IMG/VR virus record: IMGVR_UViG_3300029927_000028
Coordinates: 1-33,958 of that record
Source of the DNA: a virus
DNA length: 33,958 bases
Strand: one strand, 5' to 3'
Shown here: one piece after another, positions 1 to 33,958 of the stretch
How the letters are laid out: the number at the start of each line of letters is the position of its first letter
Position numbering within the stretch: the stretch's first letter is position 1
Translations under genes and position numbers: made by a program
Notes under the pieces: model-generated
Databases searched by the model: none
Seen by the model: the letters and a program-made list of their open reading frames with translations, nothing else
What the model was told of the DNA's origin: nothing

Positions 1-99
1 TCTCTTGTGGCTTCAGCAAGTGAAATTGCTTCATCGGTTCCGAGTAATGATCGCAAGAAGTCCGTGTATTGTGTGTCTTGTTCTATTATTTCCCGTTCA
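1..99. repeat. 99-bp terminal direct repeat, left copy (circular assembly overlap)
   Basis: Bases 1-99 are identical to 33860-33958. The repeat lies inside a reading frame that continues correctly across the join, which is what a circular or circularly permuted genome gives when an assembler breaks it at an arbitrary point. The exact length of 99 would fit an assembly k-mer overlap. A true physical terminal repeat of 99 bp is less likely for a phage with an Sf6/P22-type headful terminase. Confidence 0.95.
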
Positions 100-236
100 A
101 AAAGTATATCGCCTCTAAGTTCGTTGCCTTCCACCTTTATCGCACGCCAACCTTCACCACCTTCTTTATTCAGGACGTCTTCTAGTGGGTAGGCTTCAAT
201 GTAAATATCTTTTTTATATTCGTACCGTTTACTCAC
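1..236 (-). CDS. Hypothetical 85-aa protein, split by the window ends (5' part)
   Basis: The gene starts at GTG 236-234, overlapping the stop of the upstream gene as GTGA. It reads leftward off the window end and finishes at 33838 on the circle, where its TGA overlaps the ATG of the next gene. The joined protein begins MSKRYEYKKDIYIEAYP, is acidic, and ends EATREYWGRDK. It has no recognised domain. The tight overlaps at both ends show it is a real member of the leftward early operon. Confidence 0.8.
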   Translation of the reverse strand, partial: MSKRYEYKKDIYIEAYPLEDVLNKEGGEGWRAIKVEGNELRGDILFEREIIEQDTQYTDFLRSLLGTDEAISLAEATR

Positions 237-457
237 TGGGGTTCTCCCGCCAGAATTGAGCGCAATTGATCCTGCCAATCAAACAGTCCTTCAGCTACAT
301 CTAAGGCAGGCAGTCCTTCCCCAAAAATACCGCGTTGAATGCAAAATTCCTCAAGCTCTAATTTTATCTGGTGGCTTATTGCTTCTTCCAGTGTCAGGAA
401 ACCTTTCCCGTCAGTGGCCTCAAAAGACGTAACCTTCTTAACTGTTCGCTCACTCAC
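233..457 (-). CDS. Hypothetical 74-aa early protein
   Basis: A GTG start follows an AGGGAG ribosome-binding site. The start overlaps the end of the upstream gene (stop at 450), and the stop overlaps the GTG start of the next gene at 236, so it sits in a chain of coupled small genes. The protein is acidic and soluble (MSERTVKKVTSFEATDGKGF at its start). No domain is recognised. Confidence 0.7.
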   Translation of the reverse strand: MSERTVKKVTSFEATDGKGFLTLEEAISHQIKLELEEFCIQRGIFGEGLPALDVAEGLFDWQDQLRSILAGEPQ

Positions 458-641
458 TGTCTTGCTCCCTTACCTTAACGCAAAATGCTTTAGCTACGAA
501 CCTAATCCATCCACCGTCACTCACCTTTGGAACCGCCCTCGCAGCGACTTCACACAGCTCCTTTGTTTCCATTTCTATGGTTTTAACATCAGCACCGCCT
601 TCTGGAGCGCCGACCAAAAATATTACTAAAATCCACTTCAT
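450..641 (-). CDS. Small protein with N-terminal signal or membrane segment (63 aa)
   Basis: The start at ATG 641 was chosen because AAAGGAGAGAG lies just upstream; a longer in-frame version from 668 would put that site inside the gene. The N-terminus MKWILVIFLVG is hydrophobic and fits a short signal peptide or membrane anchor. Two cysteines in the mature part could form a disulfide. It lies directly downstream of the HNH gene (31 bases away) and overlaps the next gene by 8 bases. Its function is unknown. Confidence 0.65.
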   Translation of the reverse strand: MKWILVIFLVGAPEGGADVKTIEMETKELCEVAARAVPKVSDGGWIRFVAKAFCVKVREQDSE

Positions 642-672
642 TCTCTCTCTCCTTTGTGTTTCAGGCATAGCT

Positions 673-1164
673 CTACATCTCTTCGCCCATTAATTTCTTC
701 AGTGAAGGTTCTCGCCAGTCTGTATCGTCGTCGTTGCACTTTCCCATGTTGCAGCTTGCACAAAGAACTTGCAGGTTGCTTAGTTTTAATTCGAGGTCGG
801 GTCTGTGCTTTCTAGGTTTTATATGGTCTACATTAAGGACTGCGCCGTAGTGTTTAGAAGCTCCGCACAATTCACATTTACCGTTATTAAACTTCAAAGC
901 TTTGTAACGTAATTTCTTCCAGGACATGCTTCTGTAAAAGTTATCACGGTATTTAGGCGAACCCTTTTTTGCCTTGTGCTTCTTCTTTTTTTTAGGAGGC
1001 GCACTAGCTTTACGCGCACAAAGGCTGCATATTTTTCTTGATCCGTTTGCGCTCATTGAACTCACATTTAGATCCACACCACTATTTTCTACATTGCACC
1101 ATGATTTTCCTTCAGGGCTTAAAATGTGTTGTTTACCTAGTTTCCTACTGTTCCATATATACAT
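673..1164 (-). CDS. HNH homing-type endonuclease (163 aa)
   Basis: The C-terminal half is a clear HNH nuclease domain. C97xxC100 and C135xxC138 form the structural zinc site, D113-H114 (NVDHIKPRKH) is the first catalytic strand, and N130 (LSNLQVLC) is the central asparagine. The N-terminal part has a second CxxC pair (C46, C49) and a lysine-rich stretch at about 58-67 that probably contacts DNA. Free-standing phage HNH enzymes nick or cut DNA and often act as homing endonucleases. The ribosome-binding site is weak (AGGA, 9 bases before ATG), unlike most neighbours. The gene follows a 473-base structured non-coding region, which suggests that the two may form one mobile unit. Confidence 0.9.
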   Translation of the reverse strand: MYIWNSRKLGKQHILSPEGKSWCNVENSGVDLNVSSMSANGSRKICSLCARKASAPPKKKKKHKAKKGSPKYRDNFYRSMSWKKLRYKALKFNNGKCELCGASKHYGAVLNVDHIKPRKHRPDLELKLSNLQVLCASCNMGKCNDDDTDWREPSLKKLMGEEM

Positions 1165-1637
1165 CTGTAAGTTCCTAAAAACCTTTATCTTGTATGTCGT
1201 TGGTCATAGCTCTACCAACCAAGCTTATTAGAGCAAGGGGTAGAGCTTACCGGGCCATCTAAAAACCTTTAGAGCTTTGTAGTGGTCTTACGGTCAGCGT
1301 GATTAACGACACTCACGCCTCGAAGGTTCTTTCTTAGGGGCCATTCTCCCTATGCTAGCAAGACCATCCTTCTTTCGCTCTGGCCTGTTGACTGACGCTA
1401 GACACCACAGTAGTCAACTCATACACAAGAAATGCTGCGGTCAGCCAAATCTTGGGGTTTAGTCCTTGGGAAGTGTTTTGTCTGAAATAGACACCGCGCC
1501 CAGTAAGCGGTTCCAGTGGGTAGAAATGGGGAGCAGAAAGGACTGGGGCCTAACGTTCAAGAGCTATCTCTAGCTCCCCGTTACATATTGACCACATACG
1601 AGGTCAAAACGTGTTGCATGCATATAGTATTATTTAG
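1165..1637 (-). ncRNA. Candidate structured RNA upstream of the HNH gene
   Basis: These 473 bases hold no credible gene but many perfect inverted repeats. They are 1208-1216/1239-1247 (9 bp), 1297-1302/1313-1318 (6 bp), 1387-1393/1412-1418 (7 bp), 1561-1566/1571-1576 (6 bp, closing a GAGA tetraloop on the minus strand) nested inside 1551-1555/1579-1583, and 1588-1593/1602-1607 (6 bp). A 12-bp direct repeat, CTAAAAACCTTT, occurs at 1175 and 1259. On the minus strand short motifs in the order GCGGT, ACCGCAGC, GACTA, AAGGATGGTC resemble the P, Q, R and S elements of a group I intron, with GCGGT/ACCGC and GACTA/TGGTC able to pair as P4 and P7. P3 and P8 could not be placed, the 7-bp hairpin competes with P7, and no split exon gene is evident. 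The intron reading is therefore tentative; the structured nature is better supported. Confidence 0.45.
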
Positions 1638-1904
1638 TTAGTCTTCGTGCAAGTTAATTTTTGATGAACCTTTAATTACTAAATCTATCGCCCTTACTAG
1701 CTCATCTTTCAGCCATTCGGATGCATCATCAATAAAGTTATGGACGCCATCCGCATTGCTATCTATGACAATGCCACCAAACTTTAATGCCTTGTTGCAA
1801 TCAGTCATGGTGATTAAAACACTATCTTTGCACGCTTCTATTTTAATGGTTGGTGTTAAGGATATGCTTTTCGTTGGTGATTTTTCTATTACGTAGTTGG
1901 TCAT
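1638..1904 (-). CDS. Hypothetical 88-aa early protein
   Basis: The ATG at 1904 overlaps the TGA of the 36-residue membrane gene and follows AGGATGAGAC. The protein (MTNYVIEKSPTKSI at its start) looks like a small soluble beta-rich protein with an acidic C-terminal half. No family is recognised. It is the last gene before the structured non-coding region. Confidence 0.7.
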   Translation of the reverse strand: MTNYVIEKSPTKSISLTPTIKIEACKDSVLITMTDCNKALKFGGIVIDSNADGVHNFIDDASEWLKDELVRAIDLVIKGSSKINLHED

Positions 1905-2011
1905 GTCTCATCCTTTTTCAATTTCCGAGCTAAAACGATTAACAACATTGCAAATCCGCACCCCAAGATAAAGCCAACACCTAACGCGGAAATAACCAGT
2001 AAATCACTCAC
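1901..2011 (-). CDS. 36-aa single-span membrane protein
   Basis: The GTG start at 2011 overlaps the end of the upstream gene and the TGA at 1901-1903 overlaps the next ATG. The protein is almost entirely one membrane helix (residues about 4-27, LLVISALGVGFILGCGFAML) followed by a basic tail ending RKLKKDET. Being framed by two overlaps makes it a likely real gene despite its size. Its role is unknown. Confidence 0.6.
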   Translation of the reverse strand: MSDLLVISALGVGFILGCGFAMLLIVLARKLKKDET

Positions 2012-2132
2012 CGTCTTTCTCCTCACGCTTCCACTTTGCCCGCAGCTCCTGCATCTTCTTTGCCGCGCCGGGTTCGTACTTCTCTAGGTCTTTCACCGTT
2101 TTGAACTCTTGAAATCCTGGGTTCTCACTCAT
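2004..2132 (-). CDS. 42-aa charged protein
   Basis: The ATG at 2132 follows AAAGGTGA. The highly charged product begins MSENPGFQEFKTVKDLEKYE and ends in a helical KR-rich segment (ELRAKWKREEKDGE). Its stop overlaps the GTG of the membrane peptide gene. No family is recognised. Confidence 0.6.
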   Translation of the reverse strand: MSENPGFQEFKTVKDLEKYEPGAAKKMQELRAKWKREEKDGE

Positions 2133-2150
2133 ATGTCACCTTTTAGGTTT

Positions 2151-2218
2151 GGGGTGAGGCGCTGGGGAAAACAACAACCTCACCCCTGTTGATGCCCTCG
2201 GGTCAGATGTTTGAGGGC
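2151..2218 (-). other. Two adjacent hairpins between DUF1367 and the next gene
   Basis: A perfect 9-bp inverted repeat GGGGTGAGG/CCTCACCCC (2151-2159 with 2178-2186, 18-base loop) is followed by a 6-bp one GCCCTC/GAGGGC (2194-2199 with 2213-2218). Neither has a T-run on the minus side, so these are not classical terminators. They may be mRNA stability or processing structures, and they interrupt an otherwise tightly packed operon. Confidence 0.5.
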
Positions 2219-2231
2219 AATCTATGAATAT

Positions 2232-2639
2232 CTAAGCTAAAGCAATCATTTCTATCAGGTCGTCTCTGTCCATCGGTATGAAGTATTTCAGGATTGCATT
2301 AATCGCAGCATTGTACAGCGTGTCGAAATCCTCCTGCTTCATGCTCTTGAACGATATGCTTTCAGGGATAAACATTGCCCTGGTTGCGTGCGGAACCTCT
2401 ATCCACTTGCCCCGCTGTAGTGTGGCCATTAACACAAACCTGAATTGTTCCACCGTGTCGTAGTCATCGCTATTGTCTACAACGATGTTCATCAAGGCAA
2501 AGAACTTTCGGTGATGCTGTGGATTGCGTGGCCGGTTGCCTTTAAGCTCCACCAGTGCGCCTAGCTTGGTCTTGTGGTGCCAATCCCCCGCCTCTGTGTC
2601 AGCAGGGGAAAAGCCTTCAAGTGTACGGCGGAATAACAT
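2232..2639 (-). CDS. DUF1367 family phage protein (135 aa)
   Basis: The motifs RNPQHHRKFFALMNIV at about residues 37-52 and SISFKSMKQEDFDTLYNAAI in the C-terminal third match the DUF1367 family of phage proteins, commonly found in lambdoid recombination/replication regions. The biochemical function is not known. The ATG overlaps the stop of the ERF gene as TAATG, so it is coupled to the annealing protein and probably acts with it. Confidence 0.75.
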   Translation of the reverse strand: MLFRRTLEGFSPADTEAGDWHHKTKLGALVELKGNRPRNPQHHRKFFALMNIVVDNSDDYDTVEQFRFVLMATLQRGKWIEVPHATRAMFIPESISFKSMKQEDFDTLYNAAINAILKYFIPMDRDDLIEMIALA

Positions 2640-3448
2640 TAATCACCTAAGCGCTGTATGTGTTCATCATAAGCAACCTCGACCTCATGGATTTGCTCGC
2701 CAGTTGCGGCAGCTTTTAACAGGTCGTTCTTGGCTATCTTAAACATTTCCGCGCACATTCCAGCATCAAATTCAGAGCTAAGGTCTTTAGTGAACTTCTC
2801 TATATAGAGCTGTATATCTTCACTGGTGAGCTTTGGGCCAGCCTCAAGGCGTTTCTTGTGCTTGTCCTTCTCTTCACGCAAGCCTTGAAATTCTTCAGGC
2901 CATTCACTGCGTAACTCTTTAATCAGCTTTTGGAACCCGTCACCAGCCAAGAAGCTTTCAAACGCTTCAATGGTTGCGGTCTGTGTCATCTTAAACGCTG
3001 CGGCTTTCATATCCTTGTGAACCGCTGTTTTCGTGCGCGATGTTTTCCTGTGGTCAATGTTGTCACGCTCTGGATCGTCGCCAGTTTCCAAGAGGAACAA
3101 TTGCAGGAAGGCGTATTTCTTTGCGTATGAGAAAGCCTTGCCCGGCCCCTTGTCTTGTTGGTCAACACCATAGCCGAACATCTGCACTGAAATCTTGTCT
3201 TCAGGTTTATCAATGTTCACGAAGTCGATGTTTAAATCTACCTCGGTCCTGTTGCCGTCCTGTATATGCTTTGTCACCGTGGGGATAACAACGATACCGT
3301 TATCAATAAGGTGCGTTCTCACTGCCGCTGTAACGGCGTCATGGCTAACAAACGTGTACTGATTGTTGACCTTTTTATTCTCTTTTTGCACGTATGCGAT
3401 AGCCTGCATAACTGCTGCAATCCGCTGGTGTATATTTAATTCGCTCAT
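2639..3448 (-). CDS. erf: ERF-family single-strand annealing protein (269 aa)
   Basis: Residues about 1-130 match the ERF superfamily: an N-terminal helix with IAAVMQAI, the YTFVSHDAVTAAVRTHLIDNGI segment, beta strands, and GPGKAFSYAKKYAFLQLFLLETGDDPE, the usual ERF signature. The C-terminal half is helical and charged. ERF proteins of P22-like phages anneal single strands and circularise or recombine phage DNA. The start follows AGGGCGAGAT. The gene overlaps a 53-residue gene upstream and DUF1367 downstream. Confidence 0.9.
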   Translation of the reverse strand: MSELNIHQRIAAVMQAIAYVQKENKKVNNQYTFVSHDAVTAAVRTHLIDNGIVVIPTVTKHIQDGNRTEVDLNIDFVNIDKPEDKISVQMFGYGVDQQDKGPGKAFSYAKKYAFLQLFLLETGDDPERDNIDHRKTSRTKTAVHKDMKAAAFKMTQTATIEAFESFLAGDGFQKLIKELRSEWPEEFQGLREEKDKHKKRLEAGPKLTSEDIQLYIEKFTKDLSSEFDAGMCAEMFKIAKNDLLKAAATGEQIHEVEVAYDEHIQRLGD

Positions 3449-3606
3449 ATCTCGCCCTTTATTTGTTCGTTCATAATTTGGTCAAATCGCTGCTTCTGAA
3501 ACATCAGTTCCCGCACCGCCTGGGTTTGGCCTTTGCCTAAAAGATAACCCTCCAGCGCAATTATCTGCTGGTCAATGTCGTGCTTAAATCTTTCTAGCTC
3601 GGTCAT
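3445..3606 (-). CDS. 53-aa helical protein upstream of erf
   Basis: The ATG at 3606 overlaps the stop of the 89-residue gene and the TGA at 3445-3447 overlaps the erf ATG. The product (MTELERFKHDIDQQIIALEG at its start) is predicted all-helical. No family is recognised. Overlap on both sides supports translation. Confidence 0.65.
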   Translation of the reverse strand: MTELERFKHDIDQQIIALEGYLLGKGQTQAVRELMFQKQRFDQIMNEQIKGEI

Positions 3607-3872
3607 TCTCGCTCCCTTTCCAGCATACGCTTAATCTTGTCTTGCAGCTCTTTAGGCATTGCGTCGAACTTCATGGTTCCAACTTCAGGCGATTGTACAT
3701 CAACCCAGCTAAGCTCGTAATCCTCATAAAGGCGTGCAACGCCGCCGCCGTTGTAGCTCTCGCATAATCCTACAGACTCGAAAGATCCGAAGGCTTCTAT
3801 AGTGATGAGCATTTCACACCCGAATATTGTTACCGGGTATTCTTCGATGATGATTGATTCTTGCTGCTGCAT
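3603..3872 (-). CDS. Hypothetical 89-aa protein, first gene of the leftward operon
   Basis: The ATG at 3872 follows AAGGAGAGAG. This is the first gene behind the leftward promoter at 3896-3923, so it is probably immediate early. The protein begins MQQQESIIIEEYPVTIFGCE and ends in a basic helix (PKELQDKIKRMLERERE). No known domain. Confidence 0.7.
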   Translation of the reverse strand: MQQQESIIIEEYPVTIFGCEMLITIEAFGSFESVGLCESYNGGGVARLYEDYELSWVDVQSPEVGTMKFDAMPKELQDKIKRMLERERE

Positions 3873-3895
3873 TTTCTCTCTCCTTGTTACTACTT

Positions 3896-3923
3896 AATAT
3901 ATGTACTTATATAAAGAAGTCAA
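3896..3923 (-). promoter_or_regulatory. Leftward sigma70-type promoter
   Basis: On the minus strand TTGACT (3918-3923) and TATATT (3896-3901) are separated by 16 bases; an alternative -10, TATTAA, gives an 18-base spacer. It points at the first leftward gene, 24 bases downstream, and is back to back with the rightward promoter. Confidence 0.65.
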
Positions 3924-3968
3924 TAGGCATCAGCTTTATTTAAATAAACTTGACGTATATATATGTAC
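3897..3968. promoter_or_regulatory. Candidate operators: paired 10-bp direct repeat in the divergent promoter
   Basis: ATATATGTAC occurs at 3897-3906 and 3959-3968. The first copy covers the leftward -10, the second lies in the spacer of the rightward promoter. After a short gap each is followed by TATAAAG. A repressor binding both would control both operons. The adjacent HTH-like gene is the obvious candidate ligand. Confidence 0.45.
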
Positions 3969-3978
3969 AGCGTATAAA
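3950..3978 (+). promoter_or_regulatory. Rightward sigma70-type promoter
   Basis: TTGACG (3950-3955) and TATAAA (3973-3978) are separated by exactly 17 bases, near consensus. It drives the HTH-like gene at 3999 and probably the whole plus-strand block. Confidence 0.8.
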
Positions 3979-3998
3979 GAGGCATAAGGAGAGAACAA

Positions 3999-4208
3999 TT
4001 GATTATAACCGTTGAGAAGATAGTGCGGAAAACGCACGCTATTGAAGCAGAGATGAAAATTCGAGATGTAACGCTAGAACAGTTTCTAGGTGACGCTAAC
4101 GTTTCAACAACCAGTTGGTCAATGTGGCGACATGGTAAGGTATTACCCGGCCCTGCTAAGTGGTCGGACGTTCTGGAAGCATTCGAAAGGCTTAAACAAT
4201 GGAACTGA
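3999..4208 (+). CDS. Small HTH-like DNA-binding protein (Cro-like position)
   Basis: The start is TTG at 3999, chosen because AAGGAGAG lies 5 bases upstream. Residues about 24-50 (VTLEQFLGDANVSTTSWSMW, then RHGKVLP) look like a lambda-repressor/XRE-type helix-turn-helix. It is the first gene after the strong rightward promoter and faces the leftward early operon, as Cro or a repressor would. It overlaps the endolysin gene by 10 bases. The HTH assignment is by pattern only. Confidence 0.65.
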   Translation: MIITVEKIVRKTHAIEAEMKIRDVTLEQFLGDANVSTTSWSMWRHGKVLPGPAKWSDVLEAFERLKQWN

Positions 4209-4642
4209 GCAAAAACTTTACCCTTGCAGAAATGACCCGCAGCGATACAGCGGAACGTGAAGGCATAGACAACACGCCTGACAAGAAGGCAGAAGAATAC
4301 CTTGAGCGCGTATGTAACGAGATTTTACAGCCCGTCAGAGAGCATTACGGTGTACCGATAACGCCTAGTAGCGGGTTTAGATGTGAGGCGCTTAACTCGG
4401 CTATAGGAGGCTCACCGAAAAGCCAGCACATGCTAGGCCAAGCTGTTGACTTCACCGTGCCAGGAATTGACATTGTAAATCTAGCGCGCTGGATTAGAGA
4501 CAATGTTGAGTTTGACCAGCTCATACTCGAACAGCGTCAGCTCGGGAAAGCCTGGATACATTGCAGCATCTCAGAGAAGAACCGGAACGAGGTTTTAACT
4601 AAGACGCACAATCTTTATGCGAAGGGGTTGCCACATGTCTAA
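4199..4642 (+). CDS. M15-family peptidase, probable endolysin (147 aa)
   Basis: This is a zinc D-Ala-D-Ala carboxypeptidase/endopeptidase of the peptidase M15 type. The motifs are SGFR (58-61), SQHMLGQAVDF with zinc ligands H77 and D84, and WIHCS with H121. Such phage enzymes cut peptide cross-links in the cell wall and serve as endolysins. It has no signal peptide, so it would need a holin. The holin and spanin candidates lie about 5-7 kb away on the other strand, an unusual separation. Its last 8 bases overlap the next gene. Confidence 0.85.
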   Translation: MELSKNFTLAEMTRSDTAEREGIDNTPDKKAEEYLERVCNEILQPVREHYGVPITPSSGFRCEALNSAIGGSPKSQHMLGQAVDFTVPGIDIVNLARWIRDNVEFDQLILEQRQLGKAWIHCSISEKNRNEVLTKTHNLYAKGLPHV

Positions 4643-4856
4643 GTCATCAGTTGTCAGCGAGTTAAACAATCATGATAAAATGACGGTTGAACAAGCACTT
4701 GAAAAGGTCGGACGTGAAGGCATGAAAGATGTTCTGATAATTAGCTATGACAAGGACGGCGCATTAGCAATCACCAGCAGTCATATGGATAACTCATCAG
4801 CGGTTTTCATGTTGGAGGTTTCGAAGCGCAAGATTTTGGAAGGGTTAGATTTATGA
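4635..4856 (+). CDS. Small protein with repeat-family-1 N-terminus (73 aa)
   Basis: The ATG at 4635 overlaps the end of the endolysin gene. An upstream in-frame codon at 4617 is rejected because the N-terminal motif MSKSSVVSEL matches the starts of six later genes. The rest is a compact alpha/beta protein with no recognised domain. The TGA overlaps the next ATG. Confidence 0.7.
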   Translation: MSKSSVVSELNNHDKMTVEQALEKVGREGMKDVLIISYDKDGALAITSSHMDNSSAVFMLEVSKRKILEGLDL

Positions 4857-5143
4857 AACAGTCCTCAGTTGACATGGGCGAAAAGCTAACCCGCATTGTA
4901 AAAGGCAGTGGTCCCATATGGCTTTCTGAATTAGCGCGCAAATGTAGGATCACTAAAGGGCAGGCTCAAAATCTGGTTGATGCACTGCCGCACGTCCATA
5001 TTCCTAACCCCGGAAACTATAAATTCAGTGGGGATGGCCGCATGTATTTCAACTTTAAAGTTGAGTGGTCAAAGGAGCCTGTTTTTCCCGACGAAGAGAT
5101 AGTTGGTATTATCCCGTTTCAAAAAGTGAGGTTGTCACTATGA
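4853..5143 (+). CDS. Small protein with repeat-family-1 N-terminus, possible winged helix (96 aa)
   Basis: It begins MKQSSVDMGEKL, sharing its first codons with the neighbours. Residues about 20-45 (IWLSELARKCRITKGQAQNL) look like a helix-turn-helix of the winged type. ATGA overlaps join it to both neighbouring genes. No named family is recognised. Confidence 0.7.
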   Translation: MKQSSVDMGEKLTRIVKGSGPIWLSELARKCRITKGQAQNLVDALPHVHIPNPGNYKFSGDGRMYFNFKVEWSKEPVFPDEEIVGIIPFQKVRLSL

Positions 5144-5442
5144 GCAATTCAAAGTCATCAGATAGCACATGGCAGCCAATGGAAACAGCGCCCAAAGATG
5201 GGACGCATATTCTGATGTATTGCAAACCCGAATTCTCACAGGAATTTGAAGGGGTTCTTTTCAAAGAGCCATTCATGACTACTGGCGGGTGGGATTCCTT
5301 GGATGAAGCATGGACGCCGACAACGGCTACATGGCTTGGCCCGTTCCTGCTGCCTACGCACTGGATGCTTCCGCCAAACCCACCGGGCCCTAAATTATCA
5401 AAGCCGCAGAAACCGGAGGTTAATGATGTCGAGTTCTACTAG
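5140..5442 (+). CDS. DUF551-like protein (100 aa)
   Basis: The start at 5140 overlaps the previous stop (ATGA); the longer upstream frame is a shadow of that gene. The pattern WQPMETAPKDGTHILMYC followed by TATWLGP and THWMLPPNPPGPK matches DUF551-type phage proteins, which are small beta-rich proteins of unknown function. The N-terminus MSNSKSSDS carries a diverged form of the repeat-family-1 sequence. Confidence 0.7.
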   Translation: MSNSKSSDSTWQPMETAPKDGTHILMYCKPEFSQEFEGVLFKEPFMTTGGWDSLDEAWTPTTATWLGPFLLPTHWMLPPNPPGPKLSKPQKPEVNDVEFY

Positions 5443-5665
5443 GTCCTCAGTTGTCATCAATAGATTGCCTCGCGTGGTCGAGCTTATGGCAATGCTCGAA
5501 AGCTACGAATATAGGCACTCAGCCACTTCTGGTATGGCAACCGCGATGATTTGCGGGCGCTATCAAGCAATCATTCAAAAAGCGGCAGAGAGAAGCCCTG
5601 AAGCAAGCAAGGTTATTGAGCATATGCTTGAACTTGTGCTGAAGGCTGAAGGAGTGATCGAATGA
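5426..5665 (+). CDS. Hypothetical 79-aa protein with repeat-family-1 N-terminus
   Basis: Two in-frame ATGs (5423, 5426) follow GGAGG at 5415-5419; 5426 gives the better spacing of 6 bases. The N-terminus MSSSTRSSVVINRLP carries the shared repeat. The rest is helical (MAMLESYEYRHSATSGMATA and beyond) with no recognised domain. It overlaps the previous gene by 17 bases and the next by 4. Confidence 0.7.
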   Translation: MSSSTRSSVVINRLPRVVELMAMLESYEYRHSATSGMATAMICGRYQAIIQKAAERSPEASKVIEHMLELVLKAEGVIE

Positions 5666-5856
5666 AACAGTCATCAGTTGACAAGAAATTCAAGGGTGTA
5701 ATCCCCTATGATCCTGTTGAAGATGTTTATTACATCAACGCCATTGGATCGAATGAGGAAGAAGCCGAGCTTAATTTTCACGATACAATATGTGGTGAAT
5801 ACGAACTATTTAAGCGTCTGAAATTTGTGCCTGTAAAGATTGAGGTAATGATATGA
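5662..5856 (+). CDS. Hypothetical 64-aa protein with repeat-family-1 N-terminus
   Basis: The ATG at 5662 overlaps the previous stop and follows AAGGAGTGATCGA. It begins MKQSSVDKKFKG, nearly identical at the DNA level to the start of the gene at 4853. The body has many acidic residues. It ends with an ATGA overlap into the next gene. Unknown function. Confidence 0.7.
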   Translation: MKQSSVDKKFKGVIPYDPVEDVYYINAIGSNEEEAELNFHDTICGEYELFKRLKFVPVKIEVMI

Positions 5857-6083
5857 AGTCTACAGTTGATAATACATCTATCGTGGAATGGGTAGACGAA
5901 CTCTGCAAGGGACACGATGTTGAAAAACTCTCAGAACAGTTTGATATGACCGAAAGAGAAACTCGGGCACTGATTGGGATGGACACTCATTACCAAAACA
6001 TGGGCTTTATGGGCACCAATGTTAAATGGCCAATGCTCGCGGCTTTAGATGTTTATTTGCAATATATGGAGCATGGAACATGA
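5853..6083 (+). CDS. Hypothetical 76-aa protein with a diverged repeat-family-1 N-terminus
   Basis: It begins MKSTVDNTSIVEWVDEL, carrying the most diverged full copy of the repeat. Residues about 25-40 (LSEQFDMTERETRALIG) could form a helix-turn-helix. The stop overlaps an ATG at 6080 that opens a further copy of the repeat, but no gene follows it. Confidence 0.65.
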   Translation: MKSTVDNTSIVEWVDELCKGHDVEKLSEQFDMTERETRALIGMDTHYQNMGFMGTNVKWPMLAALDVYLQYMEHGT

Positions 6084-6105
6084 GCAAACAGTCATCAGTT
6101 GTCGT
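6080..6105 (+). pseudogene. Orphan gene start: repeat family 1 with no gene behind it
   Basis: An ATG at 6080 overlaps the previous stop as ATGA and is followed by MSKQSSVV, the family 1 start. After that the plus strand is simply the antisense of the recombinase-like gene, whose stop codon (6095-6097) lies inside the repeat. The open frame continues to 6481 but reads as a shadow. It looks like a cassette whose body was replaced by the reversed gene. Confidence 0.6.
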
Positions 6106-6637
6106 ACTTGGCCGTGACACTCTCAAGCGTAATCCCTTTGCGATAGAGGTAGTTAGGAGCCACGCCAAGTTCGTCAGTGACTTCGCGCATAGACCAGCCT
6201 TGATGAATAAGCTTCTCAGCGCGCAGCAGGTCGGTAGCAGTGACCTTAACGGGAGCGCCGCCTTTTCTATCACCACGCATAGAACGTGCCTTGGCAGTCT
6301 GCCCCTTTTGCTTTTGCTTAAGGAACTCGCAGAACGTCGCACCATTAGCGCCAGGGTACAGGGTATCGCTAGCCACACAGTAAAGGTCTGCGCCCCGTTC
6401 ATCCAACTGTTTGAATACCTCGCCTGTAAGCTTACCAAGGATACGCTCAAAGGCTACGACAAGAATGTTTTTGTCACCTAAACGGCAGGCGTTGATTGCA
6501 TCAAGAATAGTATCAGGCTTTGATCTGAATATGTTGTCCTTCAGCACGCCAGCACCAACAAGCATTTGTTCCTGTTGATCGGCAGATGGGCCATAATTAA
6601 GAACCTGAATAAAACCTATTTTAAATCTTGAATTCAA
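6095..6637 (-). CDS. Serine recombinase-like protein lacking the catalytic serine (180 aa)
   Basis: The start is TTG at 6637, 8 bases after AGGAG; upstream in-frame codons would run into the opposing gene. The length matches gamma-delta type resolvases. The fold signature is intact: KIGFIQV at the first strand, D20 and Q22, GDKNILVVAFERILGK at the central strand, and a C-terminal helix-turn-helix (SMREVTDELGVAPNYLYRKG, 149-168). The active site is not: aligned to YARVSTSQQSLDIQ, the conserved arginine is Q11 and the nucleophilic serine is L13, and the DRLGR motif reads ERILG. It is therefore probably a DNA-binding regulator or architectural protein rather than a recombinase. It is the only minus-strand gene within the plus-strand block. 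Confidence 0.75.
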   Translation of the reverse strand: MNSRFKIGFIQVLNYGPSADQQEQMLVGAGVLKDNIFRSKPDTILDAINACRLGDKNILVVAFERILGKLTGEVFKQLDERGADLYCVASDTLYPGANGATFCEFLKQKQKGQTAKARSMRGDRKGGAPVKVTATDLLRAEKLIHQGWSMREVTDELGVAPNYLYRKGITLESVTAKYDN

Positions 6638-6638
6638 C

Positions 6639-6666
6639 TTGACAACTCCTACATATCTAGTACAGT
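6639..6666 (+). promoter_or_regulatory. Rightward promoter next to the recombinase-like gene
   Basis: TTGACA (6639-6644) and TACAGT (6661-6666) with a 16-base spacer point to the gene at 6714. It begins right at the start codon of the opposing gene. Confidence 0.5.
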
Positions 6667-6686
6667 AAATGTAATTGGTAACAAGA

Positions 6687-6714
6687 ATTGTATCATAAAG
6701 GAAAGATAAAGCAA
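6687..6714 (-). promoter_or_regulatory. Leftward promoter for the recombinase-like gene
   Basis: On the minus strand TTGCTT (6709-6714) and TACAAT (6687-6692) have a 16-base spacer. It faces the rightward promoter at 6639-6666, so the two start points fall within about 10 bases of each other and the promoters should exclude each other. Confidence 0.5.
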
Positions 6715-6965
6715 TGGGCATCCTTACACTCAAGTTAGACAATGTTGCGGGGCCTTCTATACGAGAGGGCTGTGACGAGCTTTGCCGTGTTGCAACCCTG
6801 CTGGGGGTGAATACTGAATTAAATATTAACGGCATAACGACCACTGCGTATCCTGGAACAACAGGAAATGATTTGTTCGCTGGTTATAGCCATGCGGTTA
6901 AAGTTAAGTCCACTTGGGCAATGGCCCGTCCGGCCAACAAACGCCCCCTGGAGACTGAGCAATGA
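6714..6965 (+). CDS. Hypothetical 83-aa protein ending in ANKRP motif
   Basis: The ATG follows AAAGGAAAGATAAAGCA. The protein begins MGILTLKLDNVAGPSIREGC. Its tail, PANKRPLETEQ, shares the ANK(R/P)P motif of repeat family 2. The stop overlaps the next ATG. It is opposed to the recombinase-like gene and could be its regulatory partner, but there is no recognised domain. Confidence 0.65.
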   Translation: MGILTLKLDNVAGPSIREGCDELCRVATLLGVNTELNINGITTTAYPGTTGNDLFAGYSHAVKVKSTWAMARPANKRPLETEQ

Positions 6966-7378
6966 ATAAAGCGGATCGCATAAAGCAGGTGAACACCTTC
7001 ATACGTGTCATGGCCGATAATGGTCGCCGGTTTTTCTACAGCAAAAAGTTTGATCGCTACGGTCATTTTTTCCTTGGGTTTGATGGCCATCTTAGATGGC
7101 GTGATGAATATACCAATAAGGCAATTTATCTAACAGGCATGAACAATTGGCATAAGGGTTTCACCAACGGCGGAACGCTTCAAAGTATTGTCAAAATGTT
7201 CACCGACTACATTCGAAAGGGTAAGCCGGTGAATTTAAATTATTTCAGAAACTTTAAAGACTGGCGCGGTGATGTTTGGGGTTATGGCGAAGCTATGACG
7301 CCCGTTACTGAGGCCGCACAAGCCGCCTTTGGAAATCCTGCCAACTCACCCCTATCACCTGTCGAGGGAGAGACGTGA
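6962..7378 (+). CDS. Conserved hypothetical phage protein (138 aa)
   Basis: The N-terminus (MNKADRIKQVNTFIRVMADN, then GRRFFYSKK) and the pattern FTNGGTLQSIVKMFTDYI around residues 68-85 resemble a phage family I have seen as hypothetical proteins in early regions. Its biochemical role is unknown. Overlaps of 4 bases upstream (ATGA) and one base downstream (TGATG) tie it to its neighbours. Confidence 0.7.
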   Translation: MNKADRIKQVNTFIRVMADNGRRFFYSKKFDRYGHFFLGFDGHLRWRDEYTNKAIYLTGMNNWHKGFTNGGTLQSIVKMFTDYIRKGKPVNLNYFRNFKDWRGDVWGYGEAMTPVTEAAQAAFGNPANSPLSPVEGET

Positions 7379-7533
7379 TGGAAATCATAGCCATCACAAT
7401 AGCAATATATCTTCTTGTGGGGTTTTGGTTGGTTCGCAAGACAGAGAGCCGAGGCAAGCGTGCTGATGCAAGTTTCGTTTTGCTTTGGGGTGTCCATTTC
7501 ATTGACGAGTATTTTTTAAGGCCGAGAAAGTAA
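7378..7533 (+). CDS. 51-aa single-span membrane protein
   Basis: The ATG at 7378 overlaps the previous TGA. The protein has a hydrophobic helix at residues 2-19 (EIIAITIAIYLLVGFWLV), a basic loop (RKTESRGKRA) and a second weaker hydrophobic stretch. It resembles small phage inner-membrane proteins; no family is recognised. A 12-base gap follows. Confidence 0.6.
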   Translation: MEIIAITIAIYLLVGFWLVRKTESRGKRADASFVLLWGVHFIDEYFLRPRK

Positions 7534-7545
7534 CGGATAAATAAC

Positions 7546-7773
7546 ATGACGTACGTAATCAAACATAAGCCGACTGGCCTATTTTTAGGATCGGATGAAG
7601 ATCACATTATCAGTGATGACGCTATGCAGTTCGAGCAAGAAGGTGATGCGAAAGAGCATATTTCTTTGCTTATCCAACATGGAGATTTTGAGGTTACTAA
7701 CAACGATCCAGCACGAAAAAGCCACATCAAACTAGTTGCCAACAAACCCCCAAATGATGGGAGCATCAAATGA
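7546..7773 (+). CDS. Hypothetical 75-aa protein ending in ANKPP motif
   Basis: It begins MTYVIKHKPTGLFLGSDEDH, a compact beta-rich start, and ends LVANKPPNDGSIK with the repeat-family-2 tail. The stop overlaps the next ATG. No domain is recognised. Confidence 0.65.
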   Translation: MTYVIKHKPTGLFLGSDEDHIISDDAMQFEQEGDAKEHISLLIQHGDFEVTNNDPARKSHIKLVANKPPNDGSIK

Positions 7774-8108
7774 TTAGCGAAAAAATGAAACTTGCCGCCG
7801 AGGATGAAGCCGCAAAGGAATTCGTTTCCCCCATAGCCGCGCCGATGCTGCGCGCTGGTATTGATGCGGCTTGGGATACGCTTGACCCTGAGGACGTTAA
7901 GACATGGCCTAAGAGCGAATACGCGCCTAGTGGTAATCCGTGGCTTATTTTGGTTGATGGTGGCTTTCATCCAATACTGGCAATGTTCACCGGCGACGAT
8001 GGTTTTAGAAACGTGATTATGTGCAGTCACGCTTACTATGCCGATCCTGCTAATTTTTTCCCTAGTTTTGACAACAAACGCCCGAAGGATACAGACAATG
8101 GAAGCTAG
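7770..8108 (+). CDS. Hypothetical 112-aa protein ending in DNKRP motif
   Basis: It begins MISEKMKLAAEDEAAKEF with a helical region, followed by a tryptophan-rich middle (NPWLILVDGGFHPILAMFTG). The tail FDNKRPKDTDNGS carries the family 2 motif. It overlaps the next gene by 11 bases. Function unknown. Confidence 0.65.
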   Translation: MISEKMKLAAEDEAAKEFVSPIAAPMLRAGIDAAWDTLDPEDVKTWPKSEYAPSGNPWLILVDGGFHPILAMFTGDDGFRNVIMCSHAYYADPANFFPSFDNKRPKDTDNGS

Positions 8109-8292
8109 GGATAAATTGACAGGACCGGAAAGCGAATACATTGAGCAGTGTTGTCACGAGTTATTTGACTCTCTGACTGAATGTTTTGGGGTGAGCTTTG
8201 ATGGTGGTTATCGAGACAAGACTGGCAATGCGCTCTACAACGCAATCGCCGAGTTCTATTTAGCCAACAAACCCCCAAAAGATGAGAGCTAG
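8098..8292 (+). CDS. Hypothetical 64-aa protein ending in ANKPP motif
   Basis: The start is ATG 8098 after AAGGATACAGACA; the longer frame from 8038 is a shadow of the previous gene. The protein begins MEARDKLTGPESEYIEQCCH and is mostly helical; the tail LANKPPKDES is nearly the same as that of the 7546 gene. Function unknown. Confidence 0.65.
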   Translation: MEARDKLTGPESEYIEQCCHELFDSLTECFGVSFDGGYRDKTGNALYNAIAEFYLANKPPKDES

Positions 8293-8293
8293 A

Positions 8294-8626
8294 ATGAATA
8301 AGTACGGCGCAAAGCCTATAACCATTGACGGCATTAGGTTTGCAAGTAGAGGCGAGGGCCGCAGGTATCGGGAGCTAAAGCTATTAGAGCGTGGCGGAGT
8401 TATTAGTAACCTGGAGCTACAGCCATCATTTAAGCTCTATTGTGGCGATGTCCCGGTTAAATACGAAAGTGGCAGACAAGCTGTATATAAAGCTGATTTC
8501 AAATACATGGATAAGGAAAGGGGAGAGATTATAGAAGACTTCAAGGGAATGGATACCTCAACATCAAAGCTAAAGCGCGCACTGGTAAAGGCGCACTACG
8601 GGGTAACTGTTCACATTGTGAAATAA
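8294..8626 (+). CDS. DUF1064 family, PD-(D/E)XK nuclease-like protein (110 aa)
   Basis: The start at ATG 8294 gives the family-typical N-terminus MNKYGAKPITIDGIRFASRG. The DUF1064 pattern is complete: ASRGEGRRYRELKLLERGG, LELQPSFKL, YKADFKYMDKERGEIIEDFKG. E (in RGEGRR), D (in ADF) and ExxD-K fit the active site of PD-(D/E)XK nucleases. Such phage proteins probably cut branched or damaged DNA, which would fit the ERF recombination system, but this has not been shown here. Confidence 0.8.
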   Translation: MNKYGAKPITIDGIRFASRGEGRRYRELKLLERGGVISNLELQPSFKLYCGDVPVKYESGRQAVYKADFKYMDKERGEIIEDFKGMDTSTSKLKRALVKAHYGVTVHIVK

Positions 8627-8664
8627 ATTAACCAGATTTAAGTTAACTAGAGAGAGGCGAGACG

Positions 8665-8967
8665 ATGAGAGACTTTTTAATTAAACTGCTGGGCGGATAT
8701 ACAAAAGACGGCGAGTTTGACCGCACACTTAAGGCTGTACAGCACGCACAAACCGAACGAGACAAGGAATGGGGCGCTAAGACTGCCAAGCGTGAAAAGG
8801 AAGTCACCGCTTGTTTACTCGCACGAATTGAGAAGACAACAGGTATATTCCTTAGGCTGGCAAAGTGGAACCACAAACGCCAATACAGGTCTTCACATAT
8901 TCACACTGAAGCCGCTCTATCAAAAGCTGAAGGTCTGGATCTTGAGGGCAGTATTGCAAGGAGTTAG
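8665..8967 (+). CDS. Hypothetical 100-aa helical protein
   Basis: The ATG follows GAGAGGCGAGACG. The product (MRDFLIKLLGGYTKDGEFDR at its start) is charged and helical with a coiled-coil-like stretch at about 20-55, then a basic segment LRLAKWNHKRQYRS. It resembles small phage proteins of unknown function. An 8-base gap separates it from the HNH gene. Confidence 0.6.
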   Translation: MRDFLIKLLGGYTKDGEFDRTLKAVQHAQTERDKEWGAKTAKREKEVTACLLARIEKTTGIFLRLAKWNHKRQYRSSHIHTEAALSKAEGLDLEGSIARS

Positions 8968-8974
8968 AAAGACT

Positions 8975-9295
8975 ATGCGGCCAAAAGCTCCCAAACACAA
9001 ACGCATTAAGCCTAAAGGGGCAGCAGACCCCAACAAGGTAGAGCAGGCACACATTGACCGGGTTTTGTCTTATGGATGCCTAGTGTGCGGTAGGGAGGCT
9101 GTTCCACACCATATTATGCATATGAAGGGTAAAGCTAGAAGGAGGGATCACAGGTTTGTGGTTCCTCTTTGTCATATTGAACACCATATGGGTCGTTACG
9201 GCGTGCATTTACTCGGAGGTGAAGAGGCCTTCAGGAAGATGTATGATATTGATTTGGTGGCGTGGGCTGTGAATGCCTGGGAGGAATCTAATTAG
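8975..9295 (+). CDS. Ref/DUF968-like HNH nuclease (106 aa)
   Basis: The start at ATG 8975 follows AAGGAG; the longer frame from 8717 overlaps the previous gene. The core CLVCGREAVPHHIMHMKGKA followed by RDHRFVVPLCHIEHHMGRYG has the CxxC, HH and LC-x2-EHH features of Ref/DUF968 phage nucleases. Ref of P1 is a RecA-dependent HNH nuclease. A recombination or repair role alongside ERF is likely. It ends in CTAATTAG, sharing that palindrome with the end of the opposing gene. Confidence 0.75.
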   Translation: MRPKAPKHKRIKPKGAADPNKVEQAHIDRVLSYGCLVCGREAVPHHIMHMKGKARRRDHRFVVPLCHIEHHMGRYGVHLLGGEEAFRKMYDIDLVAWAVNAWEESN

Positions 9296-9539
9296 CTTCT
9301 TCAATCGCCCTATTGTGCCGAGCCTGTTCTTTTCTGGTAAGCAGGGCGTTTCTCTTTGTTACTCTTGTGTTGATTTCACCTCGTATGGCGTGGATTATAA
9401 CACCAATCAACCCTATGCATAATGAAATTATTAACCCGTATGCTGCGGCGTTTTCGTTAAGGTCTGCAAGTAGAGCCGAAAATAAGCTACCCGTCATCCC
9501 GATCCCGATTAATACGCTCTCTAGCTTCAGCCCTATCAC
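9288..9539 (-). CDS. Two-span membrane protein, holin candidate (83 aa)
   Basis: The start is GTG at 9539 after AAGGAG with 7-base spacing. There are two hydrophobic spans at about 7-25 and 33-51, separated by a short acidic loop (LADLNENAAAYG), then a highly basic tail (RVTKRNALLTRKEQARHNRA). This two-helix plus charged tail design is typical of class II holins. It is the last gene of the late operon and overlaps the membrane gene upstream. Confidence 0.6.
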   Translation of the reverse strand: MIGLKLESVLIGIGMTGSLFSALLADLNENAAAYGLIISLCIGLIGVIIHAIRGEINTRVTKRNALLTRKEQARHNRAIEEAN

Positions 9540-9675
9540 GTCGCCACTCCTTGACTAGGCCTTTTATGCCGTATTGAATTAAAGATAGGACGCAGCCCGC
9601 CAAAATTACCGCCACCACATACAAAGGATACAAACCCCCGTATGTTCCTACTAGCATCACCTCTTGACCATCCAC
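9487..9675 (-). CDS. 62-aa single-span membrane protein with charged tail
   Basis: The ATG at 9675 follows GGGAG by 9 bases. It has one membrane span at about 17-37 (LYPLYVVAVILAGCVLSLIQ) and a very charged tail (EWRRDRAEARERINRDRDDG). It overlaps the last 140 bases of the 226-residue gene in another frame and the next gene by 53 bases. It could be a lysis-timing or antiholin-like protein; there is no family match. Confidence 0.6.
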   Translation of the reverse strand: MDGQEVMLVGTYGGLYPLYVVAVILAGCVLSLIQYGIKGLVKEWRRDRAEARERINRDRDDG

Positions 9676-10216
9676 TGCAAGCTCCCAATAAGACGAGTAT
9701 TTGTAGTATATTTAAAAACAATATCGATTGCTCATAGTTGGAATATATACTGTTAGTTGCACTAAGTATATTAAAACTAAACACTTCAATAGTATCTACT
9801 TTTGTAATTCTAGCTAAAAGGGAAACTATAGTGGCTAGGTTGACAGAGATAAACGCCGCCATAAGGAACGCTATGGACGTTCTACCCTTCTGTGAATACT
9901 TGCGAACCATCTTAAATGTGGCTAATTCCAAGAATGCAAGGAACGAATATATATAGGCGAATGTCATCTGCCAGAGGTTATACCCCTCCTTTAAACCGTA
10001 TTCGCTGTATAGAGAATCGCCGTATTCTTGTCCCATGAAGTAACCGTATACATGGGCTGCACCCATATTAAACGCGCTGAACCCTGCAATGATAATCATG
10101 GTCATGTGCCATGTATTAGGCTTTTGGAGCGTTGGGCCGGGCAACCCAGCCATGCCGACACAGCACAGCACCAGTAAAGCGTGAGGTGCATATTGTGCTA
10201 TGTCGAATAAGGTCAT
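9536..10216 (-). CDS. Polytopic membrane protein (226 aa)
   Basis: About five hydrophobic spans (roughly 12-28, 38-58, 82-104, 114-136, 162-184) are joined by short loops. The ATG overlaps the stop of a 26-residue ORF. The last 46 residues (starting at GWSRGDASRN) are polar and overlap the 62-residue gene in another frame, so the true C-terminus may be short or altered. It lies in the membrane/lysis block, is more AT-rich than its neighbours, and could be an accessory gene such as an exclusion factor. That role is only a guess. Confidence 0.65.
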   Translation of the reverse strand: MTLFDIAQYAPHALLVLCCVGMAGLPGPTLQKPNTWHMTMIIIAGFSAFNMGAAHVYGYFMGQEYGDSLYSEYGLKEGYNLWQMTFAYIYSFLAFLELATFKMVRKYSQKGRTSIAFLMAAFISVNLATIVSLLARITKVDTIEVFSFNILSATNSIYSNYEQSILFLNILQILVLLGACSGWSRGDASRNIRGFVSFVCGGGNFGGLRPIFNSIRHKRPSQGVAT

Positions 10217-10293
10217 TTTTTCACAGTCTTCTTTTTTGTTGGTTTCTTCGGGGGCTTTCGAACTGTGCCGCCCCTTTTTCCGTCGCTAGACAC
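10213..10293 (-). CDS. 26-aa very basic peptide
   Basis: A GTG at 10293, just after the stop of the acidic peptide gene, opens a frame whose TGA overlaps the ATG at 10216. The product is lysine-rich (GGTVRKPPKKPTKKKTVKK at the end). The overlap and the strong composition support translation, but at this size chance cannot be excluded. Confidence 0.4.
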   Translation of the reverse strand: MSSDGKRGGTVRKPPKKPTKKKTVKK

Positions 10294-10294
10294 G

Positions 10295-10390
10295 TTAGTC
10301 ACCGTCCGGATCTGGGTCAATTGGTGGCCCTGGTGCTGTGCCGCCGTCTTCCAGATCGTCCTCAGGGTCGCTCATTGTAATGTCAAGCAT
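10295..10390 (-). CDS. 31-aa very acidic peptide
   Basis: The ATG at 10390 follows AAAGGAG with ideal spacing. The product (MLDITMSDPEDDLEDGGTAP at its start) is rich in D, P and G and strongly acidic, with no hydrophobic segment. It is immediately followed by the basic 26-residue frame. No family is recognised. Confidence 0.5.
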   Translation of the reverse strand: MLDITMSDPEDDLEDGGTAPGPPIDPDPDGD

Positions 10391-10429
10391 AACTTACTCC
10401 TTTGTTATAGTAAATACTCGGAACAAAAA

Positions 10430-10819
10430 CTACTTCTTCTCTAAACTTTCGCGGTAGAGAGCTTGCCAACGTTTAAGCATTGGGTCGGCTTGGTCAATAT
10501 ATTTCTGTATTGCTGCCATCCATGCCGCTAGCTCTAGATAGTATGTGTATTCGATTGCTACGTGATTCAAGGGTGCTCTTTCGCCAGATTCTACCTTTTC
10601 AATGATCGAATGAATATTTGCCTGCGTTATAATCTCAAACTCTGCAAACTCTCGCGGCGTTACTTCATCTGGTAGATTGCCAGGATTAGGAACCGTTTGA
10701 ACTATTTTCGTCTGGGTTACAATTCGCTCTACAGGTGGCAGCTTGGATTTCCCGCACCCGCTTACGAGTAGCACGGTTGATAATACGAGCAAGAAGCTCA
10801 GGTTTCTTATTTGCAACAT
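10430..10819 (-). CDS. Rz1: o-spanin-type lipoprotein (Rz1-like, 129 aa)
   Basis: The signal peptide ends in a lipobox (LLVSGC, lipidated Cys about 22) and is followed by a proline-containing linker (KLPPVERIV). It starts inside the 3' end of the Rz-like gene in another frame, overlapping it by 134 bases, which is the hallmark of spanin pairs. It is longer than classical Rz1 and has a helical C-terminal region. It should sit in the outer membrane and bridge to Rz to disrupt the outer membrane at lysis. Confidence 0.75.
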   Translation of the reverse strand: MLQIRNLSFLLVLSTVLLVSGCGKSKLPPVERIVTQTKIVQTVPNPGNLPDEVTPREFAEFEIITQANIHSIIEKVESGERAPLNHVAIEYTYYLELAAWMAAIQKYIDQADPMLKRWQALYRESLEKK

Positions 10820-11168
10820 TCGCCCACCTCTTCCGATAACTGTTCAGCTTGTTCTGAAGGTCTGCAAGTTCTTTCCTGTCTTGCGCCCGTTCTACGTCCT
10901 GCTGTATCTTAAGCTTGTAGTCTTCTAACCTATCTAGCCTCAATTGATCTAGTGACGCGTTGGTGGCCTTTAAAACGCCTTCAACTGTTCGCGTGTTTTG
11001 CTCTGCGCGTTCGATCTTCTTAGCGCTATCAACCAACAAAGCATCATACGCCTTATCGGTCATATAGTACATGCCCCAACCAATAGCCGCAACTGCACCG
11101 ATCACAAACATAATGCCGGTTTTACTCGAACCGAACATTGACGTTATGAATGAAAGGGCGGCCATCAT
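10686..11168 (-). CDS. Rz: i-spanin (Rz-like, 160 aa)
   Basis: There is an N-terminal membrane span at about 18-37 (GIMFVIGAVAAIGWGMYYM) followed by a long coiled-coil-like helical region (residues about 45-130) rich in charged residues. This is the standard Rz plan: anchored in the inner membrane with a periplasmic helix. The start codon overlaps the upstream stop as TAATG. The Rz1-like lipoprotein gene is nested in its 3' end. Confidence 0.8.
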   Translation of the reverse strand: MMAALSFITSMFGSSKTGIMFVIGAVAAIGWGMYYMTDKAYDALLVDSAKKIERAEQNTRTVEGVLKATNASLDQLRLDRLEDYKLKIQQDVERAQDRKELADLQNKLNSYRKRWANVANKKPELLARIINRATRKRVREIQAATCRANCNPDENSSNGS

Positions 11169-11353
11169 TATTTATCACCTTTGTTCGTCGTGTGAGAATA
11201 GGCCATAGCGTGCAATAACATTGTTGGGAGCGTTGTAGTCAGGATTGGCGCTGCCTTTTCGCCCATAATGTATATAGCGAGTATCATTAAAGCAGTCACC
11301 ACGCCGTACAACACAACGGCAAACCGCCGAGAGTTTTTATACTTATCGTCCAT
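11168..11353 (-). CDS. Two-span membrane protein, second holin candidate (61 aa)
   Basis: The start at ATG 11353 overlaps the upstream TAA; a longer frame from 11401 lies inside the neighbour. There are two hydrophobic spans, about 9-28 (RFAVVLYGVVTALMILAIYI) and 34-51, with charged ends, as in small class II holins. It lies directly upstream of the spanin pair. Either this or the gene at 9288 may be the holin. Confidence 0.6.
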   Translation of the reverse strand: MDDKYKNSRRFAVVLYGVVTALMILAIYIMGEKAAPILTTTLPTMLLHAMAYSHTTNKGDK

Positions 11354-11598
11354 TAGAATGCTAATTGCAGCAGGTAAGCGCCAACGCCAGGGAGTATCCA
11401 TTGCGGTAACATTTTAGGCCTGAACGGATAAGCTACCATTTCAAGGTTTTTCTTGATGGTCTTGATAGAGCCTTTAACCTTATGTTTCGCCTCGCCTACC
11501 TCTTTGAACCAGAAGAACAACGCAATGGCTACTGGAGAGAATATAAAGCTTAAGCCAAGCCCTATGATGATGTGGAATATTGTGCCTATTATAATCAT
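11353..11598 (-). CDS. Small membrane protein (81 aa)
   Basis: The ATG overlaps the stop of the ejection protein gene. There is a strongly hydrophobic N-terminal segment (residues 2-30, IIIGTIFHIIIGLGLSFIFS onward), then a basic stretch EAKHKVKGSIKTIKKN and a shorter hydrophobic end. No family is recognised; it belongs to the lysis/membrane block. Confidence 0.6.
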   Translation of the reverse strand: MIIIGTIFHIIIGLGLSFIFSPVAIALFFWFKEVGEAKHKVKGSIKTIKKNLEMVAYPFRPKMLPQWILPGVGAYLLQLAF

Positions 11599-13406
11599 TG
11601 TTCCGCCCCTGCTGATTGTGCTAGCTGCGTTGCTGTAACTGCATCGTTTAATGCTGCCGCAAAGTTTGCCGCTAGCTCGTTAAACTGCCGTGTGTCTTTA
11701 GGTGTATTAGCTGCCCGCAATAAGAAGTCTCTAAAGGCTTTGCTCTCGTATGCTCTGCCAGCTCCGCCAATGCCTGCAACCCCGATAAATGTTGATAGTG
11801 GGTCTACAATGGCCGCACCGCCTGTTGCAAACGGGATTAACTGTTGACCTGTAGGTGTGGTAGTTGCAGCCCTTTGTGCTTCTCTAGTGGCATCAAGGAG
11901 CTTAACAAAGCCGTCTAACCTCTTCCTGTCGTCACCTTTAAAGAAGGCCTTAATAGCTTTCTGTGTGTTTGGCTTCAGGAACTCGTTAGTAATTCTGTCA
12001 GGATTTAAATTAATAAACCCGCCAGCTTTATTTACTGCATCCCGAATAATAGCCGCCCTTGCTGCTGCGCGTCCTTCTTGCCCGGCATTACTAGCTAAAC
12101 GTTCTAGCTCGCTTGTCTTGCCGCCTCTAAGAACTTGAGCCGCCACTTCAGGTGTGGTTTCACCCCTAGAAAGAACGTTACGCAATTCGCTGCGCTTGAA
12201 CTTACTAAACTCTTCTGCAAACAACTCATTGGATTTAGTGAACTTAGCCGCTGCTTCTGGATCGTTTGCTTTAGCGAATGTCTGCAAGTCCTTGTCAATT
12301 GCCGCTTTGACTTTCCGCAGTGCTGAAGCGTCACGCTGAATTAAAACTGAGTGCTGGCCTCTGGATAGTTGTTCTATGTCGCTGATAACCTCACTACGAA
12401 CACGGGTTAATAGTTCAAAGTCACCACCTAAAGCGCCATCAACAGAACGTAGCCTTTGCAAAAGGTCTTGCCTTGCTAGTGTCCCTAGGCCTTCTTCCCG
12501 TGCAATTTGCTGTGCAATTTCGCTGGTTGCGCTCTTTGTAGGAACATCACCAAACTGGTTTAAGCTATCAACAGCTTGCGTGCGTATTGTTGCGGCTCTG
12601 GCTTGGCTGGCTTTCTGTGTTTGTGAAAGACCTTCGATTATACGAGCTTCTAGCGGTGCGTCTGCGGTTGCTCCAAACTCCCGAAGAATGTCTTCAGTTG
12701 CAGTTACGCGTGCTTCTTGCTGTGCTGCCCTTGCTGGTCCTGTGCCTGCACCGAAAGGAACCTTTTCAGCGGTAGAGCGTGCGATCTTACCAATTGCAGT
12801 TTGTGGCTGGCGAATATCAGTAGTAAGAACCGGAACGCCGGCCTGTTCACCAGCTTCAACAATCTCTTGACCGCGCCTAGCTTGTGCTAGCTCTGGCGCT
12901 CTTCGTGCTGTACGGGCTGCGATTCTTGGGATAGCTGCTGCACGGGAAGGGGGAAACGCTGTTTCAGTGAAAGCAAGAGCCTCACGCCGCCCTTGTTCCG
13001 GTGTAGCGCCGGGTATTACGGAACCTAAAACATCACCCAATAGACTAGCGCCGCCTATAGTTGCCCCGCCGATAAGTTCACCAGCTTGTACACCTGTATT
13101 TAATAAAGCTTGCGCAATTGTATCTAGGCCAGCAGGTAAATTGCCTCTCCGAAGAAAGCTAGTTACAGCTCTAGCGTTTTCAGGGTCAAGACCAAATTCT
13201 TCACCTACAAACTTTCTGACCTCTTGGCCCGCAGCTTCAAAAGCTCCCTTGCGCTGCCGAAGCTGTGGCGCAGGTTCTCCCGGCTGCGTTAATGCTTCGG
13301 CGGGCGCTTCAATATCAGGTTGCGGGCCTGCAAGCCTTCGCTTTGCCTCCGCTTCCGTTATCAATCCCCGGCGCAGCGCCTCAAGTATGTCTTTTTGATC
13401 TGCCAT
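11595..13406 (-). CDS. Ejection (internal virion) protein, 603 aa
   Basis: A large, A/R/Q-rich, mostly helical protein with a glycine-rich hydrophobic patch at about 105-135 (LIGGATIGGASLLGDVLG) and another near 525-550. It is the third of three consecutive late proteins in the place where P22-like phages encode gp7, gp20 and gp16, which leave the virion with the DNA and form a channel across the envelope. Homology is inferred from order and composition, not from a clear motif. Confidence 0.6.
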   Translation of the reverse strand: MADQKDILEALRRGLITEAEAKRRLAGPQPDIEAPAEALTQPGEPAPQLRQRKGAFEAAGQEVRKFVGEEFGLDPENARAVTSFLRRGNLPAGLDTIAQALLNTGVQAGELIGGATIGGASLLGDVLGSVIPGATPEQGRREALAFTETAFPPSRAAAIPRIAARTARRAPELAQARRGQEIVEAGEQAGVPVLTTDIRQPQTAIGKIARSTAEKVPFGAGTGPARAAQQEARVTATEDILREFGATADAPLEARIIEGLSQTQKASQARAATIRTQAVDSLNQFGDVPTKSATSEIAQQIAREEGLGTLARQDLLQRLRSVDGALGGDFELLTRVRSEVISDIEQLSRGQHSVLIQRDASALRKVKAAIDKDLQTFAKANDPEAAAKFTKSNELFAEEFSKFKRSELRNVLSRGETTPEVAAQVLRGGKTSELERLASNAGQEGRAAARAAIIRDAVNKAGGFINLNPDRITNEFLKPNTQKAIKAFFKGDDRKRLDGFVKLLDATREAQRAATTTPTGQQLIPFATGGAAIVDPLSTFIGVAGIGGAGRAYESKAFRDFLLRAANTPKDTRQFNELAANFAAALNDAVTATQLAQSAGAEQ

Positions 13407-14575
13407 TACTGGTTCAATCTCTTCAATAATTCTTCATCTGTAAGCTGCGAAAGGTCTGTAGGAGCTTCAGCCCCTCCTCCCTGTTGCCGCAAGAACTCTA
13501 CCACTGTTCCGCCATCCTCTAAAAACTCTATTTGCTGCTGGAAGTAATTAGATAGCTTTGTTTGTGCCGTCTTCTTGTTAACAAGGAACTCTTTCAAAGC
13601 AGCGGGTGATAATCCGGTAGGGAGCGCCGTTTCTCTCGCTAGCGCAAGTTCCCCAGCACTTAGCGCACCAAAGGTGGTCGCGCCAACAACATCAAGAGCT
13701 AGTTCATTTTGTATTTGGTTAAGCTCAACAGTCGAAGCCCTTACGCTTGGTAGGAACCTAGATACAGCTCCGGTGTCAGCGCCTTTGTCTAGTGCGGCAA
13801 TAGCCCGATCAATGTTAAATAGGTTGGCTCTTATTTTCCCGATTGCAGTAAACCCTTTATCTATAGTCTTTCCTGCAAGCGTTCCTTTACCTTCACCGCG
13901 CTTTTTAGCCTCGGCTATTTCGGCCCTAGATACTCCAACCTCTTTAGATGTTATGTCAGCACCCCCGACTTCTACAGGCACTACTTCCTGCGTTACCGGA
14001 TCGAATACGTGAGGAACCCCGCCAATATCGAAGGTTTTAGCGGCAGCGCCTACAGCTCTAGGGGATAAGCCAAGCCTAATTTTCTGAGCCTCGGTTACTT
14101 CTTCTTCTGATAGGCCGGCGGTTAGGGCTTTAAAGGCAGCCTGCGATGCTGGTGTGGCCTGTGCGGCATCACTCCTGGCCTTTTGCGCTAGCTGTTGTGC
14201 CTTCAATTGCGCCGCTAACTGCGGGTTAAACTGTGCGACCTGGCCTAATGCACCTTCATCACCAGCGAACGCACCCTGAAGGGCTTGAGCTATTGCTTGC
14301 TGCTGTGTCTCCTGCGCTGATACCTGTTTATCAATGCGGCTCTTGCCTGCTGCTGTATCAACAAGCCTAGAACCCAATCTAGCTAGACCTTCGCCAATAG
14401 AACCAATGTTTCTAGGCTGCTGCGCTTGTTGCTGCTGCAATAACTGCGCGACCAACTGACTACGATCCGGCCCCGTTTGGATAACAGGCGGTTGCGGAAC
14501 TTGCCCACCCTGTACTTGTTGCCGCTGCTGCAAAGCTTGTAGTAATGGGTTTAACCCACCGCCTTGAAAAGCCAT
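13406..14575 (-). CDS. Ejection (DNA transfer) protein, 389 aa
   Basis: The N-terminal 170 residues are rich in glutamine and alanine. The C-terminal part holds GALSAGELALARETALPTGL and NKKTAQTKLSNYFQQQIEFL, a pattern seen in P22 gp20-like DNA transfer proteins. It is translationally coupled on both sides (TAATG). It probably sits inside the head and is ejected before or with the DNA. Confidence 0.65.
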   Translation of the reverse strand: MAFQGGGLNPLLQALQQRQQVQGGQVPQPPVIQTGPDRSQLVAQLLQQQQAQQPRNIGSIGEGLARLGSRLVDTAAGKSRIDKQVSAQETQQQAIAQALQGAFAGDEGALGQVAQFNPQLAAQLKAQQLAQKARSDAAQATPASQAAFKALTAGLSEEEVTEAQKIRLGLSPRAVGAAAKTFDIGGVPHVFDPVTQEVVPVEVGGADITSKEVGVSRAEIAEAKKRGEGKGTLAGKTIDKGFTAIGKIRANLFNIDRAIAALDKGADTGAVSRFLPSVRASTVELNQIQNELALDVVGATTFGALSAGELALARETALPTGLSPAALKEFLVNKKTAQTKLSNYFQQQIEFLEDGGTVVEFLRQQGGGAEAPTDLSQLTDEELLKRLNQ

Positions 14576-15822
14576 TATGTCACCTCATTGTAAATTACAG
14601 CATAATAGCCGTCTTTAATTACAACCGCTTCAGGTAGGGTTTGCATTACTTCCTGCGCCATCACGCCGATCTCTTCAATGCCGTTTTTAATGTAGCTGTA
14701 GAGATTGAAGCCCTTAGATGTTTTACCGATCTTGCGAACGTTAGCTTTTAGCCTGCGATCTGAGAGAATGGCCGCCGATCCTAAAGATCCACCAAGGTTA
14801 AATAGACCACCAAGTAAGCCGCTGCTTTGTTGCTGCTGTTGTGCAAACTGCTGCTGTGCAATATTAGCAGCTCCTAGACTAGCCCCGATAACGTCAGGAG
14901 CTTGTACACCGAAGGCTGGCGTTGCCTGGAACTGCGGAGCCTGCACACCTGGAGCCGTACCGAGCAATGCGGCAATGTCGTTAATTGGTATTGAACGCTG
15001 GAAAGCTTGCTCTTGGAAGCCTTGCGCCCTTGCTGCATTTGCTGCCTGTCCACTTGCTAGAGCCTGATTAAACCCTAAGTTTTGAGCCTGATTTGCAAAC
15101 TGTGCGCCTGCGCTTTGTTCGCCGAACTGCTGCCCTCTTTGCTGGGAACCCTGCTGGAACAATCTAGCTTGTTCTTGACGGCCTGCGCCTACAGAGCTTA
15201 AAGCAAGGTTTTCTAACGCTTGGTTTCTGCGTTCTTCAAACGGCGAGAATAATCTGTTCTGTGCGGCTTCAGAGCCTATAGGAAGCCCCCGCTCACTGAC
15301 AAGCCGTTCAACATCGCCACGCTGTCGTGCAAGTTCCGGACGTAGTAAGTTAAGCCCCCGCTGGAAGGTGGCCTGCTCAAGCTCTTGGCCTTGCTGCCCG
15401 AAATCTTGACGAACTTGTTGTAAGCCGGACGTATCAATGCCGCCCGTTATAGCGCCACCTTGAGCGCCACCAGCGAGGCCCGGCAATCCTGAAGTGTCAA
15501 TGCCTTGTCCTAATGCGCCTTCAATCCTGCCGACTTGTCCTTGTGCTAGTCCAGTAAGAGCGCCGCCAAGTTGCTGCTGTGCTTCAAACTGAGCTTGTGC
15601 TTCAGGTGTTAGCTGCGTGGTTCGCGTGAAGGAAGGGACAAATTGACCGCCAACATTCTGGCCGCCCGTCTGTGCGAAGCTTACAGTCCCTTCAGGGCCA
15701 ACAACATTCTGTTGGTTGAGTATGGCGCTAGCAATTGCCGACTCGATATTAGCTTCACCCTGCGCGCCTGCAATGGCGATAGGATTCGGCGCTTGTGGTG
15801 GTGTTGGTGAGCTTTTACCCAT
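14575..15822 (-). CDS. Ejection or tail-needle-region protein with S74-like C-terminus, 415 aa
   Basis: Residues 1-345 are low-complexity Q/A/G-rich helix. The C-terminus, SDRRLKANVRKIG, then GVMAQEVMQTLPEAVV and DGYYAVIYNEV, is the intramolecular chaperone (peptidase S74/endosialidase) pattern normally found at the end of trimeric tail spikes. Here it ends a protein at the gp7 position. In S74 proteins this domain assists trimerisation and cleaves itself off. The catalytic serine (SDRRLK) is present. Confidence 0.7.
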   Translation of the reverse strand: MGKSSPTPPQAPNPIAIAGAQGEANIESAIASAILNQQNVVGPEGTVSFAQTGGQNVGGQFVPSFTRTTQLTPEAQAQFEAQQQLGGALTGLAQGQVGRIEGALGQGIDTSGLPGLAGGAQGGAITGGIDTSGLQQVRQDFGQQGQELEQATFQRGLNLLRPELARQRGDVERLVSERGLPIGSEAAQNRLFSPFEERRNQALENLALSSVGAGRQEQARLFQQGSQQRGQQFGEQSAGAQFANQAQNLGFNQALASGQAANAARAQGFQEQAFQRSIPINDIAALLGTAPGVQAPQFQATPAFGVQAPDVIGASLGAANIAQQQFAQQQQQSSGLLGGLFNLGGSLGSAAILSDRRLKANVRKIGKTSKGFNLYSYIKNGIEEIGVMAQEVMQTLPEAVVIKDGYYAVIYNEVT

Positions 15823-15825
15823 TTT

Positions 15826-16239
15826 CTAATTCCAGTTACAATCTTTATTTAGCATGCCGTACAATACAGCGTCTTGCTTTCCGTCATACCCTTTGCGGGC
15901 GCAGCCTTCTTGTTTGAACCCAATTCGTTTAACTGTTAGCCGCATCTTCTTATTACCTTTAGCGCAAACTGCGTTTATCCGAGTAACGCCAAGCTGATTA
16001 AAAGGATAATCAAATATAGCCTTTAGTATCTTCTTAGAACACCACGTAGGAGACGTTGACGCAAAGCTCATTTCAATCATGTGTTCTCGGTAATCATGAA
16101 ACACAGCGCCGCCTATTAGCTCACCGTCTTCAGCAATGCCAATAGCCGCAAACATATCGCCGCCTATCTTTTCAAGGCCAAGCTCATTAGAAACCCAATC
16201 CCGAACTTGCTCGTCATATCCTATGGCAATATCAGGCAT
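15826..16239 (-). CDS. GNAT-family N-acetyltransferase (137 aa)
   Basis: This has the GNAT fold pattern: AAIGIAEDGELIGGAVFHDY (strands 2-3), EMSFASTSPTWCSKKILKAI (the region before the acetyl-CoA helix), then NQLGVTRINAVCAKGNKKMR and IGFKQEG at the end. It would transfer acetyl groups from acetyl-CoA to an amine; the target is unknown. Similar genes occur in the tail region of other podoviruses. It is coupled to the tail protein upstream (TAATG) and 3 bases from the ejection gene. Confidence 0.75.
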   Translation of the reverse strand: MPDIAIGYDEQVRDWVSNELGLEKIGGDMFAAIGIAEDGELIGGAVFHDYREHMIEMSFASTSPTWCSKKILKAIFDYPFNQLGVTRINAVCAKGNKKMRLTVKRIGFKQEGCARKGYDGKQDAVLYGMLNKDCNWN

Positions 16240-16973
16240 TAGGTGATGTTCCCCGCAGGATCATACCAGTCAGAACCGTCTGAAGTATTAGAAAACTTGT
16301 CGTCGCTGTTCCAAATCTCAGTGCCTGCACGTACAGAAGAAGCCGAAGGCCTTGAGCCGTTTGTAAACACGGCGTTAACAATTCCTAAAAGCACTTCGAA
16401 GTAACTGTCACCATGAAACCTAGCTGACGTAACGCTACCATTGGTTATTTCTAACATTCCTGGTTGCGAAGACGCGCCGGGCGTTACAGTGCCTTCAACA
16501 ACAAAGCGCATTTGGACCGCTGGATTGTCAAAATCTGTACCGTTGTGTACTGCTGCGGTGATGTTGAATATATTATCGCCGTCCACTACAATAGTCGGAG
16601 CAGCTAATGTACCCCTAGACTTATTTCCAGATAAGAATGTGCCGCCTGTATTGTCAGAAGATCGCGCAATTGACAAGCTAGCATCGCTACCATTCAAGCC
16701 GTTTAACTGAAGGGAAGACGAGAAACCCTGCCCAGTGGTTAACGCTACCGGATTGTTCATCAATAACTTGCCGTTGTCATTAAATCTAGCATATTCTTCC
16801 GCTGTGCCGCCGTTTTGGAAAACGACTGCTTTAGTTGACAGCTGCAAAGCCGTTGTTGCGCCCGCGCCGTCTTCTACGTCCTGTAGTGTTGCAGAAACGC
16901 CGGTATTATCCACGCCGATCTGCAACACTCGTTTGTAAGTATCTGCGATTGAATTACCTGTAAAATCTGCCAT
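16239..16973 (-). CDS. Tail appendage/fiber-like protein (244 aa)
   Basis: It begins MADFTGNSIADTYKRVLQIG, which resembles the N-terminal virion-binding part of phage tail fibers, then a beta-rich region with many N, G and T. The end (WNSDDKFSNTSDGSDWYDP) is typical of short fiber or appendage proteins. It lies directly after the tail hub gene. It is probably structural and near the tail tip. Confidence 0.6.
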   Translation of the reverse strand: MADFTGNSIADTYKRVLQIGVDNTGVSATLQDVEDGAGATTALQLSTKAVVFQNGGTAEEYARFNDNGKLLMNNPVALTTGQGFSSSLQLNGLNGSDASLSIARSSDNTGGTFLSGNKSRGTLAAPTIVVDGDNIFNITAAVHNGTDFDNPAVQMRFVVEGTVTPGASSQPGMLEITNGSVTSARFHGDSYFEVLLGIVNAVFTNGSRPSASSVRAGTEIWNSDDKFSNTSDGSDWYDPAGNIT

Positions 16974-18571
16974 TATATAATGCCTCCCGGCCTGATTGTT
17001 AAGTTTGTACTATACCAAGCTATGCTTTGGTTTGTGTCTGCATCAACTGCAACTGCAAAGCTGCTTCCTATAGCGTTCGCCGAGAGATTTACTTGTGAAA
17101 CCGCCCCTTGGTTGTTCTCCCAATTAAAGTCTGCATCTTCCCATAAGTCTGGTACTTCTTCCCAAAACAAACCGCCCACATTAAGTGTCTGCAAGTTTGA
17201 TGTTAGCGTGCCAAAAGAGAAATCTGTCCAGACTGCAACGGTAGTTTTAATTTTACCCGTACCTTCAATGAAGGGCTGCATCATTGATAGCTGTTTGTTT
17301 CTTACGCCGGGCAACGCTTCTTCAAAGCCGTTAAATGCTTGTATCGCGTAACCTTTAATATTAGCGCCGGGTGGTGACTCCCACAACTGAACTGTATCTT
17401 CCCAATTTGTGTTTGTGGTGTCCCATTTGGCCGTGCGGCTGGCGTCGGTGCGTCCTGTTTCAAGCTTGAACACTTCACCGCCTGCAAAGCCGCCGTATAG
17501 GTCGCCAAGGAATGAAGCAATAGAGAAGGTGTTTCTCTCTAACCATCTGCCCCATGCTTTAGTAACTGTGTTAAACACATGCTGGTTTGATGTGGTTGTT
17601 GTAACAGGAACGTTGATAATCATACGCCGGTTGTCTTCAGTTAAATGAATGCTCCAACCGTCTAGATTGCCGCTTGCCTTAAACGCGTCACTAACTGCCT
17701 GCCGGATCTTAGCTGAAAGCGCGTCCTGCGGTCTAATCTGACCGGCCATAATATCCGAAAGGGTAAAGTAACCGCCTTCAGTGATAACAACCAATTCGCC
17801 ACCAATGTTAGTTGTGCATCTAAACCCGATAGGCTTAGGAGCCTGGAACTTGCCTACAAGGGTAAACGTGCTAGCAACATCGCCAGTATAAGCTAGGGTT
17901 TCGCCCGTGGACATTGTGAAGATAGTTAAATCGTCCATGCCGTCACCAGCATCACGGGACCATGAAGAGACTTCAACAAGGAAACCAGCTCTTGCAACTT
18001 CTCCAATATCGAACAGTGTCAAAGCGCCAGATACAGCGTTTAGGCCCCCGTACCATGCTTCGCCTGTGTTCTTACGGGCAAACCAGATACGATTGCGAAC
18101 AGCAGACACATTAATGAGTGTAGAGAGTGTCACGCCGCTAAACGTTGAATTGGCTAGTGTGGTGCCGTCATACCGCTGTACAGTATCCGCGCCGTTGGCA
18201 AAGAACGTGAACGTATTATAGTTAGCAGTCTGCCACTGTGCATTTGTAAACCCGGTACCTAGTGTCGAAGGTGTTCCAGATGTGATATTGTATATATTAC
18301 CGTCAGACGCGGCCAAAAGCTGATTATCCGTGGGCGAGACGTATTCAATCAACATTTCAACCGCGCCCGACATGCCGGTTGCAAAGAGGGTATCCCCTCC
18401 CCGCAAAATTACGCCTGATTCGTCAGGTATAAAGTTATCCATAACAATAGCGTCAAGCTGTGGCATCGTTGCCAAGCTGTCAGCAGTATTCCAGCCCCCA
18501 ATAGGAGCTTGCAGTGCTAACACTGTGGAAGTCTGGGTACGCCGCCTTGTGTCTGCTATTGCTGTTCTCAT
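16973..18571 (-). CDS. Tail hub / packaged-DNA stabilisation protein, P22 gp10-like (532 aa)
   Basis: The N-terminal segment ALQAPIGGWNTADSLATMPQ, then LDAIVMDNFIPDESGVILRGG, is characteristic of podoviral tail hub proteins of the gp10 type, which cap the tail and hold packaged DNA. The long middle part has beta-propeller-like repeats (YNIT, FTFFANGADTVQRYDG). The start overlaps the adaptor stop (ATGA) and the stop overlaps the next ATG. Confidence 0.7.
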   Translation of the reverse strand: MRTAIADTRRRTQTSTVLALQAPIGGWNTADSLATMPQLDAIVMDNFIPDESGVILRGGDTLFATGMSGAVEMLIEYVSPTDNQLLAASDGNIYNITSGTPSTLGTGFTNAQWQTANYNTFTFFANGADTVQRYDGTTLANSTFSGVTLSTLINVSAVRNRIWFARKNTGEAWYGGLNAVSGALTLFDIGEVARAGFLVEVSSWSRDAGDGMDDLTIFTMSTGETLAYTGDVASTFTLVGKFQAPKPIGFRCTTNIGGELVVITEGGYFTLSDIMAGQIRPQDALSAKIRQAVSDAFKASGNLDGWSIHLTEDNRRMIINVPVTTTTSNQHVFNTVTKAWGRWLERNTFSIASFLGDLYGGFAGGEVFKLETGRTDASRTAKWDTTNTNWEDTVQLWESPPGANIKGYAIQAFNGFEEALPGVRNKQLSMMQPFIEGTGKIKTTVAVWTDFSFGTLTSNLQTLNVGGLFWEEVPDLWEDADFNWENNQGAVSQVNLSANAIGSSFAVAVDADTNQSIAWYSTNLTIRPGGII

Positions 18572-19281
18572 GAGCCAACTATCGAATCTGGAACAATAAG
18601 CACTGTACGCAAGCGTCTATTCCCGCCGCCCATGTTAACGATTTGGCTAGGTGTTGCGTCTACATCATATGCAATGGCTTTCTCATAATCCTGTAAAGAT
18701 TCTGCATATGGGAAACCTTTTGCCGATTCAAATCGCCACTTTAAACCTAAAGCAATTGTGTCTTCATCAAGCAATGCTGTGTCTGAATCCGCAAGGAACT
18801 CTTCCTGCAACACTCCGGCAGCCGATTGCACCAATCCATTAGATACATATTCGTATGTTATGACTTGGCCTGCGCCTGGAGTTGGAAAGAATTGCACCTT
18901 TTGACCGTTTCCGGATGGATCACGGAAAATTCTATAATGCAGGATAATGCCGCTAACGTCAGTGAACGCTTGCAGGAAAGACCATGCTTGTGGCGTCACT
19001 GCCTGCGTTGGCCTGCGCTGGCTGGTGTTCCACATTGTTTGATTGTGAATTGATTTGAAATCAGAGGGGAGGTCATACTCTGCTTGACTGGCAACCGTTG
19101 TGATAGTCTCTGTTCTGGTCAGCAATTCCCACTTAGTACGTTTAGCGGTCTCCCTTAGCGCCCGGTTGGCAAGCGCTAAAGATTGTTTTGCTGTTTCGTT
19201 CTCATTACCTACAACAGTTGAAGGAACCTCGGTACTACCGATTTCATTCAGGGCTGTCTTCACTATGGTCAGCAGTGTCAT
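18568..19281 (-). CDS. Head-tail adaptor (gp4 / tubular tail A-like, 237 aa)
   Basis: It begins MTLLTIVKTALNEIGSTEVP. Helical N-terminus with ANRALRETAKRTKWELLTR, then AEYDLPSDFKSIHNQTMWN, which matches adaptor proteins that attach below the portal in short-tailed phages. The middle is beta-rich (VQFFPTPGAGQVITYEYVSN). It overlaps the upstream gene by 38 bases, a larger overlap than elsewhere in the operon. Confidence 0.7.
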   Translation of the reverse strand: MTLLTIVKTALNEIGSTEVPSTVVGNENETAKQSLALANRALRETAKRTKWELLTRTETITTVASQAEYDLPSDFKSIHNQTMWNTSQRRPTQAVTPQAWSFLQAFTDVSGIILHYRIFRDPSGNGQKVQFFPTPGAGQVITYEYVSNGLVQSAAGVLQEEFLADSDTALLDEDTIALGLKWRFESAKGFPYAESLQDYEKAIAYDVDATPSQIVNMGGGNRRLRTVLIVPDSIVGS

Positions 19282-19870
19282 TCTTCGGAGGCCTTCCTCT
19301 ACGTTTCGGTGTAGACGGCTTGGCCTCGGCTGCCGTTAGCTGTTCCAGCATTTCCTTCATCTCTGCCATTTCGTCTTTCATGGCTGAATTCTCTGCTTCA
19401 AGCTCTTGTAACTTTACACTATCCTCTGTTTGTCCCGCAAGGAATAATTTAGCTTGCTTTTTCAGGTTCAAAGAATCAGGGCCAATAAAGCCAATCTTTG
19501 AATCTGGTGCATTTGCTAATTGTTCAATGGTTCTAAAGCCAGTAGCCCGCAATTCCTTATAGCGAGATAGGGGCAAATCACCCAAGCGTTCAATTGGTGT
19601 GCCGCCCTCTTGACATTCTTTTCCGCTCTCGAACTTATCCCACCCAGCTTTAAATCGCACCTTGTCATCATCTTTGATCGGGCGGTTAACGATAGATTTT
19701 GTCTGTCCTGGCGGTTCAATCTTAATATATACGCGGTCTTCGTAAATCTCGCGGCCTTCTTCGTCGCTCTGACGGTTCATTCGTATAGCTTTAGTGTAGA
19801 TGGAAATGAATGTGCCTGTATCTATGCCGTCTTGGTGGATGTGAGATATGGAAAATTCTGTGTCAGTCAT
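19244..19870 (-). CDS. Head-region coiled-coil protein with AT-hook-like tail (208 aa)
   Basis: The N-terminal half is beta-rich and polar. Residues about 155-185 form a coiled coil (KLQELEAENSAMKDEMAEMK onward). Near the C-terminus, TPKRRGRPPKN is an AT-hook-like DNA-binding motif. It lies between the decoration and adaptor genes, so a head assembly or DNA-contact role is likely. No named family is recognised. Confidence 0.6.
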   Translation of the reverse strand: MTDTEFSISHIHQDGIDTGTFISIYTKAIRMNRQSDEEGREIYEDRVYIKIEPPGQTKSIVNRPIKDDDKVRFKAGWDKFESGKECQEGGTPIERLGDLPLSRYKELRATGFRTIEQLANAPDSKIGFIGPDSLNLKKQAKLFLAGQTEDSVKLQELEAENSAMKDEMAEMKEMLEQLTAAEAKPSTPKRRGRPPKNDTADHSEDSPE

Positions 19871-19896
19871 GGTTTCGCCCTTTGTTGTTGAGGAGA

Positions 19897-19918
19897 GAGA
19901 AGGGCCGAAGCCCCTCTC
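19897..19918 (-). terminator. UUCG-capped hairpin behind the coat/decoration genes
   Basis: On the minus strand GAGAGGGGC-TTCG-GCCCTTCTC forms a 9-bp stem with one G-U pair and the very stable C(UUCG)G loop. It sits 9 bases after the decoration gene stop. No T-run follows, so it is more likely an mRNA 3' stabiliser or partial attenuator that lets coat and decoration transcripts exceed downstream ones. Confidence 0.55.
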
Positions 19919-19927
19919 CCAAATTCA

Positions 19928-20392
19928 TTAGTCTGGAAATGCACAGATGATTTTCTTCTCAGAAATATCGTCAGCATATGCACAAACATGGTCAGTAAAA
20001 GCGGCGGATACATCAAGTGAACCGTCTGTTGAGCCAACTGGTGTAAGCGCGTTACCGTCTGCGCCTGCGGTTAGTGCGATAGTAAGCGTTGCGGAACCAC
20101 GAACCTGAATCCAGCCGAAGTTACCGTCAGCAAGATTAGCCTGAAGAACGCCAGCGCCTACATTAACACTATCAGATAGATCGCTTGTTACGATGTTGGT
20201 TAGAGTTGCCCCGGCACCATCATAGTAACAAACCTCACCAGCAACACCCGCTACAGCGGCAGTACCAGCTTCATATTGAATGTACTTGAACTTTTTAGTT
20301 TCAGTTGCATCAAGGTTTTGCTCGAAAACCAAGCCAAGTGTATATTTCTTGCTTGTGTCGATACGGTCAGTAATTAAACCTACATTAGACAT
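19928..20392 (-). CDS. Capsid decoration-like protein (154 aa)
   Basis: The ATG at 20392 follows GGAGAATAAAA. It is a beta-rich, alanine/glycine/threonine-rich protein (residues such as GTAAVAGVAGEVCYYDGAGA) located directly after the coat gene. Small proteins at this position commonly stabilise or decorate the capsid. There is no motif match to a named family. Confidence 0.6.
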   Translation of the reverse strand: MSNVGLITDRIDTSKKYTLGLVFEQNLDATETKKFKYIQYEAGTAAVAGVAGEVCYYDGAGATLTNIVTSDLSDSVNVGAGVLQANLADGNFGWIQVRGSATLTIALTAGADGNALTPVGSTDGSLDVSAAFTDHVCAYADDISEKKIICAFPD

Positions 20393-20407
20393 TTTTATTC
20401 TCCTTTC

Positions 20408-21388
20408 TTATGCGTCAAACAGAACGCCCTGGAGGGAAGCATTGCTCATGGTCATATTACCTTGGAACAATAGGTGCTTCACAACAGCGTCTTGATTAAC
20501 AGGTGTCTGCTCAGGCTGGAACGTAAAGTTAGCGTCACGGTGCGCCTTGAAGAACAGGAAGTCTGTGTTCAAGAAATACATGTGATTTGCAGGGCCTGAC
20601 TTGTCCATCATTACCTGTGCTGTTCCGCCTGTGCCGTGGTAGGCAAGGTTGTTTGCGCCAGCGCCTGCTGTGTCAGTGCTTGTGATGCGCTGAATGTCAG
20701 TCAAGGACTCGCGGAAAAGCTTGTAGTAGTTTACGTCTGCAACGATCATCTTAGGAACATCTTCGCCGCGTACACAATCAAGCCATAGCTGATCCATGTA
20801 GCCTTGAATGTTCGCAGCAGTAGCAGCGCCAGAACCGTCAACGTCAACATCAAATTTCTGGTTACGCCAGAAGCTGAAGTTAGCGCGGTTAATGCCGCCT
20901 ACGATACCAGATGTAGGATCATCAGCAACAAGAAGCTGCAAGCCGCCAATCTCTTGACCACCAGAACCAGTTCCGTCTGAATATACTGCCGTAGAAATCT
21001 TGTTAGCAGCGGTACGGTCAGCATTCATGATACGAGCTTTTACAAGATCGAATACACGGGTTTTACTGCCTGCGTTCTGGCGCATCTCTTTACCAGACAT
21101 AGTGATAGTAACAGCAGACTGCTTCTCATCGTACTCAGCAGCGCTAAAAGTCTGTGATGCTGAAACGTCAAGAACATCGTAATCGCTATACCACTTGAAA
21201 GTAGTGTTTTCTGCGAAGTCAATGTTCTGCAATAGCGAAGTGCCGCCGTCATACAATGAAATGTTGCCAGCCTTACGCAAGAAGCGCAAGAGTGAGTTAT
21301 GGTTTGATACGTTATCTGCGGTAGCGCCATCACGATTGATCAGCGTTGACGTCAGAATATCGTCAAACAGTGAATTAGCCGAAGCCAT
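20408..21388 (-). CDS. Major capsid (coat) protein (326 aa)
   Basis: It lies directly after the scaffold and before the decoration-like gene. It begins MASANSLFDDILTSTLINRD and contains SDYDVLDVSASQTFSAAEYD, KEMRQNAGSKTRVFDLVKAR and, near the end, TDFLFFKAHRDANFTFQPEQ. This is the pattern of podoviral coat proteins with the HK97 fold in which a beta-hinge motif follows an N-arm. There is no protease gene, so it probably assembles with a separate scaffold as in P22. Confidence 0.8.
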   Translation of the reverse strand: MASANSLFDDILTSTLINRDGATADNVSNHNSLLRFLRKAGNISLYDGGTSLLQNIDFAENTTFKWYSDYDVLDVSASQTFSAAEYDEKQSAVTITMSGKEMRQNAGSKTRVFDLVKARIMNADRTAANKISTAVYSDGTGSGGQEIGGLQLLVADDPTSGIVGGINRANFSFWRNQKFDVDVDGSGAATAANIQGYMDQLWLDCVRGEDVPKMIVADVNYYKLFRESLTDIQRITSTDTAGAGANNLAYHGTGGTAQVMMDKSGPANHMYFLNTDFLFFKAHRDANFTFQPEQTPVNQDAVVKHLLFQGNMTMSNASLQGVLFDA

Positions 21389-21400
21389 ATTATTTCTCCA

Positions 21401-22519
21401 TTAGCCAAACTTGTGATTGCTCATCGAATCATTAATTGCATCATCTAAGTTGGCGCGCTTATCGCGGCTCTTAGCTGGTGCTTTATTTGAGTTGACGTTA
21501 AAACCGGCGTCCTTGGATTGTGCTACTTTTTGTTTCCGCTTGGCGTCTGCTGTCTTCTGCGCTGCGGTAACTCTATCGTTCACTAATGAGTCAAAATGCT
21601 TTGGAATAGTCAGAACGGCTTTGGCATATGCCGCGTCTAGGTTTAATGACGGATCGCCGTTTATTAACGATACGATTACATTTTGAACCTCATTAAAGTG
21701 AGGGTGTAGCTTGTTACCTTGGTCGTCGGTTGCGCCTTCAAACAAATTGACTTGATTTTGCAATGCGTTGACTTGTTGTGTTTGTGTTTCTTGAGCCCGC
21801 TGTATCTGTGACTGCTCCATTGCAGTTACACGCTGTTGCAAAGCTCGCTCTGTATCGCTCATATACTCAGCTTGGCCTTCTTCGGCTGCTGCGGTTATGC
21901 CTAAGTCTGTTGCCATACGCGTGACGATGCCCTTAAGGTCGCCTCCGCCGTATTCCTGCATTAATTGCCTTAGCCCAGCTTCAGGGTTCTGCATAAGTGC
22001 TTGTTGAGCGCCCACAAGTCTCTGAGTTGCCGTTACCGGGTTCAGGCCTGCTTGGTTCAACTGTACTTCCATACCACTGTATAGGCTGGCAATATCTTCA
22101 TAAGACTTCAGGTCATCCGCACGTTTCATAGATTTACGCGTGAACCCTTTTTGCAGGTTCCTGGACTGCTGAAGTAATATCTGTTGTGCATCCGGTTCCA
22201 TTCCGTCAAAAACGGCGCGATCTTCTTTAGACCAGCTTTCGGATACTGTTAATAATTCTTCGTCGTCTTCAGTTAATGCTGTGTCACTTTCTTCCACCAC
22301 GTCGGAAGCTTCAGGCTGCTTTTCGCCATCTTCGTCGTTGGCTTCGGTAGAATCAGCAGGTTCTTCAGGTTCAGATTGTTCGGTACTTTCTTCAACTTCC
22401 GGCTCCTCAGCTTTTGTAACCTCTTCGGCCACGGCTTCTGTTTCATCAGGCGAGAAGTTCTCTTCCATAGCCTTTTCAAGGTCAGCGGTTAGTTGCTGCT
22501 CTGGTGTCATATCAGTCAT
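21401..22519 (-). CDS. Scaffolding protein (372 aa)
   Basis: The first 95 residues are extremely acidic (E/D/S/T-rich), the middle is helical and Q-rich with a coiled coil at about 222-258, and the C-terminus is basic (KAPAKSRDKRANLDDAINDS). This charge layout, between portal and coat, is typical of podoviral scaffolds whose basic C-terminal helix binds coat. The start follows GAGGGCGATAC. Confidence 0.8.
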   Translation of the reverse strand: MTDMTPEQQLTADLEKAMEENFSPDETEAVAEEVTKAEEPEVEESTEQSEPEEPADSTEANDEDGEKQPEASDVVEESDTALTEDDEELLTVSESWSKEDRAVFDGMEPDAQQILLQQSRNLQKGFTRKSMKRADDLKSYEDIASLYSGMEVQLNQAGLNPVTATQRLVGAQQALMQNPEAGLRQLMQEYGGGDLKGIVTRMATDLGITAAAEEGQAEYMSDTERALQQRVTAMEQSQIQRAQETQTQQVNALQNQVNLFEGATDDQGNKLHPHFNEVQNVIVSLINGDPSLNLDAAYAKAVLTIPKHFDSLVNDRVTAAQKTADAKRKQKVAQSKDAGFNVNSNKAPAKSRDKRANLDDAINDSMSNHKFG

Positions 22520-22785
22520 GTATCGCCCTCATGATTGTTGTATGCTGTTCTAATGTCACTATCTAGTTTAGCCACATAATCAGCGCTTGGCTTATCGTCT
22601 GCGGTTTCAACTGCTGCGTCTCCAACAATCTCATAACCCTGCGCTTTAATGTCAGCTTCGTATTTTTTGGAACAAGTGTAAGTCTTGCCGTTAGCCTGAG
22701 AAACAAAGGCCTCCCGTTCACTAGTTGTGACACCGGGAGCGCCATGTTTACGCCAGTATGCAAAGACTTCCTGTGAAATAGCCAT
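22516..22785 (-). CDS. Hypothetical 89-aa protein between portal and scaffold
   Basis: The ATG follows AAGGGCGAATA and the stop overlaps the scaffold ATG. The N-terminal part (MAISQEVFAYWRKHGAPGVT) is helical; the C-terminal part is acidic. No family is recognised. It may be a head-assembly helper given its place. Confidence 0.65.
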   Translation of the reverse strand: MAISQEVFAYWRKHGAPGVTTSEREAFVSQANGKTYTCSKKYEADIKAQGYEIVGDAAVETADDKPSADYVAKLDSDIRTAYNNHEGDT

Positions 22786-22844
22786 TATTCGCCCTTAACT
22801 AAATTACAGTTAATACTAGCTAAAATTATGTTATTCGTAAACAA

Positions 22845-24953
22845 TTAATTTAAACCACTACTAGCGAGGCGTTTTAACTGCTCAACAGCTATTTTCGTGT
22901 CGTTGTCATCGGCAGATGTTGCGGCCTCTATTTGCACTGTTGTTACTTGCGCGCCTGCCTGGATCTGGTTTTGCAGTAAATCTACCTGGTTGTTCTCGCT
23001 ATTAATGCGTTCTTCCTGCTGAAGTGTTGCAACGTCAATCTGCTGCTGCTGCTGTTTTAATTGGCGCTCTTCAGAGTCTCCCTGTAGTTTTCCTTGCTCG
23101 ATCTGCAATTTGCCTTGGTCAACCTGAAGCTTGCCTTGTTCAATCTGCTGCTGTTGAGCCGCAAGCTGTGACGCTACGTCTTCACCTTGTGGCTGCTGCG
23201 CCTGCTGTGTCATGCGGTCAATTGTTTCATCAAAGATAGCCATAAGCTCACGGCCCGCTTTAAACTGATTGCCGACGAACTTCATGGTTGCGCCCACAAG
23301 AGCCCCTAATTCAGGTGTTTCTTTCACGGCAGGGATAGCAACAGAGAACATACTGTTGATAACTTGAACAAACTCTACCGCGTTGCGCTGGTCTAGCTCC
23401 TGGTTAGGCTGCACTGTAGCGTCTGTTTCAACATCAATACGGAAATCTCTAAGCTCATCATCCTGTAAGAACTCCATAACCATTGGATGCACAGGCTTTC
23501 CTGTAATCTTCTCCAGTGTTGATTGGTCAAATTGTTCTGCAATGATTTCGCCCATGATGCCGTAAACATCACGAACAAGCTCTTCCATAGGCTCACGCCT
23601 TGGGCGCAAACGAAGAGAACCAAAGGAACCCTTCAGACGCTGCGCTGTTGCCGTTTCGTTGGGATCAGTAGCACCGCGAACAATATCACTAATTCCTGTA
23701 ATCTCGTGGATTTCGTTTTTAATTATAGCCTTGCGAGATTCGAGCTGCTGAATAGTACCCGCAGCCTTCTCAATAGGCATCCATTCAATTTGCTGGCTTA
23801 ACGATCCGCCCTCATTAAACGCCGACATATTAACAGCGATAAGTTGCCCATCATCTGCGCTCTGTAGGTTAGCAATGCTTTCCTTATTCATTGAATTATA
23901 GATGCCAGAAAGCTTCATGGCTTCTGTCAACGAAGTAAGGCGGCTAGATATTACATCAAGTTCGTCAGCCAAGTCTTTGTATACCAAAAACTCAGGAATA
24001 GGCATCATTGTGTCGTTAGTTTCAAATGGCATGATAGGCTGCGGGCAGGGGAAGAAGTCTTTCAAGTTAAGCGTAACCTTGTGGATCTTCAGGGTGTCTA
24101 GCGCGTCTTCCATAAACCACACTCGTTCTCCGCGTGTCTTATCCCATATTTCCCATACGTTGAAAACATCGCGCCGGTTGTCGTTGCTATCTGTCTGCGT
24201 GGACCCGTCAAAGTCTATTTTGTCTATAGCTTCTTTTCCGAACTTATCAGTTAACTCGTCTTTATCAAGCCCATGAAGTCGAGCAACCCACCACACATCC
24301 TCCCATGAACGGGAATCAGACGTTAGGAAGTCCTTCCAGTATACGTAATGGAGAGAAAGGTCTTCCTTTACGAACTGATGCGCTACCGGGGTACTTTCGC
24401 CTTCTATGTCTATAAATTCATTAGGGGTCATAATCTGCCCCTCAAACCTAAAGGTTGGTTCTGGTCGCTGTTCTGCGGGTAGGTCTAAAACATCCTCCTC
24501 TATCTCAAGCTGCACAGTCCTGAACTCAGAATCATATTGAACCCAAACCACGCCACGCCCAGGCAACAGCATATCATCGCGGCACTTGCGGAGATTCTTG
24601 GTGAAGCTCTTCTCTTCACTGTAGAACTCAAGCACACGTTCAATTGTTTCTGAAGCTTCCCTTGCTACGGCTGACTGTAGCTTAACCTGCGGGTCATTCT
24701 CTGCATTAACGTTCTTATGTCTGCGGGCAATATTGGGAGGAGGCGTGCGTGAGAATGTAGCGGCTTTTAGGATTTCTGTGTTCGACCACAAGATATTAAA
24801 ATTAGTTTCACCTTTAGCTTGCCCGCCCTCACGATACCGCTTAACGGTGTTCTCGCCACGGCCCCACCATCCGTCCTTAAACTTCTTCTTTTGGCCGGAA
24901 ATCTGACCCGCCCAGAACTTTTGTGAATCTGTCATTGAACGTTTTTTAGCCAT
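22845..24953 (-). CDS. Portal protein, P22 gp1-like (702 aa)
   Basis: The ATG at 24953 overlaps the TerL stop as TAATG, so the longer frame from 24959 is rejected. At about 700 residues it matches P22-type portals (725 in P22). Features are WWGRGENTVKRYREGG near residue 30, GRGVVWVQYD around 115, the long middle with SRLTSLTEAMKLSGIYN, then a Q-rich helical C-terminus (QLAAQQQQIEQGKLQVDQGK repeats at about 600-650) that forms the barrel. It forms the dodecameric DNA entry ring. Confidence 0.85.
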   Translation of the reverse strand: MAKKRSMTDSQKFWAGQISGQKKKFKDGWWGRGENTVKRYREGGQAKGETNFNILWSNTEILKAATFSRTPPPNIARRHKNVNAENDPQVKLQSAVAREASETIERVLEFYSEEKSFTKNLRKCRDDMLLPGRGVVWVQYDSEFRTVQLEIEEDVLDLPAEQRPEPTFRFEGQIMTPNEFIDIEGESTPVAHQFVKEDLSLHYVYWKDFLTSDSRSWEDVWWVARLHGLDKDELTDKFGKEAIDKIDFDGSTQTDSNDNRRDVFNVWEIWDKTRGERVWFMEDALDTLKIHKVTLNLKDFFPCPQPIMPFETNDTMMPIPEFLVYKDLADELDVISSRLTSLTEAMKLSGIYNSMNKESIANLQSADDGQLIAVNMSAFNEGGSLSQQIEWMPIEKAAGTIQQLESRKAIIKNEIHEITGISDIVRGATDPNETATAQRLKGSFGSLRLRPRREPMEELVRDVYGIMGEIIAEQFDQSTLEKITGKPVHPMVMEFLQDDELRDFRIDVETDATVQPNQELDQRNAVEFVQVINSMFSVAIPAVKETPELGALVGATMKFVGNQFKAGRELMAIFDETIDRMTQQAQQPQGEDVASQLAAQQQQIEQGKLQVDQGKLQIEQGKLQGDSEERQLKQQQQQIDVATLQQEERINSENNQVDLLQNQIQAGAQVTTVQIEAATSADDNDTKIAVEQLKRLASSGLN

Positions 24954-26482
24954 TACCAAATCTTTTCTCTTGCTTTGCGGTTTTTGCCTGCGCCCCTAAC
25001 AATATCTTTAAACCTTGTTTGGCGCAAGTAATCCGTTGCTGGTTCCTTGGTTGGAATAAATGCTTGGTGTGCCTGAGCAATCACTAAGCCCATCAATGAA
25101 GCGGTATCAACGAAATCGTCATGCTTACCAGTTGGGAACCGTATTAATTGGTCTAGCGCCCGATTGCCTACCTCGTTATTCGGAAGAAACACTTTGCCCA
25201 TTGCGGCACGTGCTTGAAATGCTCTGGCCCTTGAAGGCTTATCGCCAACTGGGTTTATCCACTCTAGCCGAACGTATGTCTCCTGGTCTTGCATAGCCTT
25301 CCTGATGAAAGGTTCTGTTGACCTGCGAATTACCCCGCCTTCGCCGAACCACACATAAGGGGTGTATTTACGGATCAATTTTAATGCTTCATCAATCCAC
25401 ACATCAGGTGTTGTTTGGCCGTGCCAATTATCCATCACATAAATATTGTTTTCGTAATCAATACCCCAGACTGTGTGTTCTGTGTAGTCGCCCTTATCTT
25501 CACTCACGGCGTAATCTGAAGTCATCCAGACGTTCACAGGGTCAGGCAACTTGTCGTATCTTTCAAACCATGTCTTCAGGAAGTATGTTCCCTCGTCTGG
25601 TTGCGGCTGCTGTTGATATAGTGCCGACCATTCCCTTGCACCAATTGCGGCTTTAATCTTCTGGAGCTTATCAAGTGGGTACTTTGAAGGCCATAGCGCT
25701 TGATTGTCCTGTATTGCTGGAAGGTCTAGTATTTCCCACTGATCCGCCCCGTTCTCCATGTCGGTTATCAGCTTGCCTGCTAGATCGTCTTCATGCCATC
25801 GTGTTTGAATTAGAACGATTGCGCCCTCGAATGGCTTGATTAACCCTTCCCTAAGTGATGCAGACACGTCCCAAAACAGGTCTTCCTCTGTTACTTCACC
25901 GCTTAGTTCTGATTCCAGGCGTGTGTAGGCTGTTGACTTGTACCAGTCGTAAATTCTGCGCCGTTGGGTTTCGCTCTCTGCCTGTTCTCTGTCTTTAATC
26001 GGGTCATCAATGGTGAAGATGTGAGCGCCCCGGCCTGTAACCGCTGTACCAATACCCGCCGCAACATATCCACCTAGCCCGTTAGTGTGCCAGCGTGGTG
26101 CAGATCCGCTATCCTTTGCAATGCTGGTATTCGGAAACAGGTTTGCATATTCTTCCTCTTGAATGATGTTTCTAACCTCACGGCCAAAATCACCAGCAAG
26201 CTCTGAGTTGTATGATGCTGATATGAAGTTCTTATCTGGATCACGGCCAAGGCACCATGCAGGGAAGCGCTTTGATGCTAGCTCACTCTTACCGTGACGA
26301 GGTGGCATAAATATCATCAGGCGTTTAATGTCGCCACGCTCTACAGCTTCAAGTTTTGCCGCTATTTGGAAATGGTGGTCGGCAGGTCGGTACTTTGGGA
26401 ATGTATACCGTGTGAAATCTATCAGGCCTGCCTCTGCCCGCCTGCGCCTCAACAGCTCTTTAGCTGCTTCTTCTATGTTCAT
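24953..26482 (-). CDS. terL: Terminase large subunit (509 aa)
   Basis: The start at ATG 26482 was chosen for GGAGGCGAGAC just upstream. Walker A is MPPRHGKSE (59-67), Walker B is IFTIDDP (about 155-161), and a C-motif-like segment is IVLIQTRWHEDDLAGKL. The nuclease domain begins with MTSDYAV (D323). This ATPase/nuclease packages DNA by headful cutting together with TerS. The usual adjacent TerS is about 3 kb upstream instead. Confidence 0.9.
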   Translation of the reverse strand: MNIEEAAKELLRRRRAEAGLIDFTRYTFPKYRPADHHFQIAAKLEAVERGDIKRLMIFMPPRHGKSELASKRFPAWCLGRDPDKNFISASYNSELAGDFGREVRNIIQEEEYANLFPNTSIAKDSGSAPRWHTNGLGGYVAAGIGTAVTGRGAHIFTIDDPIKDREQAESETQRRRIYDWYKSTAYTRLESELSGEVTEEDLFWDVSASLREGLIKPFEGAIVLIQTRWHEDDLAGKLITDMENGADQWEILDLPAIQDNQALWPSKYPLDKLQKIKAAIGAREWSALYQQQPQPDEGTYFLKTWFERYDKLPDPVNVWMTSDYAVSEDKGDYTEHTVWGIDYENNIYVMDNWHGQTTPDVWIDEALKLIRKYTPYVWFGEGGVIRRSTEPFIRKAMQDQETYVRLEWINPVGDKPSRARAFQARAAMGKVFLPNNEVGNRALDQLIRFPTGKHDDFVDTASLMGLVIAQAHQAFIPTKEPATDYLRQTRFKDIVRGAGKNRKAREKIW

Positions 26483-26557
26483 GTCTCGCCTCCATGTGTT
26501 GACACTAGTATATATCACCTAGCGCCAACCCAAAGAGTTTATTTAGTAATGCTCTAT

Positions 26558-26779
26558 TCACACATCTTTATTCTCGTCACCGATCCTTAATCGCAGTAAA
26601 TTAAACCAATCCATATTACCGCAAGTCGGGCACATCTTGATAGCTTCGCCAAACTTAATGACATCACCGTTAGCATAAGCCCATTTATGAGCGATTAGCG
26701 GTTCACAGCTTTTAACCGGCTTAATCATGGTTATCATGTGATTACCGCAGCATTCTATTTTGTCTCCAACTTTAACCAT
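26558..26779 (-). CDS. Small zinc-ribbon-like protein (73 aa)
   Basis: Two cysteine groups, C10-C11 (IECCGNH) and MCPTCGNMD near residue 50, could bind one zinc. The ATG overlaps the end of the lipoprotein gene by 8 bases. It lies between the lipoprotein and TerL. Function unknown. Confidence 0.6.
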   Translation of the reverse strand: MVKVGDKIECCGNHMITMIKPVKSCEPLIAHKWAYANGDVIKFGEAIKMCPTCGNMDWFNLLRLRIGDENKDV

Positions 26780-27260
26780 TGCACATCTTGTAGAACTTTA
26801 GCAGCTCTGCACCCTTCATGATTAACAGGTTGTTGCCTTTTTTCATGCCGCCCTGTTTTTTGATCCATGCTTTTGTATCATCTCGGTAACTTATGTTTGA
26901 GCTATAGTTTCCTGCATTATCACGGGCCTGATGGTATCCGAAATTAACCCGATTAGACACAAGGCACTGATTGCCGCCCTTATCCCGTATCCTGTCGGCC
27001 ATTACAGTACAGGCGCTGAAAACGTTACCGTGCCATCTTACCATTTTTCCGGTCTTCACTGCATAGTCGGCTAGATTTTTAAACTGGTGAGACCACCCAC
27101 CAAGACAATCATAAGCCTCAATCGTATGCTCTAACTCGTATATGTTGGAAGGCCTCACGGCACCTGGGATCAACTCAGCCCTCGCAACGCCCCTAACTGC
27201 ATCAGACTGCGGATATACAGCGCAGGCACTTAACATCAGCAATAAAGCTAATAGTTTCAT
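26772..27260 (-). CDS. Lipoprotein with ClpP-like serine protease motifs (162 aa)
   Basis: The start at ATG 27260 gives a short signal peptide with lipobox MLSAC (Cys13). The middle part, GNVFSACTVMADRIRDK followed by QCLVSNRVNFGYHQARDNAG, resembles predicted periplasmic proteases of the ClpP/crotonase superfamily (COG3904-like), in which Ser of SACT and His of GxH are catalytic (here S82 and H110). If so, it would be an envelope-anchored protease. It is an accessory gene between TerS and TerL. The family assignment is by pattern only. Confidence 0.5.
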   Translation of the reverse strand: MKLLALLLMLSACAVYPQSDAVRGVARAELIPGAVRPSNIYELEHTIEAYDCLGGWSHQFKNLADYAVKTGKMVRWHGNVFSACTVMADRIRDKGGNQCLVSNRVNFGYHQARDNAGNYSSNISYRDDTKAWIKKQGGMKKGNNLLIMKGAELLKFYKMCNG

Positions 27261-27261
27261 A

Positions 27262-27429
27262 TCAATCAAACCAAGCCACCTGCCAGCATAACCACGCTAT
27301 GATTAAAAAGCACGTGAACAACACTTGAGTTTCGATTATGCGCCAAAAGCTGCGGTGGGCTGTTTGCTCGTAGTTGATGAAGCCAATGGCTACTATGGCA
27401 ATGAATAGAACGTATGTTGAATAGTCCAT
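27262..27429 (-). CDS. 55-aa two-span membrane protein
   Basis: The ATG at 27429 overlaps the previous stop (TAATG). The protein has two hydrophobic spans, STYVLFIAIVAIGFI (about 4-18) and TQVLFTCFLIIAWLCWQVAW (about 34-53), separated by a polar loop. Its stop lies 1 base before the lipoprotein ATG. The design resembles a small holin or exclusion protein. Confidence 0.6.
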   Translation of the reverse strand: MDYSTYVLFIAIVAIGFINYEQTAHRSFWRIIETQVLFTCFLIIAWLCWQVAWFD

Positions 27430-27614
27430 TATAACCCCTGCTGTATGAGTTTGATCAATACCTGGTCTCTTATGCGGTCATCCAAGATGATGTGCGCCCA
27501 GTGCGGGGGCTTCTCTTTCCAATCGCTCACGGCCTGCGGTGTGTAATTAACGTACATGGCAAACTGGCGCTTACTGGTGAAGCCTGCTTCTGCTAGCTTG
27601 TCTACAAAGGTCAT
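27429..27614 (-). CDS. HTH protein (61 aa)
   Basis: The start at ATG 27614 overlaps the previous stop as ATGA; a start at 27629 is possible but lies inside the neighbour. Residues about 4-38 (FVDKLAEAGFTSKRQFAMYV, then NYTPQAVSDWKEK) form a Cro/XRE-like helix-turn-helix. It may regulate the late or accessory genes. Confidence 0.65.
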   Translation of the reverse strand: MTFVDKLAEAGFTSKRQFAMYVNYTPQAVSDWKEKPPHWAHIILDDRIRDQVLIKLIQQGL

Positions 27615-27775
27615 CGCTTGATGTTCCATGCGTTCTTGTAAATCACATCGTAATTGCGAACCATCCGCCCGTCATTAGTCATAACCAAGTCGCAGCCGTC
27701 ATGATTGCTTGTATTCAGGTCTTCGTGAAATATGCCCCGCCTGTGCCAATCACGCACACATGTAACTATACTCAT
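27611..27775 (-). CDS. Hypothetical 54-aa protein
   Basis: The ATG at 27775 follows GGGAGAGAGGCG, a strong ribosome-binding site. The product begins MSIVTCVRDWHRRGIFHEDL and ends KNAWNIKR. It is coupled to the HTH gene by an ATGA overlap. No family is recognised. Confidence 0.55.
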   Translation of the reverse strand: MSIVTCVRDWHRRGIFHEDLNTSNHDGCDLVMTNDGRMVRNYDVIYKNAWNIKR

Positions 27776-27788
27776 CGCCTCTCTCCCA

Positions 27789-28112
27789 TTAATCCCCGTC
27801 TGCTACATTTCCCGTAGGTGGCAGCAGCTCTATTTTCATACCCTCTAGCTGCATGTCATTGCCTCCCATGTGGACACGCACAGGATCTGTAGCTACGATC
27901 TCGTATGCAATGCCTCTGGTGGTGAGGCCCTTGTCGCCTAGCTTGTATTCGTGATTGTCTTCATGTTGGTTGGCCTGTAGCCACCCTAGGAGCCACCTAG
28001 ACTCATCTCTAGTGAGTAGAGCGAACGCCGACCCCTCATAATCACGTACGCTTACACCAAGCCCATCAGGGTCCCAATACATTTCAAAATCATCTGTCTC
28101 AAAGTCACTCAT
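27789..28112 (-). CDS. Hypothetical 107-aa acidic protein
   Basis: The ATG at 28112 follows GAGGCGAGAC. The protein is acidic and tryptophan-containing (MSDFETDDFEMYWDPDGLGV at its start), with ESRWLLGWLQANQHEDN in the middle. No domain is recognised. It is the first gene after the 508-base non-coding region. Confidence 0.65.
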   Translation of the reverse strand: MSDFETDDFEMYWDPDGLGVSVRDYEGSAFALLTRDESRWLLGWLQANQHEDNHEYKLGDKGLTTRGIAYEIVATDPVRVHMGGNDMQLEGMKIELLPPTGNVADGD

Positions 28113-28620
28113 GTCTCGCCTCTGTGTTTGATGTGGTGAGCGGTGTGCGGCCCGGCATTAATGAACAGTCTCTGGCTTCCGGTCAGGCTAATGCTATCGC
28201 TATTTTGCCTACTTCCTCTGGTATCTGATCATCTGCACACACCTTACTCAATACATACTCAGAACTTGTAACGAGGCCCCGCGTTACTAGGGCTTGCTGC
28301 CTCCGTATTGTGGTCATCAGTATGGCTTCGATCCATTCATCGGCAACCCTGCATCGCCCAAAGGATGCTTACCCTCTCACAAACCTACTGCGTTTCTACT
28401 TTCAACGCCGCTCGTTACCATCCTAATATACGCCTTCAAAACAGGAATACAAGGGCAATCTAAAAGATTTCTGATGCTTTCCGGTCTTACAGCGGGTTAT
28501 ATCTTTAATATCCTATAAGATACTTGCACGGCAGACAAAGAAAAAGCCCCGTGAGAGGCTTAATCTTCCCGCTTCGGCTAACACTGCGGAGGTGCATACG
28601 AGGACGCTATGCCGTCGCCC
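28113..28620 (-). other. 508-base non-coding region between TerS and TerL
   Basis: There is no credible gene on either strand. On the minus strand it opens with hairpins (28594-28598/28608-28612 and the CCGC/GCGG stem near 28568-28590), then a terminator (28536-28560), then about 420 bases of leader before GAGGCGAGAC and the ATG at 28112. A 6-bp inverted repeat GTAACG/CGTTAC (28268-28273/28282-28287) and several shorter ones lie within the leader. It could hold a promoter, a structured RNA or a packaging-related site; I could not identify a clear sigma70 promoter. Confidence 0.5.
28536..28560 (-). terminator. Rho-independent terminator
   Basis: On the minus strand AGCCTC-TCAC-GGGGCT forms a 6-bp stem with one G-U pair, directly followed by TTTTTCTTT. 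It ends the transcript of the gene at 29037-28621 and insulates the accessory genes downstream. Confidence 0.75.
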
Positions 28621-29037
28621 TTAGCCTATTGTAATATCTGGACCGCCAAGATGTTTAACCATCTCTAGCATTAAGTTAGCGTCTGCACGGTCAAAGGTAA
28701 GGAGTGGTGCTAGCTGCTTGTTTAGATCGTCTAGCGTGAAGTCCTCACCTATCATGAAGTCACGGCCTGCATCAGGCACCTCTGGGCCGGCTATCTCTAT
28801 AGGTTTCATTATGTCTTTAGATGCTACAGCCCAGTTGATAATAAACACATGCGTACCGTCCATGCTAGGGTCTGCCTCGAATGTCATGTCTACCAGTTGA
28901 AAGGTGAAATCAGCCGGACCCCATTGGAAATCCTCACCTTTTTTGCAGACAACCTTGTAATTGCCAGCCCAAAAGCGGTTATTATCGCCGTCCTTGTTCA
29001 CAGAGAATGTAATGTCGTTCTTTGATGTGCTTCTCAT
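28621..29037 (-). CDS. Hypothetical 138-aa protein
   Basis: The ATG follows AAGGGCGGAAA. The protein begins MRSTSKNDITFSVNKDGDNN; the first half looks beta-rich (FWAGNYKVVCKKGEDFQWGP), the C-terminal part helical. It may be a small structural or moron protein; no family is recognised. A terminator follows about 60 bases after its stop. Confidence 0.65.
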   Translation of the reverse strand: MRSTSKNDITFSVNKDGDNNRFWAGNYKVVCKKGEDFQWGPADFTFQLVDMTFEADPSMDGTHVFIINWAVASKDIMKPIEIAGPEVPDAGRDFMIGEDFTLDDLNKQLAPLLTFDRADANLMLEMVKHLGGPDITIG

Positions 29038-29051
29038 TTTCCGCCCTTACG

Positions 29052-29363
29052 TTAGTTAATATTCATCTTGGCTTTAGGGAATAGCTCTTTAACCTTCAGC
29101 GCAATGTCTGCAATCTCTTCGCCTGTTATCTCAATTCCATTCTCAGACATCGTTGAGGCAACATGTTCTTTTTTGGCAGAAAACAGCGGGCCAATGAAAG
29201 ACCATGTGAATTGGTTTCCTTCCCAACCACCCTCTTTATCCCAAGCCCTAGCTCCTATCAAAAGCTCAACGTCACCGCCAGAGTTACGTGCGCTCGTGAA
29301 ATGCCAGCCGTCACGAAACGGCACCCACACATGCTTCTGGTCGAATATTCCTTTGTCTATCAT
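29052..29363 (-). CDS. Hypothetical 103-aa protein
   Basis: The ATG at 29363 follows AAAAGGACAAGCT. It begins MIDKGIFDQKHVWVPFRDGW with a beta-rich aromatic first half and a helical C-terminus (EEIADIALKVKELFPKAKMN). The function is unknown. It lies in the interval between TerS and TerL. Confidence 0.65.
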   Translation of the reverse strand: MIDKGIFDQKHVWVPFRDGWHFTSARNSGGDVELLIGARAWDKEGGWEGNQFTWSFIGPLFSAKKEHVASTMSENGIEITGEEIADIALKVKELFPKAKMNIN

Positions 29364-29435
29364 AGCTTGTCCTTTTTGTTCCCCGCCTTCGGCTACACGG
29401 ACGGGAACGCGCTTTTAAGGGGGACAACCCTTAGC
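29364..29435 (-). other. Hairpin between TerS and the next gene
   Basis: On the minus strand GTTCCC/GGGAAC closes a loop holding GTGTAGCCGAAGGCGG. A closely similar loop, GTGTTAGCCGAAGCGG, lies in the hairpin after the gene at 28621 (near 28568-28585). Both follow stop codons. They may be a shared mRNA 3' element. Confidence 0.4.
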
Positions 29436-29852
29436 CTACTTCTTCATGTGTGAGGCTATAAGGGCCTCAAGCTCTGCTGTACTAGCTTGCTGTGCGGGCT
29501 TTATCTCTTTGCCTGCTGTGGTGTGGTCTATGGATTGCTTGGCGCTGTAGCGGTTGCTCCACATGCCCAAGAGCTTCAATCTAGTGTCAACCATAACCCG
29601 CTTGTGTGCAGGGTCTATGTCAACATCATCAGCAATTTCAAGGGCTTGGAAGGATATTGCATCACATCCTTCATCTCGCGCATGTGCGAAAGCTTCCGAA
29701 AAGCCTTCTTGTGCTGACTTCCACAAATATATTGTTGATAACGCTGGCATATGTTTATCGTGTGCGATGTGAGTAATCTTCTCACCTGCTGATATGCGTA
29801 CTAGGATCTCATCACCTAGTTCTTTGGTGTATGCGGAGGGTCTGCCTGTCAT
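29436..29852 (-). CDS. terS: Terminase small subunit, Sf6 gp1-like (138 aa)
   Basis: It begins MTGRPSAYTKELGDEILVRI, then MPALSTIYLWKSAQEGFSEA, FAHARDEGCDAISFQALEIA and RVMVDTRLKLLGMWSNRYSA. This is the complete Sf6-type small terminase pattern: an N-terminal DNA-binding HTH, a central oligomerisation part with the conserved ARDEGCD region and a C-terminal segment. It recognises pac and starts headful packaging with TerL. The ATG overlaps the previous stop (TAATG). Confidence 0.9.
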   Translation of the reverse strand: MTGRPSAYTKELGDEILVRISAGEKITHIAHDKHMPALSTIYLWKSAQEGFSEAFAHARDEGCDAISFQALEIADDVDIDPAHKRVMVDTRLKLLGMWSNRYSAKQSIDHTTAGKEIKPAQQASTAELEALIASHMKK

Positions 29853-30079
29853 TACGCTTCACCGCTAATAGCTATAATGCCGTTGTCTTCAGTGAGGTGT
29901 GCGCCGGGTAGGTGAGTGAGTGCTTCGGCTACTGTTTTTGCTGTAGTTGTCTTCGTGCGAATTATAACTCCGCCGCCTATTACGCCTAATGCTGTGATTT
30001 CTGTGCACTCACTTGTCCCTGCGCCGCTCATGCAGAGGCAGTGGAAGGTCTTGCCGTCGCTTATCACTGTCTCGCCCAC
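29852..30079 (-). CDS. Hypothetical 75-aa structural-type protein
   Basis: A GTG start at 30079 follows AAGGAATTAACT. A second GTG at 30067 lies right after GGGCGAGACA, the ribosome-binding motif used elsewhere in this genome, and may be the true start (71 residues). The protein is glycine/threonine-rich (EITALGVIGGGVIIRTKTTT). It lies between small virion-type genes and TerS. Confidence 0.6.
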   Translation of the reverse strand: MGETVISDGKTFHCLCMSGAGTSECTEITALGVIGGGVIIRTKTTTAKTVAEALTHLPGAHLTEDNGIIAISGEA

Positions 30080-30089
30080 AGTTAATTCC

Positions 30090-30428
30090 TTAGCTTGTTG
30101 TGCAAATCTTGAGTACTGAACCCGCTGCGCCGCCTTCTACAGCGATTAGCCGTGACCCACCTGACATAATAGTTACACCGCCCGTTGATGTGGTTGGGGC
30201 TGTGGTTATTCGTACATAGTGGCTTGATCCAACACTGGTTACAACTGCGTGCGTTGCTGTTGCGGGTGGTGTGCCTGAGTCTGTGCTTGTGGCTGTTGTT
30301 GCAACTACCTCAAAGCTTGAGTTGGTGAAATCAATTGACTTCAAATCAACCGGTGTGTCGTTTACGTTTGTAGCAACCGTTGCGTTATTAGCGCGGAGGT
30401 CTACCCATTCAATTGTTGCAGTACCCAT
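30090..30428 (-). CDS. Virion-type beta-rich protein (112 aa)
   Basis: Threonine, serine and valine-rich (FEVVATTATSTDSGTPPATA), with a glycine-rich end (GGVTIMSGGSRLIAVEGGAA). It begins MGTATIEWVDLRANN. The composition suggests a small structural or adhesion-related protein that works with the spike gene upstream. No family is recognised. Confidence 0.6.
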   Translation of the reverse strand: MGTATIEWVDLRANNATVATNVNDTPVDLKSIDFTNSSFEVVATTATSTDSGTPPATATHAVVTSVGSSHYVRITTAPTTSTGGVTIMSGGSRLIAVEGGAAGSVLKICTTS

Positions 30429-30445
30429 TATAACATGTCCTTCGC

Positions 30446-30820
30446 TTAACTCGCGTTATTTGACCTACTTATTTCGACCCAATTTGTGCCTATAAAAAGC
30501 AACATCATAGAATCTTGGACGTGCGTCAATGAGAAGTCACCGTCTATTCTCAGGTTGCCGCCGCCATCTTTTACCACCACTGTACGAGAATTATCAACGG
30601 CCCGTATAATCAGAAGGTCACCTATATCCCCCCCGTTGATGGTGTCAAGATCATCTGTTGCCGCGTCTGCTTCAGTGTCTATGATGTGGTTAGACATGGT
30701 AATTAAAACAGCGCCAGAAGATATTGTTAGTTCCTCAGGCATTCCAAGATTTAATTTCCCCGAAATGCTAAAATCACCAACCTCGTCACCTATACCGCCG
30801 CTACCAAAAAGACCCGGCAT
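30446..30820 (-). CDS. Tail-associated beta-rich protein (124 aa)
   Basis: It begins MPGLFGSGGIGDEVGDFSIS, a glycine-rich attachment-like N-terminus, then alternating hydrophobic strands (GDLLIIRAVDNSRTVVVKDG and MMLLFIGTNWVEISRS). This resembles short tail fiber or spike-tip proteins. It lies between the spike gene and the small structural genes. Confidence 0.6.
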   Translation of the reverse strand: MPGLFGSGGIGDEVGDFSISGKLNLGMPEELTISSGAVLITMSNHIIDTEADAATDDLDTINGGDIGDLLIIRAVDNSRTVVVKDGGGNLRIDGDFSLTHVQDSMMLLFIGTNWVEISRSNNAS

Positions 30821-30876
30821 ATTAAATTCCTTTAATTGTTTCGGCTAGTCTACTATGGAAGTTAAGGGACCGCAAG

Positions 30877-32088
30877 CTATACAGATGAGCGCTCGCCAAT
30901 GGCTACACTACCGCCGACTGATCCAGTTATATCTGTGTCATCCGTCAGGTTCTTAACCCATACTTCAATACGGTCATTCTCTGCTACGGTTGTTACACCT
31001 CTAAACGGTAAATTTGAGGCCCTGCCTCCTGAACTGATAGTAGTGCTAAACTCTGAACCTACATTTACGTATGAACTTGCGCTATCGTCAAACCTTCGTA
31101 TCTGCACGGCCATCTCATCGTTAGCGCCGCCTGTGAAGGTCAATATACCAGAAACAACAATGTCAATTTCCTGTGTGGACTCAAAAACAAACTCATTGTT
31201 GTTCGAACCTGTAAACCACTGCAACCCGTTGTATGTGGTGGTTCCTGCAAGCTTAACTAATGTGTCAACCATTCCGATTGTGGTTGTTGCAGCGCTGGAT
31301 ATAGACCAGTTGCCGCCAGGGAATGTGTTACTAATACCAATACAGTTTGAGAAATTAGCCTTCACACTAGAAGAGGGGAAATTAGGCAATGCATCGTCTG
31401 CGGCTGTTCTGAAGTTGCTTAATGAGAACCCACCATCAGGGGTGATGTTAGATGGTGCAAAGTCAAATATAGTTGAACTGGCATCTACTGATAACGCGTT
31501 CATATCTGAGCGAACACTTGCGCCCACAAGGAAACCCGTACCAGCTTTAAATAATGTTGCGCCAGATGGCAATAGAATTACAATTGTGTCAACAATAGCT
31601 AAACCACCGGACCACGGGCCGATAAATTCCAGCCCGTCAGCAGGGGCAAAGAATGCAACGTTTCTCGCAAGTAGCTGCCTGTAGCTATCCATTGAACCAA
31701 GGCTTGTGCAATTATTGAAGTTAACAGCGTCAAATTCTATCGCGTCAGAATTTTCGTTATTATCTAGGTCAAACACTTTCGCGCCGGTTCCTGTAACTTC
31801 AATATCCATCATGCGAAGGAATAAATCTCCAGCAAAAACACCATCGTCTACAAATAGAGTTGCGTTGGTTACGCTGGTTGTTAGCTGTGCGATATTGAAA
31901 CCATTCCCCATCAAGGTTAAACCACCCTGCGGAACTATTATGGATTGGCTACCCATATCAATGCTGCCGTCAATTAAATAGGCAACGTCGCTCCTTAGTG
32001 TACCTGCTAGGTCGGAGGCTTTCTGCACTAGTATCTCTGTATCACTACTTGAAGCGAGTTCACCGCCTACGAATTGGTATACCGTCAT
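30877..32088 (-). CDS. Tail spike-like protein (403 aa)
   Basis: The start at ATG 32088 (TTGGAAAC upstream) is preferred to 32118, which has no ribosome-binding site. It begins MTVYQFVGGELASSSDTEIL; residues about 50-270 have the spaced hydrophobic strands of a right-handed beta-helix (SIIVPQGGLTLMGNGFNIAQ, LFLRMMDIEVTGTGAKVFDL), and the C-terminal 100 residues form a beta-sandwich-like domain. It is probably the host-recognition spike. No depolymerase active site could be identified. Confidence 0.6.
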   Translation of the reverse strand: MTVYQFVGGELASSSDTEILVQKASDLAGTLRSDVAYLIDGSIDMGSQSIIVPQGGLTLMGNGFNIAQLTTSVTNATLFVDDGVFAGDLFLRMMDIEVTGTGAKVFDLDNNENSDAIEFDAVNFNNCTSLGSMDSYRQLLARNVAFFAPADGLEFIGPWSGGLAIVDTIVILLPSGATLFKAGTGFLVGASVRSDMNALSVDASSTIFDFAPSNITPDGGFSLSNFRTAADDALPNFPSSSVKANFSNCIGISNTFPGGNWSISSAATTTIGMVDTLVKLAGTTTYNGLQWFTGSNNNEFVFESTQEIDIVVSGILTFTGGANDEMAVQIRRFDDSASSYVNVGSEFSTTISSGGRASNLPFRGVTTVAENDRIEVWVKNLTDDTDITGSVGGSVAIGERSSV

Positions 32089-32202
32089 GATTGTTTCCAA
32101 TATAACGTCTCGCCTCATAAATATTAACTCAGAACAAATATTACAGAACTATCTAAACCCCTTTATATGAACGCGGTTAACAATAACTTTTTCCTTGCGT
32201 TG

Positions 32203-32559
32203 CTATAATACAACATGCCCTTGAATTATCTTAAGCCCATATTCGTTGTATCTTTTAAGGTGTATTAGCTTTCCGTTTGCATCTTTCTTGCTAAGCGGTC
32301 TACCAACTTTTCTAGTTTTCTTAGCCTTCGCCTTAACAAAGTGCTTCGGTACCACGCGGAAAAATAACCCATCTTGTATGTCATGTTTGATTAATCCTTT
32401 CGCCACCAATAAATGCAGCGGCCTTGATAATGCTTCAGGCTCACAGTTTAAATATTTTGCTATCTCAATTACCGACGCATAGCGGTTTAATGTGCCGTTT
32501 AGCGTTTCTATTGCCTTGTATAAATAATCTTTGCTAACTCTCTTTCTTTCGAATATCAT
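32203..32559 (-). CDS. Winged-helix-like DNA-binding protein (118 aa)
   Basis: The N-terminal 70 residues form a winged helix-turn-helix pattern (NRYASVIEIAKYLNCEPEAL, then SRPLHLLVAKGLIKHDIQDG), followed by a basic linker (KAKAKKTRKVGRPLSKKD) with an AT-hook-like GRP. It is the last gene of the early block and lies immediately upstream of the spike gene. It could be a late-gene regulator. Confidence 0.6.
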   Translation of the reverse strand: MIFERKRVSKDYLYKAIETLNGTLNRYASVIEIAKYLNCEPEALSRPLHLLVAKGLIKHDIQDGLFFRVVPKHFVKAKAKKTRKVGRPLSKKDANGKLIHLKRYNEYGLKIIQGHVVL

Positions 32560-32561
32560 AA

Positions 32562-32774
32562 CTATTCCCTAACTAATGCGTTGAACATCAGAACGAATGC
32601 AGCGTATTCCCTGCCGCTGATTGTCCCTGTTGCCCATCCCCAACCGCGTTTCTTGGCTATCTCTGCGGGCATATCCCATGCTGATCGCTCGGGGTGTCCT
32701 TCTAGGTATTGGTCTACAGCTTGAGATGCTGCGATGTGTGCTTTTGATACCTTGTCTATTGATAGATTATTCAT
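32562..32774 (-). CDS. Hypothetical 70-aa helical protein
   Basis: It begins MNNLSIDKVSKAHIAASQAV and includes GWGWATGTISGREYAAFVLM. The start overlaps the previous stop by 8 bases. It is an early operon gene with no recognised domain. Confidence 0.65.
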   Translation of the reverse strand: MNNLSIDKVSKAHIAASQAVDQYLEGHPERSAWDMPAEIAKKRGWGWATGTISGREYAAFVLMFNALVRE

Positions 32775-33003
32775 AGATCACCTCCTTGATTAACCAGTAT
32801 TGAAATTCCCCGTCTTGTCCTGTGCGCTTGTAGACTTTTCCCCCAACAAGAAATAACGCGATGCGCCCTAGATTAGTTCCTACATCTATGAACGACGTCC
32901 GCTGTAAAGTGGCTTTATTGAAATCACTCTCGGATATGATATTGTAGCTGTTAAATTTAAATTCACCCATATCCACCACGTTGATAACTGATGCATTTTT
33001 CAT
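32767..33003 (-). CDS. Hypothetical 78-aa protein
   Basis: The start at ATG 33003 follows GAGGAAGCT and overlaps the end of the upstream gene (stop at 33000) as ATGA. The product (MKNASVINVVDMGEFKFNSY at its start) is beta-rich and soluble. No family is recognised. Confidence 0.65.
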   Translation of the reverse strand: MKNASVINVVDMGEFKFNSYNIISESDFNKATLQRTSFIDVGTNLGRIALFLVGGKVYKRTGQDGEFQYWLIKEVIYE

Positions 33004-33173
33004 AGCTTCCTCGTGTGAATGCGATTGCACTTGCTACATGATCTCTGTTGCACCAGACCTTCACTTGAAGGAAGAAAAACGGTTTCTTCAAATATTACTT
33101 CTAGCGGCCTTGACCATTCTGACCAAGAATGTTTGATCCAGCACGGCACTGTATAAAATAACGATTTACTCAT
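33000..33173 (-). CDS. 57-aa protein with CxxC zinc-ribbon half
   Basis: The ATG at 33173 overlaps the TGA of the replication-like gene as ATGA. Its pattern KHSWSEWSRPLEVIF followed by QQRSCSKCNRIHTRKL is seen in small phage proteins of unknown function with a zinc-ribbon-like end. Confidence 0.65.
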   Translation of the reverse strand: MSKSLFYTVPCWIKHSWSEWSRPLEVIFEETVFLPSSEGLVQQRSCSKCNRIHTRKL

Positions 33174-33841
33174 TTCCAATTCCACTTCTCTGCATAAATT
33201 AGGTGAACTTCGCGGGGTATATCTGTGTTGCGGTGTTCCCATGGGTTATGGCCGGGCATGTATTCTGGCCAGGATTGCGAGCGCTTCATAAAGCTACCTG
33301 CTGGGCCGTCTAGCGTTTCCCTCCACTTGTCTAGGTTCCATTCTGTTGGTGCTTGTGCGTTAGATGCCTCGTAATCCTCCCACCGACGCGCTGAGAGCCA
33401 GCCTTGTGCCATCTTGGGTGTAACTGTAGGCTTTCGCTCGCTTACGGTCTGGCGGGCTGCGTACAGGATTGCCTCCATGAACGCTTCGTCTTTGGTGTCT
33501 TGAATATCCATCCAAGCTTGTGCGGCTTCTGCACGGCTTTTCTTGTAGTCAAACGCATTCCAAAACAACCAGAACTTTTCTAGGTCTGCACCTTTAAGTT
33601 TTTTCTTCTTGCTGGTGGTCAGGAAATCGCCGCCCGGTTCACCTTGGTCGGCATCGCCCCTATTGTAGTTTTTGGACATCTCCCCAAGGATCTCTAACAT
33701 GCTCTCTTTGTTTTTCTCCGGTGAAGGCAACGCGCCAATCATAACCCGTAGTAATGCGCGCTCATGGTCGAAAAGGTTCTCGTCCTTCTCGCACTCTTTA
33801 AGCCAGCGTTCGTTGTATTCTGTTAATTCTCTCTCATTCAT
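33170..33841 (-). CDS. Replication-protein-like ORF (223 aa)
   Basis: The central part, EKFWLFWNAFDYKKSRAEAA, then MEAILYAARQTVSERKPTVT and AQGWLSARRWEDYEAS, matches the C-terminal region of phage replication proteins of the O/DnaT-like kind that normally carry an N-terminal DNA-binding or helicase-loader domain. The N-terminal 75 residues are acidic helix with no visible DNA-binding motif, so it may be an accessory loader that recruits host replication proteins. It follows GGGGCGAGACAA and is coupled to the gene that spans the circular join. Confidence 0.65.
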   Translation of the reverse strand: MNERELTEYNERWLKECEKDENLFDHERALLRVMIGALPSPEKNKESMLEILGEMSKNYNRGDADQGEPGGDFLTTSKKKKLKGADLEKFWLFWNAFDYKKSRAEAAQAWMDIQDTKDEAFMEAILYAARQTVSERKPTVTPKMAQGWLSARRWEDYEASNAQAPTEWNLDKWRETLDGPAGSFMKRSQSWPEYMPGHNPWEHRNTDIPREVHLIYAEKWNWK

Positions 33842-33958
33842 TTGTCTCGCCCCCAGTATTCTCTTGTGGCTTCAGCAAGTGAAATTGCTTCATCGGTTCC
33901 GAGTAATGATCGCAAGAAGTCCGTGTATTGTGTGTCTTGTTCTATTATTTCCCGTTCA
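33838..33958 (-). CDS. Hypothetical 85-aa protein, split by the window ends (3' part)
   Basis: This is the C-terminal part of the gene that begins at 236 at the left end. Bases 33860-33958 duplicate 1-99 and 33838-33859 complete the frame. The TGA stop at 33838-33840 overlaps the ATG of the 223-residue replication-like gene. The function is unknown. Confidence 0.8.
   Translation of the reverse strand, partial: EREIIEQDTQYTDFLRSLLGTDEAISLAEATREYWGRDK
33860..33958. repeat. 99-bp terminal direct repeat, right copy
   Basis: This is the second copy of bases 1-99. Removing one copy leaves a circle of 33,859 bp. It contains the same part of the 85-residue gene as the left end does. Confidence 0.95.

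Follow-up and report, generated by a model that had tools for sequence, protein, structure and literature searches.

A candidate structured phage RNA with its own putative promoter, lying beside an HNH gene ahead of a replication operon

The window analysed here is the whole of the 33,958-base IMG/VR virus record IMGVR_UViG_3300029927_000028. Bases 1-99 recur exactly as bases 33860-33958. This 99-bp terminal repeat indicates that, despite its classification as linear, the record probably represents a complete genome, circular or circularly permuted, of ~33,859 bp; the genes at its two ends are contiguous. The best named relative of its terminase is that of the Pseudanabaena phage Pam1 (56.6%). 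A terminase scan brought out the IMG/VR contig L010, whose terminase is 92% and whose replication-initiation-like gene is 76% identical to those of the window. The same phage is also found as a 34146-bp contig (L091, JAESRW010000002.1) in a MAG labelled Flavobacteriales NORP269, which points either to a genuine host association or to mis-binning. Elsewhere in the window, a 249-aa ORF (6095-6844, minus strand) resembles by eye the N-terminus of a serine recombinase; searches of Pfam and PHROG gave it no match, and a 151-aa ORF on the opposite strand overlaps it. In L010, positions 2335-2820 encode a cysteine-rich protein of 161 aa that matches HNH/homing endonucleases weakly and may represent a second mobile endonuclease in this relative.

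The interval 1165-1637 had been singled out in an initial annotation as gene-free and rich in inverted repeats, and both descriptions hold. Each frame on both strands carries 8-12 stops, leaving no ORF, and there are ten perfect inverted repeats with arms of at least 6 bp against 3.45 +/- 1.84 in dinucleotide shuffles, none of 150 shuffles reaching ten. The GAGA hairpin reported there was also recovered (GAGCTA-GAGA-TAGCTC, 1576-1561, minus strand), as was the HNH gene adjoining the interval. The direct repeat exists as well, but it measures 13 bp rather than the 12 bp first given (CTAAAAACCTTTA, 1175-1187 and 1259-1271); 12-mer direct repeats occur at a mean of 0.002 in shuffles, and one of the two copies falls within the HNH cassette, outside the RNA described below. 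Over the full 473 nt, folding energy is lowered to a modest extent only (z -1.3 on the minus strand, -2.2 on the plus strand). Once the limits of the RNA are taken from the homologue, z for the sense strand becomes -2.15 (window) and -2.33 (L010).

This homologue lies at the same position in L010, in the gap preceding the small genes ahead of the replication-initiation-like gene: the two sequences, window 1466-1659 and L010 520-718, share 69% identity over 203 columns. The two phages have unrelated genes upstream of the RNA, and their small downstream genes display just a short C-terminal match, so that, judging from this comparison, the RNA is the stable element amid turnover of neighbouring genes. 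When viral and genome collections were scanned for patterns of its conserved blocks, the only true hits were L010 and the window's own phage (L091). The other loci inspected after these scans look like chance matches to unrelated sequence. With the covariance model R1 there was no match in 40 related phage records or in the Pseudanabaena phages Pam1 and Pan3, and in 395 genomes of one phylum nothing besides the window's own phage. Cyanophages with related terminases contain long unannotated gaps (L098 20813-21667 in Pan3, L097 35490-36043 in Pam1), and the model had no match in these either. By blastn against phages, the window gave two weak 34-nt matches at E 0.1 and no homologue, and the L010 RNA gave none; blastn against plasmids gave no homologue. 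The features of the locus are collected in Table 1.

Table 1. Predicted and annotated features of the RNA locus, in window coordinates
Feature	Position	Strand	Basis or L010 counterpart
Sigma-70-like promoter, TTGCAC-17-TACTAT	1624..1652	-	In register with L010 TTGCAA-17-TATAAT (527-555)
Structured RNA, ~414 nt (L010 ~564-982)	1205..1618	-	Homology, alifold column shuffles, fold z-scores, no ORF
P1 hairpin at RNA 5' end (TTGACC/GGTCAA + ACGT/ATGT)	1584..1612	-	Hairpin in both predicted folds
P2 domain, invariant GGGGAGC/GCTCCCC stem	1528..1579	-	Long identical block, alifold structure
K2 hairpin, ACCGC/GCGGT	1493..1511	-	L010 TTCGC/GCGAA, two compensatory pairs
Hairpin GTCT/AGAC and conserved TCCCAA	1464..1492	-	Kept in alignments A2/A4
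Variable 3' half; tentative hairpins 1418-1387, 1318-1297, 1247-1208	1205..1463	-	L010 hairpins 779-804, 874-897, similar spacing
11-bp direct repeat copy 1, GTAGAGCTATG, RNA 3' edge	1205..1215	-	Single L010 counterpart GTAGAATTATG
HNH endonuclease gene, inserted cassette (simplest reading), outside RNA	673..1164	-	PF01844, E 5.7e-9
11-bp direct repeat copy 2, GTAGAGCTATG, end of HNH cassette	666..676	-	Repeat search

The conserved 5' part of the RNA covers ~160 nt, and the two sequences support a fold in which the hairpin P1 is followed by a domain, P2, that would be locked to a second hairpin by kissing loops. P2 is predicted to be a three-way domain enclosing the hairpin AGAG-ATAG-CTCT and a loop-bearing hairpin, K1 (1551-1539), whose loop CCCAGT would pair with the loop ACTGGG of K2; the L010 counterparts are CCCGAT and ATCGGG. 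Compensatory changes with respect to L010 are thus seen in both stem and loop-loop pairs. For shared helices of 6 bp carrying two or more compensations, the observed count was reached in 0.35% of 2,000 column shuffles (it beats 1993 of the 2000), and at least one such helix appeared in 1.6% of 2,000, this covariation being based on few changes since the distinct members known are two, the window phage and L010. Alifold energies for three alignments gave z values from -3.2 to -4.2, better than all 200 shuffles. An 11-bp pairing between 1508-1498 and 1255-1245 (one G-U pair) was dropped, as it is absent from L010 as a conserved pairing. A long-range closing helix, TTCTACC/GGTAGAG, could form in both phages; it competes with local hairpins and is energetically costly in the window. 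The 3' half, ~250 nt, is noncoding and poorly alignable with L010. It is structured in each predicted fold but its own fold scores are weak, and taken alone in L010 its fold z-score is non-significant.

The site lies between recombination genes (Erf, NinB) and the replication-initiation-like gene, a setting which would suit a replication-linked element: an RNA primer, a copy-control RNA, or a DNA origin with repeats that mimic RNA structure. We consider this improbable. The compensatory changes extend to loop-loop pairs, antisense strands fold less well than the sense strand in both phages, and no iterons were seen in the repeat search.

The HNH gene is absent from L010 at the RNA locus. Window 676-637 aligns with L010 969-1009 at 83%, directly past the end of the L010 RNA. 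Because the homologue has no HNH gene and the flanking 11-bp repeat is single-copy in L010, the simplest reading of these alignments is that the gene would be a later insertion, an unrelated mobile cassette of ~539 bp (~1204-666) placed immediately behind the RNA. Adjacency in the window had raised the idea of an HNH-associated RNA or guide (HEARO/IscB-like), or of a mobile unit combining RNA and HNH gene. This is already contradicted and very unlikely: L010 carries the RNA without the nuclease and, conversely, relatives of the HNH protein (~37-58% identical) occur in other phages, the RNA model having no match in any searched record that carries one. Moreover, the protein consists of a short HNH alone, Pfam giving no second nuclease domain, and there is no HEARO match. 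An HNH insertion beside an RNA can thus mimic an RNA-nuclease system.

Because an HNH ORF adjoins the structured RNA, and because of motifs taken as a group I-like core, the locus had been read as a possible self-splicing intron, a degenerate one of group I (or another kind), with a homing ORF. Rfam gave no group I/II signal at E<=10 in the window or in L010, and at gathering and permissive thresholds none of its families, group I and HEARO included, matched the RNA. No split gene or ORF was found, and the upstream flanking genes are unrelated between the phages, therefore there are no conserved exons; the RNA also has its own putative promoter and exists without the HNH gene. The intron reading is largely refuted already, and we give it hardly any weight. 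Of the original interpretation, the structured RNA has stood, through homology and covariation, while the intron, the HNH-associated RNA and the mobile RNA-ORF unit have not. We regard a real structured RNA that is independent of the HNH gene as very probable.

How is this RNA expressed? The window promoter would have its -35 element at 1652 and its -10 element at 1629-1624, with a predicted start near 1618, just ahead of P1. The L010 copy scores 10/12; the -10 of the window is weak and the scan calls instead an overlapping 9/12 site at 1657-1629, these promoter calls, like the terminator calls, being consensus matches no commoner than in shuffles. On the sense strand, the consensus scan found nothing resembling a terminator between the 3' end of the RNA and the downstream genes, nor a second promoter-like site in the stretch that separates the RNA from the replication gene. 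In L010, the 3' edge of the RNA lies ~15-20 nt from the ribosome-binding site of the next gene. The next gene in line is replication-initiation-like. Because of the promoter at the RNA start, the lack of such sites before the replication gene and the proximity of the ribosome-binding site in L010, we favour a leader acting in cis.

Our preferred reading as a whole, to which we assign a probability of about 40%, is that of an uncatalogued structured phage RNA, with its own promoter, that serves as cis-acting leader of the replication and downstream operon. It would be transcribed from the sigma-70-like promoter on the minus strand, from 1618 to 1205. We suppose that the 5' kissing-loop domain works in cis, on the transcript as it emerges, and that it may control read-through into the downstream genes, by antitermination like that of HK022 put or as an attenuator; this mechanism is put forward tentatively.

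Alternatively, and nearly as likely, the main rival is a stand-alone 'ornate' noncoding RNA of the phage, trans-acting or multimerising in the manner of GOLLD and ROOL, made from its own promoter and matured by processing. A processed RNA of this kind would give the same appearance as a leader. Its length, its promoter, the kissing loop and the phage location would all fit, as would its persistence while flanking genes turn over, and kissing loops also hold GOLLD and ROOL, themselves large RNAs of phages (PMC12286853). On the other hand, no terminator was found, Rfam gave no GOLLD, ROOL or OLE match, the RNA is shorter than GOLLD and ROOL, and the tRNA/tmRNA search found no tRNA gene in the window; the kissing loop can also be intramolecular. 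A bolder proposal, which we hold to be rather unlikely, is that of a new family of large phage RNAs, distinct from put, GOLLD and ROOL, whose 5' core locked by kissing loops would modify RNA polymerase or form an RNA-only complex.

Only a few large structured RNAs are known in phages, and most have no assigned function. The one described here combines defined ends with a conserved promoter and a kissing-loop core, all predicted, the last being testable, and it outlives the turnover of neighbouring genes. With HEARO/IscB omegaRNAs and group I introns bearing HNH ORFs it shares only the adjacency of RNA and HNH gene, since here the HNH gene appears dispensable and is missing in the relative; there is neither an Rfam match nor an IscB-type nuclease, neither a group I core up to E 10 in either phage nor homologous exons on both sides. 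The likeness to GOLLD and ROOL is greater: a large phage noncoding RNA, a kissing loop and a variable half. It differs from them by its shorter length and by the lack of a covariance model match and of a tRNA island, and oligomerisation would be hypothetical here. The closest functional precedent is putL of HK022, a structured RNA that follows a sigma-70-type phage promoter directly and precedes an operon (PMC9378689), an arrangement that the predicted promoter reproduces at our locus. The put RNA is ~70 nt with two stem-loops (PMC9378689), whereas the RNA here, for which antitermination is our own proposal, would span ~414 nt and have another architecture, a conserved domain of ~160 nt built on the three-way P2 and its kissing loops.
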